Notes under the pieces: model-generated
What the model was told of the DNA's origin: nothing
The model's database searches: none
What the model saw: only the letters and a program-made list of their open reading frames with translations
Program-made: the position numbers and the translations under genes
In this document: positions 1 to 64,000 of the stretch, one piece after another
Layout of the letters: the number at the start of each line of letters is the position of its first letter
Numbering within the stretch: the first letter of the stretch is position 1
From: Kineosporia sp. A_224
Lineage (GTDB): Bacteria > Actinomycetota > Actinomycetes > Actinomycetales > Kineosporiaceae
Assembly: GCF_002198655.1 (NCBI RefSeq)
Contig: NZ_MWLN01000186.1
Location: 1 to 64,000 of the forward strand
DNA length: 64,000 nucleotides
Direction of reading: 5' to 3'

Positions 1-392
1 AAGCCACCACCGCCGCCGCCCCCGCCACGGCTGGTCTTGTTGACCTTCGCCGTCGCGTAGCGCAGGGAGGGGCCGACCTCGTCGACGTCCAGCTCGACGA
101 CCGTGCGCTTCTCGCCCTCCTTGGTCTCGTACGAGCGGCTGCGGAGCCGGCCCGTCACGAGCACGCGGGTGCCCCGCTGGAGCGACTCGGCCACGTTCTC
201 GGCCGCGTCACGCCACACCGAGCAGCGCATGAAGAGGGTGTCGCCGTCCTTCCACTCGTTCGACTGACGGTCGAACGTGCGGGGGGTCGACGCGACGGTG
301 AAGTTCGCCACCGCGGCCCCGGACGGCGTGAACCGCAGCTCGGGGTCGTTGGTGACGTTGCCGATGATGGTGATGACGGTCTCGCCGGCCAT
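1..392 (-). CDS. ssb: Single-stranded DNA-binding protein (3'-truncated by window edge)
   Basis: Binds single-stranded DNA in replication, repair and recombination. The reading frame begins [16 protein letters not shown] and continues with [18 protein letters not shown] and [18 protein letters not shown], a typical bacterial OB-fold SSB core. It runs into a glycine-rich linker at the window edge, so the acidic C-terminal tail is not visible. It lies downstream of rpsF on the same strand, about 95 bp away, the usual rpsF-ssb-rpsR-rplI order. Start chosen at ATG 392. Confident. Confidence 0.95.
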
Positions 393-487
393 GGGTTCTT
401 CGCCTTCGACAGTGGATGGGAGCTCGTCGGGGAAGGTACGGGCCGGGTCCGACAGGTGCCTCTCGGCGGCCCGCCGGGCCCTCCCGC

Positions 488-778
488 TCAGCGAGCGTCG
501 GGACGGATGAGCTTGGTGCGCAGAACGCTCTCGTTGAGGTTCAGCTGCCGGTCAAGCTCCTTGGCGACCTCGGGCGTGGACGTCATGTCGACGACCGCGT
601 AGATGCCCTCGGTCTTCTTCTTGATCTCGTACGCGAGGCGACGACGACCCCAGATGTCGACGTTCTCCACGGAGCCGCCGCCGTTGCGGACGACGTTGAG
701 GAAACGGTCGAGCGACGGGGCGACGGTCCGCTCCTCGAGCTCGGGGTCGAGGATGACCATCAGCTCGTAGTGACGCAT
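488..778 (-). CDS. rpsF: 30S ribosomal protein S6
   Basis: Small-subunit ribosomal protein S6, 96 aa, beginning [16 protein letters not shown]. It contains the family blocks [32 protein letters not shown] and [14 protein letters not shown]. The start is ATG 778, preceded 11 nt upstream by a good Shine-Dalgarno (AGGAGG on the minus strand, 790-795). A GTG four codons upstream overlaps that Shine-Dalgarno and is unlikely to be used. It heads the rpsF-ssb operon. Confidence 0.96.
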
Positions 779-958
779 GCGTGAACCCACCTCCTCTGGT
801 CTTGAGCGGTCACGGTCCGTCCGTGACAGGAGGGCTGTTGCGTCCGGGACGCCGGCCCGGGATCAGGTGACCCGGGGACGTCCGCGGGCCAAGGCTACCC
901 GCAGGCTCCCCCGGGGCCGAAATCGGTCGTCCACAGGGACGGACCCGACGTTCCGGTC

Positions 959-997
959 GGATCAGACGACCGGATCGGACGACCGGTCAGACGAGCC
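959..997. repeat. Three 13-bp near-tandem repeats across the end of the GT87-like gene
   Basis: Units at 959-971, 972-984 and 985-997 share the pattern GGATCrGACGACC with a few changes. They cover the stop codon at 987-989 and the first bases of the rpsF upstream region. The remaining intergenic sequence to rpsF holds nothing else I can assign. Confidence 0.55.
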
Positions 998-2279
998 GGA
1001 CGACGAGCGCGTCGTGGGCCCCGTCGGCCGGACCGCCGAGCGGGTCGTCGGCCCCCGGACCGCCGTCCTCGGGCAGCCGGACGGGGTCGCGCAGCGGGTC
1101 CCGGACCGCGCGCAGGGCCTGGACCGCGAGCCATGTCATGCCGCCGAGGCGCACGAGCATGAGGAGCAGGTAGAACCCGGCGGGCATCCCGCGGTCGGTG
1201 TTCGTCAGCCCGCCGATGTAGAGCCAGACCGCGACGAAGTAGACGACCTCGGTCGTCGCCCAGACGAGGTGGTCGCGCCAGCGCAGCCCGGCCCACGCGA
1301 CGAACGGCAGGAGCAGGAGCGAGGCCTGCACCGGCACCGACTTCGACACGAGCAGGCAGCCGACGACGGCGACGAGCGCGACGTGCGCGACCCGGGGCCG
1401 GCGGTGCGACGCGAGCGCGACGGCGAGCACGAGGATCACGACGAGGGAGAACCCGACGATCGACAGCACCGTGCTCGCCGTCGCACCGAGGCCGTCCCCC
1501 GAGTACCAGAACCGGGCGTTCGACGGCTTGCTCTGGGCGAGCATCTGCGGCGCGAGCCACAGCGAGCCGTAGCCGGGGGTGCCGTCCCGCCACGTCGAGA
1601 ACGCCACCCCGAGCTGGCCCAGCCACCCGGGCAGCAGGACGGCGCGCAGCCCGAGGTAGGCACCGAGGCCCACCAGGACGGTGGCCGCCGCGCGACCGGC
1701 CGCCCCGGCCCGCAGGGCGACCGCGAGCAGCACGACGCCGAGCACGGCGTACGTCGGCCGGACGGCGACGGTCAGGCCGAGCAGGACGCCCGCGGTGACG
1801 ATCTTCTGCCGGCTCCAGGCGAGCAGCGCCGCGCAGCCGAGCGCGACGGCGAACAGGTCGTAGGAGATCAGCCCCGCGGTGACGACCACCGGTGAGAGCG
1901 CGAGGTGCGCGGCGTCCCAGCGGCGGCGGCCGGCGACCGACGCGACGCAGAGCACGGCGACCGCGAGCGCGGCGGCCAGCAGCACCGCGGACAGGTCGAA
2001 GAAGACCCTGGCCGCCGTTGCGGACCCCTCGTCCGGGACCAGGCGCGAGACGGTCCAGATGAGGGCGCCCATGAGCGGCGGCTGGCCGAGCGAGCCGTCC
2101 GCCGCGACCGCGTCGACGAGCCCGGGGCGCCCCGGGTCGCCGAGGCCGGCGCTGCCGTAGAGCACCGGCACGTCGGAGTAGCACATGTGGAAGAACTGGT
2201 CGGGCGACGACCAGCCCTCCATCCGGCAGTGCTGGCGCTCGACGACGGCGAACCCCATGGCGACGATGACGAAGACCAT
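987..2279 (-). CDS. GT87/DUF2029-like polytopic membrane protein, start unresolved
   Basis: Hydrophobic protein with roughly ten membrane segments, for example VFVIVAMGFAVV, VFFDLSAVLLAAALAVAVLC and TVLSIVGFSLVVILVLAVAL. It resembles the GT87-type (DUF2029) membrane glycosyltransferases found upstream of rpsF in actinobacteria (Rv0051-like position). Those enzymes use polyprenyl-phosphate-linked sugars in envelope glycan synthesis; the substrate here is unknown. The coordinates use the first in-frame ATG (2279), which lies inside the first membrane segment, so the true N-terminus is probably further upstream. The frame is open upstream to 2651 but has no convincing start. A plausible ATG at 2370 is in another frame, so one extra base between 2279 and 2370 would explain the layout. 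Confidence 0.7.
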   Translation of the reverse strand: MVFVIVAMGFAVVERQHCRMEGWSSPDQFFHMCYSDVPVLYGSAGLGDPGRPGLVDAVAADGSLGQPPLMGALIWTVSRLVPDEGSATAARVFFDLSAVLLAAALAVAVLCVASVAGRRRWDAAHLALSPVVVTAGLISYDLFAVALGCAALLAWSRQKIVTAGVLLGLTVAVRPTYAVLGVVLLAVALRAGAAGRAAATVLVGLGAYLGLRAVLLPGWLGQLGVAFSTWRDGTPGYGSLWLAPQMLAQSKPSNARFWYSGDGLGATASTVLSIVGFSLVVILVLAVALASHRRPRVAHVALVAVVGCLLVSKSVPVQASLLLLPFVAWAGLRWRDHLVWATTEVVYFVAVWLYIGGLTNTDRGMPAGFYLLLMLVRLGGMTWLAVQALRAVRDPLRDPVRLPEDGGPGADDPLGGPADGAHDALVVRLV

Positions 2280-2370
2280 GAGCGCGGACGCCGCCCGCCA
2301 GAACCCGGTCGCGGCTGCGACCCGGCGGCCGGCCGGCCCGCCGACGAGCGTCCGTCCGAGGAGCCGACAT

Positions 2371-3432
2371 GTCCGACACCACCGACACCACCGACACCAC
2401 CGACACAAGCGCCGGGAGCAGGGCACCGTCCGGGGACCATCCCGCCGCGGCCGGGACCCAGAAGAGGGTGAACGTGGAGGCGGCCACCACGCCGACCAGC
2501 CACAGCCCGTAGACCGTCGTCCCGCCGGCGGACCGCCCGGCGAGCAGGCCCCGCGGGTACCGGACCTCGACCGGCCGCCACCGGCCGCCGAAGGACGACC
2601 AGACCACGCTGCGGTCACCCGGGCCGAACCGGACGAGCCGGTCGAGCCCACGGGCCAGCCCGAGCGCCCGGGCGTCGGCGAGCCGCCGACCCTGCACGGC
2701 GACGTCGGCCGGCGTCGCGGCCCGCAGCAGCTCGTCCCGGCCGAGGTGGGTGCCGTGGCCGAGCCAGGCGGACGCCGCCCGCCGCCCGGCGTGCGTCAGC
2801 CGCTCCCCGTGGAAGCGCCCCCAGAACGGGCCGAGCAGCACCACCATGGTGACCGCGGTGAAGGCGAACAAGGTGTTCCCCGGCTCCGTCGTGTTCTCCG
2901 CTCTGGCGACGGCCACGGCACCGACCGCCAGCGCAGGCACGAGGGCCGCCGCGACGAGCACGGACCGCAGCACCCACCCGGCGCGCGCGGAGGTGAGCCG
3001 ACGCGCCCGGGTCGCCTCGACGACGGCCTCCCGGACGTCGTCCTCCTCGGGTGCCCCGGCGCGGGCCGCGAGCGCGGGCAGCGGGACGGGACCGCCACGG
3101 CCCAGGCTCCGGACCCGCGCCAGGACGAGCGACTCCAGGCGGCTCAGCCCGTCGACGGGTCTGCCCGGCCGGACCGTCGCCGGGCCGCCGGCCGGCGCCT
3201 CGATGACGAGGACCCCGCGTCCTGCGAGGTCCAGGAGCGTGGCCGCGGCGGCCGGCTCGGTGTCCGGCCCACCGACGAGGAACGCGACGACCCCGGGCGG
3301 GAGGTCGTCGGGCGGTTCGACTGAGGCCGGCCCGGGGGCCGGTCGGCCGAACCGGGTCAGGACGTGGGCGGAGGCGGTGACGACGCCCCAGCCGAGGAGG
3401 GCGGCGACAACCAGGACGAGATCGTGCGACAC
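2371..3432 (-). CDS. DUF2207-like membrane protein, 3' end unresolved
   Basis: About 350 aa from a GTG start (3432) with a GTGGAG Shine-Dalgarno 7 nt upstream. An N-terminal membrane segment (residues 4-22) is followed by a soluble block PPGVVAFLVGGPDTEPAAAATLLDLAGRGVLVIE, which resembles the winged-helix-like part of DUF2207 proteins. Two membrane segments lie near residues 155-205 and another near 310-330. The usual N-terminal beta domain of DUF2207 is missing. No stop codon follows: the frame stays open far into the next gene's territory. I place the end near 2371 because protein-like sequence stops there. Function unknown. Confidence 0.6.
2374..2406. repeat. 9-bp tandem repeat, 3.7 copies, at the DUF2207/GT87 gene junction
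   Basis: The unit CGACACCAC occurs at 2374-2382, 2383-2391 and 2392-2400, followed by a partial CGACAC. On the minus strand it encodes a Val-Val-Ser repeat. A 9-bp unit keeps the frame, so copy-number change alone cannot cause or repair the frame problem at this junction. Confidence 0.85.
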
Positions 3433-3601
3433 GGGCGAACTCCACAGGGCGGTGCGGATCGGTCACCGCTGCGATGATCACACGGGCCGGTCGGTTCCAT
3501 CCCGGTCTTCGGCAATCTGCGACCGGGCTGCCGCACCGAACGAGCGGCCAGGGGGCGTCTTCCGTGCGAAGCGCACCGTCGGGGCGCCTTGCGTCGTCTC
3601 G

Positions 3602-4579
3602 TCAGCCGTCGTCGCTGCGCCGGACGAGCTCGAGGCCAAGGTGCGCCGCGATCTGGGCGGCGAGCCGTTGGAGCCCGACGACTTCGGAGCCCTCGGGGTC
3701 CGTGGCCTCCAGCAGCGCCGTCGCGGGCTCGGGAGCGTGGCGGGCAGGGGAGAGCTCGAGCTCGATCCGTAAGCCCCCGGGTCCGCGGTCGCCCTGGAAG
3801 CGCCGCAGGGCAAGTGCCGCGACCTCCGCGCGCTCGAACACCAGGGAACGCGCCCCGGCGGACACCCCCAGGCGGCGGTTCGCATCGTCGCGCCAGGCCA
3901 GCAGCCGCCCCGGACCAACGGCACCGGCAAGGCTGCGCGGTGACCGACGCGCGTAGCGGCGGGACGCGCCGAGCTCAGAGCCCCAGTGCCCGACCGCCAC
4001 GTCGAGCACCATCCCGCCGCCGAGTCGCACGGCGTCGGCCACCGGCTCGAGGCTGCCGTCGGGGTAGGGAAACGCCAGCGCACTGTGAATCGAAACGGCA
4101 GCGCACAACGCCAGGCGAGGGTTCTGTTCGTGGAGCACGTTGTTGCTCGGTTGCTGCAACTCGGGCGGGAAGGTGTGGAGCTCGACGCGGAAGACTCCGA
4201 AGTCCCAACGACACTGCAGGCAGTTCGAGACATCGCAGACCAGGGGAGGGCCCAGGGCCAGGCTCAACTGCTCGACCATGTCGCGGTGGTTGGAGCGAGC
4301 GTCGTCGTGCGCCAGGTAGTCCGCCCAGAGGTACTCGGGCGCGAGGTCCATCACCTGCTCGTCGGCATACATGACGAAGGACAGCGGTGTACGGCTCAGT
4401 GCGCTTGCCTCTGGCAGAGCGATGACGTCACGCCACCCGTGGTAGCTCCGAACACCGAAGAGCTCGAAGTAGCGCTGCCGCGAGGTCAGGAAATCGAGCC
4501 CGAGCGGCGCAACCCGCTCCAGGAAACGACGCTCCGAGTCACTCAGTTGCTCCGGCAGTGGCCGATACAGTCGCCCCAT
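3602..4579 (-). CDS. Hypothetical protein, unrecognised
   Basis: 325 aa from ATG 4579, beginning MGRLYRPLPEQLSDSERRFLE. No signal peptide, membrane segment or catalytic motif stands out. It looks globular, with several conserved-looking stretches (FELFGVRSYHGWRDVIALPE, WDFGVFRVELHTFPPE, GGGMVLDVAVGHWG). Base composition is less GC-biased than in neighbouring housekeeping genes, and the gene sits beside an IS630 element, so it is probably accessory. An in-frame extension to 4660 exists, but ATG 4579 gives the more natural N-terminus. No clear Shine-Dalgarno. Confidence 0.6.
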   Translation of the reverse strand: MGRLYRPLPEQLSDSERRFLERVAPLGLDFLTSRQRYFELFGVRSYHGWRDVIALPEASALSRTPLSFVMYADEQVMDLAPEYLWADYLAHDDARSNHRDMVEQLSLALGPPLVCDVSNCLQCRWDFGVFRVELHTFPPELQQPSNNVLHEQNPRLALCAAVSIHSALAFPYPDGSLEPVADAVRLGGGMVLDVAVGHWGSELGASRRYARRSPRSLAGAVGPGRLLAWRDDANRRLGVSAGARSLVFERAEVAALALRRFQGDRGPGGLRIELELSPARHAPEPATALLEATDPEGSEVVGLQRLAAQIAAHLGLELVRRSDDG

Positions 4580-4647
4580 GAATGGTGTCGTGTCCCAGAC
4601 GTAGCAGTCGCTGTGCGTTGAGGCCCCAAGACCTTGAGGAGTGGGGC

Positions 4648-4697
4648 CCGCTGAATGCACTTCAGCGGCGCGGGATCTCTACTCCCGGAGAAGAGAT
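4648..4697. terminator. Two hairpins just outside the IS630 left end
   Basis: CCGCTGAA at 4648-4655 pairs with TTCAGCGG at 4661-4668 around a 5-nt loop. ATCTCT at 4675-4680 pairs with AGAGAT at 4692-4697 with an inner CTCC/GGAG pairing. There is no T-run. They may be an old terminator or a structural target for insertion; the element appears to start at about 4700. Confidence 0.4.
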
Positions 4698-4698
4698 A

Positions 4699-5769
4699 CT
4701 AGTGCCCCGTCTGTGCAGCGCCTGGACGGTTGACCGTCTTGAGGACGTCGTCCGCGGTCTTGGTCCAGGTGAAGGGATGGGCACGCTCGTTCCAGCCGTC
4801 GAGGTAGGCGCGGATCGTGGTGGTGAGCCCGCGAACGGAGCGACAGGAGCCGCGGTGGAGGGCTTGACGTTCGGCCATCGAGAACCAGGCTTCGACCATG
4901 TTCATCCAAGAGGCGTGGCTCGGGGTGAAGTGCACGACCACGCGAGGGTTGGTCGCCAGCCAGGCCTTCACCGCGGTGTGCTTGTGCGTCGCGTAGTTGT
5001 CCATCACCAGGTGCACCTCGCCGCGGGGGTATGCGCTGGTGACCTGGCGCAGGAAGGTCAGGAACTCCTCGTGGCTGTGCCGCGGGTGGCAGCGGGCAGT
5101 GATCTTGCCGGTCACGTTCAGCGCCGCGAACAGAGTCGTGGTGCCGTGCCGGCGATAGTCGTGAGAGCGGCGCTCGATCAGATGCGGTTGCATCGGCAGG
5201 ATCGGCGAGGTGCGCTCCAGGGCCTGGGTCTGGCTCTTCTCGTCCACGCAGAGCACGACGGCATTCTGGGGCGGGTTCAGGTACAGGCCCACCACGTCGA
5301 TGACCTTGGCCTCCAGTTCGGGGTCGGTGGAGAACCGGAACGACCCGGTCCGCAAGGGCTGCAGCCCGTACGCTCGCCACGCTTTCGCGATCGTGGAGTT
5401 CGCGACCTTCAACCGGTCCCCGAGCAAACGGGTCGACCAGTGCGTCTCGCCCAGGCTCCTCGGCGGCGGCTTGAGCGTCTCGGTGATGATCCGGGCCTGG
5501 TCGATCGTGAGCGGTCGCCCTGACCGGTCCTGGTCGTGCAGCGCGCTCACCCCGCCTCGACCGTACCGGGCGCGCCAGGTCACCACCGTCTGACGGGCGA
5601 CCCCGACCCGGTGAGCGATCTCGGTGTTGCCGACGCCGGCGGCGGCCAGCAAGACGATCCGTGCTCGCTGCGCGAGCCCGGCCCGCACGCCGGAGGCCCG
5701 AGTCAGCCGCTCCAGCTCGACCTGGTCCCCTTCCCACAGCACGAGCGCTGGTGCCGGACGGTTCGCCAT
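4699..5769 (-). CDS. IS630-family DDE transposase
   Basis: 356 aa transposase that catalyses cut-and-paste movement, typically into TA dinucleotides. An N-terminal helix-turn-helix region (GNTEIAHRVGVARQTVVTWRARY, residues 48-69) is followed by the DDE core: D176 in CVDEKSQ, D257 in LVMDNYATH and E293 in SWMNMVEAWF. The spacings fit IS630. Start chosen at ATG 5769; an in-frame extension to 5850 passes the proposed element boundary. The TAG stop overlaps the left end of the element. The frame is intact, so it is possibly active. Confidence 0.93.
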   Translation of the reverse strand: MANRPAPALVLWEGDQVELERLTRASGVRAGLAQRARIVLLAAAGVGNTEIAHRVGVARQTVVTWRARYGRGGVSALHDQDRSGRPLTIDQARIITETLKPPPRSLGETHWSTRLLGDRLKVANSTIAKAWRAYGLQPLRTGSFRFSTDPELEAKVIDVVGLYLNPPQNAVVLCVDEKSQTQALERTSPILPMQPHLIERRSHDYRRHGTTTLFAALNVTGKITARCHPRHSHEEFLTFLRQVTSAYPRGEVHLVMDNYATHKHTAVKAWLATNPRVVVHFTPSHASWMNMVEAWFSMAERQALHRGSCRSVRGLTTTIRAYLDGWNERAHPFTWTKTADDVLKTVNRPGAAQTGH

Positions 5770-5825
5770 GCCCCATTCTCGGACGGCCCGGAACCGTCCA
5801 GCAACTAACGCCACAACCGGCGCTA
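4700..5825 (-). mobile_element. IS630-family insertion sequence, about 1.1 kb
   Basis: Boundaries inferred from TA dinucleotides at 4700-4701 and 5824-5825 flanking the transposase. The ends carry degenerate inverted repeats: both start TAGyGCC, and an inner block TGGACGGTT lies at 4723-4731 on the plus strand and 5792-5800 on the minus strand, at similar distances from each end. Total length fits IS630. The right end is 12 bp before the start codon of the MerB-like gene, so insertion probably removed or replaced that gene's promoter. Confidence 0.7.
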
Positions 5826-5836
5826 CACTCCCCGCC

Positions 5837-6565
5837 ATGTCCACCCCCACCGGCCCCGACGCAGACCCAAGTGCCGGGCCCGATGAAGCGTTCGCAGACG
5901 GCGGCGTCGACGTCGAGGCCGTCCGTCTGGCGGTCTACACCCGGTTCGCGCACGACGGCCGGCCCCCCACAGACCAGGAGCTCGCCGGCGAGCTCCACGT
6001 CGGCCGCGACACCGTGCGCCGGGCCATCGAGGAGTTGGCCGCCGGGCGCAACCTGGCCCTCGACGCCGACGGCCGGATCGCCATGGCGCACCCGTTCTCC
6101 GCGGTCCCACTGGGCTTCTCCGTGATGGGTGCCAACACCCTGTGGTGGGGCGGCTGCGCGTGGGACTCCTTCGCGATGGCCCACCTGCTGACCTGGGAAC
6201 CCTCCCTCCTGGTCGCTACCACCTGCCCCGCATGCTCGACACCACACGCGTGGAACGTCACCCGCACCGCGCCGCCCGCCGGCGAGCAGGTCGCCCATTT
6301 CCTGGTCCCCGCCGCGCACATGTGGGACGACGTCGTGCACACCTGCGGCCACCAGCGCCTGTTCTGCAACGACACCTGCGTGGTCACCTGGCTCGAGCAG
6401 ACCGGCAACCAGCGCGGCTACGTCATGGACCTGACCACCCTCTGGCGCTTCGCCTCAGACTGGTACACCGGCCGTCTCGACCGCGGCTACGCCCGCCGAG
6501 AACCCGCTGCAGCCGCCGACTACCTGCGCAGCGTCGGCCTCTCCGGACCATTCTGGGGACTCTGA
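5837..6565 (+). CDS. Alkylmercury lyase (MerB)-family protein
   Basis: 242 aa. MerB cleaves carbon-mercury bonds of organomercurials. Residues about 28-85 form the winged-helix-like N-domain (DQELAGELHVGRDTVRRAIEELAAG). The C-domain has WWGGCAWDSFAMAHLL and WDDVVHTCGHQRLF. C107, D110 and C170 match the catalytic Cys-Asp-Cys arrangement of MerB. Four further cysteines (C130, C133, C177, C181) may bind metal. No merA, merR or merT is near, so a mercury role is inferred from the family only. The start codon lies 12 bp from the IS630 right end and has no Shine-Dalgarno. Confidence 0.8.
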   Translation: MSTPTGPDADPSAGPDEAFADGGVDVEAVRLAVYTRFAHDGRPPTDQELAGELHVGRDTVRRAIEELAAGRNLALDADGRIAMAHPFSAVPLGFSVMGANTLWWGGCAWDSFAMAHLLTWEPSLLVATTCPACSTPHAWNVTRTAPPAGEQVAHFLVPAAHMWDDVVHTCGHQRLFCNDTCVVTWLEQTGNQRGYVMDLTTLWRFASDWYTGRLDRGYARREPAAAADYLRSVGLSGPFWGL

Positions 6566-6651
6566 ACCAGAGCCCTCCCGTCCAAGCATTTCGCACACGC
6601 GCCACTAGACCCACGCCGCGGAGCGGCGGCCGGCGCAGCACGGTCCTGGCC

Positions 6652-6714
6652 GCGATCCTTCAGGGCCTGGCGGCCGCTGCCGCCACCGCCAACGGGGAGG
6701 TCCAGCAAGGCACC
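6652..6714 (+). pseudogene. Fragment of a DUF6585-like gene
   Basis: Translates to ILQGLAA...GEVQQGT, matching ILQGLAAPAAAATVYGEVQRGT of the intact gene at 8692-9636. It keeps frame over about 20 codons with a two-codon deletion. No start or rest of the gene is present. Confidence 0.6.
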
Positions 6715-6729
6715 ACGCTGCGGTCACGT

Positions 6730-6813
6730 GGAACGCGACGGCTCCGGGCGGGAGGTCGTCGGCCGGTTCGGGCGAGGCCGGTCCAGGCGTCGGGCGGCCG
6801 AAGCCGGGTCAGG
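6730..6813 (-). pseudogene. Fragment of a DUF2207-like gene
   Basis: On the minus strand it encodes PADDLPPGAVAFHV, matching PPDDLPPGVVAFLV of the protein starting at 3432, preceded in a shifted frame by FLTRL matching VLTRF. It is a decayed partial copy of the N-terminal coding region. Confidence 0.6.
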
Positions 6814-6924
6814 AACCGAGGTACCGCCGGACTCGTCGAGGGATCCCGGTTCGGGGACCATGTCGAGAACTGCGCGACGGCTCCGACGAGCCACCGACAG
6901 CAGCCGACGCCCCAGGGAGAGCCC

Positions 6925-7317
6925 GTGAAGTACGTCATCCTCATCCACTCCAACCCCGAGCCGTGGGGCCACCCGACCGAGCACTACACCGCCGAGGGCC
7001 GGGCCCAGTCGCCCGAGGACCGCGAGCGCGCCGACAAGGCCTTCGACGTGCTCATGGAGGGCCTCGTCGCCTCCGGCGAGTTCGTCACCGCCGAGGCACT
7101 CGCCGACCCGGCATCGGCGACCCTCTACCGGTGGACGCCCGACGGGCACGTCGCCACCGACGGGCCGTACGCGGAGACCAAGGAGCACCTCGCCGGGTTC
7201 TTCCTCGTCGACGTCGCGAGCCCGGAACGCGCGCAGGAGATCGCGGCGCAGTTCGTCGGCCCGGGCAGCGCGGTCGAGCTGCGGCCGGCGATGTGGGGCG
7301 GCGGCCCGGACGAGTGA
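6925..7317 (+). CDS. YCII/DGPF-domain protein, ECF42 partner
   Basis: 130 aa YCII-related protein from a GTG start with Shine-Dalgarno AGGGAGA. It begins MKYVILIHSNPEPWG and carries TDGPYAETKEHLAGFFLVDV, the DGPF-type signature (here DGPY) after which the family is named. Genes of this family are regularly paired with ECF42 sigma factors and transcribed by them. Here the sigma gene begins 13 bp downstream, so the two form an operon. Biochemical activity is unknown. Confidence 0.88.
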   Translation: MKYVILIHSNPEPWGHPTEHYTAEGRAQSPEDRERADKAFDVLMEGLVASGEFVTAEALADPASATLYRWTPDGHVATDGPYAETKEHLAGFFLVDVASPERAQEIAAQFVGPGSAVELRPAMWGGGPDE

Positions 7318-7330
7318 GCAGACCCCGCCG

Positions 7331-8701
7331 GTGACCGGGCCCGGACTCCCGCAGCGCCCGCTCGAGGACGTGCTGCGGGAGGCGGCACCCGACGTCCTCG
7401 CGGTGCTCGTGCGCCGGTGCGGCGACCTCGACACCGCGGAGGACGCCGTCCAGGAGGCGATGCTCGCGGCGACGACGCAGTGGCCGCGGGAGGGGCTGCC
7501 CGACAACCCGACCGGCTGGCTCGTCCGGGTGGCGGACCGCCGGCTCGTCGACCGGTACCGCAGCGAGAGCGCCCGGGCCCGGCGCGAGCGGACCGCCGTC
7601 CTCCGGGAGCCCGCGGACCGGCTGCACGCACCGGCCGCGGACGCCGGCGTGGACACCGACGTCGACACCGGCCCGGGCGCCGACGGCGAGGCGCCCGTCG
7701 ACGACCAGGTGCACCTGTTCGCGCTCTGCTGCCACCCGGCCCTGAGCCGGGCCTCGCAGGTGGCGCTCACGCTGCGGTCGCTCGCCGGCCTCACGACGCA
7801 GCAGATCGCGCGGGGGTTCCTGGTGCCGGAACCGACGATGGCGCAACGGATCAGCCGGGCGAAGGCACGGCTGCGCGAGTCCGGCGCCCGGTTCGGCGCG
7901 CTCACCGCCGACGAGCTCGCCGAGCGGATGGCGGCGGTGCTCCAGGTGCTCTACCTCGTCTTCACCGAGGGCCACACGGCCACCGCCGGGGCCAGGCTGT
8001 TCGACGTGTCGCTGACGGCCGAGGCGATCCGGCTCACCCGGCGGCTCGCGACGCTCCGGCCCGGTGACGACGAGTGCGCGGGACTGCTCGCGCTCATGCT
8101 GCTCACCGATGCCCGGCGGGCGGCGCGGACGGCGCCCGACGGTGCTCTCGTGCCGCTCGCCGAGCAGGACCGCTCGCTGTGGGACCGGGCCGCGGTCGCC
8201 GAGGCGGTCGCGATCCTCGAACGGGTGCTGCCGCGCGGCCACGTCGGGCCGTACCAGCTCCAGGCCGCCATCGCCGCGGTGCACGCGGAGGCAGCGCACT
8301 GGGAGGACACCGACTGGCAGCAGATCACGGTGCTCTACCGGATGCTCGAGCGGATCGCCCCGGGACCGGCCGTCACCCTCAACCTCGCCGTGTCGGTGGC
8401 GATGGAGCAGGGCCCGGACGCCGCCCTGCCCCTGCTCGACCCGCTCCTCGGCGACCCGGCGATGCGCCGCCAGCACCGGCTGCACGCCGTCCGCGCGCAC
8501 CTGCTCGACCGCCTCGGGCACACCGACGAGGCACGCGAGGCGTACGCGACGGCGGCGCGGCTGACGACGAGCATCACCGAGCAGCGCTACCTCAACGCGA
8601 AGGCCGGGCGGCTGCTGCAGGATCGAGGGGAGGAACCCGGTACGGCACCTCGTCGTCACAGCGGCGTGCACGACGACAAGGAGTCAGGACCATGGGGCTG
8701 A
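7331..8701 (+). CDS. ECF42-like RNA polymerase sigma factor with long C-terminal extension
   Basis: 456 aa. Region 2 lies near residues 15-75 (LVRRCGDLDTAEDAVQEAMLAATTQW, GWLVRVADRRLVDRYR) and region 4 near 135-180 (HPALSRASQVALTLRSLAGLTTQQIARGFLVPEPTMAQRISRAK). A long helical, TPR-like extension to the C-terminus is typical of ECF42 and replaces a separate anti-sigma factor. It has the DGPF gene upstream and overlaps the DUF6585-like gene by 10 bp. Start GTG 7331 with a weak Shine-Dalgarno. Confidence 0.9.
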   Translation: MTGPGLPQRPLEDVLREAAPDVLAVLVRRCGDLDTAEDAVQEAMLAATTQWPREGLPDNPTGWLVRVADRRLVDRYRSESARARRERTAVLREPADRLHAPAADAGVDTDVDTGPGADGEAPVDDQVHLFALCCHPALSRASQVALTLRSLAGLTTQQIARGFLVPEPTMAQRISRAKARLRESGARFGALTADELAERMAAVLQVLYLVFTEGHTATAGARLFDVSLTAEAIRLTRRLATLRPGDDECAGLLALMLLTDARRAARTAPDGALVPLAEQDRSLWDRAAVAEAVAILERVLPRGHVGPYQLQAAIAAVHAEAAHWEDTDWQQITVLYRMLERIAPGPAVTLNLAVSVAMEQGPDAALPLLDPLLGDPAMRRQHRLHAVRAHLLDRLGHTDEAREAYATAARLTTSITEQRYLNAKAGRLLQDRGEEPGTAPRRHSGVHDDKESGPWG

Positions 8702-9636
8702 GCGAGTCCCAGGAGCGGGAGCTCCGCGCAGCCTTCGAGCAGCGGGCAGCCGAGGCCCGTGCCCGGACGGCGCCGCAGTGGGAGCACGCCGGGGCCGTCG
8801 GCCGGCGGCACGGGCTCGGTGCGCCGTCGGCGGTCTTCCTGGACGAGCAGCCCGACCCGTGGGGGACGTCGCTGGGGGCCGCCGCGATCCTGCAGGGTCT
8901 GGCGGCCCCCGCCGCTGCCGCCACCGTCTACGGGGAGGTCCAGCGGGGCACGGGAGCGCTGTGGCCGCTCGCGGCCCTGCCGGTCCTGCTGCTCGTCGGC
9001 GCCGTGACGTGCGGGACGCGGTCGTGGCGATGGCCGCCACGCCGGTCCTGGGCCTACCTCTTCGCGGACGGTCTCGTGACGGTGGACCACCGAGGCGCGG
9101 AGCGGGCCACGCGGTGGGGGGACGTCGTCGGCGCCGACTACGTCTGGGACTCGCACCCCGAGGTCTCGCCCCCGTCGATGCGGGGCTACCGGCTGCGCGT
9201 CGCGGGGGCCGCCGACGTCGTCCTGACGGGACGGCTCCGCAACGTGCACGATCCCTGGTCCGGCACCGGCGACCTTCTCGGCATCCTGCTGCCGGGCGCC
9301 GTGGCGGCCACCATGCCGGGCGTCGAGCGCCTCGGCCAGGCCCTCGAGCGGCATGTCGTCACCGGGCTGGCGCGGCAGGCGCTGGCTCGCGCGGCCGCAG
9401 GCCCGGTCGACCTCGGCCCGGTCAGGCTCGGAGCCGGCACGATCGGTGCGGGGAAGCGGCCGCCGGTCCGGTGGCAGGACGTCACCGCGTGGCAGGTCAA
9501 CGGGGACGTCCTGCGGATCGACAGCACGGGAGGGCGCGGCGCCCGCCTGCGCGTGGACCTGAGCACGGTCCCCGACGGCTGGGTCGTCGTCCAGGTGCTC
9601 ACGCTGCAGGGCGGACGCCCGCCCGGTCCGGAGTAG
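8692..9636 (+). CDS. DUF6585-like protein with a membrane segment
   Basis: 314 aa. A hydrophobic stretch near residues 92-105 (WPLAALPVLLLVGAV) follows a variable N-terminus. The rest is beta-rich with SWAYLFADGLVTVDHRGAERATRWGDVVGADY, as in DUF6585-type proteins. ATG 8692 lies inside the end of the sigma factor gene (10-bp overlap), with AGGAG 8 nt upstream, suggesting translational coupling and co-regulation. A fragment of a second copy lies at 6652-6714. Function unknown. Confidence 0.75.
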   Translation: MGLSESQERELRAAFEQRAAEARARTAPQWEHAGAVGRRHGLGAPSAVFLDEQPDPWGTSLGAAAILQGLAAPAAAATVYGEVQRGTGALWPLAALPVLLLVGAVTCGTRSWRWPPRRSWAYLFADGLVTVDHRGAERATRWGDVVGADYVWDSHPEVSPPSMRGYRLRVAGAADVVLTGRLRNVHDPWSGTGDLLGILLPGAVAATMPGVERLGQALERHVVTGLARQALARAAAGPVDLGPVRLGAGTIGAGKRPPVRWQDVTAWQVNGDVLRIDSTGGRGARLRVDLSTVPDGWVVVQVLTLQGGRPPGPE

Positions 9637-9641
9637 ACCGG

Positions 9642-11138
9642 TCAGGCCTGCGCCCGCGCCGCCGCCCGGCTCGACGCGGCGTGCTCGGTCGCCGCGAGGT
9701 GCGCGAGCTCGACGTCCGAGTTCTCCCGCCACCACGCCTGGCCCTCCTCCGGGAGGGTGTCGATCGGGTCGTAGTACGGGTAGGTCCGGGTCAGGGCCTC
9801 GGGGTCGGACGACTCGATCGACGTCCGGTAGTTCTTCGTCCAGCGGCTGATCCCGCGGACCGCGTCGTGCTCGGCGTTCTGGTGCACCCAGCGCTTGCCG
9901 ACGAAGGGGACGTCGCACACGATCCGCGGCGTCGCGAAGCCCGGCAGGTAGCCCATGATCCCGTGCTGGAGCTCCTGCGCCACGGGCAGGCTGACCCGCC
10001 AGTGCTCGCTGAACGGGATCATGTCGCACATGTAGAAGTAGTACGGCGTGATCATCGCGCCGTCCTGCAGCCGGAAGCACAGGTCGAGCAGGTCGTCGAC
10101 CTCGGCGTTGACGCCCCGCATGAGGACGCCCTGGTTGCGCACGTCGCGGACGCCGGCCTCGAGCATCGCCATCGTCGCCTCGGCGACGAGCGGCGTCACC
10201 GACTGGGCGGCGTTGACGTGGGTGTGGATCGCGAGGCTCACGCCGCGCTCGCGCGCCGTCCGGGCGACGCGGGCGACGCCCTCGACGACGTCCTGCTGCA
10301 GCCAGTGCTGCGGCAGGCCCATGAGGGCCTTCGTCGCGAGCCGGATGTCCCGGATGTTCTCGATCTCGAGCAGCCGGACGATGAACGCCTCGAGGTTCTT
10401 CCACGGCATGTTCGCGACGTCCCCGCCGGAGACGACGACGTCGCGGACCTCGGGGGAGCGGCGCAGGTACTCGACCATGCGGTCGGTGCGGTCGACCGGC
10501 TTGAGGTCGAACTTCAGCTTCTGGACGACGGGCGTCGAGTTCCCGACGAGGTCCATCCGGGTGCAGTGACCGCAGTACTGCGGGCACGTCGGGAGCAGCT
10601 CGGCGAGCACCTTCGTCGGGTACCGGTGCGTGAGCCCCTCGGCGACCCACATGTCGTGCTCGTGCAGGCTGTCGCGGGTCGCGAACGGGTGGCTCGGCCA
10701 CTCGGTGAGGCGGTCGGAGAAGACCGGGAGCATGTAGCGGCGCACCGGGTCCGCGTAGAACGCCGCGGTGAACGCCGGGCCGCCGGCCGGCGCGACGCCG
10801 TCCGTCGCGGGGACCATCGTGTTGAGCATCTGCGGCGGGACGAGCATCGACATCGTCGCCCGCTCGGCCTGGTCGCGCTCGAGGTCGGCGTAGAACGACT
10901 CGTCGAGCAGGTCGCCCATGAGCGCCTTGAGCTGGGCCGTCGTCTTGACGCAGTGCGCGCGCTGCCACTGGGCGCTGCGCCACTGCTCCTGGGTGACGTC
11001 CTTCCACCCGGGCAGGCGCGTCCAGTCCGGCTCCACGAGCTCGACCCGGCGGTAGCGGTACGGCTGGCCGTGGGACGGCTGCACAGCCGCGTCCGGCGAG
11101 GCGGCGGGCACCGGCGGGCTCGTCACGATGTCGGTCAT
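9642..11138 (-). CDS. kamA: L-lysine 2,3-aminomutase
   Basis: 498 aa radical SAM/PLP enzyme converting L-lysine to L-beta-lysine. The [4Fe-4S] motif C185-C189-C192 lies in CPQYCGHCTRMD. The probable PLP lysine is K415 in DVPFVGKRW. The aspartates in YMCDMIP and IVCDVP match the two lysine-binding aspartates of clostridial KamA. It has about 100 extra N-terminal residues (WTRLPGWKDVTQEQWRSAQWQRAHCVK), as in the longer bacterial relatives. It is divergent from kdd across 73 bp, supporting a catabolic role rather than EF-P modification (EpmB). Confidence 0.9.
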   Translation of the reverse strand: MTDIVTSPPVPAASPDAAVQPSHGQPYRYRRVELVEPDWTRLPGWKDVTQEQWRSAQWQRAHCVKTTAQLKALMGDLLDESFYADLERDQAERATMSMLVPPQMLNTMVPATDGVAPAGGPAFTAAFYADPVRRYMLPVFSDRLTEWPSHPFATRDSLHEHDMWVAEGLTHRYPTKVLAELLPTCPQYCGHCTRMDLVGNSTPVVQKLKFDLKPVDRTDRMVEYLRRSPEVRDVVVSGGDVANMPWKNLEAFIVRLLEIENIRDIRLATKALMGLPQHWLQQDVVEGVARVARTARERGVSLAIHTHVNAAQSVTPLVAEATMAMLEAGVRDVRNQGVLMRGVNAEVDDLLDLCFRLQDGAMITPYYFYMCDMIPFSEHWRVSLPVAQELQHGIMGYLPGFATPRIVCDVPFVGKRWVHQNAEHDAVRGISRWTKNYRTSIESSDPEALTRTYPYYDPIDTLPEEGQAWWRENSDVELAHLAATEHAASSRAAARAQA

Positions 11139-11177
11139 TGGAGCAATGTACGGGAGATCCTGCGGTGATGTCAGCCA

Positions 11178-11205
11178 CTGACGGGACGATTTTCTGCACT
11201 ACCCT
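11178..11205 (+). promoter_or_regulatory. Candidate kdd promoter, leaderless type
   Basis: CTGACG at 11178-11183, a 16-nt spacer, then TACCCT at 11200-11205, followed by 6 nt and the kdd ATG. Transcription would start at or next to the start codon. It lies within the 73-bp region shared with kamA. Confidence 0.55.
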
Positions 11206-11211
11206 GGAGTC

Positions 11212-12309
11212 ATGACAGAGGTTGTCGAGACCCGCACCGCCGTTCCGACCTCGCCCGTGGGCCTGCACCGGGTGCTCGAGCCGCACGGCGTGCTGCCGCA
11301 GGCGGCCTGGCGCCTCGACGCCGACCCGGAGATCCGCGCGGACGAGGTCCGGGTCCGGGTCGAGCGGCTCAACCTCGACGCCGCGAGCTTCCGGCAGCTG
11401 TCCGACAAGAACCACGGGGACGGCGACGCCGTCCGGGCCGAGGTGCTCGCGATCGTCGGCAGCCGCGGCAAGATGCACAACCCGGTGACCGGCTCCGGCG
11501 GGATGCTCGTCGGCACCGTCGAGGAGGCCGGCCCGCAGAGCACCCTCGGCCTGGCCCCGGGGGACCGGATCGCGACCCTCGTCTCGCTGACCCTGACCCC
11601 GCTGCGGATCACCGACGGCCTCGCCCGCTGGGACGGCCGCAGCGAGCAGGTCCCGTGCGACGGGCACGCCGTCCTCTTCGGCCGCTCGATCGCCGCGCAC
11701 CTGCCCGACGACCTGCCCGCGGAGCTCGCCCTGGCCGTCATGGACGTCTGCGGCGCCCCCGCCCTGACCCACCGCGTCGTCGCGAAGTACGTCGCCCAGG
11801 GCCGCCCGCCGGTCGTCGCCGTCATCGGCGGGGCCGGCAAGAGCGGCTCGCTCGCGCTGGCCGCCGCGCGCCGGGCCGGCGCCTCCCGGCTCATCGGCGT
11901 CGTCCCCGTGACGCACGAGAAGACGGCCCTCGAGGCGACCGGCCTCGCCGACGTCGTCGTCCTCGCCGACGCCCGGGACCCGGTGGCCATCTCCGAGGCC
12001 GTCGCCGCCGCGGGCGGGCCTGCGGACGTCACCGTCGTCTGCGTGGACGTGCCCGGCTGCGAGCACGGCGCGATCCTCTCGACCGGGAACCTCGGCACCG
12101 TCGTGTTCTTCTCCATGGCGACGTCGTTCGCGACCGCGGCGCTCGGCGCCGAGGGCCTCGCCGCCGACGTCACGCTCATGATCGGCAACGGCTACGCCGC
12201 GGGCCACGCCGACTTCGCCCTCGACGTGCTGCGCAACTCGCCTGGCGCGCGGACGCTCTTCGAGAACAAGCTCTCCAGCCACACGGGCGCGGTGCACCCG
12301 CCGCGCTGA
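11212..12309 (+). CDS. kdd: L-erythro-3,5-diaminohexanoate dehydrogenase
   Basis: 365 aa NAD(P)-dependent enzyme that deaminates 3,5-diaminohexanoate to 3-keto-5-aminohexanoate, the third step of lysine fermentation. It has the family-typical blocks NLDAASFRQL, SRGKMHNPVTGSGGMLVG and VMDVCGAPALTHRVV, then a Rossmann motif VIGGAGKSGSLALAAARRAG near residue 205. It is divergent from kamA. kamDE and kal, the remaining pathway genes seen here, lie about 9 kb away. Confidence 0.9.
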   Translation: MTEVVETRTAVPTSPVGLHRVLEPHGVLPQAAWRLDADPEIRADEVRVRVERLNLDAASFRQLSDKNHGDGDAVRAEVLAIVGSRGKMHNPVTGSGGMLVGTVEEAGPQSTLGLAPGDRIATLVSLTLTPLRITDGLARWDGRSEQVPCDGHAVLFGRSIAAHLPDDLPAELALAVMDVCGAPALTHRVVAKYVAQGRPPVVAVIGGAGKSGSLALAAARRAGASRLIGVVPVTHEKTALEATGLADVVVLADARDPVAISEAVAAAGGPADVTVVCVDVPGCEHGAILSTGNLGTVVFFSMATSFATAALGAEGLAADVTLMIGNGYAAGHADFALDVLRNSPGARTLFENKLSSHTGAVHPPR

Positions 12310-12355
12310 CGCCGTCCGGCCGGGCGAATGCCCCCGCCCGGACCGGACCGGGACC

Positions 12356-12361
12356 TACAGT
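12356..12361 (+). promoter_or_regulatory. Candidate -10 box, leaderless
   Basis: TACAGT followed by 6 nt and the GTG start at 12368. No clear -35. Confidence 0.45.
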
Positions 12362-12367
12362 GCCGCT

Positions 12368-12721
12368 GTGAGCGACCTCGGCGGCCGGAACTGGACGCCC
12401 CTTCTCGTGCCGGTGGGGGTCGTGGCCTTCCTCGTCGGTGCCTGGCTCGTGGTCGCCAGCGGCCCGGAGCCCGCCGGCCCGCCCGGGACCCCCGAAGGTG
12501 CCGTCGAGTCCTGCAAGCTGGCGGTCACCGGGCGGCTCTCGAAGCCGGACAGCGCGACGTTCACCTCGACCCGGTGGCGCAACGGCGGCACCGTGTGGGA
12601 GGTGAGCGGGGTCGTGGCCGTGACGGCCCGCGACGGCACTCCTGTCGAGGCGCCGTTCCAGTGCTGGGCCGTCCGGACGAGCGGCGAGGTGACCTCCCTG
12701 GTGCTGCCCGGCGGCCTGTGA
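12368..12721 (+). CDS. Small membrane-anchored hypothetical protein
   Basis: 117 aa from GTG 12368. One membrane segment (residues 10-30, TPLLVPVGVVAFLVGAWLVVA) is followed by an exported domain of about 85 residues with two cysteines (ESCKLAVTG, PFQCWAVR) that could pair. The pattern TSTRWRNGGTVWEVSGVVAVTARDG resembles small lipoprotein-like or immunity-like domains, but I do not recognise the family. It stands alone between kdd and the gene at 12754. Confidence 0.7.
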   Translation: MSDLGGRNWTPLLVPVGVVAFLVGAWLVVASGPEPAGPPGTPEGAVESCKLAVTGRLSKPDSATFTSTRWRNGGTVWEVSGVVAVTARDGTPVEAPFQCWAVRTSGEVTSLVLPGGL

Positions 12722-12739
12722 CCGCTGCGGCGTGATCGT

Positions 12740-12745
12740 TAGGCT
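12740..12745 (+). promoter_or_regulatory. Candidate -10 box, leaderless
   Basis: TAGGCT followed by 8 nt and the ATG at 12754. Confidence 0.45.
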
Positions 12746-12753
12746 GCAGCGCC

Positions 12754-13635
12754 ATGACGATCTCCGGGGGTCGCCCGGGTGCGGTGGTCTACGTCCCGAC
12801 CGCGCCGCTGCACCCCGGGACCACGTTCACCGTGCGGGCCGACGTGCCCGCGGTCGACCCGTCCGTCCGAGGGGCGACTCTGCGGTTCGGCTACGCGTTC
12901 TACTACCTCCGCAGCGGCGCGTACGAGTGCACCAACGGGCTCTGCGACGAGTACGAGGCGCTTCCTGCGTCCCTGCGGACCGGATCCCACATGCACAGCG
13001 GCACACCGCAGTGGACGAACGGCTGGCACGAGGTCGCCGCCTACGACCTCTTCGCGGGCCCGCCGGTGCCGGTGAGCCGGGTCGTGACGCTCACCGTCCC
13101 GCCGGACGCCCCGCCGTCCACCGCAGGATTGCTGTGGTGGCAGGTCCGAGCCGAGATCGACGTCATCCACGCGCGCGACCCGGAGCAGCCCGCCCCGCTG
13201 CTCGTCGTGCCGGACCCGGCGGCCGAGCCCGCCTGCCTGGCCGACGAGCCGATGTCGACCGACAGCACCGTTTTCGATGTCGAGCTCGACCGACGGCTCG
13301 TCCACCGGGGCGGGACGGTCGCCGGGACACTGACCGTCCGCCCGCACGAAGCGGTGCGGACGAACGGTCTGAAGGTCCGCCTCGTGCGCGAGGTGCGCCA
13401 GCGCGAGGTCTCGGTGGACGTCGCCCGGCAGGAGACGCCGACGGTGCCGATCACCGGCGCGTTCGACTTCGTCCCCGGGGCACCCTTCCGGGTGCCGTTC
13501 CAGGTCGCCGTCCCGCCGGACGCCGCTGCCTGCTGCGTCACGGACGGCTTCACGCTGCACTGGTTCCTCGAGATCGTCATCGACAAGAAGCGCTGGCTGG
13601 ACTCGACGATCCGGGTCCCGGTCGCCGTGATCTGA
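12754..13635 (+). CDS. Beta-rich arrestin-like hypothetical protein
   Basis: 293 aa with no signal peptide or membrane segment. Two beta-sandwich-like halves are suggested by repeated phrases such as HPGTTFTVRADVP with VSRVVTLTVPPDAPPS, and HRGGTVAGTLTVRPHE with FRVPFQVAVPPDAA. The second half (VFDVELDRRLVHRGGTVAGTLTV) resembles arrestin/SpoOM-like folds. The family assignment is only an impression. Confidence 0.65.
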   Translation: MTISGGRPGAVVYVPTAPLHPGTTFTVRADVPAVDPSVRGATLRFGYAFYYLRSGAYECTNGLCDEYEALPASLRTGSHMHSGTPQWTNGWHEVAAYDLFAGPPVPVSRVVTLTVPPDAPPSTAGLLWWQVRAEIDVIHARDPEQPAPLLVVPDPAAEPACLADEPMSTDSTVFDVELDRRLVHRGGTVAGTLTVRPHEAVRTNGLKVRLVREVRQREVSVDVARQETPTVPITGAFDFVPGAPFRVPFQVAVPPDAAACCVTDGFTLHWFLEIVIDKKRWLDSTIRVPVAVI

Positions 13636-13683
13636 CCTCCGTTCGGCGGCCCCCGCCGCCCCCGCGGCTGGCACGATCCTCAG

Positions 13684-14505
13684 GTGGACGGCAGGCGGCT
13701 CGAGCAGGGCACGGACGACGCACCGGCGGCCGGCGCGCCGAACGCGGCCGGTGGGCCGGCTGCCCGGGCGCGGTCGGTCGCCGGGGTCGAGGACCTCCTC
13801 GACCTGCTCGACGGCCTGTTCGCAGCAGGCGGTGACCGGTGGTCGCCGGACGGATCTGCCTGGTGGGACGGGTTCTACGCCGACCGCGACCGGCCGGTGC
13901 CGTTCTTCCGGGCCGGCCCCGACGAGAGCCTCGTCGACTGGACGGCGCGGGGCCTGCTCCCGGTCGGCGGCCGCGCCCTCGACGTCGGGTGCGGCCCGGG
14001 CCGGGACACCCGCTGGCTCGCAGAGCAGGGCTGGGCCGTCGACGGCGTCGACCTCTCTGCCCAGGCGATCGGCTGGGCCCGGGAGCACGCGGCCTCGGCA
14101 CCGCCCGACGTCGCCGCCCGGCTGCACCTCGTGGCGGGCGACGTCTTCGCGCAGCCCGTCCCGGCCGACGGCTACGACCTCGTCCACGACTCGGGCTGCT
14201 TCCACCACCTGCCGCCGCACCGCCGGATCAGCTACCTCGCCCTGCTGGCGCGCGCCCTGCGACCCGGCGGCGCGTTCGCCCTCACCTGCTTCGCGGCAGG
14301 CCGGATGGGCTCCGAGGCGCCCGACGCGTCGTTCTACGCCACGGGCAGCCTCGAGGGCGGGCTCGCCTACTCCGAGGCCGACCTGCGGCGGATCTTCGCC
14401 GACCTGGACGTGGTCGAGATCCGGCCGATGCGGCCGCAGCCGCGGGACGGCGACCAGTTCGGCGAGGACTTCCTGCTCGTCGCGCTCTTCCGCCGGCCGT
14501 TCTGA
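13684..14505 (+). CDS. Class I SAM-dependent methyltransferase
   Basis: 273 aa from GTG 13684. SAM-binding motif I is LDVGCGPGRDTRWLAEQG (residues about 100-117), with an acidic residue at the end of strand 2 (VDGVDLSAQAI) and motif IV-like YDLVHDSGCFHHLPPH. The C-terminal part has LLARALRPGGAFALTCFA and FGEDFLLVALFRRP, typical of thiopurine/tellurite-type methyltransferases. Substrate unknown. Confidence 0.85.
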   Translation: MDGRRLEQGTDDAPAAGAPNAAGGPAARARSVAGVEDLLDLLDGLFAAGGDRWSPDGSAWWDGFYADRDRPVPFFRAGPDESLVDWTARGLLPVGGRALDVGCGPGRDTRWLAEQGWAVDGVDLSAQAIGWAREHAASAPPDVAARLHLVAGDVFAQPVPADGYDLVHDSGCFHHLPPHRRISYLALLARALRPGGAFALTCFAAGRMGSEAPDASFYATGSLEGGLAYSEADLRRIFADLDVVEIRPMRPQPRDGDQFGEDFLLVALFRRPF

Positions 14506-14552
14506 GCCGCGCCGAGGGGTAACGCCTCGCCCTCCAGTGGGAACAAGGAGCC

Positions 14553-15178
14553 ATGACGGGATCACCGCAGCACCGCGAGCCGCCGTCCGGCGGGGCCGGT
14601 CGTGACGAGGCGTGGTTCGAGGACCTCTTCCGACGCAGCCACTTCGCTGTGCTCGCCTACGCCCGCCGTCGAGTCCCCGAGGACGCCGACGACGTTGTCG
14701 CGGAGGTGTTCTCTGTGGCCTGGCGGCGCCGGGAGGAGGTTCCGGAGGAATCGCTGCCATGGCTCTACCGGGTCGCGCACCACGAGGTCCTGCACTCCCG
14801 ACGAGGTGAGGCCCAGCGCTCCCGGAACGCGCAGGCCGCGGTCAGGCGGCTCGGTCCCGAGCAGCGGTGCCGGACATGGGGGAGCACGTGGCCGACAGAC
14901 TCGACAGCCGGGCGCTCATCCGCCCGGCACTGGACCTCCTTCCGGACACCGACCAGGAGCTGTTGCGCCTGTGGGCCTGGGAGGGGTTGGAGCCGCAGGA
15001 GATCGCCTATGTGCTCGGTTGCAGCCGTGGCGCGACCCGGGTCCGGCTGCATCGTGCGCTGCGGCGGCTCCGCCGAGCCGTCCTGGCCGCCGCCCCTCAG
15101 CACACCGATCCGAGGGCAGGACACCGAGCCGCCCACGACGACACCGTGGCAGCACTGGCCGCCAGGATGGAGGCCTGA
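14553..15178 (+). pseudogene. ECF sigma factor with a frameshift
   Basis: Region 2 is in the frame starting ATG 14553 (PEDADDVVAEVFSVAWRRREEVPEESLPWLYRVAHHEVLHSRR). Region 4 is in another frame, 14867-15178 (ALDLLPDTDQELLRLWAWEGLEPQEIAYVLGCSRGATRVRLHRALRRLR). The break falls near 14862-14867, where one missing base would give about 208 aa of normal ECF sigma factor. Without the missing base, the first frame stays open through the next gene to 16253. It could be a sequencing error, a recent mutation or a -1 slip. AGGAG lies just before the start. Confidence 0.8.
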
Positions 15179-15179
15179 C

Positions 15180-16253
15180 ATGACCGTCGACACGGCAGCC
15201 CTGCGGGAGATGCTGCGTGCGGCCGACCCTGCGGCCAGCGCGGTGGCCTATCCGGCGGACCGCCAGACCCTGATCGTCGCCTCCGTCATGGACCCAGCCC
15301 GAGGGGGTGCCGGACACCGGCGAGGACGCCGACGCCGCGGAGTGCGGCTCGCAGCCGGTGCGGCCGTTGCCGTGGTCGTCGCGCTGGCCAGCAGCGTCCT
15401 TCTCCCGGGGAACGCGGTCGCGGCACAGATGGACCAGCTCGCGGCGCACGCTGCCGGCCCGCTGCCACCCCGTACCTATCTCTACACCGAGACCCGGACC
15501 CTGACGATCGGCGGTACTGCCAGACCGGGGCCGACTGACCGGCGCTGGGACAGCTGGACGTCGACGGCCTGGCAAGGCGACACGTGCAACGACCGGGTCG
15601 ACACCGTCCAGGCCCCGACCCGCTTCTTCAGCCCGGCGGACGAGCAGGCGTTCCGCGCCGAAGCCGGCGAGCAGGCTCTCCGGACGGCCCTGCGGGGTTG
15701 GTCCACGAGCGACCGCGGCGCTGCCCTCCGCCCCCTCGACGCCGTCCCGTGCGAAGGCGACGGCACCTTCTCCAACCCGAACCCGGCATACGCCGCGACG
15801 TACCCCAGCACCCCCGAGGGCTTCCTCTCCAAGGCGGTGCGCGACGCCGGCGCTCACCCGGACAGGGCGTTCAACACACCCGCCGACGCCGTCCTCGACA
15901 TGCTGCGGCTGCCGTACCTGACCGCCGCCCAGCGCTCCGCAGCCCTGCGGGCGTTCGGCCAGGCCGCCGGGGAATGGACCGTGGGTGAGCACGTCACGGT
16001 GGCCGGTGTCCGCGGCGTGACGATCCGCCGCGACCTGGGGCCGGTCGAGGAGGAGCTCGTCATCGGAGCACAGGCCCCGGGCCTCCTGAGATCCGTCCTG
16101 CGGATCACCGATCCGGCGCACGCCGGCGCGTTCGACCCGCGCTACGTCGGGCTGTCCGAGGGCACCGTGGTCCGGGACGAGGTCGTGCTCACTGTGGCCG
16201 TCGTGCCGGACCTCGACAGCCGCCGTCAGACAGGGCAGGCCGCCAGCAGATAG
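15180..16253 (+). CDS. CU044_5270-like membrane-anchored protein downstream of an ECF sigma factor
   Basis: 357 aa from ATG 15180, one base after the sigma factor stop. A cytoplasmic N-terminus of about 55 residues (ALREMLRAADPAASAVAYPADRQ) is followed by a membrane segment (GVRLAAGAAVAVVVALASSVLL) and a large extracellular region. This layout is seen in CU044_5270-family proteins next to ECF sigma factors, which may act as anti-sigma or sensor partners. It has no zinc anti-sigma motif. The 3' end overlaps the convergent pseudogene by 28 bp. Confidence 0.75.
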   Translation: MTVDTAALREMLRAADPAASAVAYPADRQTLIVASVMDPARGGAGHRRGRRRRGVRLAAGAAVAVVVALASSVLLPGNAVAAQMDQLAAHAAGPLPPRTYLYTETRTLTIGGTARPGPTDRRWDSWTSTAWQGDTCNDRVDTVQAPTRFFSPADEQAFRAEAGEQALRTALRGWSTSDRGAALRPLDAVPCEGDGTFSNPNPAYAATYPSTPEGFLSKAVRDAGAHPDRAFNTPADAVLDMLRLPYLTAAQRSAALRAFGQAAGEWTVGEHVTVAGVRGVTIRRDLGPVEEELVIGAQAPGLLRSVLRITDPAHAGAFDPRYVGLSEGTVVRDEVVLTVAVVPDLDSRRQTGQAASR

Positions 16254-16890
16254 CACTGGCCCGTCGCCTCGCCGTCGCGCTCCACCGGCGGCCGGAGGCA
16301 CGTCCACAGCAGGTCGAACTCGGCGGCCACGAGCATCGCGCTGACCTGCTCGGCGGTCCGGCGGTGGAACCGCAGTTCGACCGCGGGCCCGAGCCGGCTC
16401 ACGCTGCGATGCACCACCTCGTCGCCGGTTTGGAAGGCGAGGACGACGACCCCGCCGGGCCGCAGCGCCCGTCGAGCACGTCGGGCAGGTCGTCGTCCGG
16501 GACGTGGATCACTCAGTACCACGCGACGAGCCCGCCGAGGCTCCCCGCTGGGACGTCGAGGGCCGTCATCGAGCCGACGGCGAACCGCAGGCCGGGGTGC
16601 TCGCGACGCGCCACCGCGACCATGCCGGGGGACAGGTACACCCCGGCGGCATCGAGGCCGGCCGCGACGAGGTGCGCCGTCACCCGACCCGGTCCGCAGC
16701 CGACGTCGAGCACCGGCCCGCCCCCGCCGGCCTGCACCAGGTCGGTGAACAGACCCAGCACCGCCCGGTCGTACGGCTGGCAGGCCATGAGGTCCCGCAG
16801 CTCCTTGGTGTACGGCTCGGCGAGGTCGTCGTACGAGGTGCGCGTCGCGGTCAGCCAGTGCGGTTCGGCGGCCGGTGGTTCGGCGTCCAT
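16226..16890 (-). pseudogene. Class I methyltransferase pseudogene
   Basis: Reads well from ATG 16890: TSYDDLAEPYTKELRDLMACQPYDRAVLGLF, SAM motif VLDVGCGPGRVTAHL, then GGLVAWY. TGA at 16513-16515 replaces the residue usually Ser before VIH. After VIHVPDDDLPDVLD one base is missing, and the family sequence resumes in another frame (LRPGGVVVLAFQTGDEV) to the stop at 16226. Two independent lesions make this a true pseudogene. A leaderless-type -10 (minus strand, 16897-16902) still precedes it. Confidence 0.88.
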
Positions 16891-16896
16891 ACCGCC

Positions 16897-16902
16897 ACGC
16901 TA
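16897..16902 (-). promoter_or_regulatory. Candidate -10 box of the methyltransferase pseudogene
   Basis: TAGCGT on the minus strand, 6 nt before ATG 16890. It overlaps the stop codon of the upstream LysR gene. Confidence 0.4.
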
Positions 16903-17856
16903 GTTCGCGGTCACCGGCTCGGGCGGCGTCCACACCGCGTGCCGGGCGGCGATCCGCAGCAGGTCGCGGGCGGGGCCGGTCGGGCGCTGGCCGCGCGGCC
17001 AGACCGCCCGCAGCCGACGGGAGAGGTCGAGCCCCGGCACCGGGACCCGGACGAGGCGCCCGGCGGCGACGTCGTCCTCGACCGCGAAGGTGCTGAGGAC
17101 GGCGGGCCCGGCCCCGGCCTCGACGGCCGAGCGCACGGCGCTCGCGGTCGACAGCTCGAGCAGCGGGGTGGCCGGCGCCGGCGCGACGGGTCCGGCGGGC
17201 AGGAGGGCGGCGAGGGCGGCCTCGAGGGCCAGCCGGGTCCCGGACCCGGGTTCGCGGGTCACGAGCCGGGTCGCGGCGAGTTCCTCGGGGTCGAGCGGAC
17301 GGCGGCGGCGGGCCCACGGGTGCGCCGGGTTGACGACGACGGCGAGCTCGTCCCGGGCGACCACCTCGCCGTCGAGGTCGGGCGACACCGCCGGCCCCTC
17401 GACGAAGCCGAGGTCGACGCCGTGGGCGAGCAGGGCCCGCCCCACCTCGGTGGAGTTCATGGCCGACAGGCTCACGGCGACGTCCGGCCGGTCGGTCGCG
17501 AGCCGGACGAGCCAGCGGGGGAGCAGGTGCTCGGCGACCGTGAGGCTCGCGGCGACCCGCAGCCGCGCGTCCGCGTCGGCCCGCAGGGACGCGATCCCGG
17601 CCTCGAGCACCTCGGCCGCCGCGAGGACGCCCCGCGCCCAGTCCGCGAGCAGCGCACCGGCCGGCGTGAGGGTCGACCCGCGCGCCCCGCGGTCGACGAC
17701 CGCGAAGCCGACGAGCCGCTCGACGGAGCGGATCCGGGCGCTGACGGCCGGCTGGCTGATCCCGTGCTCGGCCGCGGCCCGGCCGAGGCTGCCGGTGCTG
17801 GCGACGCGCAGGAGAAGCTGGAGGGTGTCGAGGTCAGGGACCCGGTTCAGAGCCAT
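16900..17856 (-). CDS. LysR-family transcriptional regulator
   Basis: 318 aa. An N-terminal winged HTH (LQLLLRVASTGSLGRAAAEHGISQPAVSARIRSVERLVG, residues 12-50) is followed by a two-lobed effector domain. The type resembles the regulators found beside YeiH-family exporters, where sulfur- or CysB-like signals are common. It is divergent from that exporter. Two perfect palindromes lie in the shared region, one only 11 bp before this start, which suggests autoregulation. Confidence 0.92.
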   Translation of the reverse strand: MALNRVPDLDTLQLLLRVASTGSLGRAAAEHGISQPAVSARIRSVERLVGFAVVDRGARGSTLTPAGALLADWARGVLAAAEVLEAGIASLRADADARLRVAASLTVAEHLLPRWLVRLATDRPDVAVSLSAMNSTEVGRALLAHGVDLGFVEGPAVSPDLDGEVVARDELAVVVNPAHPWARRRRPLDPEELAATRLVTREPGSGTRLALEAALAALLPAGPVAPAPATPLLELSTASAVRSAVEAGAGPAVLSTFAVEDDVAAGRLVRVPVPGLDLSRRLRAVWPRGQRPTGPARDLLRIAARHAVWTPPEPVTAN

Positions 17857-17866
17857 GCATCCAGTC

Positions 17867-17880
17867 TATGGGTAGCCATA
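17867..17880. promoter_or_regulatory. Palindrome 1, LysR/exporter intergenic region
   Basis: TATGG at 17867-17871 and CCATA at 17876-17880 form a perfect inverted repeat with a 4-nt spacer, immediately upstream of the LysR start. Candidate LysR operator. Confidence 0.6.
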
Positions 17881-17886
17881 AGCAAG

Positions 17887-17904
17887 CCTGATGTCTGCAT
17901 CAGG
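17887..17904. promoter_or_regulatory. Palindrome 2, LysR/exporter intergenic region
   Basis: CCTGATG at 17887-17893 and CATCAGG at 17898-17904 form a perfect 7-4-7 inverted repeat. It overlaps the upstream candidate ATG (17891) of the exporter, which argues for the downstream start at 17951. Confidence 0.6.
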
Positions 17905-17950
17905 ACGAGCCGTCTACCGTGTCGCCGCAGGTCAGCCGCACCGTGGGGGC

Positions 17951-18994
17951 ATGCTGCAGGCCGCACCCGCGCCGGCGGGACGGCGCGCCGCGCGCCTCGT
18001 GCCGGGGCTCGCCGTCGTCGTCGGGCTCGCCGCGCTCGCCCTGGCCGCCTCGGCACTGCTGCCGGGGGTCGTCGCCGCGAGCGTCGCCGTCGCGCTCGGC
18101 GCGCTCCTCGGGTCCTCCGGACTGCACCATGCCGCGCTCCGCCCCGGCACCCGGGCCGCGGGGCACCACCTGCTCCGGGGCGCCGTCGTGCTGCTCGGGC
18201 TCGAGGTCGCGGTGCCGGACGTCGTGCGCCTCGGCGGGCCGGGGCTGGTCGCGGTGGCAGTGACCGTCGCGGTCACCTTCACGGGCACGCGGCTGCTCGG
18301 CCGGCTGCTCGGCGTGCCCGCCCCGCAGGCGCTCCTCGTCGCGACGGGCTTCTCGATCTGCGGAGCGTCGGCGGTCGCCGGCATGCGGGACGCCGCGCGC
18401 GCCGAGGACGAGGACGCAGCCGTCGCCGTCGGCCTCGTGACGCTCTGCGGGACCACCGCGATCGTCGTCCTGCCCCTGCTGCGCGGTCCGCTCGGCCTCG
18501 ACCCGGCCGCCTTCGGCGCGTGGGTCGGCGCGAGCGTGCAGGACGTCGGCCAGACCGTGGCCGTCGCGCAGCAGGTCCCCGGCGCGCTGCACGCGGCGGT
18601 CGTCGTCAAGCTGAGCCGCGTCGTCCTGCTCGCACCCCTCGTCGCGGGCGTCGCGCTCGCCCGGCGGCGCGCGGACGCCGCGCGCCCGGCCGAGGCACGA
18701 GGAACGGGCAGCCTCCGCCGGCCGCCGCTCGTCCCCGGGTTCGTCGTCGGCTTCCTCGCCGCGGTCGCCGTCGCGAGCAGCGGACTGCTCCCGGGACCGT
18801 TGCTCGCGGCGGCCGGCGACGTCCGCCACGTCGTGACGGTCGCCGCCCTCGTCGGCCTCGGCACCGGCATCGACGTCCGGGCGCTGCGCCGGACCGCGGG
18901 CCGGGCGACGGCGCTCGGCCTGCTCAGCTGGGCCCTCGTCGCGACGACGTCGCTCGCGGCGCTCACCCTCGCCGCCCGGGTCGGCGCTGCCTAG
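17951..18994 (+). CDS. YeiH/UPF0324-family putative sulfate exporter
   Basis: 347 aa, about ten membrane segments. Family motifs are GFSICGASAVAGM (middle) and GASVQDVGQTVAVAQQV. Members are annotated as putative sulfate exporters, with substrate weakly supported. ATG 17951 is preferred over ATG 17891 because the latter lies inside a palindrome. It is divergent from a LysR gene that probably controls it. Confidence 0.85.
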   Translation: MLQAAPAPAGRRAARLVPGLAVVVGLAALALAASALLPGVVAASVAVALGALLGSSGLHHAALRPGTRAAGHHLLRGAVVLLGLEVAVPDVVRLGGPGLVAVAVTVAVTFTGTRLLGRLLGVPAPQALLVATGFSICGASAVAGMRDAARAEDEDAAVAVGLVTLCGTTAIVVLPLLRGPLGLDPAAFGAWVGASVQDVGQTVAVAQQVPGALHAAVVVKLSRVVLLAPLVAGVALARRRADAARPAEARGTGSLRRPPLVPGFVVGFLAAVAVASSGLLPGPLLAAAGDVRHVVTVAALVGLGTGIDVRALRRTAGRATALGLLSWALVATTSLAALTLAARVGAA

Positions 18995-18997
18995 ACT
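18992..18997 (+). promoter_or_regulatory. Candidate -10 box, leaderless
   Basis: TAGACT followed by 8 nt and GTG 19006. Its first bases overlap the exporter stop codon. Confidence 0.45.
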
Positions 18998-19005
18998 CCC
19001 CGCCC

Positions 19006-20586
19006 GTGAGGACCCTTCTGCGCGGCGGCGTCGTCCGCTCGCCCCACGACCCGGCCGCGACGGCGCTGCTCGTCGACGACGGCACCGTCGCCTTCGTCGG
19101 GTCGGACGACGCAGCGCTCGCGCACGCCGGCGGCGCCGACGCGTTCGTCCCGGGCGTCGACGAGGTCGTCGACCTCGACGGCGCACTCGTCACCCCGGCG
19201 TTCGTCGACAGCCACGTCCACACGACCGAGACCGGGCTGCTCCTCGACGGGGTCGACCTGCACGACGCGCGCTCGGTGACCGAGATCCTGGCCCGGGTCG
19301 AGGCGGCGAGCCGGCGCGGCGGCGGCCGGCCGATCCTCGGGCAGGGCTGGGACGAGCGCAGCCTCGCCGAGGGCCGGCCCCCGACGCGCGCCGAGCTCGA
19401 CCGGGCGTCGGCCGGGGGAGTGGTCTACCTCGCGCGGGTCGACGTCCACTCCGCCGTGATCTCCAGCGCGCTCGCCGCGGCATCCGGGGCGGACGCCCAC
19501 GACGGCTGGTCCGCCGACGGCCGGGTCGAGCGGGACGCCCACCACGCGGCCCGGGACGCGACGCGCGCCCTGCCCCCCGGACGCCGCCGCGACCTCCAGC
19601 TGCTCGCGCTGCGCTCCGCGGCCGCGCACGGGATCGCCACGGTCCACGAGGCCGCCGCGCCGCACATCGGGCCCGCGGACGACCTCCGCGCGCTCGTCGC
19701 GCTGACGACCGACCCGGAGCAGCGGCTGCCGGAGGTCGTCGCCTACTGGGGCGAGCTCGCCGCGGACGCCGAGGCCGCCGGCGCGCTGCGCGACCGGTTC
19801 GGCCCGTGGCTCGCCGGCCTCGCCGGTGACCTCTGCGCCGACGGCTCGGTCGGCTCCCGGACCGCGGCCTACCGGGCCGACTACGCCGACTGCGCCGGGC
19901 ACCGCGGCCACGGATACCTGTCCGGGGCACAGGTCCGTGACCACGTGGTCGCCTGCACCCGGGTCGGGCTGCAAGCGGGCTTCCACGTCATCGGCGACGC
20001 AGGGATGGACGCCGTCGTCGAGGGCCTGGCCCTCGCCGCCGAGGTCGTCGGCGCCCCGGCGCTGCGCAGCGCCCGGCACCGGCTCGAGCACGTCGAGACC
20101 GTCGACGCCGCGGCGATCGCCGTGCTCGCCGACCTCGGGGTGGCCGCGAGCGTGCAGCCCGCGTTCGACGCCCTGTGGGGCGGCACCGACGGCCTCTACG
20201 CCGCGCGGCTCGGCGCCGAGCGGGCGCTGACGATGAACCCGTTCGCCGCGCTCGCCGCGGCCGGCGTCCCACTGGCCCTCGGCTCGGACTCCCCGGTCAC
20301 GCCCTTCGACCCGTGGGGCGCCGTCCGCGCGTGCGTGCACCACCACGTCGGGGCGCAGCGGCTGCCCGCCGACGTCGCGTTCGCCGCGCACACGCAGGGC
20401 GCGCACCGGGCAGCGCGGCGCGACGGCGAGGGCGTCCTCGTCGCCGGCACCCGGGCGACGCTCGCGGTGTGGTCGGCGTCCGGCCCCGGCGCCTCGGAGG
20501 GCCTGCCCGACCTCGGCGCGGGTGCGCCGTCCCCGGCCTGCCTGCTGACGATGCGGGCCGGCCGCGTCATCCACGACGCGCGCTGA
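19006..20586 (+). CDS. Amidohydrolase family protein (YtcJ-like, Amidohydro_3)
   Basis: 526 aa metal-dependent hydrolase. DSHVHTTETGLLLDG gives the HxH metal site on strand 1, HVIGDAGMDAV and HRLEHVETVD carry the later histidines, and LALGSDSPVTPFDPW carries the catalytic Asp. This is the Amidohydro_3/YtcJ layout. Start GTG 19006. Substrate unknown; neighbours give no hint, although it lies between the two lysine-catabolism blocks. Confidence 0.87.
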   Translation: MRTLLRGGVVRSPHDPAATALLVDDGTVAFVGSDDAALAHAGGADAFVPGVDEVVDLDGALVTPAFVDSHVHTTETGLLLDGVDLHDARSVTEILARVEAASRRGGGRPILGQGWDERSLAEGRPPTRAELDRASAGGVVYLARVDVHSAVISSALAAASGADAHDGWSADGRVERDAHHAARDATRALPPGRRRDLQLLALRSAAAHGIATVHEAAAPHIGPADDLRALVALTTDPEQRLPEVVAYWGELAADAEAAGALRDRFGPWLAGLAGDLCADGSVGSRTAAYRADYADCAGHRGHGYLSGAQVRDHVVACTRVGLQAGFHVIGDAGMDAVVEGLALAAEVVGAPALRSARHRLEHVETVDAAAIAVLADLGVAASVQPAFDALWGGTDGLYAARLGAERALTMNPFAALAAAGVPLALGSDSPVTPFDPWGAVRACVHHHVGAQRLPADVAFAAHTQGAHRAARRDGEGVLVAGTRATLAVWSASGPGASEGLPDLGAGAPSPACLLTMRAGRVIHDAR

Positions 20587-20602
20587 CCCCGGGCGGGGGT
20601 CG

Positions 20603-21298
20603 TCAGGCGACGGGGTCGTCGTCCTCGGCGGGCCGCTCGTTGTAGATGCCGGCCTGCTCCTGCGGCGACATCGCGCAGATCGCGTCCATGACGGCGTCGG
20701 TGATCTCGCGGCGGGCCTTGCCCGCGCCGCCGGACCCGGCGACCTTCTCGACCCACGGCGCCGGGTCGACGACGGGGGCGAACTGGACCCGGACGGGGCG
20801 GATCCGCAGCCGCTTCGAGCCGATCGGCTGGACGTCGTTCGTGCCCGTGACGCAGACCGGCACGATCGGCGCCCCGGACTCCAGGGCGAGCCAGCCGACG
20901 CCCGTCTTCCCGCGGTAGAGACGGCCGTCGCGGGAGCGGGTGCCCTCGGGGTAGATCCCGAACGCGTGGCCCTCGCGCAGGACGCCGAGCGCGGTCTCCA
21001 GGGACGCCATCGAGTCGCGCGCCGCGTCCCGACGGACCGGGACGGCGTCCACGGCACGGAAGAAGACGGCGTTGAGGCGGCCGAGGAGGGTCCGGCCCTC
21101 GAAGTACTCGGCCTTCGCGAGGAAGCGCACGCGCCGCGGCACGCACAGCGGGATGACGACGCTGTCGACGAACGACAGGTGGTTGCTCGCGACGATCACC
21201 GGGCCCTCGCGGGGGATGTTCTCCAGGCCGCTGACCTTCGGACGCCAGAACACCCGGAACACGAAGAGGACGACCCAGCGTGCGAGCCGGTACGTCAT
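20603..21298 (-). CDS. plsC: 1-acyl-glycerol-3-phosphate acyltransferase family protein (PlsC-like)
   Basis: 231 aa membrane-associated acyltransferase of phospholipid synthesis. The catalytic HX4D motif is H40...D45 in SNHLSFVDS. The glycerophosphate-binding EGTRS is at residues 118-122, followed by VPVCVTGT. An N-terminal hydrophobic segment is at residues 8-18. Start ATG 21298. It is divergent from kamD across 252 bp; no functional link is evident. Confidence 0.9.
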   Translation of the reverse strand: MTYRLARWVVLFVFRVFWRPKVSGLENIPREGPVIVASNHLSFVDSVVIPLCVPRRVRFLAKAEYFEGRTLLGRLNAVFFRAVDAVPVRRDAARDSMASLETALGVLREGHAFGIYPEGTRSRDGRLYRGKTGVGWLALESGAPIVPVCVTGTNDVQPIGSKRLRIRPVRVQFAPVVDPAPWVEKVAGSGGAGKARREITDAVMDAICAMSPQEQAGIYNERPAEDDDPVA

Positions 21299-21468
21299 CG
21301 CGCCCCTTCCGTCCGTCGGGGGCGCAGCCGTCGGCCCGCCCGGATGACGCGTGCGGACGGCGTCATCGCGCCGTCGCCCGCGACGCACCGACCCTATCGG
21401 GCGTGCCCGCACGGACCCGTCCGCGCGCGCGTGCCGCCGGACACACGGCACACCCTCCCTGCAGCATC

Positions 21469-21496
21469 TTTCGCCGCGAGGCATGTTTCGGCGAGA
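21469..21496. promoter_or_regulatory. Inverted repeat upstream of kamD
   Basis: TTTCGCCG at 21469-21476 and CGGCGAGA at 21489-21496 pair at 7 of 8 positions around a 12-nt spacer. It lies about 55 bp before the kamD start in a locally AT-richer stretch. Candidate operator only. No cobalamin riboswitch is evident in the 252-bp region. Confidence 0.35.
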
Positions 21497-21550
21497 ATGT
21501 TCACGCCCCACGGCTCGGGGCCTGAGAACTTACGTGAGGAAGGTCCGTCC

Positions 21551-23131
21551 ATGCCGCGCTCGAGCGCCCCGACGACGCTACGGCTCGACCCGGTCGTCGT
21601 CCGCAAGGCCCGCTCGCTGGCGCGCCGCGCCGGCGCCCCCGTCGTCAAGCTGGCCCGTACCCACACGACCGTCTCCGTCGAGCGGGCGACGCTGCGCCTC
21701 GCCGGGCTCGCGGGCGCGGACGTCGAACGCGTGCCGTGGGTGAACCACCTCGTCGACGCGGTCCGCGCCGGTGCCGGCCTCGAGCACGGCGTCGCGCTGC
21801 CGGTCTGGGACGCCCTCCTGCGCGGCGAGGCCGACGACCTGCTCACGCTCGCCCAGAAGGCGGCCGCCGGCTCGGTGACGTTCCGGGTGCCCGAGGGCCG
21901 GGACGCCGTCCGCGCCGCCAAGGCCGCCCGGGCCTCGGTCTCCACCGGTATCCGCCGCGTCGACGCCTCCCGCACGACCCGCGAGCGCCTCGTGAAGCGG
22001 CTCGGCGACCCGGCGCAGCGGCCGTGGATCTACCTCATCGTCGCGACCGGCGACATCTACGAGGACATCCCGCAGGCGCAGAACGCGGCCCGCGAGGGTG
22101 CCGACGTCATCGCCGTCATCCGCTCCACCGGGCAGAGCCTGCTCGACTACGTCCCCGAGGGCGCGACCCGTGAGGGCTACGCCGGCACGTACGCGACGCA
22201 GGAGAACTTCCGGCTCATGCGGGCCGCCCTCGACGACGTCTCGAAGGAGCTCGGGCGGTACGTCCGCCTGACGAACTACGCGTCGGGCCTGTGCATGCCG
22301 GAGATCGCGGCCCTCGCCGGCCTCGAGCGGCTCGACATGATGCTCAACGACTCCATGTACGGGATCCTCTTCCGCGACATCAACCCGGTCCGCACCTTCG
22401 TCGACCAGCGGTTCAGCCGTCAGGTGCACGCCCGCGCCGGGATCATCATCAACACCGGCGAGGACAACTACCTGACGACCGCGGACGCCGTCGACGCCGC
22501 GCACACGGTCACGGTCAGCCAGCTGCTCAACGAGTACTTCGCCAAGGAGGCGGGGCTGCAGGACTGGCAGCTCGGCCTCGGCCACGCGTTCGAGATCAAC
22601 CCCGAGCTCCCGGACTCGTTCCGGCTCGAGCTCGCGCACGCCCTGCTCGCCCGCACGCTCTTCCCGGACGCGCCGCTCAAGTGGATGCCGCCGACGAAGC
22701 ACATGACCGGCGACGTCTTCCGCGGCTACCTGCTCGACGGCTTCTTCAACCTCGCGGGCGCGATGACCGGCCAGGGCATCCTCCTCGTCGGGATGATGAC
22801 GGAGGCCGTCGTCACGCCGTGGCTGTCCGACCGCGACCTCGCGCTGCAGAACGTCCGCTACGTGCTCAACGCCGCGAGCGGGCTCACCGAGGACTTCCGG
22901 CCGCCACCCGACGGGTTCATCCAGACCCGGGCCCGGCAGGTGCTCTCCGAGGCCGTCGACCTGCTCGAGCGGGTCGTCGACGACACCCTGCTCGAGGCGA
23001 TCGCCGACGGCACCTTCGGCCTCATGAAGCGCCCCGCGACCGCCGGCAAGGGCCTGGACGGCGTCGTGAAGCGGGCCGCCGGCTACCTCAACCCGGCCGT
23101 CGACCTCCTCGAGGAAGGGGCCACCCGATGA
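21551..23131 (+). CDS. kamD: Beta-lysine 5,6-aminomutase alpha subunit
   Basis: 526 aa catalytic subunit of the adenosylcobalamin/PLP enzyme that turns L-beta-lysine into 3,5-diaminohexanoate (D-lysine is also a known substrate). The family core includes GDIYEDIPQAQNAAREGADVIAVIRSTGQSLLDYVPEG, the long TIM-barrel stretch EGYAGTYATQENFRLMR, LTNYASGLCMPEIAALAG and KWMPPTKHMTGDVFRGYLLDGFFNL. Shine-Dalgarno AGGAAGGT precedes ATG 21551. Its stop overlaps the kamE start. Confidence 0.95.
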   Translation: MPRSSAPTTLRLDPVVVRKARSLARRAGAPVVKLARTHTTVSVERATLRLAGLAGADVERVPWVNHLVDAVRAGAGLEHGVALPVWDALLRGEADDLLTLAQKAAAGSVTFRVPEGRDAVRAAKAARASVSTGIRRVDASRTTRERLVKRLGDPAQRPWIYLIVATGDIYEDIPQAQNAAREGADVIAVIRSTGQSLLDYVPEGATREGYAGTYATQENFRLMRAALDDVSKELGRYVRLTNYASGLCMPEIAALAGLERLDMMLNDSMYGILFRDINPVRTFVDQRFSRQVHARAGIIINTGEDNYLTTADAVDAAHTVTVSQLLNEYFAKEAGLQDWQLGLGHAFEINPELPDSFRLELAHALLARTLFPDAPLKWMPPTKHMTGDVFRGYLLDGFFNLAGAMTGQGILLVGMMTEAVVTPWLSDRDLALQNVRYVLNAASGLTEDFRPPPDGFIQTRARQVLSEAVDLLERVVDDTLLEAIADGTFGLMKRPATAGKGLDGVVKRAAGYLNPAVDLLEEGATR

Positions 23132-23916
23132 GCGCGAAGAAGGCGACGGTCGTCCGGCCCTACGGCGACACCACCGGCGACGGCATGGTGCAGGTGTCGT
23201 TCACCCTGCCCGTCCCGCACTCCAAGCGCGCCGAGGGGGCCGCGGCCCAGCTCGCGGAGAAGATGGGCATCTCGCCGGCGCTCGTCGTCCACAGCAAGCC
23301 GATGGGCCCGGACTTCACGTTCTTCGTCGTCTACGGCCCGGTGCACCACCTCGTCGACCTGTCCGCCGTCCACGTCGTCGAGCGGGAGTACCCGCTGCTC
23401 TCGGCGAAGGAGGTCAACGCGGCGGTGAAGTCCAGGCTGCGCCGCAAGCTCGTCGTCGTCGGCGCCTGCATCGGCACCGACGCGCACACCGTCGGGATCG
23501 ACGCGATCCTCAACATCAAGGGGTTCGCGGGGGAGAAGGGCCTGGAGTACTACCGGGAGGTCCGGGTCGTGAACCTCGGCGCCCAGGTGCTCGTGCCCGA
23601 CCTCGTCGAGCGCGCCCGGGCGGAGAAGGCGGACGCCGTCCTCGTCTCCCAGGTCGTCACCCAGAAGGACGCCCATCTGCACAACAGCCGCGAGATGTCC
23701 GCGGCGTTCCGCGAGGCGTACCCGGCGGGCAAGCGGCCGCTGCTCGTCGTCGGCGGCCCGCGGTTCGCCGAGGGTGCCGCGGCCGACCTCGGTGTCGACC
23801 GGGTCTTCGGCAAGGGGACGACGCCCGGCGAGGTCGCGTCCTACCTCGTCCACGCCCTGCTGCCGGCCCCGGCCCCCGCCGAGGCCGCCCGCACGACCGG
23901 AAGGAAGTCCGCATGA
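23128..23916 (+). CDS. kamE: Beta-lysine 5,6-aminomutase beta subunit (B12- and PLP-binding)
   Basis: 262 aa. The cobalamin motif DxHxxG is DAHTVG at 118-123 (H120). K131 in NIKGFAGEKG is 11 residues later, the same spacing as the cobalt-ligand His and PLP Lys of the clostridial enzyme. A Rossmann-like domain follows, with VSQVVTQKDAHLHNSREM. ATG 23128 overlaps the kamD stop by 4 bp, so the subunits are translationally coupled. Confidence 0.95.
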   Translation: MSAKKATVVRPYGDTTGDGMVQVSFTLPVPHSKRAEGAAAQLAEKMGISPALVVHSKPMGPDFTFFVVYGPVHHLVDLSAVHVVEREYPLLSAKEVNAAVKSRLRRKLVVVGACIGTDAHTVGIDAILNIKGFAGEKGLEYYREVRVVNLGAQVLVPDLVERARAEKADAVLVSQVVTQKDAHLHNSREMSAAFREAYPAGKRPLLVVGGPRFAEGAAADLGVDRVFGKGTTPGEVASYLVHALLPAPAPAEAARTTGRKSA

Positions 23917-24320
23917 CCACCCCGCCGGCCGACGATCCCCGCCTCGGGCTCACCGTCGTCCACCGCCGGTACGTGCCGTACGCGCACGCGCACTACGCCG
24001 GCAACCTCGTGGACGGCGCCTACTCGCTCGCCGCCTTCGGGGACGTCGCGACCGAGGTCTGCATCCGCACCGACGGCGACGAGGGCCTCTTCGCGTCGTA
24101 CTCCGACGTCCAGTTCCTCGCCCCGGTGCGGGCCGGGGACGTCCTTGAGATCGAGGCCCGGGTGACCCGGGTCGGGCGGCGCAGCCGGGAGATCGCCTTC
24201 GAGGCGCGGGTCGTCTGCCGTGGCCGCACGGACCGCTCGGCCTCGGCCGCCGAGGTCCTCGACCCCCCGCTCGTCGCGACGACGGCGACCGGCACCGTCG
24301 TCGTCCCGCCGCCGGACTGA
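23913..24320 (+). CDS. kal: 3-aminobutyryl-CoA ammonia-lyase
   Basis: 135 aa hotdog-fold lyase that releases ammonia from L-3-aminobutyryl-CoA to give crotonyl-CoA, the last dedicated step of lysine fermentation. The sequence AHYAGNLVDGAYSLAAFGDVATEVCIRTDGDEGLFASYSDVQFLAPVRAGDVLEIEA is characteristic. It overlaps kamE by 4 bp. Only kce, which should act before it, is missing from the window. Confidence 0.92.
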   Translation: MTTPPADDPRLGLTVVHRRYVPYAHAHYAGNLVDGAYSLAAFGDVATEVCIRTDGDEGLFASYSDVQFLAPVRAGDVLEIEARVTRVGRRSREIAFEARVVCRGRTDRSASAAEVLDPPLVATTATGTVVVPPPD

Positions 24321-24454
24321 GCACACTCCGCAGGTCGACCGGCGGACGATCTGCGGACGGCGGGACCTCGGTCCGCGGTCCCGGCCCGCCCGCCGCGACA
24401 CGCCGTCCACGGACCGGAACGTCATGATCTTCACGGCCACGGACACAACCCCGG

Positions 24455-24486
24455 TGACCTGCGGCGTTGCGCATCTGCGCAGGTCA
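24455..24486. promoter_or_regulatory. Palindrome with 9-bp arms upstream of a SigA-type promoter
   Basis: TGACCTGCG at 24455-24463 and CGCAGGTCA at 24478-24486 are exact reverse complements, 14 nt apart. The right arm ends 8 bp before the -35 box at 24495. It is more likely an activator or repressor site than a terminator, as no T-run follows. Confidence 0.6.
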
Positions 24487-24494
24487 GAGGCCGG

Positions 24495-24522
24495 TTGACA
24501 GCCCGGCGCCGGGGACTAGGTT
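24495..24522 (+). promoter_or_regulatory. SigA-type promoter
   Basis: TTGACA at 24495-24500, a 16-nt spacer, TAGGTT at 24517-24522. A perfect -35 is rare in such GC-rich DNA. Transcription would start near 24530, about 255 bp before lnt. Confidence 0.6.
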
Positions 24523-24773
24523 TCTAGGGCAGGCCGTCCCACGACCGACGGCCGTGCACGCCGGTGACGACGAAGGACACGGGCCAGGGGTCAGCCGAGG
24601 GGCTCCACGGCCAGGTCCCGCATCCTTCGCGACGGCGGCGCGGCCGCGAGCGGTGGGCAACGGACCGGGCCCGCACCACCCCGTAGACAACGTGGGCACC
24701 CTCGCAACCGACGAGGTCGTCCTCGGCCCGAAGGGTGGCGCGGGCCCGGTCCACACTCCGGCCGCCGGGCGTC

Positions 24774-24779
24774 TAGGCT
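24774..24779 (+). promoter_or_regulatory. Candidate -10 box for leaderless lnt
   Basis: TAGGCT followed by 6 nt and GTG 24786. If used, lnt has its own leaderless transcript and the promoter at 24495 serves something else. Confidence 0.5.
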
Positions 24780-24785
24780 TCCGGG

Positions 24786-26480
24786 GTGAGCGAATCCGCC
24801 GTCGCCGACCACGAGGGTCCCGCCCTGGAGTCCGACGGTGCCGCGCCCCGGGTGAGCCTCGCGCCGCCCGCCGGCGGCGCGGACGAGACCGCCGCCGACG
24901 CGCCGCCCCTGCTCCTGGCCCGGCTCGCGCTCGCCGTCACCTCCGGCGTCTGCCTGACGCTCGCGTTCCCCCGCTTCGACCTCTGGGCGCTCGCCCCCGT
25001 CGGGGTCGCCCTCCTCGCGCTCGCGACCCGCGGCGTCCGGGCACGGCGCGGCGCGCTCCTCGGCCTCGTCGCCGGTCTGTCGTTCTTCCTGCCGCACCTG
25101 CACTGGTCCGGCATCTACGTCGGCGCCCTGCCGTGGACCGCGCTCGCGACCCTCGAGGCGCTGTTCGTCATGCTCATGGGCGCGCTCCTGCCGCTGGCGT
25201 GGCGGGCCCCCGGCGGCCGGGCCGGCACCGTGGCCGCGATCGCGGGGCTGTGGGTCGGTCAGGAGGCGCTGCGCGGCCGGGTGCCGTTCGGCGGGTTCCC
25301 CTGGGGGCGGCTCGCCTTCTCCCAGGCCGGATCGCCCGCGCTCGGCTGGGCCGCCCTCGGCGGCGCGGTCCTGCTCACCGCCGTCGTCGCCGCCGCCGGT
25401 GGTGCGCTCGCGGTCGCGGCCGTCGACCTGGCCGGCCGCCGGACGGCGACCACCGGTGCCGCCCGCCGGGTGCTCCGCGCCGTCCCGGCGCTCGGGGTCG
25501 CCGTCGCGCTGCCGCTGCTCGGCCTGGCCGTCCCGACGCCGACGACCGGGGCGCGCAGCGTCGAGGTCGCGGCCGTGCAGGGCAACACCCCGACCGAGGG
25601 CCTCGACTTCAACGCCGAGCGCCGCGCCGTCCTCGACAACCACGCCGCCGCGACGATCGGGATGGCCGCACGCGCCCAGGCGGGCCGGGTGGCGCGGCCG
25701 GACCTCGTGCTGTGGCCGGAGAACGCGAGCGACATCGACCCGCTGCGCAACCCGGACGCCGCCCAGGTCATCCAGCGCGCGGTCGACGCCGTCGGGGTGC
25801 CGGTGCTCGTCGGGGCGGTCCTCGAGGAGCCGGTCGACCACCTGTCGAACGCCGGGATCCTCTGGGGCCCGACCGGGACGGCGCAGGCCGGCCCGGGCCA
25901 GACGTACGTCAAGCAGCACCCGGCGCCGTTCGGCGAGTACATCCCGTACCGCTCGTTCTTCCGGAACTTCAGCGACAAGGTCGACCTCGTGCGCCGGGAC
26001 TTCGTCTCCGGCACCAGCGTCGGCGTCATGCGCACGCCGGCGGCGACGCTCGGCGACGTCATCTGCTTCGAGGTGGCCTACGACGGGCTCGTCCGCGAAC
26101 CGGTGCTGCGCGGGGCCGACCTGCTCGTCGTCCAGACGAACAACGCGACGTTCGGCGAGACCGACGAGTCCGTGCAGCAGCTCGCGATGTCGCGGGTGCG
26201 CGCCGTCGAGAACGGCCGGTCCGTCGTCCACATCTCGACGGTCGGGGTGAGCGCCCTCATCAGCCCGGACGGCCGCATGCTCGTGACGTCCGGGCACTTC
26301 ACGCAGGAGGTCCTCCAGGCGCGCCTGCCGCTGCGGACCGACCTCACGCCCGCGACGCGGGCGGGTGTCTGGCCCGAGGTCGGGCTGAGCGCCCTCGGGC
26401 TGCTGCTCGTCGCCGGTGCCGCGCTCCGTTCCCGGGGCCGGCGGTCCCGGCCCGTCGCCGCCCCCGAGGAGACCGTATGA
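24786..26480 (+). CDS. lnt: Apolipoprotein N-acyltransferase
   Basis: 564 aa. Adds the third acyl chain to lipoproteins in the membrane. Membrane segments fill residues about 45-260, followed by an extracytoplasmic nitrilase-type domain with the catalytic triad E312 (LWPENAS), K376 ([13 protein letters not shown]) and C427 ([12 protein letters not shown]). A terminal membrane segment is near 535-555. Start GTG 24786. It overlaps the mannose synthase gene (ATGA), matching the actinobacterial lnt-ppm pairing. Confidence 0.95.
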
Positions 26481-27271
26481 GCGCGGCCGGCACCGACAGG
26501 GTGCTCGTCGTCGTCCCGACGTACAACGAGAAGGAGAACCTCCCGAGGATCGTCGCCCGGGTCCGGGCCGCGGTCCCCGCCGCGCACGTCCTCGTCGCCG
26601 ACGACTCCAGCCCGGACGGCACCGGTCGGATCGCCGACGACCTCGCCGCCACCGACGACCACGTCCACGTCTTGCACCGGCCCGGCAAGGCCGGGCTCGG
26701 GGCCGCGTACCTCGACGGGTTCGGCTGGGGCGTGCGCAACGGGTTCGACGTCCTCGTCGAGATGGACGCCGACGGCTCGCACCTGCCCGAGCAGCTGCCC
26801 GACCTGCTCGCCCGCATCGACGCCGGGGCCGACCTCGTGCTCGGCTCGCGGTACGTCCCCGGCGGCAGCGTCGTCAACTGGCCGCGGCACCGTGAGGTGC
26901 TCAGCCGCGGTGGCAACACCTACGTCCGGCTCGTCCTGGGGATCCCGCTGCGGGACGCGACCGGCGGGTACCGCGCGTTCCGGCGCACGGCGCTCGAGGC
27001 GCTCGGCCTCGCGGACGTCGCGTCCCAGGGATACTGCTTCCAGGTCGACCTCGCCTGGCGCGCCGTGCGCGCCGGCCTGCGCGTCGAGGAGGTGCCGATC
27101 ACCTTCGTCGAGCGGGAGACGGGCACGAGCAAGATGAGCCGCTCGATCGTCGCCGAGGCGCTCTGGCGGACGACGCAGTGGGGCGCCCGGCACCGGTTCG
27201 AGCAGCTCGCGGCGGTCGTCCGCCGGCACCCCGCGCAGTCCGACGCCGGGAACCGGGGGAGCGCAGGATGA
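26477..27271 (+). CDS. ppm: Polyprenol-phosphate mannosyltransferase (Ppm/DPM synthase)
   Basis: 264 aa GT2 enzyme making polyprenyl-phosphate-mannose from GDP-mannose, the mannose donor for lipoglycans and protein mannosylation. Motifs: [49 protein letters not shown] and [11 protein letters not shown]. It lacks membrane segments, so it probably works beside the Lnt membrane protein, as in the split Ppm1/Ppm2 of mycobacteria. ATG overlaps the lnt stop, with GAGGAG upstream. Confidence 0.93.
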
Positions 27272-27876
27272 CCGCGGGCCCGGTGCGCGGGGCTCGACCG
27301 GGTGGTCCCGGCCGGCGGCGTCCGGGTGCCGGGCGCTGGCTCCTGGCCGGGGCGCTGCTCCTGCCGGTCGTCGAGATCGCGGCCGCGGTCGCGGTCGCCC
27401 GCCGGATCGGCGCCGGCTGGACGGTCGTCGCCCTCCTCGCACTGAGCGTCGTCGGTCTCGTCGTCCTGCGGCGGGCCGCCCGGGGCGCCTTCGCCGCGCT
27501 CGGCCCGGTCCCCGGGGCCCCCGCCGGAGCGGCGGCGACCGGACCTGTGCCCGGTGCGTCGTCCGCCCGTGGTGCGGACCTCGCCCTCGAGGCGGCCGGT
27601 GGCGTCCTGCTCGCGCTGCCCGGCTTCGTGACCGCCGTGCTCGGCGCGCTCCTCCTGCTGCCTCCCGTGCGGCGGCCGCTGCGGCCGGCCCTCGGGGCGG
27701 GCGCGGCGCGCCTCGTCCGGTCGGCGATGCGGCGCAACCAGGTGCGGGTCGTCGCCGGCGAGACGGTCGATGTGACGGTCGTCGAGGTCCGGGACGTCGA
27801 CGGCCCCGTCACCGACGCCGGGCCCGGGCACCGGCCCGCGCTGCCCGGTGAGGTCGTCGAGCCCGACGAGCGCTGA
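27268..27876 (+). CDS. fxsA: FxsA family membrane protein
   Basis: 202 aa. FxsA core: membrane segments [24 protein letters not shown] and [21 protein letters not shown], then [39 protein letters not shown]. It has a basic N-terminal extension and an acidic C-terminal tail. In E. coli, FxsA modulates F exclusion of phage T7; its actinobacterial role is unknown. It overlaps ppm by 4 bp and is last in the lnt-ppm-fxsA operon, ending before a strong terminator. Confidence 0.88.
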
Positions 27877-27905
27877 CCACCGAACGCCGGCGCTCCCGCA
27901 CATGC

Positions 27906-27940
27906 CGAAGGCCCCGACACCTCAGGTGTCGGGGCCTTCG
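27906..27940. terminator. Bidirectional terminator, 15-17 bp perfect stem
   Basis: CGAAGGCCCCGACACCT and its exact complement meet around a tiny loop, between convergent fxsA and rbpA. It ends both transcripts. Confidence 0.9.
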
Positions 27941-27991
27941 CGATGCTGCGGGTGCTCGGTGCTGCTGGTCGGGCCGTCCCGGCCGCTGGGC

Positions 27992-28342
27992 TCAGGCGCT
28001 GCGGCGCTGGGTCAGCCGGCCGCTGCGGAGCAGCTCCAGCCGCTCGGCGAGAAGCTCCTCGAGCTCGGCGGTCGTCCGCCGCTCCATGAGCATGTCCCAG
28101 TGGGTGCGGGCCGGCTTCACGGGCTTGGCCTGCGGGATCTCGGCGTCCTCGCGGAGCGCCATCGAGCCGCACCGGCACTCCCACAGAGCGGGGACGTCGG
28201 CCTCGACGGACATGGGGACGACCACGCTGTGGCCGTTGGGGCAGGTGTAGCGGATGTCCTGCCGCGCTGCGGGCTGGACTCCGTTGTCGCTCTCGAGGCT
28301 CTGGGCGCCCAGTCGGGTGCCGCGCATGCTCCGGTCGCTCAT
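27992..28342 (-). CDS. rbpA: RNA polymerase-binding protein RbpA
   Basis: 116 aa actinobacterial RNA polymerase accessory factor that stabilises sigma-A holoenzyme and open complexes. It has the conserved MRGTRLGAQSLESD, the core YTCPNGHSVVVPMSVEADVPALWECRCGSMAL and the sigma-interaction segment KPARTHWDMLMERRTTAELEELLAERLELLR. The second ATG (28342) is chosen because GGAGG lies at the correct distance. A SigR-type promoter lies at 28397-28422. Confidence 0.96.
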   Translation of the reverse strand: MSDRSMRGTRLGAQSLESDNGVQPAARQDIRYTCPNGHSVVVPMSVEADVPALWECRCGSMALREDAEIPQAKPVKPARTHWDMLMERRTTAELEELLAERLELLRSGRLTQRRSA

Positions 28343-28396
28343 GGTCATCCTCCGGCGCGTCGGGAAGGCGGTGCGAACCGCTCACTCAGTGTGGAC

Positions 28397-28422
28397 AACG
28401 CGACGCAGGGGCGCGATGTTCC
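28397..28422 (-). promoter_or_regulatory. SigR-type (disulfide stress) promoter of rbpA
   Basis: On the minus strand GGAAC (28418-28422) and GTT (28397-28399) are separated by exactly 18 nt, matching the SigR/SigH consensus GGAAy-N18-GTT. In Streptomyces, rbpA belongs to the SigR regulon, so the match is meaningful. Confidence 0.7.
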
Positions 28423-28514
28423 GTCGCCTTCCTGGGAGAACCCTGTGAGTTGCGGCGCAGCGGGTCCGCCCGTCGGACGCGCTCGGTGATCGTCGCCGGA
28501 CCGGTGGCCCCGGG

Positions 28515-29951
28515 TCAGACCACCGCCGGCACCGTGTTGCCGGCGTCCGTGATGCCCTGCCGGACGTCGACCCGGGCCAGCAGGAGGCCACCGACGACGA
28601 AGAACACGACGAGGGCGACGATGGCGAGCCGGTAGGAGTCGGTGACCTGCTGGACGATCCCGAAGAGCAGCGTCCCGAACCAGCTCGTCCCGCGCTCGGC
28701 CGCCTGGTAGAGGCTGAAGTACTCCGCCTCCCGGCCCCGCGGCACGAGCATCGAGTACAGCGACCGGGAGAGCGCCTGGCTGCCACCGAGGACGAGCCCG
28801 ATGAGGACGGCGAGCGCGAGGAAGAGGCCGAACCGCCGCTCGGGGAGGAAGTAGCCGATCCCGACGACGGCGCACCACAGCACGAGGCTCGCGAGGATCG
28901 TCCGCCACGAGCCGACCCGGGCCGCGACCTTGCCGAAGCCGAGGGCGCCGAAGAAGCCGACGAACTGCACGAGCAGGATCGTGATGACGAGCTGCGAGGA
29001 GTCGAAGCCGAGCTCCTCCTGGCCGAAGATGCTCGACGCGGTGATGACGGTCTGGATGCCGTCGTTGAAGAACAGGTACGCGACGAGGAACATCAGCGTG
29101 TTCGGGTAGCCGCGCAGGTGCCGCAGCGTCGCGCCGAGCTGCTTGAACGACTGGCCCACGAGGTTGCCCTCGCCGACCGGTTCGAGCGAGGCCGGCGGCC
29201 GGTCGCGCAGGCCCCGGTAGGGGATGAACGTGAACGCCGCCCACCAGATGCCGGCCGAGAGCAGGCTGATCCGGACCGCCGTCGACGTCGAGAGCCCGAT
29301 GCTCTCGGCGAACGTCAGCAGGCCGAGGTTGACGGCGAGGAGCAGGCCGCCGCCGAGGTAGCCGAGCGCCCAGCCGCGGCTCGAGACGCCGTCCCGCTCG
29401 TCGGGGGTCGCGATCTCGCAGAGGATCGCGTCGTAGACGACGAGGGAGCAGCCCAGGCACAGGCTGGCGACGAGCTGGAGCAGGACGCCGAGCTGCCAGT
29501 TGTCGCCGGCGACGAGGAACATCAGCCCCGCCGCGAGCGCTCCGCCCCAGGCGAACCGCGCCATGATCGTGCGCTTGTGGCCCGAGCGGTCCACGACCGC
29601 GCCGACGACCGGCAGCACGAGCGCCGACACGAGCGTCGCGAACGTGACCGTGTAGAGCGCGAGCGAACCGGGGCTGACCGGGATGCCGAGGACGGACAGA
29701 TCGGTCCCGCAGCGCGCGTCGCTCGGCAGGTCGGGGCAGGCCGCCTTCTTCGCGACGACGGTGAGGTACGGGCCGAAGAGCACGGTCGCCGTCGTCGTGA
29801 CGTAGGCGCTGTTCGCCCAGTCGTAGAAGTACCAGGCGCGCTGCTCGCGACGCCGCTCGTCGGCCGGGACGAGCTCCGGAGCGCTGGGCTGGGTGGACAC
29901 GGCCTGGGGGTCCCCTCTCGGCGGGGCGGCGGGCGCCGCGGTGCGAATCAT
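28515..29951 (-). CDS. MFS transporter, UMF1/Atg22-like
   Basis: 478 aa with about twelve membrane segments. The family signature near the N-terminus is RAWYFYDWANSAYVTTTATVLFGPYL, followed by the inter-helix motif VVDRSGHKRTIMARFAWGG. Later segments include YPNTLMFLVAYLFFNDGIQTVIT and LVLGGSQALSRSLYSMLVPRGREAEYFSLYQ, typical of the UMF1 group of unknown-substrate facilitators. An internal GTG 17 codons in is an alternative start. Stands alone. Confidence 0.9.
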   Translation of the reverse strand: MIRTAAPAAPPRGDPQAVSTQPSAPELVPADERRREQRAWYFYDWANSAYVTTTATVLFGPYLTVVAKKAACPDLPSDARCGTDLSVLGIPVSPGSLALYTVTFATLVSALVLPVVGAVVDRSGHKRTIMARFAWGGALAAGLMFLVAGDNWQLGVLLQLVASLCLGCSLVVYDAILCEIATPDERDGVSSRGWALGYLGGGLLLAVNLGLLTFAESIGLSTSTAVRISLLSAGIWWAAFTFIPYRGLRDRPPASLEPVGEGNLVGQSFKQLGATLRHLRGYPNTLMFLVAYLFFNDGIQTVITASSIFGQEELGFDSSQLVITILLVQFVGFFGALGFGKVAARVGSWRTILASLVLWCAVVGIGYFLPERRFGLFLALAVLIGLVLGGSQALSRSLYSMLVPRGREAEYFSLYQAAERGTSWFGTLLFGIVQQVTDSYRLAIVALVVFFVVGGLLLARVDVRQGITDAGNTVPAVV

Positions 29952-30052
29952 GCCGCCTGGCGGGCCGCCGGGGGAGGCAGACGCGGCCGTCGGACCGGTG
30001 CGTCGCCGTCATCCTGCAGGGCAGCCGTCGGGGGCGGGGTGAGCAGCGCTGC

Positions 30053-31345
30053 TCAGCCCGCGAACTCCCAGTGCCACGGCTCGGGGCGCGAGCCCCCCGG
30101 CTCGGCCCACGCGGGGTGGAACCAGCCGAACTCGGGGGCGTGCCGGAGCATCCACCGGTGGGTCGGCGTCCCGAAGTCCTGGATGCCGCCGCACAGGTCG
30201 GTGGCCGTGCCCCAGCCGTGGTTGCTCGTGCCCGGGACGGCGGCCAGGTTCGGCTTGGTCGCGTAGAGCCGGACCTGGGTGGCGTAGTCGCGGTAGGAGT
30301 CGGTGACGCAGACCGGCTCGCCGAACTCCTGCGCGTACGCCTGGCTGAGCCGGTTGAACGCGTAGGCGGCGTCGGCGCGCAGCCGGTGGCCGGACGTCCC
30401 CCAGACCGGGCAGAGCACCGCGGCCGGGATCTCGCCGTTCGCGTAGGGCGAGGTGTCGCCGCCCCGGCAGTCGCCGACCTCGCCGGTCACGGCGTTCGAG
30501 CCGTTCGCTCCACGCCCGCTGCGGGCCCGGGCGAGCGCCCGGGCCGCCGCGAGGTTGTTCGCCCGGGTCTCGGCGTCGGCCGCGGCGTCCTGCACCTGGG
30601 CCAGCTCGGTCTCGAGCGCGGCGAGGGTGTCGCGCTGCGCGCTGACCGCGGCGTCGGCGGCGTCCTTCGCCGCCTTCGCCGCCAGCGCCGCGTCCTGGGC
30701 CGCGGCCTGGGCCGAGGCGGCGGCCGACGCGACGTCCGCCTGGTGCGCGAGCGCGGCGGTGTAGTCGACGACGGCGCGGCCCTTGCTGTTGCCGACCCGC
30801 TGCAGGTACGTCTCGGCCCGGCCGAGGTCGTCCGTCGACCCGCCCTGCAGGATCGTCGCGAGGGCCGGGTTCGAGGCCAGGTCGCCATCGCCGTAGGCCG
30901 CCCGGGCCCAGCGGCCGAGGATCGCCTTCTGGGCCGCGAGCCCGAGCTGGGCCTGCAGGAGCAGCTGGTCCTGGCGGTCGGCCTCGAGCTGGGCGGTCCG
31001 GGCGGCGACGACGGCACCGCTGTACTGCTCCAGCGCCAGGGACGCCGTGGCCGTCGCGGCGTCGAGCTTCGCCTGCGCGTCGGTGACGGCGCCCTGCCGC
31101 CGGTTCACCTCGTCGAGGAGGGCCTGGGCCCGCTCGCGCTCGGCAGCGACCTCCTCGGGGGAGGGCTCGGACTCGTCGCCGGCCCCACCCGCGCTCGGGG
31201 TGGGGGACGGCGTCGGCGACGCGGCGGCCGCCGCGCGGTCGAGTGCCGGGGCAGCCGTGGCGGGAGGCAGCAGCAGGAACGCGGCGGTGAGCGCCGCCGC
31301 CGGGGCCACGGCGAGCGCGGCCCTGAGCACCCGCCGTCCCGCCAT
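30053..31345 (-). CDS. Secreted VanY-type D-alanyl-D-alanine carboxypeptidase with coiled coil
   Basis: 430 aa. Signal peptide (residues 1-32, cleavage near ATAAPA), a Ser/Pro-rich linker, then a long Ala-rich coiled coil (about 60-270). The C-terminal M15B peptidase domain carries the zinc/catalytic motifs VTDSYRDYATQVRLYATKP, SNHGWGTATDLCGG and PEPWHWEF. It trims peptidoglycan stem peptides outside the cell. The coiled coil resembles those of NlpC/P60-type hydrolases and may regulate or localise it. Confidence 0.9.
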   Translation of the reverse strand: MAGRRVLRAALAVAPAAALTAAFLLLPPATAAPALDRAAAAASPTPSPTPSAGGAGDESEPSPEEVAAERERAQALLDEVNRRQGAVTDAQAKLDAATATASLALEQYSGAVVAARTAQLEADRQDQLLLQAQLGLAAQKAILGRWARAAYGDGDLASNPALATILQGGSTDDLGRAETYLQRVGNSKGRAVVDYTAALAHQADVASAAASAQAAAQDAALAAKAAKDAADAAVSAQRDTLAALETELAQVQDAAADAETRANNLAAARALARARSGRGANGSNAVTGEVGDCRGGDTSPYANGEIPAAVLCPVWGTSGHRLRADAAYAFNRLSQAYAQEFGEPVCVTDSYRDYATQVRLYATKPNLAAVPGTSNHGWGTATDLCGGIQDFGTPTHRWMLRHAPEFGWFHPAWAEPGGSRPEPWHWEFAG

Positions 31346-31546
31346 GTCCTGCGCCCGCTCCCTGACCCCGTCCCTGTGCGCGGGTCCGCCCGCGCAGGAG
31401 CCGTACCGGTCTCCTACCCAGAAGAACGGCAGCCGGCGCCGGATCGCGACCGGTCCGGGGACACCTCACGCGCCTGAGGGGGCAGTTCCACCCGTTCGGA
31501 GCAACGTCGGGAGCGGTTCCGGCGCGTACCGGGCCGCCGGGCCGGG

Positions 31547-32722
31547 TCAGGGCTGCGGCACGCCGGCCGGGACGTGCGTACCGACCGGGACGGAGTGGCT
31601 CTCGGCGCGGTGCATGCCGGCCGGCTCGACGTGGACGCTCACCGCGTCGAGGTTGGGCATCGCGGTGTGGACCGCGGCCGCCGCCCGGGTCGCGATGTCG
31701 TGCGCCGCGACGACGTCGAGCGTCGGGGCGACGCCGATGACGGCCTCGCCGCGCAGCCGGTGCCCGATCCAGCGCAGCCGGACGTCGGCGACGGACTCGA
31801 CGCCGTCGACGCCGGCGAGCACCTCCTCGGCCTGTGTCGGCAGCGCTGGGTCGACGCCGTCGAGCAGGCGGCGGCCGACGTCCCGGACGGCGCCGACGAG
31901 GACGCCGACGATCGCGACGGTGATGAGCAGCCCGACGACCGGGTCGGCGAGCGGGAAGCCCAGCCAGACCCCGAGGCCGCCGGCGACGACGCCGAGCGAG
32001 GTCCAGCCGTCGGTGCGGGCGTGCTGCCCGTCGGCGACGAGCGCCGCGGAGCCGATCCGGCGGCCGACGCGGGTGCGGTAGATCGCGACGGCCTCGTTCC
32101 CGAGGAAGCCGATGACGCCGGCCCCGAGGACCGCGCCGAGGTGCGTCACGGGCTGCGGGTCGGCGAGCCGGCGGATGCTCTCCCAGGCCGCGACGACGGC
32201 GGAGAGCGCGATCATCACGACGATGAGCAGGCCGGCGAGGTCCTCGACGCGGCCGAGACCGAAGGTGTAGCGCCGCGACGGCGGACGGCGCACGAGGACG
32301 AACGCGACCCACAGCGGCAGCGCGGTGAGCGCGTCGGAGAGGTTGTGCACGGTGTCGGCGAGCAGCGCCACCGACCCGGACAGGACGACGACCACGCCCT
32401 GCGCCACCGCGGTGGCGAGCAGGACGACGAGGCTGATCTTCACGGCCCGGATGCCGTCCGCGCTGGACTCGAGCGCGGTGTCCGTCGACTGCGCGTGGTC
32501 GTGGGAGTGCGGGACGAGCAGGTGCCGGAGCCGGGCGACGACCCCGGTGCCCTCGCCGTGGTCGTGGTCGTGGTCGCCGTGGTCGCCGTGGTCGTGGTCG
32601 CCGTGGTCGGCGTGCCCGTGGTCGTCGTGGTCGTGCACCGCGTGGTCGTGACCCTCGTCGTGGGAGTGCTCCCCGTGCGGGTGGTCCGCCTGGTCCTGCG
32701 GCGCGTGGACGTGCTCGGTCAC
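31547..32722 (-). CDS. CDF-family zinc transporter with His-rich N-terminus
   Basis: 391 aa cation diffusion facilitator exporting divalent metal in exchange for protons. Nineteen histidines lie within residues 4-55 (HGH/HDH repeats), a likely metal-sensing or buffering tail. Six membrane segments follow. The HxxxD sites on TM2 (DTVHNLSDALTALP) and TM5 (DGQHARTDGWTS) are the zinc-type HD-HD arrangement. GTG 32722 overlaps the ArsR stop by 4 bp, so both are one operon under ArsR control. Confidence 0.93.
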   Translation of the reverse strand: MTEHVHAPQDQADHPHGEHSHDEGHDHAVHDHDDHGHADHGDHDHGDHGDHDHDHGEGTGVVARLRHLLVPHSHDHAQSTDTALESSADGIRAVKISLVVLLATAVAQGVVVVLSGSVALLADTVHNLSDALTALPLWVAFVLVRRPPSRRYTFGLGRVEDLAGLLIVVMIALSAVVAAWESIRRLADPQPVTHLGAVLGAGVIGFLGNEAVAIYRTRVGRRIGSAALVADGQHARTDGWTSLGVVAGGLGVWLGFPLADPVVGLLITVAIVGVLVGAVRDVGRRLLDGVDPALPTQAEEVLAGVDGVESVADVRLRWIGHRLRGEAVIGVAPTLDVVAAHDIATRAAAAVHTAMPNLDAVSVHVEPAGMHRAESHSVPVGTHVPAGVPQP

Positions 32723-33087
32723 CGCTCCTCCTCGAGGTGCTGGGCGTGGGCGACGACGTCCTCGACGAGCTCGCGGACGTGGTCGGTGGCGAGGCGGTAG
32801 TAGATCGAGGTGCCCTCGCGCCGGGTGCGGACGAGGCCGCCGAGCCGGAGCTTGGCGAGGTGCTGGCTCACCGCGGGGGAGGGCCGCCCGACGAGGCGGC
32901 CGAGGTCGTTGACGGAGCGTTCGGCGTCCCGCAGGTGCCACAGCAGGTGCAGCCGGGTCTCGTCGGCGAGGAGCCGGAGGGTGCGGACGGCGTCCGTGCG
33001 GTGCGCCTCGTCCAACCGGGTCAGGTCGTGGCCCGGACGCCGTGGCTCACCGCCCCGGGGTCGTACCACCTGCGTATCTGCGGACAT
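32719..33087 (-). CDS. ArsR/SmtB-family metal sensor (CzrA-like)
   Basis: 122 aa repressor. Winged HTH: LRLLADETRLHLLWHLRDAERSVNDLGRLVGRPSPAVSQHLAKLRLGGLVRTRREG. The C-terminal helix DHVRELVEDVVAHAQH has three His with 11- and 3-residue spacings, as H86, H97 and H100 of CzrA; the aspartate ligand is adjacent instead of two residues before. This suggests zinc/cobalt sensing at the alpha5 site. No Shine-Dalgarno, and the promoter geometry is leaderless. The first codons lie inside a palindrome. Confidence 0.9.
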   Translation of the reverse strand: MSADTQVVRPRGGEPRRPGHDLTRLDEAHRTDAVRTLRLLADETRLHLLWHLRDAERSVNDLGRLVGRPSPAVSQHLAKLRLGGLVRTRREGTSIYYRLATDHVRELVEDVVAHAQHLEEER

Positions 33088-33097
33088 ACGCAGATAC
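33074..33097. promoter_or_regulatory. ArsR operator overlapping the -10 box and start codon
   Basis: GTATCTGCG at 33074-33082 and CGCAGATAC at 33089-33097 form a perfect 9-6-9 palindrome. An overlapping 8-8-8 palindrome (CTGCGTAT / ATACGCAG) lies within the same stretch. It covers the -10 box and the start codon at 33085-33087, ideal for repression. Confidence 0.75.
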
Positions 33098-33122
33098 TGA
33101 GATATGCCGGCGCATCCGTCAA
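33094..33122 (-). promoter_or_regulatory. Leaderless promoter of the arsR-cdf operon
   Basis: On the minus strand TTGACG (33117-33122), a 17-nt spacer and CAGTAT (33094-33099). Six nt then separate the box from the ATG, so transcription would begin at the start codon. Confidence 0.65.
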
Positions 33123-33165
33123 GCCGGGGGAGCCACGCCGGTCGCCACCTGTCGACCGAACGGGC

Positions 33166-34731
33166 TCAGAACCGGTAGCCCGCCAGCACCGTGCGCATCC
33201 GCTCGGCGGTCTGGGCGAGCCCGGACGCCGCACCGGCCGTGCGTTCGGCGGTGTTCGACGTCTGCTCGGCGGCCGAGGCGATGACCATGACGGAGCCGAC
33301 GATCCCGCTCGCGTCCCGGGCGGCGACGTCGATGACGGACGCGACGTCCGTGCTGCTGCGGGCCTGCGCCTCGACGGCGGTCGCGATGTCGTGCTGGTGC
33401 GCGTTGATCTCCCCGATGACCCGGGAGACCGTGCCGATGTCGGCGACCGCCTCCTCGACCTCGGACTGGATCGACGCGATCCGGCTCGAGATGTCCTCGG
33501 TGGCGCGGCCGACTCCCTGCGCGAGGTCCTTGACCTCGTTGGCGACGACGGCGAAGCCGCGGCCCGCCTCGCCGGCGCGGGCGGCCTCGATCGTCGCGTT
33601 GAGCGCCAGCAGGCGGGTCTGGTCGGCGATCGAGCGGATCATCGCGGCGACCCCGGAGATCTGGCTGCTCGAGTCGCCGAGCCGGGTGATGGTGCGCGAC
33701 GCGGCGTCCGCGCCGTCGACCGCGCGCCGGCCGACGTCCGCCGCCGTGCCGGCGCTGCCGGCGATGTCCCGGGTCTGCGCCGAGACCTGCTCGATCCCCG
33801 AGGCGACCTCCTGCGCACCGTCGGAGACGTGGGTGGCGAGGTCGACGGCCTCACCCGCCTTGGCACTGGTCTGCGCGGCGGAGCCGGACAGGTCGGTGCT
33901 CGACCGGCGCAGGTCCTCCACCGAGCCGGTGATCTCGGCGATGCACGCCTGGACGACGTGGAACGCCTCCTGCACGGACTCCAGCGTCGCGTCGAGGGAG
34001 CGCCCGAGGTCGCCGAGCTCGTCGGCCGACTCCGAGCGCACCCGCTCGAGGAAGTTGCCGCCCGAGACCTTCCCGAGGACCGCCCGCATCCGGCGCATCG
34101 GGCGCAGCACGGCCTGGGCCGTCATCCAGCACAGGCCGACGAACAGCGCGCTCGCGAGGACCCAGGCGACGGTGATCGTCAGGAGGGTCCGCCGGCCGGC
34201 GGCCGACGCCCCGTCGCGCTCGGCGACGACGGCCTGCTCCATCGCCTCGTCGATCGCACCGAGGGACTCCTCGAGTTCGCCGGCGAGCGCCAGGAACTCG
34301 GGCACACGGGTCTGCGCGGCGGAACGGTCCGTCGCTGCGGTGTCGATGATCTCGCCGGCGAGGGCGACGTACGCCTCGATGCGGGGGCGCACCGCCGTGA
34401 AGCGGGGGACGAGGCCGTCCGGGGCGAGCGCCGCGGCCCTGTCGAACCGGTCGATCATCGTCGGGCCGTGGTCGGCGATCTCGACCGCGCCCAGCTCCTC
34501 GCGCTCGGCCTGGGTGCGCGCGACGAGCGCGGACATAACGTCGCCGCGGATGGCGTCGTGCATCATGTCCGCGTTCCACTGCTCGCTCATGCCCTGGCTG
34601 ACCTGGGCCATCCGCTGGCTCGCCGCACGCTGCGACGTCGTCGCCCCGGCGGCGGCGAACGCCACCACGCCGACCGCGAGCGCGCCGACGACGCCGATGA
34701 GGACGAACCGCTTCGCGATCGTCAGACGCAC
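33166..34731 (-). CDS. Methyl-accepting chemotaxis protein
   Basis: 521 aa. Membrane segments at about 5-30 and 185-210 enclose a four-helix-type periplasmic sensor. A HAMP domain ([21 protein letters not shown]) is followed by a signalling domain whose hairpin tip is [32 protein letters not shown]. Start GTG 34731 is chosen because GGAGG lies 8 nt upstream; an extension to 34785 is less likely. No che genes are nearby, so flagellar chemotaxis is assumed to be encoded elsewhere. Confidence 0.93.
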
Positions 34732-34925
34732 TACCGACACCTCCGTGAAGCACCTGCTCCGGCGGACGGTCGACCGGACCCCCACCCTCGGCCGATCCGG
34801 AGGACGTCCGTCGAGGACGACGCTGAGGAGATCGGGCGTCGAAGAACGTGTCTGTAGGCCGAAAGCGTGCCCGAACGATCTGCGGGACCGTTACCAGGCA
34901 CGGACGGCGTGACACCATCGACGGC

Positions 34926-35378
34926 ATGACGACCGGGCCGGACGCCGAGCAGCAGCGTCTGCGTGACCTCGCGCGGCTGCGGCGCGTCCGCGACCGGATG
35001 GACCGGGAGTACACCCGGCCGCTCGACGTCGAGGCGCTCGCCCGGGGCGCGAACATGTCGGCGGGCCACCTGAGCCGCGAGTTCAAGCGGGCCTACGGCG
35101 AGTCGCCCTACGCCTACCTCATGACGCGGCGCATCGAGCGCGCGATGGCGTTGCTGCGCCGCGGCGACCTCTCCGTCACCGAGGTCTGCTTCGCGGTGGG
35201 CTGCTCGTCGCTCGGCACCTTCAGCACCCGGTTCACCGAGCTGGTCGGCGTCCCGCCGAGCACGTACCGGGCCGAGCACGCGCAGGCGACCGACGGCATG
35301 CCGTCGTGCGTCGCGAAGCAGGTCACGAGACCGGTCAGGAATCGAGAAGCGCCCGTCTCCCGCGCACGCCTAGCCTGA
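34926..35378 (+). CDS. AraC-family transcriptional regulator (single HTH domain)
   Basis: 150 aa, essentially only the AraC DNA-binding domain: LARLRRVRDRMDREYTRPLDVEALARGANMSAGHLSREFKRAYGESPYAYLMTRRIERAMALLRRGDLSVTEVCFAVGCSSLGTFSTRFTELVGVPPSTYR (residues 14-115). There is no sensory domain. It is immediately upstream of a VOC gene and a UvrA-like gene on the same strand, so it probably controls them. Confidence 0.92.
   Translation: MTTGPDAEQQRLRDLARLRRVRDRMDREYTRPLDVEALARGANMSAGHLSREFKRAYGESPYAYLMTRRIERAMALLRRGDLSVTEVCFAVGCSSLGTFSTRFTELVGVPPSTYRAEHAQATDGMPSCVAKQVTRPVRNREAPVSRARLA
35371..35376 (+). promoter_or_regulatory. Candidate -10 box, leaderless
   Basis: TAGCCT followed by 7 nt and ATG 35384. 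Partly overlaps the end of the AraC gene. Confidence 0.45.
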
Positions 35379-35383
35379 GCCGC

Positions 35384-35797
35384 ATGGACATCAGCATCCA
35401 CTCGAGCTTCCTCCCGCACACCGACCCCGAGGCCTCGCTCGCGTTCTACCGCGACACCCTCGGCTTCGAGGTCCGCCAGGACGTCGGCTACGCCGGCATG
35501 CGCTGGATCACCGTCGGCCCGGCCGGGCAGCCGGGGACGCCGTCCGTCGTCCTGTTCCCGCCGGGGGCCGACCCGGGCGTCACCGACGACGAGCGCCGCA
35601 CGATCGGCGAGATGATGGCGAAGGGCACCTACGCCTCGATCCTGCTCTCGACGCCCGACCTCGACGCGACGTTCGAGAAGCTGCAGGCGGGAGACGTCGA
35701 GATCGTCCAGGAGCCGACCGACCAGCCGTACGGCGTGCGGGACTGCGCGCTCCGCGATCCCGCGGGCAACATGGTCCGCATCCAGGAGCGGCGCTGA
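35384..35797 (+). CDS. VOC-superfamily (glyoxalase/bleomycin resistance-like) protein
   Basis: 137 aa. Begins MDISIHSSFLPHTDPEASLAFYRDTLGFEVRQDVG, with a second beta-alpha-beta-beta-beta unit ending CALRDPAGNMVRIQE, the glyoxalase fold with a metal-ligand Glu near the end. It could bind or detoxify an electrophilic or antibiotic compound. It lies between the AraC gene and the UvrA-like gene, a recurrent three-gene set in actinobacteria. Confidence 0.88.
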   Translation: MDISIHSSFLPHTDPEASLAFYRDTLGFEVRQDVGYAGMRWITVGPAGQPGTPSVVLFPPGADPGVTDDERRTIGEMMAKGTYASILLSTPDLDATFEKLQAGDVEIVQEPTDQPYGVRDCALRDPAGNMVRIQERR

Positions 35798-35838
35798 CCC
35801 CGCAGGCGGGGGCGCCGCACGTCGCCGACCGCCACGAC

Positions 35839-38166
35839 ATGATCCGCGTGCACGGCGCGCGGGAGAACAACCTCAAGGACGTCGACGTCGAGATCCCCAA
35901 GCGCCGGCTCACGGTGTTCACGGGCGTCTCCGGCTCGGGCAAGAGCTCGCTGGTCTTCAGCACGATCGCCGCGGAGTCGCAGCGGATGATCAACGAGACC
36001 TACAGCACCTTCGTGCAGGGCTTCATGCCGACGCTGGCCCGCCCCGACGTCGACGTGCTCGACGGGCTGACGACGGCGATCATCGTCGACCAGGAGCGGA
36101 TGGGAGCCGACCCGCGCTCCACCGTCGGCACCGCGACCGACGCGAACGCGTTGCTGCGCATCCTCTTCAGCCGCCTCGGGCAGCCGCACATCGGCTCGCA
36201 GCAGGCGTTCTCCTTCAACGTCGCGTCGGTGAGCGGCGCGGGGGCGGTGACGTTCGAGCGGGCCGGGCGGACGACGAAGGAGCGGCGCAGCTTCAGCGTC
36301 CTCGGCGGGATGTGCTCGCGCTGCGAGGGCCGCGGGTCGGTCAACGACTTCGACCTCACGGCGCTCTACGACGACACCAAGTCGCTCAACGAGGGCGCGC
36401 TGACGATCCCCGGCTACAGCATGGAGGGCTGGTACGGCCGCATCTACCGCGGCTGCGGGTACTTCGACCCGGACAAGCCGATCCGGAAGTACACGAAGAA
36501 GGAGCTCGACGACCTGCTCTACCGGGAGCCGACGAAGATCAAGGTCGAGGGCATCAACCTCACCTACTCGGGACTCGTCCCGGCGATCCAGAAGTCGTTC
36601 CTCTCCAAGGACGTCGACGCGATGCAGCCGCACGTCCGCGCCTTCGTCGAGCGGGCGATCACCTTCACGACCTGCCCCGACTGCGGCGGCACCCGGCTCA
36701 ACGAGACGGCCCGGTCGTCGCGGATCGCCGGCACGAACATCGCCGAGGCGTGCGCGATGCAGATCAGCGACCTCGCCGGCTGGGTCAGCGGCCTCGACGA
36801 GCCGTCGGTCGCGCCGCTGCTCGCCGGTCTGCGGCACACCCTCGACTCGTTCGTCGCGATCGGGCTGGGCTACCTCTCGCTCGACCGGCCGTCGGGCACC
36901 CTGTCCGGCGGCGAGGCGCAGCGCACGAAGATGATCCGGCACCTCGGGTCGTCGCTCACCGACGTCACGTACGTCTTCGACGAGCCGACGATCGGGCTGC
37001 ACCCGCACGACGTCCAGCGGATGAACGCCCTGCTCCTCCAGCTGCGCGACAAGGGCAACACGGTTCTCATGGTCGAGCACAAGCCGGAGGCCATCGCGAT
37101 CGCCGACCACGTCGTCGACCTCGGCCCGGGTGCGGGGTCCGCCGGCGGTCAGGTGATGTTCGAGGGCAGCGTCGAGGGGCTGCGGCGCAGCGGCACGGTC
37201 ACGGGCAAGCACCTCGACGACCGGGCGACGCTCAAGCCCGCCGTGCGGACGGCGTCCGGCGTGCTCGAGGTCCGCGGCGCTGACATGCACAACCTCAAGG
37301 ACGTCGACGTCGACCTCCCGCTCGGGGTGCTCGTCGTCCTCACCGGGGTCGCCGGGTCGGGCAAGAGCTCGCTGGTCCGAGGGTCGGTGTCCGGGCGGGA
37401 CGGCGTCGTCACGGTGGACCAGGGCGCGATCCGCGGCTCTCGGCGGAGCAACCCCGCGACGTACACCGGGCTGCTCGAACCCATCCGCAAGGCGTTCGCC
37501 AAGGAGAACGGCGTGAAGCCGGCCTTGTTCAGCGCCAACTCCGAGGGCGCGTGCCCGGGCTGCAACGGCGCGGGCGTCATCTACACCGATCTCGGGGTCA
37601 TGGCCGGGGTCGCCATCACGTGCGAGGCCTGCGAGGGCAGGCGGTTCGACGGATCGGTGCTGGAGTACACGTTCGGCGGCAAGGACATCAGCGAGGTGCT
37701 CGCGATGCCCGTCGCCGAGGCGCTCGCGTTCTTCGGCGAGGGCCCGGCCCGGCTGCCCGCCGCACAGGCGATCCTCGCGCGGCTCGCCGACGTCGGCCTG
37801 GGCTACCTCAGCCTCGGCCAGCCGCTCACGACGCTCTCCGGTGGCGAGCGGCAGCGGATCAAGCTCGCGACGCACCTGGGGGAGAAGGGCGGTGTCTACG
37901 TCCTCGACGAGCCGACGAGCGGGCTGCACCTCGCCGACGTCGAGCAGCTCCTCGCCCTGCTCGACCGGCTCGTCGACTCCGGGAAGTCGGTCGTCGTCAT
38001 CGAGCACCACCAGGCGGTCATGGCGCACGCCGACTGGATCGTCGACCTCGGCCCCGGAGCCGGTCACGACGGCGGCCGCGTCGTCTTCGAGGGCACCCCG
38101 GCCGACCTCGTCACCGCCCGGTCGACCCTCACCGGGCAGCACCTCGCGGCGTACGTCGGCGCCTGA
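35839..38166 (+). CDS. UvrA-like ABC ATPase (UvrA2-type)
   Basis: 775 aa, about 170 shorter than UvrA. Two ABC modules: Walker [10 protein letters not shown] and GVAGSGKSS, signatures [11 protein letters not shown] and [11 protein letters not shown], Walker [14 protein letters not shown] and [13 protein letters not shown]. Zinc-type CxxC pairs ([28 protein letters not shown]) are kept, while the UvrB-binding region looks reduced. Such UvrA2/DrrC-like proteins are linked to resistance to DNA-binding drugs more than to bulk repair. Context with AraC and VOC fits that role. Confidence 0.92.
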
Positions 38167-38173
38167 CCACCCC

Positions 38174-38245
38174 GCTCATGCTCGCGCCGGGTACCGTTCC
38201 GGCCGCCGTCCAGGGTCGTTTCCGGTACCCGCCGCGAGCATGGGC
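38174..38245. repeat. 72-bp palindromic repeat, copy 1
   Basis: Ends GCTCATGCTCG and CGAGCATGGGC are near-perfect inverted repeats, with inner GGTACC/GGTACC-type pairing, so it folds into a long hairpin. It is similar at roughly 80% of positions to 40126-40197 and identical in length. It encodes the last residues and stop of dapA, and also lies after the convergent UvrA-like gene, where it may terminate transcription. Confidence 0.8.
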
Positions 38246-39159
38246 CGCGCTCGTCCGGCGAGGGCGTCCCGGAGCCGGCGGACGTCGTCCGGGGACGCCG
38301 GCAGCATCGGCAGCCGGACCGTCGCGTGCTCGAGGACGCCGACCTCGACGAGAGCTGCCTTCGCGGTCACGGCACCGGGGGAGGAGCCCATGACGGCGCG
38401 CACGAGGGGGAGCAGCCCGGCCTGGACGGCCCGCGCGGCGTCGAGGTCGCCGTGCCGGACGGCGTCCACGAGCGCCGCGACGCGGTCGGGGACGACGTTG
38501 CCGACGACGCTGAGCACCCCGGTCGCGCCGCACGCGAGGTACGGCAGGTTCAGCTCGTCGATCCCGCAGTAGTAGGCGAGCGACGTCCGGTCCATGACGG
38601 ACATCGCCTCGAACAGGTCGCCCTTGGCGTCCTTGACCGCGAGGATCCGTGGGTGCCGCGCGAGCTCGACGAGGGTGGCCTCGGTCATCGCGAGCCCGGC
38701 GCGGGCCGGGACGTCGTAGAGCATGACGGGCAGGTCGGTCGCGTCGGCCACCGCGACGCAGTGCGCGACGACGCCGGCCTGGGTCGGCCGGGAGTAGTAC
38801 GGGCAGACGACGAGCAACGCGTCGGCCCCGGCGGCCGCGGCCTCCCGCGCGCGCCTGACGCTCGCCGCGGTGTCGTACGTGCCGACGCCGGCGACGACCC
38901 GGGCCCGGCCGGCGGCCCTCGCGACCACGGCCTCGATCAGTGCCACGGTTTCCGCGTCGCTCAGGGTCGGGGCCTCGCCGGTGGTCCCGGCGACGACGAT
39001 GCCGTCGCAGCCGCCCGCGAGCAGGTGGTCGACGAGGCCGGGGACGGCGGGCTCGTCGACGGAGCCGTCCGGGCGCATCGGGGTGACCATGGCGACGAGC
39101 CGGGTACCGAAGATCGTCTCTGCGGGGTACCGGACGGCAGGGGAGCGGTGGTCGGTCAT
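38176..39159 (-). CDS. dapA: 4-hydroxy-tetrahydrodipicolinate synthase
   Basis: 327 aa. Condenses pyruvate and aspartate semialdehyde, the first dedicated step to diaminopimelate and lysine. Motifs: VVAGTTGEAPTLSDAE, the tyrosine in YYSRPTQAGV, LPVMLYDVPARAG, and the Schiff-base lysine in ILAVKDAKGDLFEA. Start ATG 39159. The last about 20 residues (from GTGNDPGRRPERYPARA) are encoded by a 72-bp repeat and look like an added tail. It is divergent from a LysR gene. It may be a paralogue of the housekeeping DapA. Confidence 0.9.
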   Translation of the reverse strand: MTDHRSPAVRYPAETIFGTRLVAMVTPMRPDGSVDEPAVPGLVDHLLAGGCDGIVVAGTTGEAPTLSDAETVALIEAVVARAAGRARVVAGVGTYDTAASVRRAREAAAAGADALLVVCPYYSRPTQAGVVAHCVAVADATDLPVMLYDVPARAGLAMTEATLVELARHPRILAVKDAKGDLFEAMSVMDRTSLAYYCGIDELNLPYLACGATGVLSVVGNVVPDRVAALVDAVRHGDLDAARAVQAGLLPLVRAVMGSSPGAVTAKAALVEVGVLEHATVRLPMLPASPDDVRRLRDALAGRARPMLAAGTGNDPGRRPERYPARA

Positions 39160-39219
39160 GCGTCGATCGTGGGGCGCCCGACCCTTGCGGTCCAGCGATG
39201 CTTTCTTGCCGGTACCGCG

Positions 39220-39225
39220 TAGCGT
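39220..39225 (+). promoter_or_regulatory. Candidate -10 box, leaderless
   Basis: TAGCGT followed by 6 nt and ATG 39232. Confidence 0.45.
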
Positions 39226-39231
39226 GGCTTC

Positions 39232-40221
39232 ATGATGGACGTCGGCGCGCTGCGCGCCCTCCAGGCGGTCGCCGCGCTCGGGACGCTGGCGCGCGCGGCC
39301 GACGAGCTCGGCTTCACCCCGTCGGCGGTGTCCCAGCAGATCAAGCGGCTCGAGCGCCAGGTCGGCGCGCCGGTGCTCGCACCGGCGGGCCGCGGCGTCG
39401 TGCTCACCCCGGCCGGCCAGGCCGTCGTCGACGCGGCGCCCGCGGTGTTCCAGGCCCTCGAACGCTGCACCGAGGCCGGCCGGTCGGTGGCGCAGGGCGC
39501 ACCGCGCGGCACCCTGCGCGTCGTCGCCTTCTCGACGGCGATCCGCGGCCTCGTCGCACCCGTCGTGCCGCAGGTGTCGCGACGGTGTCCGGACCTGCGC
39601 CTGGAGGTCACCGAGCAGGACCCGGACCAGGCGCTGCACAGCGTCGACGCCGGCACGGCCGACCTGGCCGTCGTCCACGACGCCGACGGGCTGCCGGCAC
39701 CGCTGCCCGCATCCCTGACCGGACGTCACCTGACGACCGACGTCGGCGACGTCGTCGTGCACCGCAGCCACCGGCTCGCCGCGCTGGACCGGCCGGTCAC
39801 CGCCGCCGACCTCACCGGCGACGCGTGGGTGACGAGCCCACCGGGCACCGTGTGCCACCAGTGGTTCCTGCGGCTCGTCGCCGACGTGCCCGGTGAGCCC
39901 GACGTGCGCCACCGGGTCGACGACTTCGCCACGCAGCTGGCGCTCGTCGCGTCCGGCGAGGTCGTCGCGCTCGTCCCGCGGCTGGCGCGCCCGCCGCTGG
40001 CCGACGACCTCGTCGCCGTCCCGCTGACCAGACCGCCGTGCCGCGAGGTGCACGCCGCATGGCGCCGCAGCGCCGACACGAGCCCGGCGATCAGGGCCGT
40101 CCTGGCGGAGCTGACACCCGACCCCGCTCATGCTCGCGCCGACTACCGTTCCGGGCTCCGTCCAGACCGGTTCTCGGTACCCAGCACGAGCATGAGCGAG
40201 ACTTTCGGCGAACGCCGATAA
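39232..40221 (+). CDS. LysR-family transcriptional regulator
   Basis: 329 aa. HTH: LRALQAVAALGTLARAADELGFTPSAVSQQIKRLERQVG (residues 7-45), followed by the effector domain starting near 90 (GTLRVVAFSTAIRGLVAPVVPQV). The C-terminal 35 residues (from about TPDPAHARADYRSG) are encoded mostly by repeat copy 2. It is divergent from dapA across 72 bp and so may regulate it. The true start could be the second ATG (39235). Confidence 0.92.
   Translation: MMDVGALRALQAVAALGTLARAADELGFTPSAVSQQIKRLERQVGAPVLAPAGRGVVLTPAGQAVVDAAPAVFQALERCTEAGRSVAQGAPRGTLRVVAFSTAIRGLVAPVVPQVSRRCPDLRLEVTEQDPDQALHSVDAGTADLAVVHDADGLPAPLPASLTGRHLTTDVGDVVVHRSHRLAALDRPVTAADLTGDAWVTSPPGTVCHQWFLRLVADVPGEPDVRHRVDDFATQLALVASGEVVALVPRLARPPLADDLVAVPLTRPPCREVHAAWRRSADTSPAIRAVLAELTPDPAHARADYRSGLRPDRFSVPSTSMSETFGERR
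40126..40197. repeat. 72-bp palindromic repeat, copy 2
   Basis: Perfect terminal inverted repeats GCTCATGCTCG (40126-40136) and CGAGCATGAGC (40187-40197). It is co-linear with copy 1. It lies inside the 3' end of the LysR gene and supplies about 24 codons. Confidence 0.8.
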
Positions 40222-40258
40222 TGCACATTATGTCAATCCGGCGATCGGGAGCCCTCCC

Positions 40259-40714
40259 TCAGTGCCAGTCGCTGATCTGGACGTCGCGCGGCGCGGGCGC
40301 ACCGTCGCCGTTCTCCACCAACGACTTCAGGCTCATGAGGAACGAGCCCCACTTGGTGCTGCAGTGGTGCATGAAGTCGACGGGCTCGGCCCAGCCGCGG
40401 TGCGCGAACAGGACGATCGTCCAGTCGCCGTCCTGACGCAGGTCCCAGTCGATCGTCGTCCCGACCCACTCCGGCGGGCCGTCGACGACGCGCCACTGCA
40501 GCCGCTCCGGCGCCTTCGCCTCGACGACCTCCATGTCGAAGCCGCCCACCGGCGGGAACCGGAACTCGACCACGCCGCCCGGGCTCGCGGCGTCGCCGCG
40601 CGCCGCGGTGCCCTCGGTCCACCAGCCCGCGAGGCCCTCGACCGTCGTCAGCGCGTCGTAGACGGCCTCCGGGGCCGCCGTCCGGACGCCCACCCTGTGC
40701 AGGATGTCCACCAT
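40259..40714 (-). CDS. SRPBCC-family (AHSA1-like) protein
   Basis: 151 aa from ATG 40714, chosen because AGGGGAG lies 8 nt upstream. Fold signature: HRVGVRTAAPEAVYDALTTVEGLAGWWTEGT and LQWRVVDGPPEWVGTTIDWDLRQDGDWTIVLFAHRGWAEPVDFMHHCSTKWGSFLMSLK. Such START-like proteins are regularly co-encoded with ArsR regulators and may bind hydrophobic ligands. Last gene of an SRPBCC-ArsR-SRPBCC operon. Confidence 0.88.
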   Translation of the reverse strand: MVDILHRVGVRTAAPEAVYDALTTVEGLAGWWTEGTAARGDAASPGGVVEFRFPPVGGFDMEVVEAKAPERLQWRVVDGPPEWVGTTIDWDLRQDGDWTIVLFAHRGWAEPVDFMHHCSTKWGSFLMSLKSLVENGDGAPAPRDVQISDWH

Positions 40715-40789
40715 GTCGCCCACTCCCCTGCTTTCTTGATCGTTGATCTTCTGGTCGTTGCTCTCCCGGTCGCTCCGCCGGTCGTCCCG

Positions 40790-41134
40790 TCAGTCCTGAC
40801 GTGCGACCTGGATCGCCTCGGCGATGCGCTTGATCCGCCGCAGGCGGGCGTCCCACGCCGACCCGACGGACGCCAGCTGCGCGACCGCGCGCGCGAGCTG
40901 GGCGTCGTCCACCCGGTAGCGCTTCTCCCGGCCGGCCGGCGTCCCGTGGACGAGGCCGACCCGGTCGAGGACGCCCAGGTGCTTGGCGACCGCCTGCCGG
41001 GTGACCGGCAGCTGCTGGCTGAGGCTGGTCGCGGTGCCCGCCTCCTCGAGGAGCAGCAGGTCGAGCAGCCGGCGCCGGGTCGGGTCGCCGATCGCCGACC
41101 ACAGGTCGTCGTCGACGGCCCCGGCAACCGTCAC
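40790..41134 (-). CDS. ArsR-family regulator
   Basis: 114 aa winged HTH: DLWSAIGDPTRRRLLDLLLLEEAGTATSLSQQLPVTRQAVAKHLGVLDRVGLVHGTPAGREKRYRV. No metal-binding His/Cys cluster, as usual for the SRPBCC-linked ArsR group. GTG 41134 overlaps the stop of the upstream SRPBCC gene by 4 bp. It probably binds the two matching sites at 41600 and 41646. Confidence 0.9.
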   Translation of the reverse strand: MTVAGAVDDDLWSAIGDPTRRRLLDLLLLEEAGTATSLSQQLPVTRQAVAKHLGVLDRVGLVHGTPAGREKRYRVDDAQLARAVAQLASVGSAWDARLRRIKRIAEAIQVARQD

Positions 41135-41589
41135 GGCCGCACGACCAGCGTCGCGACGTAGGGCACGATCCGCGGCAGGAAGTAGGCCCAGCCCTCGACG
41201 TGCTCGGCGAACTGCTGCTCCAGGACCGCGACCTCCCAGCCCATCTCGCGGAAACCGGTCTCGGTCATCCGCAGCAGCGTGCCGCTGCCCGACGGCGCGA
41301 GGTCGAACGTCACGAGCAGCGAGTTGCCCTCCGCCGCCGTCTCGCCGGCCGGGTGCGTCCAGCGGAAGACGAACGTCGACGGCGGCTTCGCGTCGACGAC
41401 GGTGAGCTCGACCACCGCTCCCCCGCCGTCGCGCTCGAAGACGATCTGACCGCTCGAGCCCGGCGTCGGGTCGTAGTGCGCCTCGTCCGGCCACCAGTGC
41501 TTGAGGTGGTCGGGACTGCTCACCACCTCGTAGACGACCTCGGGTGACGCCTCGACGTAGATCTCCTGCTCGATGGTCCCGAGCTCCAT
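41131..41589 (-). CDS. SRPBCC-family (AHSA1-like) protein
   Basis: 152 aa from ATG 41589 with GGAGG 6 nt upstream. Begins MELGTIEQEIYVEASPEVVYEVVSSPDHLKHWWPDEAHYDPTPGSSGQIVFERDGG and ends MGWEVAVLEQQFAEHVEGWAYFLPRIVPYVATL, a full START-like fold. First gene of the operon. Ligand unknown. Divergent from an ABC exporter with shared operators. Confidence 0.9.
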   Translation of the reverse strand: MELGTIEQEIYVEASPEVVYEVVSSPDHLKHWWPDEAHYDPTPGSSGQIVFERDGGGAVVELTVVDAKPPSTFVFRWTHPAGETAAEGNSLLVTFDLAPSGSGTLLRMTETGFREMGWEVAVLEQQFAEHVEGWAYFLPRIVPYVATLVVRP

Positions 41590-41599
41590 GTCCGCCTCC

Positions 41600-41618
41600 T
41601 GCAACGTTTGGTTGCATG
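41600..41618. promoter_or_regulatory. Operator copy 1 (ArsR candidate)
   Basis: TGCAAC at 41600-41605 and GTTGCA at 41611-41616, followed by TG. Inside the 5' leader, 11 bp before the SRPBCC start codon. The same 19-nt site recurs at 41646 with four changes. Confidence 0.7.
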
Positions 41619-41645
41619 TGAGGCTAGACCGAGGTGGCATCAATA

Positions 41646-41664
41646 CGCAACCACTGGTTGCATG
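41646..41664. promoter_or_regulatory. Operator copy 2 (ArsR candidate)
   Basis: GCAACC and GGTTGC around a 3-nt centre, the same orientation as copy 1 and 46 bp apart. A minus-strand -10 (TAGCCT) lies between the copies, with a possible -35 inside this copy. Confidence 0.7.
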
Positions 41665-41723
41665 AAATTCGTCGGGGCCGGGCGCTTGACCTTGACGCCG
41701 GGTCAGGGTTGCAGCCTGACGTC

Positions 41724-42491
41724 ATGACCACGACACACGCCATCGAGACCGTGGGGCTCACGAAGTCCTACGGCGACCACGCAGTCCTGCGGGGCGTCGA
41801 CCTGAGGGTCCCCCGCGGGTCGGTCCTCGCCCTGCTCGGCTCCAACGGCGCGGGCAAGACGACAGCGGTGAAGATCCTCGCGACGCTGCTCAGGGCCGAC
41901 GGCGGGACCGCGACCGTCGACGGGCACGACGTCGCCACCCAGGCGGCCGAGGTCCGGGCCTCGATCAGCCTCACGGGCCAGTTCGCGGCCGTCGACGAGG
42001 TCCTCACCGGGCGCGAGAACCTTGTGCTCGTCGCCCGGCTGCGCCGCATCACGGACGCGGCCGCGGTGGCCGACGGGCTGCTCGAACGGTTCGGGCTGAC
42101 CGACGCGGCCGGGCGCCGGGTCGCGACGTACTCCGGCGGGATGCGCCGCCGGCTCGACATCGCGATGAGCCTCGTCGGCAGCCCGCGGGTGCTCTTCCTC
42201 GACGAGCCGACGACCGGCCTCGACCCGCAGTCGCGGCTCGAGGTCTGGCGGACCGTCCGGGACCTCGCCGGTCAGGGCATCACCGTCCTGCTCACGACGC
42301 AGTACCTCGACGAGGCCGAGCAGCTCGCCGACCGGATCGCGATCCTCCACGAGGGCCGCATCATCGCCGACGGCACGCTCGCCGAGCTCAAGCGGCTCCT
42401 CCCGGCGGCCACGGTCGAGTACGTCGAGAAGCAGCCGACCCTCGAAGACGTCTACCTGGCGATCGTCGGTCACGACGATCCCCGCCCGTAG
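41724..42491 (+). CDS. ABC transporter ATP-binding protein (DrrA-like)
   Basis: 255 aa. Walker [15 protein letters not shown], signature [15 protein letters not shown], Walker [17 protein letters not shown], switch [18 protein letters not shown]. The daunorubicin-resistance type has this YSGGM signature and the C-terminal TLEDVYLAI. It energises the permease encoded 11 bp downstream. The promoter region is shared with the SRPBCC-ArsR operon. Confidence 0.93.
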
Positions 42492-42501
42492 GGAGCCACC
42501 G

Positions 42502-43275
42502 ATGTCCACCGCCGAGTCCACCGCCTTCGTCCACGACAGCACCGTCCTGCTCGGGCGGTCCCTGAAGCACATCCTGCGCAGCCCGGACACCATCATCACG
42601 ACGGCGGTCACGCCGATCACCATGCTGCTGCTCTTCGTCTACGTCTTCGGCGGCGCCATCGACGTCGGCCGCGGCGCGTACGTCGACTACCTGCTGCCCG
42701 GGATCCTGCTCGTCACCGTCGCCTCCGGCATCGCCTACACCGCGTTCAGGCTCTTCACCGACGTCTCGAGCGGCATCTTCGAGCGGTTCCGGTCGATGCC
42801 GATCGCCCGGTCGGCCCTGCTGTGGGGGCACGTCCTCACCTCGGTCGTGGCAAACCTCGTGTCGCTCGTCCTCGTCGTCCTCGTCGCCCTGGCGATGGGC
42901 TTCCGGTCCGGCGCCGGGGTGCTCGCCTGGCTGGCGGTCCTCGGGATCATGGTGCTCTTCACCCTGGCCCTCACCTGGCTGGCCGTGATCCCCGGGCTGA
43001 CCGCGACGTCCGTCGACGGGGTGAGCGGGTTCTCCTACCCCCTGGTCTTCCTGCCGTTCGTCAGCTCGGCGTTCGTCCCGACGGCCGGCATGCCGGGACC
43101 GGTCCGCTGGTTCGCCGAGCACCAGCCGGTCACCCCGATCGTCGACACCCTGCGCGCCCTGCTCGCCGAGCAGCCGGTGGGCAACGGCATCTGGACGGCG
43201 CTCGCCTGGTGCGTCGGGCTGCTCGTCGTCGCGTACCTGCTCGCCATGCGCATCCACCGCGGCAAGACGTCATGA
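42502..43275 (+). CDS. ABC-2 type permease (DrrB-like)
   Basis: 257 aa with six membrane segments. ABC-2 features: LKHILRSPDTIITTAVTPITMLLLFVYVFGGAI at the start, and YLLPGILLVTVASGIAYTAFRLFTDVSSGIFERFRSMPIARSALLWGHVL in the middle. Exports an unknown hydrophobic compound with the upstream ATPase. Confidence 0.92.
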   Translation: MSTAESTAFVHDSTVLLGRSLKHILRSPDTIITTAVTPITMLLLFVYVFGGAIDVGRGAYVDYLLPGILLVTVASGIAYTAFRLFTDVSSGIFERFRSMPIARSALLWGHVLTSVVANLVSLVLVVLVALAMGFRSGAGVLAWLAVLGIMVLFTLALTWLAVIPGLTATSVDGVSGFSYPLVFLPFVSSAFVPTAGMPGPVRWFAEHQPVTPIVDTLRALLAEQPVGNGIWTALAWCVGLLVVAYLLAMRIHRGKTS

Positions 43276-43307
43276 CCCCAGCGGCAGGAAGAGCGGACAC
43301 TGGAGCC

Positions 43308-44108
43308 ATGCTGACGATCGGCCAGCTCGCGTCGTACGCCGGTGTGACGGTGCGAACGGTCCGGCACTACCACGCCAAGGGACTGCTGCCCGAGCCCGAA
43401 CGCGACCGCTCCGGCTACCGGCGCTACGGCGCGGCCGCCGTCGTCGAGCTCGTGCGGATCCGCACCCTCGCCGACGCGGGCGTCCCGCTCTCCCGGGTGC
43501 GCGAGCTGCTGGCCGCGGACGACGAGGAGTTCGTGGCGGCGGTCGAGGACATCGACCGCCGGCTGCGGGCCGAGATCCGGGAACGCCAGGTGCACCGCGA
43601 GCGGATCGCGAAGCTCGCGGCCGGCGACAGCCTGGCGCTGCCGCCCGAGGTCGTCGCCTACGTCGACCGGATGCGCGAGCTCGGCTTCCGCGAGCGGCTC
43701 GTCGAGATCGAGCGTGACAGCTGGACCCTCATCGCGGCCCAGATGCCCGAGCAGGTGGGCCCGTGGATGGCGATGAAGCAGGCCCAGCTCGAGGACGAGT
43801 CCCTGCGCCGGCTGTACCTGGACGTCGGGGAGCTCGTCGACTGCGGGCCGGACGACCCACGGCTGCCGGTGCTCGCCGACCGGGTGGCAGCCTTCATCGA
43901 GGCGGCCGCGGACGGCGCGGAGGGCGTGGAGGAGGAGCACCCGGTGAGCGACGACCTGGTCGCTCTGCTCGACGCGGCGTTCGTCGAGTGCTTCCCGGGC
44001 GCCGTCCGCATGCTCGAGCTCCTCGAGGAGCGAGGGTGGACCGGCTGGACGAACATCCGGCGCAGCACCCCTGCCCCGGTGGCGCCCGCACTTCCTGCGG
44101 ACTGCTGA
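43308..44108 (+). CDS. MerR-family transcriptional regulator
   Basis: 266 aa. N-terminal winged HTH MLTIGQLASYAGVTVRTVRHYHAKGLLPEPERDRSGYRRYGAAAVVELVRIRTLADAGVPLSRVRELL, a coiled coil (residues 80-110), then a long helical effector domain of unknown ligand, without the Cys of metal-sensing MerR. It lies 32 bp after the ABC exporter genes and may be a drug-responsive activator of them. Confidence 0.92.
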   Translation: MLTIGQLASYAGVTVRTVRHYHAKGLLPEPERDRSGYRRYGAAAVVELVRIRTLADAGVPLSRVRELLAADDEEFVAAVEDIDRRLRAEIRERQVHRERIAKLAAGDSLALPPEVVAYVDRMRELGFRERLVEIERDSWTLIAAQMPEQVGPWMAMKQAQLEDESLRRLYLDVGELVDCGPDDPRLPVLADRVAAFIEAAADGAEGVEEEHPVSDDLVALLDAAFVECFPGAVRMLELLEERGWTGWTNIRRSTPAPVAPALPADC

Positions 44109-44136
44109 CGGCCCCGCTGCTGACGCACGGCCCCGC

Positions 44137-44604
44137 TCAGGCGGCTGTCGGCTGGCCTCGCACCCGACGGTAGAGCCGGACCACGCCGGCCTGCGCGAGG
44201 AACACCGCCCAGTAGCCGCACAGGAGCAGCCCGAGGACGGTCGGGTAGAAGCCGAGGAAGGGGTCGCCGACCACCATGATCGCGAGGCCGACGAGCGGTA
44301 GCGGTGCCGGCGCGGCCCACCGGACCGCGGTCGGCGCCGACCGGGTCAGCGCGTCGAGCGCGAGCCCGACGACGAAGGCCACCACGGCGACGCCGGCCGC
44401 CGCCCCGACACCACCGGCCAGACCGACGACCAAGGCCTTCGGGTCGAACTCGTCGTCGACGAGGAACACCAGGCTGAACACGAGCAGGGCGAGGACGACG
44501 AACGCGGCGACCCCCGCGAACACGACCACCGCGGGCAGCACGTGGTTGCGGGCGCGGACCCGCGGCCGTGCCGGAACGACCGCGCCACCAGCGGATGCGG
44601 ACAT
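44137..44604 (-). CDS. Small polytopic membrane protein, unrecognised
   Basis: 155 aa from ATG 44604 with GGAGG upstream. Four membrane segments: VLPAVVVFAGVAAFVVLALLVFSLVFLV, ALVVGLAGGVGAAAGVAVVAFVVGLAL, LPLVGLAIMVVGDPFLGFYP and VLGLLLCGYWAVFLAQAGVV. Arg-rich N- and C-termini. No family recognised. Confidence 0.75.
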   Translation of the reverse strand: MSASAGGAVVPARPRVRARNHVLPAVVVFAGVAAFVVLALLVFSLVFLVDDEFDPKALVVGLAGGVGAAAGVAVVAFVVGLALDALTRSAPTAVRWAAPAPLPLVGLAIMVVGDPFLGFYPTVLGLLLCGYWAVFLAQAGVVRLYRRVRGQPTAA

Positions 44605-44714
44605 CACGAGAACCTCCCCCGAGGTCGCCCGGGACGTCCGGGCCGATGATCGGGAAGTCTGCCAGTGATCGGGAGTCGGCCGCAGGGGCCGCGCCACCCC
44701 GGCACACTCGCCAC

Positions 44715-45140
44715 GTGACCACACCCGACGCCTACACGTTCGACGACGACCGCGCCCGCGTGGACCGAGACGTCGTCTGGGGCTTCCTCGGCTCCGACGC
44801 CTACTGGGGCCGTTGGCGCGACCGGGACACCGTGCTGGCCCAGCTGGACGGCGCGTGGCGGGTCGTCGGTGCCTACGACCGGTCGGACGGCGCCATGGTC
44901 GGCTACGCCCGCGCCGTCAGCGACGGCTACGGCGTCGCCTACCTCGCGGACGTGTTCGTCGTGCACGCGCACCGGGGCCGGGGCATCGGGCACGGGCTCG
45001 TGCGCACGATGGTCGACGAGGGCCCGGGCGCGCGCTTCCGCTGGATGCTCCACACCGCCGACGCCCACGACGTCTACACCGCGTTCGGGTTCCGCCCGCC
45101 GGACGGCACGATGCTGGAGCGGCCCGCCACCCTCGGGTGA
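44715..45140 (+). CDS. GNAT-family N-acetyltransferase
   Basis: 141 aa from GTG 44715. Acetyl-CoA loop in FVVHAHRGRGIGHGLVRTMVDE, with strand AYLADVFVV before it and HTADAHDVYTAFGFRPP after it. Single-domain GNAT close to the YitI/ArgA-like group that acetylates small amines. Substrate unknown. Confidence 0.88.
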   Translation: MTTPDAYTFDDDRARVDRDVVWGFLGSDAYWGRWRDRDTVLAQLDGAWRVVGAYDRSDGAMVGYARAVSDGYGVAYLADVFVVHAHRGRGIGHGLVRTMVDEGPGARFRWMLHTADAHDVYTAFGFRPPDGTMLERPATLG

Positions 45141-45149
45141 GAGCCGGGC

Positions 45150-45713
45150 TCAGCCCTCGACGGGCCCGAAGTCGACGGCGGCGGTCTCGACGACACCCCC
45201 CGTCCGCCCCGGCGCCGACTGCCACGACCAGTACAGGTTCGTGTGCGCGACGACCTGTGCGGGGGGCGGTGCACCCCACTCCGAGAGGTCCTCGGTGGTG
45301 TGCGCGTCCGCGACGAGCGTCGCGTCGTAGCCGCGGGTGATCGCGCCGTGCAGCGTCGAGCGGATGCACGCGTCCGTCTGCGCGCCTGCGACGACGAGCC
45401 GCCCGACGCCGAGACCGGCGAGCACCGACTCGAGGTCGGTCGCCTCGAAGGAGTCTCCGTACTCCTTGTGCACCAGCGGCTCCGACGGCTCACGGACGAG
45501 CTCGGGCACGTACTGCCAGGGCTCGCTGCCGGTGGGCAGCTCCTCGCTGGAGTGCTGCACCCACACGACCGGCACGCTCTGCGCGCGGGCGGTCGACACG
45601 AGGATGTTGATGTTGGCGATGACGCCGTCACGGTCGTGGGCGCCGGCCATGACGCCGTTCTGCACGTCGACGACGACCAGCGCGGTCCTCGACCGGCCGG
45701 GAAGGGTGGTCAC
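45150..45713 (-). CDS. Isochorismatase-family cysteine hydrolase
   Basis: 187 aa from GTG 45713 with GGAGG 5 nt upstream. Catalytic triad: D in ALVVVDVQNGVM, K in HKEYGDSFEATDLESVL, C in VVAGAQTDACIRSTLHGAITRGYDATLVADAHTT. Resembles the nicotinamidase/ycaC-like group; amide substrate unknown. Confidence 0.9.
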   Translation of the reverse strand: MTTLPGRSRTALVVVDVQNGVMAGAHDRDGVIANINILVSTARAQSVPVVWVQHSSEELPTGSEPWQYVPELVREPSEPLVHKEYGDSFEATDLESVLAGLGVGRLVVAGAQTDACIRSTLHGAITRGYDATLVADAHTTEDLSEWGAPPPAQVVAHTNLYWSWQSAPGRTGGVVETAAVDFGPVEG

Positions 45714-45780
45714 GGATGCCTCCTGGGGCTCGTCGGCTGGGTCGACGGCCAACCTACGGCCGCCCACGGACAGTGCACCC

Positions 45781-46167
45781 TCACAGCGGCAGCCGACGTC
45801 GCCCGGCGAAGCCGAGGTCCGCCCGGTGGTACCAGTCGAGCGCCCGCTCTCCCTCGACCCAGCACAGGAGTACCGGCACGCCGTCCAGGTCCGCCGGGAA
45901 GTCCAGCAGGAGCGGCGCGAACCCCTTGAGCTCGACTCCGGTCGCCTGCACCTGCGTGAGCAGGTCGTCGAGCCGGGCCTGCGCCGCCTTGAGCTCCGGC
46001 AGCCCGCCGAGGCCGCCGCCATCGGCGCCGCCGGCCGCGCCGGCGTCCAGGTCGGCCCCGAGCTGACGGGCGTCGGCCCGTACCTCGACGACCCGGTCCA
46101 GCAGCGGCAGGAGGCCGGTCAGGACCTCACGTGCCTCCTCGACGGTGAAGATGCCCGGCAACGTCAT
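45781..46167 (-). CDS. DUF2203 family protein
   Basis: 128 aa. N-terminal helix FTVEEAREVLTGLLPLLDRVVEVRADARQL and the diagnostic C-terminal block GVELKGFAPLLLDFPADLDGVPVLLCWVEGERALDWYHRADLGFAGRR. Conserved family of unknown function. A Gly/Ala-rich insertion is in the middle. Confidence 0.88.
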   Translation of the reverse strand: MTLPGIFTVEEAREVLTGLLPLLDRVVEVRADARQLGADLDAGAAGGADGGGLGGLPELKAAQARLDDLLTQVQATGVELKGFAPLLLDFPADLDGVPVLLCWVEGERALDWYHRADLGFAGRRRLPL

Positions 46168-46189
46168 GCCCCGAGCCTGGCACGCCCCG

Positions 46190-46966
46190 TCACATCCGTG
46201 ACATCAGCACGTCGACCTCGCAGCCGGGGAGGAACGGGTCGAAGCCGTGCCGGATCAGCCAGGGCGTCGCCCGCAGCGCCCGCAACGACCACCAGGCGCG
46301 GACCGCGTCCAGGTCGACGTCGGTGCCGTACCCGCCGAGCAGGTCACCGAGGCGCTCCTCGTGCCCGAAGGTGAGGCTGGCGAGGTCGTACGTCGCGTCG
46401 CCCTGGCCGGCCTCGGACCAGTCGATGACGCCGGTGACCACCTCGCCGTCGACGAACACGTGGCTGATCTGCAGGTCCCCGTGCACGAACACCGGTGTCC
46501 GCGGTCGCAGGGCCACGTCGGCGAGCCTGCGGTTGCGGGCGACCACGTCGGCAGGCAGGACGTCGTTCGCGACGAGCCACGCGCAGGCCTCGTCGACCTC
46601 GGCCGCCACCTCGTCCGTGCTCCGGCGGGGCAGCGGCGGCAGCGGCGCGTCGTGCAGCCTGCGGACGACGGCACCGGCCGCTGCCCACGCGGCCGCCGGT
46701 GCGGTGGTCCGCTCGCCGAGGCGTCCCAGCGCCGTCCCTGGCAGGGCGGCCAGCGCGAGCACGGGTGGCTGCCGCCAGAGCACCTGCGGGGTCGGGACCG
46801 GCGCGAGGGCCATCGCCTCGACCTCGACGTCGGTGTGCGCCTGGTTCGGGTCGATCTTCAGAAAGACGTCGCCGACGCGCAGGGTCGCACGCTGCGGATG
46901 GGCGACGACGACCTGCACCTGGGGTGCGTCGGCCGGCCACCCGGCCGCGGACCCGTGCGCTCCCAT
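46190..46966 (-). CDS. Phosphotransferase enzyme family (APH-like) protein
   Basis: 258 aa kinase-fold protein. Catalytic loop FVHGDLQISHVFVDGEVVTGVIDWSEAGQGDATYDLASL carries the HGDxxxxH-type catalytic Asp and the metal-binding Asp of VIDW. N-lobe lysine in DVFLKID. Could phosphorylate an aminoglycoside, macrolide or sugar-like metabolite; no clinical resistance type is recognisable. Confidence 0.88.
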   Translation of the reverse strand: MGAHGSAAGWPADAPQVQVVVAHPQRATLRVGDVFLKIDPNQAHTDVEVEAMALAPVPTPQVLWRQPPVLALAALPGTALGRLGERTTAPAAAWAAAGAVVRRLHDAPLPPLPRRSTDEVAAEVDEACAWLVANDVLPADVVARNRRLADVALRPRTPVFVHGDLQISHVFVDGEVVTGVIDWSEAGQGDATYDLASLTFGHEERLGDLLGGYGTDVDLDAVRAWWSLRALRATPWLIRHGFDPFLPGCEVDVLMSRM

Positions 46967-47053
46967 CCGTCCAGTGTCGCCGTCACTCCGGGTCGACGAC
47001 CACAGGACCGTGCCTGCGTGCCCGCCCGGCGACGACCGTGAGAGGGTCGGCGC

Positions 47054-47860
47054 GTGAGCGAGCAGACCGCCCAGACCGGTGCACCTGTGCACGACCCGCA
47101 GTCGGTGACGACCCCGGAGGGCCTCGCCTACCGGGTCGACGCCGTCGGCCGCCCCGTCGGTCTGCCCGTCGACGGCTGGACGCCGCGCGAGCCGCCGCGC
47201 CCGCAGACCCTCACCGGGCGGTACTGCCGGCTCGAGGCCTGGGACGCCGAGCGGCACGCCGAGGCGCTCACCGCCGTCCTCCTCGCCGGCACCGCGGACG
47301 AGGTCGAGATCCGCTGGACGTACCTCTTCAACCGGCCCGCCGAGACGGCCGAGGTCGTCGCCTGGCTCGACGGCCTCGCCGCGACCCCCGGCACGTGGCC
47401 GATGGTCCTCGTCGTCACCGACGGCGGGCGCGACGCCGTCGAGGGCACCGCGACGTTCATGCGCACGGACGTCGCGCACGGCGCCGTCGAGGTCGGCTCG
47501 ATCGTGTACTCGGCCGCCCTGCAGCGCTCGCGCGCCGCCACCGAGGCGATGTGGCTCATGGCCCGGCATGCCGTCCTCGACCTCGGCTACCGCCGCTACG
47601 AGTGGAAGTGCGACGCCCTGAACGCCCCGTCGCGGGCGGCGGCCGCCCGGCTCGGCTTCACCTTCGAGGGCATCTTCCGCAACGCCGTCGTCTACAAGGG
47701 CCGCAACCGGGACACCGCGTGGTTCGCCATGACCGACGACGACGTCCGGGCCCTCGCGCCCGCCTACGAGGCCTGGCTCGGCCCGGCGAACTTCGACGCG
47801 GACGGCGTCCAGCGCGCGTCGCTGTCCCGTCTCACCGCGGCAGCGCTCGGCCGCGGCTGA
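47054..47860 (+). CDS. GNAT-family N-acetyltransferase (RimJ/RimL-like)
   Basis: 268 aa from GTG 47054. RimJ/RimL-type layout: LTGRYCRLEAWDAERHAEAL, EVGSIVYSAALQRSRAATEAMWLMARHAVLDLGYRRYEWKCDALNAPSRAAAARLGFTFEGIFRNAVVYKGRNRDTAWFAMTDDD. The N-terminal about 45 residues are extra. Likely acetylates a protein N-terminus or an amine metabolite. Confidence 0.9.
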   Translation: MSEQTAQTGAPVHDPQSVTTPEGLAYRVDAVGRPVGLPVDGWTPREPPRPQTLTGRYCRLEAWDAERHAEALTAVLLAGTADEVEIRWTYLFNRPAETAEVVAWLDGLAATPGTWPMVLVVTDGGRDAVEGTATFMRTDVAHGAVEVGSIVYSAALQRSRAATEAMWLMARHAVLDLGYRRYEWKCDALNAPSRAAAARLGFTFEGIFRNAVVYKGRNRDTAWFAMTDDDVRALAPAYEAWLGPANFDADGVQRASLSRLTAAALGRG

Positions 47861-47875
47861 GCGCTGCCGGCTCGC

Positions 47876-48295
47876 TCAGCCGGCGAACCGGGTCCGGCGC
47901 AGCCACCACAGGCCGAGCACCGGCAGCACGAGCGGGATGAACACGTAGCCCATCCCGTAGAGCGACCAGACCGTCGCGTCCGGGAAGTCGGACGGCACCG
48001 CGACGGTGAAGGTCCCGACGGCGAGCACGCCGACGAGCTCGACGGTGCAGGCGATCGTCGCGAGCCGGCGCGCCGCCGGGCCGCGCCGGGCCAGCCCGAC
48101 GGTCGCGAGGACGTAGACGACCGCGGCGAACGCGCTGAGCGAGTAGGCGATCGGCGCCTCGCCGAACCGGGTCGAGACCTGCACGGCCGAGCGGGAGCAG
48201 GCGCCGACGGCCATGACCGCGTACAGCACCACGAGCACCCGGCCGAAGCCGGTCGCGGTGACCCCGGGCTCCGCGGCCGGCGTCGTCTCAACCAC
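47876..48295 (-). CDS. Integral membrane protein with four predicted TM segments
   Basis: 139 aa. Membrane segments VLVVLYAVMAVGACSRSAV, YSLSAFAAVVYVLATVGLA, IACTVELVGVLAVGTFTVA and SLYGMGYVFIPLVLPVLGLWWL. It overlaps the upstream membrane-protein gene by 8 bp, so the two are probably a two-subunit or paired membrane system widespread in actinobacteria. Function unknown. Confidence 0.8.
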   Translation of the reverse strand: MVETTPAAEPGVTATGFGRVLVVLYAVMAVGACSRSAVQVSTRFGEAPIAYSLSAFAAVVYVLATVGLARRGPAARRLATIACTVELVGVLAVGTFTVAVPSDFPDATVWSLYGMGYVFIPLVLPVLGLWWLRRTRFAG

Positions 48296-48653
48296 CGGTG
48301 ACCCTCCACATCTGATCCAGGCGTGCCGTCATCGCCATCACCGTCAGGGCGCCGACGGCGACGACGAGGTTGCTCCAGCGGGTGCGCTCCGCGAGCGACC
48401 AGGCGACGACGAGCGGCAGGACGACGAGGACGCCCAGCAGGTAGAACACGACGACGAGGGTCTCGGCCGGCCGGTACCCGCCGACGAGCGAGACGACGGC
48501 CCACACCACCTGGACGGCGACGACCACCTCGAGCAGCGCCGCGAGGCCGAGGACGACCCGGCCGGGCACCTTCCCCAGACCGGCGAGCACCGCGCCGAGG
48601 ACGAACAGCGCGAGCCCTCCCCCGACGAGCGCGACGACGAGCGGAGCGACCAC
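48288..48653 (-). CDS. Integral membrane protein, partner of the preceding gene
   Basis: 121 aa from GTG 48653. Four membrane segments: LVVALVGGGLALFVLGAVLAGL, VVLGLAALLEVVVAVQVVWAVVSLVGG, LVVVFYLLGVLVVLPLVVAWSLA and LVVAVGALTVMAMTARLDQMW. Family not recognised beyond conserved actinobacterial membrane protein. Confidence 0.8.
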   Translation of the reverse strand: MVAPLVVALVGGGLALFVLGAVLAGLGKVPGRVVLGLAALLEVVVAVQVVWAVVSLVGGYRPAETLVVVFYLLGVLVVLPLVVAWSLAERTRWSNLVVAVGALTVMAMTARLDQMWRVTGG

Positions 48654-48714
48654 GTCCGTACTGTGCCAGAGCCGGCGCGGCGGCCCGCGCCCGGGTGGTC
48701 ACGCCACAGGGTCG

Positions 48715-49683
48715 TCACACCACCGGGTCGGGCAGCGGCCGCTGCCGGGCCCGGGCGGCGGCGCCGGCCCGGACCAGCCCGAACAGCCCGACGAGGACGG
48801 CGCCGAGCGCGACCACCTGGTACGTGTGGGCGTGCTCGCCGAGGAAGAGCACCGCGAGCAGCAGCGTCACCGCCGGTGCGGGCACGGTGATGGCGCTCGC
48901 CAGCGAGACGTCGATCTGGCGGACGGCATAGAACCACAGGACGAGCTCGAGGTAGTAGGCCAGCCCCATGAGCGCCCCGAACAGCTGCAGCCCCGGGGAG
49001 GTCAGCGCGCCGGCGACCGCCCGCGGCCCGTCGACGGCGAGCGCGAGCGGCACGAGGAAGACGCCGGACACGACGAGCCGGGACGTCGTCACCTGGAGCG
49101 GGGTGATCGTCGTCGACACGAGCGCCTGGCGCAGGGTGATGTGCGCGATGCTCCACATCACCGGCACGGACAGCGCCACCGCGAACCAGCCCGAGACGCC
49201 GCTCATCCGCCACGTGCCGCCGGTCGCGAGGTAGTACAGCGCGACGACGATCACGCCCGTGAACGCGAGCTCGGTGCGGGTCTTGCGCCGCCCGAGGACG
49301 ACCGCCTCCAGGGCCGCCGCGACGAGCGGGTAGGACTGCAGGGCGATCGCGGCGTTCACGGCGCCCGCGGTCTGGAAGGCCAGCACGTACGCCCACGTGG
49401 AGATCCCGAAGAGCATCCCGGTGCCCAGCGTGACGAGCGCGACCCGGCGGGCGACGTCCCGCTGGAGCCGCTCGCGGAGCAGCCCGCGCTCCCCCGACCG
49501 CCACTCCCGCAGCTGGACCGGGACGGCGAGCACGACCTCCCACAGGGTGAGCAGGAGCGCGAAGGTCAGCGCGCTCGCGCCCGGCGGCCGGCCGTTGGAG
49601 ATGATCGGCATGACGCCGAGGATGAGCAGGCAGGCCCCGGCATACCACGCGCCGGTGCGCACACCGGCTGCGTCGTGGGGCAC
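48715..49683 (-). CDS. DMT-superfamily (EamA-type) transporter
   Basis: 322 aa from GTG 49683, about ten membrane segments in two repeats: WYAGACLLILGVMPIISNGRPPGASALTFALLLTLWEVVLA..., AGAVNAAIALQSYPLVAAALEAVVLGRR and, in the second half, IDVSLASAITVPAPAVTLLLAVLFLGEHAHTYQVVALGAVLVGLFGLV. Exporter of small metabolites, substrate unknown. A longer frame to 49929 lacks credible sequence before this start. Confidence 0.9.
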   Translation of the reverse strand: MPHDAAGVRTGAWYAGACLLILGVMPIISNGRPPGASALTFALLLTLWEVVLAVPVQLREWRSGERGLLRERLQRDVARRVALVTLGTGMLFGISTWAYVLAFQTAGAVNAAIALQSYPLVAAALEAVVLGRRKTRTELAFTGVIVVALYYLATGGTWRMSGVSGWFAVALSVPVMWSIAHITLRQALVSTTITPLQVTTSRLVVSGVFLVPLALAVDGPRAVAGALTSPGLQLFGALMGLAYYLELVLWFYAVRQIDVSLASAITVPAPAVTLLLAVLFLGEHAHTYQVVALGAVLVGLFGLVRAGAAARARQRPLPDPVV

Positions 49684-49826
49684 GGCGTCACTGTGCCAGA
49701 CCGGCCCCGTCCGCAGGTGACGGCACGGTTTCGGCGGCGGCGGAACGTCTGTCGGGTCGCCGGAGTTGTCTGGAGTCGGTGCCCGGGGACTGGTCCCCGG
49801 GCCGGTGCCGGACGGAGGATGGGCCC

Positions 49827-50189
49827 ATGGACGACGTCGAGAGGTTCCGGACGGCGCAGCGGCTCGTCTCGGCCGGGGACGCCCACTCGGCGTTCCAGGT
49901 CCTCGACCCGCTGCTCGGTGAGGACGCACCGACGTCGGTGCTGCTCCTGGCCGGCCGCGCAGCGTTCGCGACGGCCCAGCTGGCCCGGGCCGAGGACCTC
50001 TTCCGGCAGGTGGTGGACCGCGACCCGGCCGACCACTACGCGCACGCCGCGCTCGGCCGGACGCTGAGCCGGCGCAGCCGCCACCACGAGGCCGTGCGGC
50101 ACCTGCGGCTGGCCACGGCGCTCGACCCCGAGCCCTGGTACGCCCGGGCGCTCGCGCACAGCGAGGCCGCCCTGGGCATGACCGGCTGA
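49827..50189 (+). CDS. Small TPR-repeat protein
   Basis: 120 aa from ATG 49827 with GGAGG 8 nt upstream. Consists of about three TPR-like helical pairs: AQRLVSAGDAHSAFQVLDPLLGED, AGRAAFATAQLARAEDLFRQVVDRDPADHYAHAALGRTLSRRSRHHEAVRHLRLATALDP. Probably a protein-interaction adaptor. It is followed 6 bp later by a membrane-protein gene. Confidence 0.88.
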   Translation: MDDVERFRTAQRLVSAGDAHSAFQVLDPLLGEDAPTSVLLLAGRAAFATAQLARAEDLFRQVVDRDPADHYAHAALGRTLSRRSRHHEAVRHLRLATALDPEPWYARALAHSEAALGMTG

Positions 50190-50194
50190 GCGGG

Positions 50195-50629
50195 GTGGAC
50201 GCGGCCCTCGTCGCGGCGGTCGCGCACGTCGCGACGACGGCCGCCTACGCCGGGTTCCAGGCGACCGTCCGGGTGCTCGTCTACCCCCAGATGGCCGCCG
50301 TCCCGGTGCCTGCGTTCGCCGGCTACGAGGCGAGCCACACCCGTCGGGTCAGCCTCGTCGTCGGGCCGCTCTTCGCCGCGCTCGGCGCGTCGACCGTCGC
50401 GCTGCTCGTCGTCCCGGGCGTCCCGCGGACGGCGGGCCTCGCGGCCGCGCTGCTGCTCGCCGGGCTGCTCGCGGTCACCGCGTTCGGGGCCGTCCCGCAG
50501 CACTCCCGGCTCGGCGCCGGCTTCGACCCGGCGGCCTACCGACGGCTGCTGCGCTGGGACGGCGTCCGGCTCGCCCTGGCGCTCGCCGCGCTCGCCGTCG
50601 CGGCGGTCACGGTCGGCGCGGTCGGCTGA
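50195..50629 (+). CDS. Four-TM membrane protein, unrecognised
   Basis: 144 aa from GTG 50195. Segments LVAAVAHVATTAAYAGFQATVRVLVYP, VSLVVGPLFAALGASTVALLVVP, AGLAAALLLAGLLAVTAFGAVPQH and ALALAALAVAAVTVG, with a conserved-looking VYPQM...YEASHTRRVSLVVGP. Immediately downstream of the TPR gene. Function unknown. Confidence 0.75.
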   Translation: MDAALVAAVAHVATTAAYAGFQATVRVLVYPQMAAVPVPAFAGYEASHTRRVSLVVGPLFAALGASTVALLVVPGVPRTAGLAAALLLAGLLAVTAFGAVPQHSRLGAGFDPAAYRRLLRWDGVRLALALAALAVAAVTVGAVG

Positions 50630-50665
50630 CCCGTCGTCCGGCAGGCGGTGGTCGGCGCGCGGAGG

Positions 50666-51493
50666 TCAGCGGGCCGGGACGAGCACGCTGAGGCAGGTCA
50701 CGCAGCCCTCGAGCTTCTCGAACTCGCCGATGTCGACGGCGACGACGTCGAAGCCGAGGTCGAGCAGCCACTCCCGCGTCTTCGGGGCCGAGGTGGCCAT
50801 GAGCACGGTGCCCTCGGTGATGGGGACGACGTGCGCGCCGCCCTCCTCCTCGACGGTCCGCAGCGTCGGGAACGGGGCGACGTCGACGAGGTCCGGCAGC
50901 CCGACGATCGTGCCGTCGGGCAGCGCGGTCACCGCCGACTTCAGGTGCAGGACGGCGTGCAGCGGCACCGGGACCACGGTGCGGCCCAGCGGCGCGAGGT
51001 GCGCCCGGAGCTGGCGGATGCCCTCGGCGTCGGTGCGGCCGCCGCGGCCGACGTAGACCGTCGTCCCGACCTGGAGGACGTCCCCGCCGTCGAGGTGGCC
51101 GGGCGCCGTGATCCGCACGGTCCGCAGCCCGAGCCCCTCGACCGCCTTCGCCGTCCCCTCGACCTCGCCGCGACGCTGCAGGGCGCCCGGGTGGGTGAGC
51201 ACCGCGAGGTCGTCGACGACGACGACGGTGTCCTCGACGAACACGGCGTCCGGATGCTCGTCGGCCGGCGGCACCTCCCGGACGTCCCAGCCGGCCCCCG
51301 CCAGCGCCGCGACGTAGGCCGCATGCTGGGCCCGCGCGAGCGGGACGTCGACGGGCGACCGCTCGATGTGCGTGACGATCCCGTCGGCCAGCCGCGGCCC
51401 CGGCGGGCGGACGAGTGCGGTCCCGCGCCGCCGGACCGCGCTCGCTGCGGTGTGCGTCGTCACGCTCGTGGGGAAGAGGCCGCTGTCGGTCAT
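50666..51493 (-). CDS. ddaH: Dimethylarginine dimethylaminohydrolase / amidinotransferase-fold hydrolase
   Basis: 275 aa. Pentein-fold enzyme that hydrolyses methylated arginine to citrulline and methylamine. Active-site blocks: the Glu/Asp pair in PDAVFVEDTVVV, His in VPLHAVLHLKSAVTALPDG, HLDGGDVLQVGTTVYVGRGGRTD, and the nucleophile Cys in KLEGCVTCLSVLV near the C-terminus. Close to bacterial DDAH; arginine deiminase is less likely given the length. Stands alone. Confidence 0.9.
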   Translation of the reverse strand: MTDSGLFPTSVTTHTAASAVRRRGTALVRPPGPRLADGIVTHIERSPVDVPLARAQHAAYVAALAGAGWDVREVPPADEHPDAVFVEDTVVVVDDLAVLTHPGALQRRGEVEGTAKAVEGLGLRTVRITAPGHLDGGDVLQVGTTVYVGRGGRTDAEGIRQLRAHLAPLGRTVVPVPLHAVLHLKSAVTALPDGTIVGLPDLVDVAPFPTLRTVEEEGGAHVVPITEGTVLMATSAPKTREWLLDLGFDVVAVDIGEFEKLEGCVTCLSVLVPAR

Positions 51494-51688
51494 GCGCGCA
51501 TCTTCGCGCACGTCGGGGGCCGTCGTCGCGGACGGCCCCGTTCCGCTCCCCACCGTCGCCTTCCGGCCACCGTGGGTGATTCATTCGCCCGGACCCCCCG
51601 TTCGCGCGCTGACCAGGGCTAACCTGGCCCCTCTCCCCGGGCCGCCACCCGAAGCGGACGGGTCGCGGCGGGGTCGACAGGAGGTTCC

Positions 51689-53392
51689 GTGGGCCGGCAC
51701 ACGCCCGGGTCCCGGCGGCAGCCGCGTCGCCGCGGGCGCCGGCTCGTCGCCGCCCTCGCTGTGCTCGCGGTCGCCTCCGGCGGCGCCGCCGTCGCCCTGC
51801 GCACCGGTGCGGTCGACCTGTCGTTCGTCCAGACCCTGCGCGGTGCGACGTCCGCGGACTGCACCCCGACCGTCGTCCGGGTCGCTGCCAGCCCGACGAT
51901 GACCCCGGCGGTCAACGCCGTCCTCGCGCCGGCCCAGGGCCGTGCGCTGTCCGACGGCACGTGCCTGCGCGTCGACGTCCAGGGCGTCGACCCGGACCAG
52001 ATCGTCGCGGCGACCCGGGCCGCCAAGGCGGCGACCCTGCCCGAGGAGCTCGCCCGGCTGCCGCACCTGTGGATCCCGGACTCCTCGATCTGGGTCGCCC
52101 GGGCCGCCCGCGCCGTCCCGCTGGCCCGCGAGGGCTCGCTCGCGACGTCCCCCGTCGTGCTCTCGACGAGCGAGGCCTCGGCGAAGGCACTCAAGTGGTC
52201 GACGGACGACCCGCCCGCGTGGGCGCAGGCGGTGACCACCGGCTGGCCGGTGTCGGTCGACCTCACCACGGACACCTGCGGCCTCGCGACGGCGTTCGCG
52301 CTGCGCGCCAGCCTCGGCGACACCCCGCAGTACCGTCGCGCCCTCGCCGCCCTCAGCCTGTCCGTCTCGCAGGGCAACACGGCCGGTCTGCAGGCCCCGC
52401 TCGACCTCGTCAGCGAGAACTCCCCCGCGACGCCGATCATCCCGACCACCGAGCAGGCCGTCCTCTCGCTGCGGCGCAGCGGCCTCGCCTCACTGACGAT
52501 GATCTACCCGAAGGACGGCTCGCCGTCCCTGGACTACCCGCTCGTCCGCGTCGCGGACGGCCGCTGGGGCGCGACCACCGAGGCGCTCGTGAAGAGCGTC
52601 GCGGCCGAGCTCACCTCGTCCGGGGCCGGGGCGACGTACGCCGGGCAGGGGTTCCGGCTCGAGGGCGGCGAGGCACCGGACGGCGAGGGCGTGCGCACGG
52701 AGAAGATCCGGGCGCTGCCCGTCCCCGACGCCAAGACGGTCGGCGCGACCATCACCGCGCTGACGACGCTCGCCGCGCCGACCCGGATGCTCGCGCTCAT
52801 CGACGTGTCGACGTCGATGAACATCGAGGCCCGGCCGGGCGTCAAGCGGATCGACCTCGTCCGCGACGCCGCGAGCGCCGCACTGACGGCGCTCCCGCCG
52901 GACAACAGTGTCGGGGCCTGGATGTTCGCCTCGAAGATCGAGGGCGACGTCGACTACAAGCAGCTCGCGGCGGTCGACCGGCTCGACGCGCAGGACCAGG
53001 GCAGGACGCACCGCGCCGCGATCCTCGAGCTGCTCAAGGCGCTGCCCGAGCAGACCCGCGACGGCGGCACGTCGATCTACGACACCGTCGACGCCGCGGT
53101 CGCCGAGATGCAGGCCAGCTACGACGGGCGCGCCTCGAACGTCGTCGTCCTGCTCACCGACGGCCGCAACCTCGACAGCACCGGCCTGACCCTCGACGAG
53201 GTCGTCGCCCGGCTCGAGAAGGGGCGCGCGAAGGGCGCCGTCCGGCTCATCGCCATCGGCATCGGCGGTGACACCGACCTGCCCTCGCTGCGCCGGCTCG
53301 CCGAGGCCACCCCGGGCGGGCAGGCCTACCAGGCCCGCGACCCGGCGGACCTGCAGGCCGTCCTCCTCGACGCCCTGGCCAGCCGGGGCTGA
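51689..53392 (+). CDS. Exported substrate-binding plus VWA-domain protein
   Basis: 567 aa from GTG 51689 with GGAGG upstream. An Arg-rich N-terminus and signal anchor (LVAALAVLAVASGGAAVAL) are followed by a region like a periplasmic solute-binding protein (PTVVRVAASPTMTPAVNAVLA; LPHLWIPDSSIWV). A VWA domain with MIDAS DVSTSMN (residues about 370-560) follows. Such two-domain proteins are common in actinobacteria. Partner genes are not adjacent. Its ligand and role are unknown. Confidence 0.88.
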   Translation: MGRHTPGSRRQPRRRGRRLVAALAVLAVASGGAAVALRTGAVDLSFVQTLRGATSADCTPTVVRVAASPTMTPAVNAVLAPAQGRALSDGTCLRVDVQGVDPDQIVAATRAAKAATLPEELARLPHLWIPDSSIWVARAARAVPLAREGSLATSPVVLSTSEASAKALKWSTDDPPAWAQAVTTGWPVSVDLTTDTCGLATAFALRASLGDTPQYRRALAALSLSVSQGNTAGLQAPLDLVSENSPATPIIPTTEQAVLSLRRSGLASLTMIYPKDGSPSLDYPLVRVADGRWGATTEALVKSVAAELTSSGAGATYAGQGFRLEGGEAPDGEGVRTEKIRALPVPDAKTVGATITALTTLAAPTRMLALIDVSTSMNIEARPGVKRIDLVRDAASAALTALPPDNSVGAWMFASKIEGDVDYKQLAAVDRLDAQDQGRTHRAAILELLKALPEQTRDGGTSIYDTVDAAVAEMQASYDGRASNVVVLLTDGRNLDSTGLTLDEVVARLEKGRAKGAVRLIAIGIGGDTDLPSLRRLAEATPGGQAYQARDPADLQAVLLDALASRG

Positions 53393-53400
53393 CCCCGCGG

Positions 53401-56400
53401 TCAGCCCTGCGGGGCGATGACGAGCACGAGGTCCCCGCCCTCGACCTGCGTCACGGCACCGATCGCGAGCCGCTGGACCACCCCCGCGACCGGGGTCGTG
53501 ATCGAGGCCTCCATCTTCATCGCCTCGATCGTCGCGACCGTCGCGCCCGCCTCGACCGTGGCACCGGTCTCGACCGCGAGCGACACGACACCGGAGAACG
53601 GCGCGGCGACGTGACCCGGGTTCGTCGGGTCCGCGCGCTCCGCCTGCCGGACGTCGACCTTGACCGACCGGTCGCGCACCTGGATCGGGCGCAGCTGCCC
53701 GTTGAGGGTGCACATGACGGTCCGCAGGCCCTTCTCGTCGACGTCGCCGACAGCCTCGAGCCCGGCGATGAGCCGCACGCCGCGCTCGAGCTCGACGACG
53801 TGCTCGACCCCGTGCCGCAGGCCGTACAGGTAGTCGGTCGTGTCGATGACGGACACGTCCCCGTACGTCTCGCGCACGACGGCGAAGTCCTTCGTCGGGC
53901 CCGGGAAGAGCAGCCGGTTGAGCGTCGTCCGGCGGTCCGTCGTCAGCGCCTTGCGGTCGTCCTCGGAGAGGTCCACGGTGCGCTTGGGCGTGCTGCGCCC
54001 CGCGAGCGCCTTGCTGCGGAACGGCTCCGGCCAGCCGCCGGGCGGGTCGCCGAGCTCACCGCCGAGGAAGCCGATGACCGAGTCCGGGATGTCGAACCGG
54101 TCGGGGTTCTCGGCGAACTCCTTCGGGTCGGCACCGACGGCGACGAGGTGCAGGGCGAGGTCGCCGACGACCTTCGAGGACGGCGTGACCTTGACGAGCC
54201 GGCCGAGGATCCGGTCCGCCGCGGCGTACATCGCCTCGATCTGCTCGAACTTCTCCCCCAGCCCCAGGGCGATCGCCTGCTGGCGCAGGTTGGAGAGCTG
54301 GCCGCCGGGGATCTCGTGGTCGTAGACCCGCCCGGTCGGCGACGGCAGCCCGGACTCGAACGGCGCGTAGACCCGGCGCACCGACTCCCAGTACGGCTCG
54401 AGGTCCATGACGGCGCGCAGGTCGAGGTCGGGCGCCCGCTCGGTGTGCGCGAGGGCCGCGACGAGCGCGGACATCGACGGCTGGCTCGTCGTCCCGGACA
54501 TCGACGCGGTCGCGACGTCGACGGCGTCCACCCCGGCCTCGACGGCCGCGACGAGCGTCGCGAGCTGGCCGCCCGCGGTGTCGTGGGTGTGCAGGTGCAC
54601 CGGCAGGTCGAAGCGCTCGCGGAGCGCGGTGACGAGCTTCTTCGCGGCGTACGGCCGGAGCAGGCCCGCCATGTCCTTGACGGCGATGACGTGCGCGCCC
54701 GCCGCGACGATCTCGTCGGCGAGGCCGAGGTAGTAGTCGAGGGTGTAGAGCGTCTCGGCCGGGTCGAGCAGGTCGGCCGTGTAGCAGAGCGCCACCTCGG
54801 CGACCGCGGTCCCGGTGTCCCGGACGGCCTCGATCGCCGGGCGCATCTGCTCGACGTCGTTGAGCGCGTCGAAGATCCGGAAGACGTCGATGCCGGTCGC
54901 GGCGGCCTCGCGGACGAACGCGTCGGTGACCTCGGTCGGGTACGGCGTGTACCCGACGGTGTTGCGGCCGCGCAGCAGCATCTGCAGGCACAGGTTCGGC
55001 ATCGTCTCGCGCAGCGACGCGAGCCGCTCCCAGGGGTCCTCGCCGAGGAAGCGCAGCGCGACGTCGTACGTCGCCCCGCCCCAGCACTCGACCGAGAGCA
55101 GCCCGGGGGTCATCCGGGCGACGTGCGGCGCGACGGCGAGCAGGTCCCGGGTGCGGACCCGGGTCGCGAGCAGCGACTGGTGCGCGTCACGGAACGTCGT
55201 GTCGGTGACCGCGACCGGGCCCTGCGCCCGCAGCGCCTGCGCGAAGCCTTCCGGGCCGAGCGCGAGCAGCCGCTGCCGCGAGCCGTCGGGGGCCGGGGCG
55301 ACAACGTCGACGGGCGGCAGCTTCTCCCGCGGGGCGAGCGTCGTCCGCGGCTCGCCGTTCGGCTTGTTCACGGTGACGTCCGCGAGCCAGGTGAGCAGCT
55401 TCGTGCCGCGGTCGCTGCTGCCGCGGGCGGCCGCGAGGTACGGCCGGTCGTCGATGAAGGACGTCGTGACGCCGCCGGCGACGAAGTCCGGCTCGGCGAG
55501 CAGCGCCTGGAGGAACGGGATGTTCGTGCTCACCCCGCGGATCCGGAACTCGGCGAGCGCGCGCTGCGAGCGGCGGACGGCGGTCTCGAAGTCCGCGCCG
55601 CGGCAGATGAGCTTGACGAGCATCGAGTCGAAGTGCGGGCTGACCGACGCGCCCGCGTGCACCGTGCCGCCGTCGAGCCGCACGCCGGCGCCGCCGGGCG
55701 AGCGGTAGGTGTTGACCATGCCGGTGTCGGGGCGGAAGCCGTTCGCCGGGTCCTCGGTGGTGATGCGGCACTGCAGGGCCGCACCGCGCAGGTGGATCCT
55801 GTCCTGGGTGAGCCCGAGGTCGGCGAGGGTCTCCCCCGCGGCGATCCGCATCTGCGACATGACGAGGTCGACGTCGGTGACCTCCTCGGTCACCGTGTGC
55901 TCGACCTGGATGCGCGGGTTCATCTCGATGAAGACGTGCTGGCCCGCGTTGTCGCCGGCGGTGTCGAGGAGGAACTCGACGGTGCCGGCGTTGACGTAGC
56001 CGATCCCCTTGGCGAAGGCGACCGCGTCGCGGCAGAGCGCGTCCCGGACCTCGGGGTCGAGGTTGGGCGCCGGGGCGATCTCGACGACCTTCTGGTGCCG
56101 GCGCTGCACCGAGCAGTCGCGCTCGAAGAGGTGGACGGTCTCGCCGGTCGCGTCGGCGAGCACCTGGACCTCGATGTGCCGCGGCCGCAGGACGGCCTGC
56201 TCGAGGAACATCGTCGGGTTGCCGAAGGCGCCCTCGGCCTCCCGCATCGCCGTCGTCAGGGCCTCGCGCAGCCCGGAACGCTCGTCGACCCGGCGCATGC
56301 CGCGGCCGCCACCGCCGGCCACCGCCTTGGCGAACACCGGGAAGCCGATCTCGTCCGCCGCGGCGACCAGCGTGTCGAGGTCGGCCGACGGCTCGGACGA

Positions 56401-56799
56401 CCGCAGCACGGGCACGCCCGCCGCCCGGGCCGCCGTCACCGCCTTGACCTTGTTGCCGGCCATCGAGAGCACCGGTGCGGTCGGGCCGATGAACGTGATG
56501 CCCGCGTCGGCGCAGGCCTGCGCCAGCTCGGGGTTCTCGGAGAGGAAGCCGTAGCCCGGGTAGACGGCGTCGGCACCCGACTCCCGGGCGACCCGGACGA
56601 TCTCGGACACCGTGAGGTAGGCGTGCACGGGGTGGCCGCGCTCGCCGATGAGGTACGACTCGTCCGCCTTGATCCGGTGGACGGCGTTGCGGTCCTCCCA
56701 CGGGAAGACCGCAACGGTGCGCGCCCCGAGCTCGTAGGCGGCCCGGAAGGCCCGGACAGCGATCTCGCCGCGGTTGGCGACCAGGATCTTCGAGAACAC
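53401..56799 (-). CDS. pyc: Pyruvate carboxylase
   Basis: 1132 aa, standard length. Biotin carboxylase domain (about 1-450: MFSKILVANRGEIAVRAFRAAYELG, GGGGRGMRRV, IEMNPRIQVEHTVTEEVT), carboxyltransferase domain (about 530-800: TDTTFRDAHQSLLATRVRTRDLL, VHLHTHDTAGGQLATLVAAVEAGVDAVDVA), allosteric/linker region, and a C-terminal biotinyl domain with the biotinylated lysine in IEAMKMEAS. Makes oxaloacetate for the TCA cycle. GTG start 56799 with GGAGG 9 nt upstream. Confidence 0.96.
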   Translation of the reverse strand: MFSKILVANRGEIAVRAFRAAYELGARTVAVFPWEDRNAVHRIKADESYLIGERGHPVHAYLTVSEIVRVARESGADAVYPGYGFLSENPELAQACADAGITFIGPTAPVLSMAGNKVKAVTAARAAGVPVLRSSEPSADLDTLVAAADEIGFPVFAKAVAGGGGRGMRRVDERSGLREALTTAMREAEGAFGNPTMFLEQAVLRPRHIEVQVLADATGETVHLFERDCSVQRRHQKVVEIAPAPNLDPEVRDALCRDAVAFAKGIGYVNAGTVEFLLDTAGDNAGQHVFIEMNPRIQVEHTVTEEVTDVDLVMSQMRIAAGETLADLGLTQDRIHLRGAALQCRITTEDPANGFRPDTGMVNTYRSPGGAGVRLDGGTVHAGASVSPHFDSMLVKLICRGADFETAVRRSQRALAEFRIRGVSTNIPFLQALLAEPDFVAGGVTTSFIDDRPYLAAARGSSDRGTKLLTWLADVTVNKPNGEPRTTLAPREKLPPVDVVAPAPDGSRQRLLALGPEGFAQALRAQGPVAVTDTTFRDAHQSLLATRVRTRDLLAVAPHVARMTPGLLSVECWGGATYDVALRFLGEDPWERLASLRETMPNLCLQMLLRGRNTVGYTPYPTEVTDAFVREAAATGIDVFRIFDALNDVEQMRPAIEAVRDTGTAVAEVALCYTADLLDPAETLYTLDYYLGLADEIVAAGAHVIAVKDMAGLLRPYAAKKLVTALRERFDLPVHLHTHDTAGGQLATLVAAVEAGVDAVDVATASMSGTTSQPSMSALVAALAHTERAPDLDLRAVMDLEPYWESVRRVYAPFESGLPSPTGRVYDHEIPGGQLSNLRQQAIALGLGEKFEQIEAMYAAADRILGRLVKVTPSSKVVGDLALHLVAVGADPKEFAENPDRFDIPDSVIGFLGGELGDPPGGWPEPFRSKALAGRSTPKRTVDLSEDDRKALTTDRRTTLNRLLFPGPTKDFAVVRETYGDVSVIDTTDYLYGLRHGVEHVVELERGVRLIAGLEAVGDVDEKGLRTVMCTLNGQLRPIQVRDRSVKVDVRQAERADPTNPGHVAAPFSGVVSLAVETGATVEAGATVATIEAMKMEASITTPVAGVVQRLAIGAVTQVEGGDLVLVIAPQG

Positions 56800-56925
56800 G
56801 GGGCGGGCCTCCGGGGGTCGTCCAGTACCGGCGATGGGGTGCGGCGTCGTCGGCGCGGTCCGGCTGTCGCAAAACTAACCGACGACCGCCCGTCCGCGGC
56901 GGGCGTGACCGTCCTGCGGGACGCC

Positions 56926-57837
56926 TCAGCGGCCGGCGGGCGTGATCTTCTCCAGCGCCGCGACGAGCTCGGGGACGAGCTCCCAGGCCGCCGGGTCGCT
57001 GACCCGCGGCAGGGAGACGATGGCGTGGTCGACGCCGACCGCCGCGTACGCGGCGAACCGGTCGACCGCCTCCTCGACGGTCTGGCTGCCCTCGACCCGC
57101 TCGGCGCCGGGCCGCACGAGGTCGAGCCGGCCGAGCGACGTCCTCTCGATCGCGTCGTAGTCGCGACCGAGCCGGTCGCAGTGCGCGCGGAGCACGTCGA
57201 GCTTGGCGCGGACGGCGTCCGGCCCCATCTCGAAGATGTTGCAGGCGTCGGCGTACTCGGCGACCATCCGCAGCGTCTTCTTCTCGCCCGTGCCGCCGAT
57301 GAGGATCTTCGGGTGCGGCGAGGAGAGCGCGGGCGGGGAGTTCAGCGGGCGGGCCAGCGTGTAGTGCTCGCCCTCGTACGGGCTCTCGTCGCCGGACCAC
57401 ATCCGGTGGGCGATCCGCAGCGTCTCCTCGAGCCGCTCGAAGCGCTCCGCGAGCGGCGGGTACGGCACGCCGAGCCCGACGTGCTCCTCCTCGTTCCACG
57501 CCGCGCCGACGCCGAACCAGGCGCGGCCGCCGGACAGGACGTCGAGCGTCGTCGCGGTCTTCACGAGGACGCCGGGGTGCCGGTACGTCACGCCCGTGAC
57601 CATCGTGCCGAGCGTGACCTTCTCGGTGACCGCGGCGAGGTGGGCGAGCGTGGCCCAGCCCTCGAGCATGTCGTTCTCCGCCGGGCCGACCATGGAGATC
57701 TGGAAGAAGTGGTCCATGACCCAGACGCTGGCCATGCCGGACGCCTCCGCGTCCGTCGCGATGCGGCGCAGCGTGGGGCCGAGCGCGGCCGGCCCGCCGG
57801 GCCAGGTGAAGTCGGGGATCTGGAGTCCGAGTCGCAT
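56926..57837 (-). CDS. LLM-class F420-dependent oxidoreductase
   Basis: 303 aa luciferase-like monooxygenase fold. Begins MRLGLQIPDFTWPGGPAALGPTLRRIATDAEASGMASVWVMDHFFQ and has VTLGTMVTGVTYRHPGVLVKTATTLDVLSGGRAWFGVGAAWNEEEH, characteristic of the F420 branch. ATG 57837 is preferred over 57846 because AGGA lies 8 nt upstream. Probably reduces or oxidises a small alcohol or xenobiotic using F420. Confidence 0.92.
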   Translation of the reverse strand: MRLGLQIPDFTWPGGPAALGPTLRRIATDAEASGMASVWVMDHFFQISMVGPAENDMLEGWATLAHLAAVTEKVTLGTMVTGVTYRHPGVLVKTATTLDVLSGGRAWFGVGAAWNEEEHVGLGVPYPPLAERFERLEETLRIAHRMWSGDESPYEGEHYTLARPLNSPPALSSPHPKILIGGTGEKKTLRMVAEYADACNIFEMGPDAVRAKLDVLRAHCDRLGRDYDAIERTSLGRLDLVRPGAERVEGSQTVEEAVDRFAAYAAVGVDHAIVSLPRVSDPAAWELVPELVAALEKITPAGR

Positions 57838-57906
57838 ACGCGTCATCCTGCACCCAGGACGACGTGCCGACCCCTCGGTGCGTGCCGCCGGGCCGGGGAG
57901 GCCGCA

Positions 57907-59013
57907 GTGACGCAGACACCGACGACGAGGCCGCCCGCGCCGCCGGAGGCCGACGGGGCCGGTGCGGCGCGCCGTCCGGACGGCGTGACCGCGCTGCTGT
58001 CGCTGTGGTTCACCGCCGCGCTGCTCCTCGACGCGTGGGCGCACAACAACCTGGCGGGCCTGGAGAGCTTCTTCACGCCCTGGCACGCGGTCTTCTACTC
58101 CGGGTTCGCCGCGACCGCGGCCTGGCTCGCGTGGGTGGTCCGGACGCCGCTGCTGGCCGCCGTCCGCGGGCCGGGGACGCTGCGCGAGCGCTGGGACGGC
58201 GTCCCCGCCGCCTACCGAACGGCGCTCGTCGCCGCCGCGGGGTTCGCCGTCGCCGGCGCCGGGGACATGGCGTGGCACACGGTGCTCGGGATCGAGCAGG
58301 CCATCCGGATCCTGTTCTCCCCCACGCACCTGGCCCTCGCGACGGCGATGGTCCTCATCGTCTCGACGCCGCTGCGGACCGCCCGCGCCGACGACGGTCT
58401 CGGGCTCGACCCGGGCCTGCGACGGCTTCTCCCGGCGGTGTCCGGGCTCGCGCTGGCGACCGCGCAGGTGCTGCTGTTCGTGCAGTACGGCAACGCCCTC
58501 ATCCGGCGCGGGGAGGGCTACCTGGTCGCCTTCGGGTACACGGACACGCTCTTCACGGCGTGGGTGCTGTCCTCCGTCGTGCTGACGACGCTCGTCCTCG
58601 TCGTCCCGCTGCTGCACCTGGCGACCCTGTGGCGGCTGCCCCCCGGCGCCGTCACGGTGCTCTTCGGCGCCTGCGGCGCCCTGAGCCTGGCCGTCGCGGG
58701 CGGCGCGAACCGGGTCACCGTCGCCACCGTGCTCGTCGCCGGCGTGCTCTGCGACGTCGCAGTGCGGCGGCTGCGCCCCGGCCCGGACCGGCGGCGCGCC
58801 GTCCTTGCCCTCGGCGCACTCGTGCCGGGGGTGACGTGGACGCTCGTCGTCGCGGTCGCCGTCCTGACCCGCTCCCCGGGCGACCGGGCCGGGACGGCAC
58901 CGCTGCAGCTCGAGCTCGTGCTCGGGATGCCTGTCGTGCAGGCCCTGGTCGGGCTGCTCGCCGCGCACGTCATGACGGCGGGACGGGTCGGGCGCCCGCG
59001 GATCGGGGGCTGA
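57907..59013 (+). CDS. Polytopic membrane protein with conserved His/Asp motifs
   Basis: 368 aa from GTG 57907, about eight to nine membrane segments. Charged or metal-ligand residues lie in or near helices: DAWAHNNLAGLESFFTPWHAVFYSGF and GDMAWHTVLGIEQAIRILFSPTHLALA. The repeated His/Asp pattern suggests a membrane metal site or redox role, but no family is recognised. Stands alone beside the LLM gene. Confidence 0.75.
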   Translation: MTQTPTTRPPAPPEADGAGAARRPDGVTALLSLWFTAALLLDAWAHNNLAGLESFFTPWHAVFYSGFAATAAWLAWVVRTPLLAAVRGPGTLRERWDGVPAAYRTALVAAAGFAVAGAGDMAWHTVLGIEQAIRILFSPTHLALATAMVLIVSTPLRTARADDGLGLDPGLRRLLPAVSGLALATAQVLLFVQYGNALIRRGEGYLVAFGYTDTLFTAWVLSSVVLTTLVLVVPLLHLATLWRLPPGAVTVLFGACGALSLAVAGGANRVTVATVLVAGVLCDVAVRRLRPGPDRRRAVLALGALVPGVTWTLVVAVAVLTRSPGDRAGTAPLQLELVLGMPVVQALVGLLAAHVMTAGRVGRPRIGG

Positions 59014-59028
59014 CCTCGGTGACCGACC

Positions 59029-59718
59029 TCAGGGGCTGAACGGGTCCCGGCGCAGCGACGTGAGCAGGTGGTCCGTCGGGAGCGGGCCGCGCGCCCGCTT
59101 CCGGGCGGCCAGGGTCCGGCGCTGCTCGGCGAAGACGAGCCGGACGAGCCGCTCCCGGTCGGCCGCGGCGATGTCGACGAACGTGCCGCGCAGGCCCTCG
59201 GTGCCCGGCGCGACGAGCGAGAGGACCGCTGGCACGAGCACCTCGTCGGGCAGCTCGAGCTCGACGAAGAGGCGGGTGGCGGCCGGCAGGTGCTCGGCCT
59301 CGTCCCCGGCGGCCCCCGCGTCGACCCGCAGGCCGCCCGCGCTGACGTCGAGGGTCGCGCCGTGGAAGGCCAGGTCGGTGAGGTCCTGCCGGACCCTTGG
59401 GTCCAGGACGGCGGCCCGCAGCGGCAGCGCGAGCGGGCCACGGACGTCCTGGCGGCGCTGCACCCGGACCGGGGAGTCGTCACCGGCCTGGCGCAGGGCC
59501 AGCCCGGCCTCGTCGTGGACCAGGCGTGCCCCGAGCGTGACCACACCGGTCTCGGTCGTGATGTCGACGTCCCCGCGGACGTCGTCCAGCCCGGAGGCGA
59601 GCGCGAGCACGGGCAGCGACCAGTCGCCGTCGAGGTCACGGTCGGCGAGCGCCCGCAGCACGACCGTGCGGTCGCCGACGCGCAGAGCGAGACGGCTCCC
59701 CCGGCCGACCTGGGTCAT
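59029..59718 (-). CDS. PilZ-domain protein
   Basis: 229 aa. The c-di-GMP-binding signatures are present: RxxxR as RQDVR at 89-93 and D/NxSxxG as DVSAGG at 124-129. An N-terminal YcgR-like beta domain precedes it. It may link c-di-GMP to motility or envelope functions; a chemoreceptor is encoded at 33-34.7 kb but is not adjacent. Confidence 0.85.
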   Translation of the reverse strand: MTQVGRGSRLALRVGDRTVVLRALADRDLDGDWSLPVLALASGLDDVRGDVDITTETGVVTLGARLVHDEAGLALRQAGDDSPVRVQRRQDVRGPLALPLRAAVLDPRVRQDLTDLAFHGATLDVSAGGLRVDAGAAGDEAEHLPAATRLFVELELPDEVLVPAVLSLVAPGTEGLRGTFVDIAAADRERLVRLVFAEQRRTLAARKRARGPLPTDHLLTSLRRDPFSP

Positions 59719-59892
59719 CTGGTTCCCCTCGCGCCCGGCAGGGCCACGGAACGCGGCCGGACCCGCCGTCCCGGGGCGACCTGCCATCCGGTGCTGCCAT
59801 CCTCGCCTGTCCGGCCCGTCCGGGTCGAGGCCTTGACGGCGTGGTCACCCGGTCAGCGGTCCGTGTCGCGGCCGGGCCGCCGGGCGGGTCAG

Positions 59893-59898
59893 TACGGT
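59893..59898 (+). promoter_or_regulatory. Candidate -10 box, leaderless
   Basis: TACGGT followed by 6 nt and GTG 59905. Confidence 0.4.
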
Positions 59899-59904
59899 GG
59901 ACGG

Positions 59905-60438
59905 GTGCCGCCGCGCCGCCGTCATGACCGGGAGAGCCTGCTCGCCGCCGCCGTCGAGGTGGCCCTGCAGGACGGCCTCGCCGCGCTCACCTTCGCCGCC
60001 GTCGGGCAGCGGGCCGGGGTCCCGGACCGCACGGTCGTCTACTACTTCCCGACCAAGCCCGACCTCGTCGCGGCCGTCATGACGACGATCGCGGCACAGG
60101 TCGTCGAGGCCGCCGGCGCCGACCCCGGCCCGTGGCCCGTCGCCGAGGCACCCGCGCGGCTCGGGGCCCTGCTCGCCGGGCCGCAGGTCGGCACGGTCCT
60201 GGCCCGGTGGCTCGAGCTGTGCCTCCTCGGGGCCGACCCGGCGTCGCCGTACCGGGCGCTCGCCGCGGGTCTCGGCGACGGCTTCGTCGGGCTCGTCGCG
60301 GACCGCCTCGCCGACGTCCCCGAGACCGGCCGCCGGGCCGCCGCGGCCCGCGTCATCGCGGTCGTGGACGGCGCCATGCTGCTGCGGATGATCGGTCTCG
60401 ACGCGGACGCCGACGCCGCGCTCGGGGGCGGCGCGTGA
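59905..60438 (+). CDS. TetR-family transcriptional regulator
   Basis: 177 aa from GTG 59905. HTH: RESLLAAAVEVALQDGLAALTFAAVGQRAGVPDRTVVYYFPTKPDLVAAVM (residues 9-60), followed by a helical ligand domain. No obvious target beside it except the tiny gene it overlaps (GTGA). Confidence 0.9.
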   Translation: MPPRRRHDRESLLAAAVEVALQDGLAALTFAAVGQRAGVPDRTVVYYFPTKPDLVAAVMTTIAAQVVEAAGADPGPWPVAEAPARLGALLAGPQVGTVLARWLELCLLGADPASPYRALAAGLGDGFVGLVADRLADVPETGRRAAAARVIAVVDGAMLLRMIGLDADADAALGGGA

Positions 60439-60593
60439 CCGCGGAGGTCGCCGCGGACCAGCAGTGGCGCTGGTGGACCCCTGCCGGGCTCGCGGCGTCC
60501 GCGGAGCGGCTCGCGCCCGCCGACCTCGCCGGTCTCGTCGCGTCGGTCCGGCGCGACGGCCCGCCGCCGGTGCCGCTCACGCCGGGGATCTGA
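60435..60593 (+). CDS. Small hypothetical protein, 52 aa
   Basis: GTG 60435 overlaps the TetR stop by 4 bp. Sequence includes DQQWRWWTPAGLAASAERLAPADLAGLVASVRRDG, with a Trp-rich start and two helices. The tight coupling supports a real gene, but the GC-rich frame could be chance. Confidence 0.45.
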   Translation: MTAEVAADQQWRWWTPAGLAASAERLAPADLAGLVASVRRDGPPPVPLTPGI

Positions 60594-61164
60594 GCCGCTC
60601 CAGCAGCGCGGTGACCTGGGCTGCGACGTCACCGACGTCGACCGCCCGCGTGGTGTCGACGACGACGACCGGGCCGAGCCCGGCCGGCCCGCCGAACTCG
60701 GCGTAGGCGGCTGCCGGGAGGTCGGTGAGCACATGGGCGCCTGCGTGCCGCCGCGGGTCCCGGGCGCGGTCGGCGTACCGGCGCCGGGCGACGTCCGGCG
60801 GGCACGCGCAGTGCACCTCGACGACCGGACGGCGCAGCCCGGCGACGTGGGCGAGGTCCCGCGGGTCGCGAGGGCGGAAGTTCGTCTCGACGACGACCTG
60901 CGGCGCGTCCGCGGCGAGCCGCCACATGAGGCGGATCGCGGCCGCCCCGATGGTGCGCGACCAGGCGAGCGCGCCGTCCGGCGTGGCCGCCGCCTCCGGG
61001 GCGGGGAGCGCGTCGTGGAGGGTCTCCTTGACGACGTCCTTTCCGATGAGCGGCAGCCCGAGCGCGGCGGCGAGCGGGGCCGCGAGCGTCGTCTTGCCGG
61101 CCCCGGGCGCGCCGGTGACGAGGACGACGACCCGGTGGCCGCCCTCCGCAGGACCGCTGCTCAT
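60577..61164 (-). CDS. P-loop kinase-like NTPase
   Basis: 195 aa. Walker A VTGAPGAGKTTLAAPLAAALGLPLIGKDVVKETLHDAL, then VVVETNFRPRDPRDLA and VHCACPPDVARRRYADRARDPRRHAGAH, a layout like AAA_33/zeta-toxin-type or small-molecule kinases. ATG 61164 overlaps the P450 stop (ATGA), so the two are co-translated. Substrate unknown; possibly a product of the P450. Confidence 0.85.
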   Translation of the reverse strand: MSSGPAEGGHRVVVLVTGAPGAGKTTLAAPLAAALGLPLIGKDVVKETLHDALPAPEAAATPDGALAWSRTIGAAAIRLMWRLAADAPQVVVETNFRPRDPRDLAHVAGLRRPVVEVHCACPPDVARRRYADRARDPRRHAGAHVLTDLPAAAYAEFGGPAGLGPVVVVDTTRAVDVGDVAAQVTALLERLRSPA

Positions 61165-62402
61165 CCGAGGGCGACGTCGAGCGACTCCAGCCCGCGGATG
61201 ACGAACTCCGGGCGCCGTACCGGTTCCTGGGCGAGCACGATCCCCGGCATCCGGGTGCGCAGCGCCGCGAGCACCGACTGGATCTCGACGCGGGCCAGTG
61301 GGGCGCCGAGGCAGAAGTGGATGCCGGCACCGAAGCCGAGGTGCGGGTTGGGCGTACGGCCGACGTCGAACCGGTCCGGGTCGGCGAAGACGGCAGGGTC
61401 CCGGTTCGCGGCGCCGAGCAGCGCAGCGACCTTCTCCCCTGCCCGGACGACGGTGCCGGCGACCTCGACGTCCCGGGTCGCCGTCCGCTCGAAGAGCTGG
61501 AGCGAGGAGTCGAACCGGAGCATCTCCTCGGTCGCCGCCGGCACGAGGCCCGCGTCGGCGACGACCCGCTCCCACTGGTCGCGGTGGCGGAGCATCGCGA
61601 GCATCCCGTTGCCGACGACGTTGACCGTCGCCTCGTGCCCGGCCATGAGCAGCAGCACGCAGGTGCCGACGATCTCGTCCTCGGTGAGCCGGTCCTCCCC
61701 GTCGGACGCGGCGACGAGGTCGCTCACCATGTCGTCCTCGCGGGGGTGCGCCCGCCGGTCGGCGACGAGCTCGCGCAGGTAGGCCACGAACGCCGCGGAC
61801 GCCGCCTCCGCCTGCGTGCGGCGGGTCTCGTCGAGCCCGTACTCGTACATCTTGACGATCGCGTTCGACCACGGCCGCAGGTGCACCCGGTCGTGCGGCG
61901 GCACGTTGAGCAGCTGGGCGATGACCTCGACGGGCAGCGGCTCGGCGACCGCGGCGATGAGGTCCGCGGCACCGGTGCCCGGGCCGCCCGCGTCCCCGGC
62001 CGGCGGGTCGCCGCCGTCCCGGAGCCGGTCGACGAGGTCGGCGACGAGCGAGTCGGCGAGGTCGCCGATCCAGGGCCGCATCCGCTCGACGTGCCCGCGG
62101 CCGAACGCCCCGGCGACGAGGCGGCGCAGCCGGGTGTGCGTCGGCGGCTCGTTCTCGAGGATCGACGTCCGGTGGAGCATGTTGAACGCCGGGAACTGCT
62201 CGGCGGGCTCCTTGTCCTTCCAGATCCGGCCCAGCCCGCGGTCCCGGAACACGGCGTCGCACGCCGCGTGCGAGACCGCGACGTGCAGCCCCATCGTGTC
62301 GTGCCGGTGCACCTCGCCCTGCGCCCGCAGCGCGGCGAACGCCGGGTACGGGTCGGCGAGGAACGACAGGTCGGCGGGGTCGAAGAGCATGGTCGCGGAC
62401 AT
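61161..62402 (-). CDS. Cytochrome P450
   Basis: 413 aa soluble bacterial P450. I-helix oxygen-binding LLMAGHEATVN, K-helix EEMLRFD (ExxR), and the heme loop FGAGIHFCLGAPLAR with C364 as thiolate ligand. NEPPTHTRLRRLVAGAF is typical of the CYP107-like group. Needs a ferredoxin partner; none is adjacent. First gene of an operon with the P-loop kinase and divergent from a PPOX-type protein. Confidence 0.95.
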   Translation of the reverse strand: MSATMLFDPADLSFLADPYPAFAALRAQGEVHRHDTMGLHVAVSHAACDAVFRDRGLGRIWKDKEPAEQFPAFNMLHRTSILENEPPTHTRLRRLVAGAFGRGHVERMRPWIGDLADSLVADLVDRLRDGGDPPAGDAGGPGTGAADLIAAVAEPLPVEVIAQLLNVPPHDRVHLRPWSNAIVKMYEYGLDETRRTQAEAASAAFVAYLRELVADRRAHPREDDMVSDLVAASDGEDRLTEDEIVGTCVLLLMAGHEATVNVVGNGMLAMLRHRDQWERVVADAGLVPAATEEMLRFDSSLQLFERTATRDVEVAGTVVRAGEKVAALLGAANRDPAVFADPDRFDVGRTPNPHLGFGAGIHFCLGAPLARVEIQSVLAALRTRMPGIVLAQEPVRRPEFVIRGLESLDVALG

Positions 62403-62421
62403 GGGTGCACGGTAGCCGGGC

Positions 62422-62427
62422 TAGGGT
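62422..62427 (+). promoter_or_regulatory. Candidate -10 box, leaderless
   Basis: TAGGGT followed by 7 nt and ATG 62435, within the 32-bp space to the divergent P450 gene. Confidence 0.45.
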
Positions 62428-62434
62428 CGCGGCC

Positions 62435-62902
62435 ATGGCACGGACGATTGCGACGAACACGACGGTCGACCTCGACGGGCTGCTGGAGTTCGCCCGCCCG
62501 CGACACCACGGCATCCTGCTGACCCGCCGCGAGGACGGGTCTCCGCAGGGCTCGCCGGTGACGATGGGCGTCGACCCGCAGGGCCGGATCGTCGTGTCGA
62601 CCTACCCGGACCGGGCGAAAGCGGTCAACGCGCGGCGCGACCCGCGGGTGAGCGTCGTCGTCCTCTCCGACGACTTCGGCGGCGCCTGGGTGCAGATCGA
62701 CGGCGAGGCCGAGGTGATCGACCCGCCGGACTCCGTCGAGCCGCTCGTCGAGTACTTCCGCTGCATCTCCGGCGAGCACCCGGACTGGAGCGAGTACCGC
62801 GCCGCCATGGTGAAGCAGGCGAAGTCGCTCATCCGGGTCACGCCGACGCGCTGGTCGCCGGTCGCCACGGGCGGGTTCCCGGCCCGCCTCGCCGAGGACT
62901 GA
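62435..62902 (+). CDS. PPOX-class F420/flavin-dependent protein
   Basis: 155 aa split-barrel protein: LEFARPRHHGILLTRREDGSPQGSPVTMGVDPQGRIVVSTYPDRAKAVNARRDPRVSVVVLSDDFGGAWVQIDGEAEVID, ending RVTPTRWSPVATGGFPAR. PPOX-class F420-dependent oxidoreductase family (Rv1155-like). Divergent from the P450 operon. Confidence 0.9.
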   Translation: MARTIATNTTVDLDGLLEFARPRHHGILLTRREDGSPQGSPVTMGVDPQGRIVVSTYPDRAKAVNARRDPRVSVVVLSDDFGGAWVQIDGEAEVIDPPDSVEPLVEYFRCISGEHPDWSEYRAAMVKQAKSLIRVTPTRWSPVATGGFPARLAED

Positions 62903-62929
62903 CCCACGCAGCGCGCACTGCCCCGGAAC

Positions 62930-62969
62930 GTGGAAACTCCGCCGCACCAGGGTGTGGCGGAGTTTCCAC
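62930..62969. terminator. Bidirectional terminator, 14-bp perfect stem
   Basis: GTGGAAACTCCGCC at 62930-62943 pairs with GGCGGAGTTTCCAC at 62956-62969. The 12-nt loop can pair further (CACC/GGTG). It lies between convergent genes. Confidence 0.88.
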
Positions 62970-62999
62970 GCTGACCGGTTCCGGCCCTGACGGACGGCG

Positions 63000-64000
63000 T
63001 CAGGCGGGGACCACCGGGATCGCCGCGATGGACTCGGCGAACCGGGCCGAGGTGACGTCCTCGTCCGTCATCCGCCCCGACAGGTACGCGTCGTACGACG
63101 CGAGGTCGAGGTGGCCGTGGCCGCAGAGCGCGGTGAGGATGACCTTCTCCTCGCCGGACTCCTTGCACGCCAGCGCCTCCCGGATGCACGCGGCGATCGC
63201 GTGCGTCGGCTCCGGCGCCGGGACGATGCCCTCGGTGCGGGCGAACTGGATCGCCGCGCTGAAGCACTCGGTCTGCGGCAGGGCGAGCGCCTCGATGAGC
63301 CCGAGCTCGTAGATGTGCGAGATGAGCGGGCTCATGCCGTGGTACCGCAGGCCACCGGCGTGGATCGGGTCCGGGATGAAGTCGTGGCCGAGCGTGTGCA
63401 TCTTCATGAGCGGCGTCATGCCGGCCGTGTCGCCGAAGTCGTAGGCGTACACACCCTGCGTGAGCGAAGGGCAGGACGCCGGCTCGACGGCGCGGATCGT
63501 CGGGTTCATCTTCCCGGCCATCTTCTCCCGCAGGAACGGGAACGTCAGCCCGCCGAAGTTCGAGCCGCCGCCGGTGCAGCCGACGATGACGTCGGGCGCC
63601 AGGCCCAGCTTCGCGAACTGGAGCAGGGCCTCCTCACCGATGATCGTCTGGTGCAGCAGCACATGGTTGAGCACGCTGCCGAGCGCGTACCGGATCTCCG
63701 GGTCCTGCGCCGCGACCTCCACGGCCTCGCTGATCGCGATGCCGAGCGAGCCGGGGTGGTCCGGGTGACCGGCGAGCAGCGCGCGGCCGGCGTTCGTCAG
63801 GTCGGACGGCGAGCGGTGCACGGTGCCGCCGAACGTCTCGATCATGATGCGCCGGTAGGGCTTGGCGTCGTAGCTCGCGCCGACCTGCCACACCTCGCAC
63901 TCGAGTCCGTACTGGGCGCAGGCGAACGCGAGCGCGGTCCCCCACTGCCCGGCGCCGGTCTCGGTCGTCAGCTTCTTCACGCCGGCCTTGGCGTTGTAGT
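63000..64000 (-). CDS. TrpB-like pyridoxal-phosphate enzyme (TrpB2), 5'-truncated by window edge
   Basis: At least 333 aa of the C-terminal part. Type-II PLP enzyme: KKLTTETGAGQWGTALAFACAQYGLECEVW, GTVHRSPSDLTNAGRALL, VGCTGGGSNFGGLTFPF (phosphate-binding glycines), AGGLRYHGMSPLISHIYELGL and ALCGHGHLDLASYDAYL. The sequence HAGGLRYHG marks the TrpB2 branch, which can act as tryptophan synthase beta or a serine dehydratase-like enzyme. The N-terminus lies beyond the window. Confidence 0.92.
   Translation of the reverse strand, partial: YNAKAGVKKLTTETGAGQWGTALAFACAQYGLECEVWQVGASYDAKPYRRIMIETFGGTVHRSPSDLTNAGRALLAGHPDHPGSLGIAISEAVEVAAQDPEIRYALGSVLNHVLLHQTIIGEEALLQFAKLGLAPDVIVGCTGGGSNFGGLTFPFLREKMAGKMNPTIRAVEPASCPSLTQGVYAYDFGDTAGMTPLMKMHTLGHDFIPDPIHAGGLRYHGMSPLISHIYELGLIEALALPQTECFSAAIQFARTEGIVPAPEPTHAIAACIREALACKESGEEKVILTALCGHGHLDLASYDAYLSGRMTDEDVTSARFAESIAAIPVVPA

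Follow-up and report, generated by a model that had tools for sequence, protein, structure and literature searches.

The putative operon in Kineosporia sp. A_224 that encodes an ArsR-family regulator between two SRPBCC proteins is preceded by a pair of palindromic sites, and we hold with considerable confidence that this pair is the operator of the operon-encoded ArsR and that the adjacent DrrAB exporter is a separate system. Very probably, the paired operator is best read as a means of autorepression. The sequence comparison supports the existence of the site pair, its position and conservation at the promoter, its link with one clade of ArsR proteins, and the independence of the exporter. 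The window analyzed here is a 64,000-nucleotide stretch (positions 1 to 64,000 of contig NZ_MWLN01000186.1), and the coordinates of the following features refer to it.

40259 to 40714, minus strand: second SRPBCC gene (AHSA1-type), 151 aa; Pfam AHSA1, E = 2.6e-12, above cut-off
40790 to 41137, minus strand: ArsR-family regulator gene, ~115 aa; Pfam HTH_20 and HTH_5 above cut-off, NCBIfam match
41131 to 41589, minus strand: first SRPBCC gene (AHSA1-type), opening the operon, 152 aa; above the Pfam AHSA1 cut-off (E = 3e-16)
41601 to 41615, no strand assigned: predicted operator site GCAACGTTTGGTTGC, at the operon's predicted transcription start
41621 to 41626, minus strand: predicted -10 box TAGCCT, 18 bp from the -35 box; TAnnnT conserved across loci
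41645 to 41650, minus strand: predicted -35 box TTGCGT, read from the sequence; conserved in the alignment, being part of the site
41647 to 41661, no strand assigned: predicted operator site GCAACCACTGGTTGC, which overlaps the operon's -35 box

The gene labels of the initial annotation were borne out, as both SRPBCC proteins pass the Pfam AHSA1 cut-off and the ArsR protein, the ABC ATPase, the ABC-2 membrane protein, and the MerR protein were each confirmed by Pfam. The window thus carries an ArsR-family HTH gene and AHSA1/SRPBCC genes in one operon, in which the first SRPBCC gene ends within arsR on the same strand. By sequence, the closest solved structure to this ArsR is 2oqg, another ArsR-family protein (E = 1.9e-18).

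The initial annotation had also described two palindromic copies 46 bp apart that bracket a minus-strand -10 box, and rechecking the letters in the window upheld this. The two copies, TGCAACGTTTGGTTGCATG (positions 41600 to 41618) and CGCAACCACTGGTTGCATG (positions 41646 to 41664), lie at an in-register distance of 46 bp and share the palindromic core GCAAC-N5-GTTGC, and the site at 41647 to 41661 is a perfect palindrome (GCAACCA-C-TGGTTGC). With up to two mismatches, GCAACCNNNGGTTGC had 8 matches in the window versus 2.48 expected, a number reached in none of 100 shuffles; with no or one mismatch, it matched the two sites only. Across the 7.2-Mb genome, GCAAC-N5-GTTGCA occurs at these two places alone, one of them readable on both strands, and the backward-read control gave 7 and 6 matches. 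The site pair is not a chance occurrence in this genome, where the ArsR protein of the operon seems, from the site counts, to have one strong target. A wider regulon in the same genome was considered and rejected, with 17 sites (the pair included) matching GCAACCNNNGGTTGC at one mismatch versus 39 for the backward control.

One of the two sites overlaps the -35 box, and the predicted operon start (~41613 to 41615) falls inside the other (41601 to 41615). Reading the minus strand past the -10 box, one meets this second palindrome, the adjoining AGGAGG, and then the ATG at 41589. A sigma-70 consensus scan reported no promoter at the start of the minus-strand operon, so the predicted promoter rests on conservation: among 70 aligned loci of the 45-bp spacing class, the opening T and the A of the -10 box are each kept in 69 and the final T in all 70.

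To follow the pair beyond the window, we read the best 80 of at least 318 ArsR relatives, which are the closest ones and not a random draw, plus 3 further relatives. Flanks of the 80 loci extended up to 4.5 kb, some being shortened by contig ends, and the genera represented among them include Streptomyces, Micromonospora, Nocardia, Frankia, Cellulomonas, and Kribbella. Absence of the site from homologous loci would have told against the initial annotation; what we found was the site pair ahead of the operon at every one of the 83 loci. Both sites are exact in 71 of these, and one site is off by one letter in 12. Most loci (70) have a spacing of 45 bp, 12 have 46 bp, and L071 alone has 40 bp. 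The window belongs to the 46-bp class, whose additional base falls within the promoter spacer and thereby leaves both sites in place on the -35 box and the start. Relatives of the first SRPBCC gene were present in all 82 loci where the gene was callable (it was not called in L047), and 74 of the 83 loci have a second SRPBCC gene no more than 1.4 kb downstream of arsR, the 9 others being L036, L072, L082, L094, L100, L102, L104, L109, and L118. Two further genomes (G096 and G113) have an orthologous operon, with ArsR proteins 79 to 81% identical, that carries the start site only, and nothing like the second site was found 38 to 53 bp upstream of it. The pair is therefore not indispensable at the ArsR operon.

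The same arrangement was recovered from the DNA pattern alone. In 394 genomes of the class, the two-site pattern occurs at 51 places in 48 genomes, and the backward control over the same 394 genomes gave none among the matches listed. All 51 places were read as loci; 46 have a full ArsR relative within the flank and 1 has a remnant. Of the remaining four, two lie before a lone second-type SRPBCC gene and two before a short-chain dehydrogenase gene. These four places belong to three genomes (G113, G096, and G391), each of which has this ArsR elsewhere, which ties the operator to the ArsR protein in trans and not through neighborhood alone. Locus counts from the two scans are not independent, because the sets are partly shared (for example, L047 and L192) and some loci coincide (L034/L039 and L035/L040 are the same places); L105 and L112 share one contig.

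Several individual places are of interest in their own right. In L175 and L178, the pair precedes the lone second-type SRPBCC gene, and the ArsR operons of the same two genomes keep one site. Away from the ArsR operon, L169 has an exact pair at its positions 1501 to 1560 before a short-chain dehydrogenase gene at 1587 to 2315, and L191 has an exact pair at 1536 to 1596 followed by such a gene at 1619 to 2428. The pattern stands directly before arsR in L161, where the first SRPBCC gene is missing, and before the second SRPBCC gene in L189, where only a 29-residue remnant of ArsR is left.

The sites also tend to follow the predicted recognition helix of the regulator. We compared 29 ArsR relatives, including that of the window (L023, L025, and L030 of an initial 32 were left out, having no alignment), and by a rule drawn up after the rows had been seen, 12 of the 13 relatives with the helix P[VI][TS]RQA[VI]x[KR]HL have GCAAC..GTTGC sites nearby, compared with 2 of the 16 relatives with other helices, each of these having a single site. 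The exception among the 13 is L010, which has a fitting helix yet no site. A sister ArsR clade (42 to 55% identical; L011, L012, L015, L215, and L216), likewise encoded next to an SRPBCC gene, has site pairs of the form GCAAC-N6-GTTGC, which are wider by one base and spaced ~29 to 45 bp apart.

From these features we infer a model for ArsR binding, repression, the signal, and the function of the SRPBCC proteins. The helix PVTRQAVAKHL would place ArsR dimers on the GCAAC half-sites, with one dimer over the -35 box and the other over the transcription start. Because dimers in these two positions would keep RNA polymerase off the promoter, ArsR would repress its own operon. A small, probably hydrophobic, nonmetal signal may then free ArsR from the DNA, whereupon both SRPBCC proteins could bind, sequester, or neutralize the inducing compound. 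The role given to the SRPBCC proteins is suggested by the family to which they belong: lipid-binding proteins are among the members of the START superfamily, and CalC confers calicheamicin resistance at the price of its own inactivation (as told in PMC2701414, in the parts covered). For the ligand and the SRPBCC role as proposed here, we would put the chances at somewhat below even.

The nature of the signal bears on whether the regulator is a classical ArsR/SmtB metal sensor whose operon is released upon binding of a metal ion. The general NCBIfam ArsR/SmtB metalloregulator model does score just above its cut-off (56.6 versus 55 bits), but the specific CmtR model falls far under its own (61.2 versus 150 bits), and cysteine is absent from the window ArsR and from 79 of the 82 relatives long enough for counting (the ArsR of L036 was called as 5 aa), which speaks against a thiol metal site. 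Moreover, the operon has no metal transporter, and the ArsR group paired with COG3832 has been described as lacking metal motifs (PMC2701414, in the parts covered). Given the missing cysteines and the CmtR score, we rejected metal sensing, to which we attach hardly any probability.

A different role for the same genes, with the SRPBCC protein acting as a toxin and ArsR as both antitoxin and autorepressor, is a prediction that Makarova and others drew from the statistics of gene pairs (PMC2701414), and Rv2035-Rv2034 has been listed among such pairs (PMC3968373). The former authors themselves, in the parts covered, deem antibiotic resistance the most plausible function of ArsR-COG3832. Against toxicity, a COG3832-ArsR pair of Stenotrophomonas was nontoxic both in E. 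coli and in its own host (PMC7650669, in the part covered). The gene content argues the same way, since two SRPBCC genes accompany one ArsR gene in 74 of 83 loci and in two genomes the operator is followed by a lone SRPBCC gene at a distance from arsR. We therefore regard a toxin-antitoxin-like pair as extremely improbable and retain the autorepressed operon with SRPBCC proteins that may handle the inducing compound.

Divergently from this operon, the plus strand carries the exporter genes.

41686 to 41717, plus strand: putative drrA promoter, TTGACC, 20-bp spacer, CAGCCT
41724 to 44108, plus strand: neighboring module, judged to be outside this system, with the DrrA-type ATPase gene at 41724 to 42491
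42502 to 43275, plus strand: ABC-2 membrane protein (DrrB) gene of the neighboring module
43308 to 44108, plus strand: MerR regulator gene of the neighboring module

The initial annotation had joined these genes and the SRPBCC-ArsR-SRPBCC operon into one sensing-and-export module, in which ArsR at shared sites would control both the operon and the divergent DrrAB exporter in response to one hydrophobic compound. The layout lends this some appeal, as a divergent gene order around the sites is shared by the window and another member of the genus, and the upstream site lies 25 bp from the -35 box of drrA. Yet the DrrAB-MerR genes adjoin the ArsR operon in only 2 of the best 80 loci, both from the genus of the window, and in one of those two (L035, from one of three members of the genus) ~770 extra bp separate the operon from DrrAB-MerR. 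This insert carries another open frame, methyltransferase-like by reading alone.

The exporter, in addition, appears to have its own control. The drrA spacer holds a MerR-type palindrome, ACCTTGAC-N5-GTCAGGGT, at 41689 to 41709. Promoters of MerR-type activators have a palindrome within a spacer of 19 to 20 bp. The drrA promoter resembles them in its palindrome between the -35 and -10 boxes, its 20-bp spacer, and the MerR gene in its cluster, and we read it as MerR-type because TTGACC and CAGCCT flank the palindrome and the drrA ATG follows 6 bp after the end of CAGCCT. With CAGCCT as the predicted -10 box, that short distance would give a leaderless transcript. In a comparison of 32 DrrAB loci (the best 30 DrrB loci, that of the window included, plus L034 and L035), TTGACCnTGAC-N5-GTCA precedes drrA in 17 of 17 loci with MerR and in none of 15 loci without it, and it occurs once in the window, at 41686. 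GCAAC-N5-GTTGC is absent from all 29 DrrAB loci that we read from other genera. MerR would act at the drrA palindrome, which, unlike the paired operator, belongs to the neighboring module.

With linkage confined to one genus among the loci read and a MerR-type palindrome of its own before drrA, the claim of a joint module did not hold up, and we consider it very unlikely. We conclude from the site distribution that two modules, each presumably self-regulated, abut here. In this strain, ArsR may still exert some side effect on drrA, because 25 bp separate the end of the upstream site from the -35 box of drrA. Farther away on the plus strand, ~3.4 kb from the operator region, the window has a 775-aa open frame (35839 to 38166), which looks like a UvrA-type double ATPase.

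On a broader scale, the GCAAC-N5-GTTGC pair might mark a regulon of many actinobacteria, comprising ArsR, two SRPBCC proteins, and sometimes a short-chain dehydrogenase behind such a pair (L169 and L191), that senses and neutralizes one class of hydrophobic nonmetal compound. We offer this as a speculative proposal that is rather unlikely to be right in full. Under such a regulon, an SRPBCC protein could possibly serve as the sensor that pulls ArsR off the DNA, and the sister ArsR clade would use the same half-site in the form GCAAC-N6-GTTGC, whose arms stand one base farther apart.

Pairs of ArsR and AHSA1 genes are common but lack an established function, and the regulators are often labeled metal sensors or antitoxins. 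A highly specific, promoter-locked site pair found across many actinobacterial genera would be a ready reporter in the hunt for the signal, and it points to further candidate targets, namely, lone SRPBCC genes and short-chain dehydrogenase genes. The analysis also cautions against taking an adjoining exporter as a clue to function.

The initial annotation had called the system undescribed, which is only partly right. The paired operator was not found in the open-access literature among the matches listed, whereas the ArsR-COG3832 gene pair has been in print since 2009 as a likely antibiotic resistance or toxin-antitoxin-like module (PMC2701414). The Pfam AHA1 family has been noted to take in ArsR-family proteins as well (PMC2577659, in the part covered). 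What we describe is very probably an autorepressed ArsR-AHSA1 operon with an unusually well conserved operator, and three published systems offer comparison. One study of Frankia noted that a large group of its ArsR genes may share operons with AHSA1 genes; the link was not worked out, and the part of that paper covered describes no operator (PMC4531530). The group resembles the operon described here in its gene arrangement, and two Frankia loci among our 83 (L049 and L111) carry the site pair. The Rv2034-Rv2035 system is similar in combining an ArsR gene, an SRPBCC (polyketide_cyc2) gene, and a palindrome at the promoter, and Rv2034 has been shown to repress its own operon, which includes the SRPBCC gene; it differs in having one site, with the palindrome CCGTAAGT-N4-ACTTACGG, and in its other gene content (PMC3338718, in the parts covered). 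The third is the ArsR-COG3832 (AHSA1/SRPBCC) pair of Makarova et al., for which the covered parts of the paper give no operator description and which likewise joins an ArsR free of metal motifs to an AHSA1-type START-fold neighbor in an operon-like arrangement (PMC2701414). Unlike that pair, the operon described here places one ArsR gene between two SRPBCC genes and has a defined, promoter-locked paired operator.
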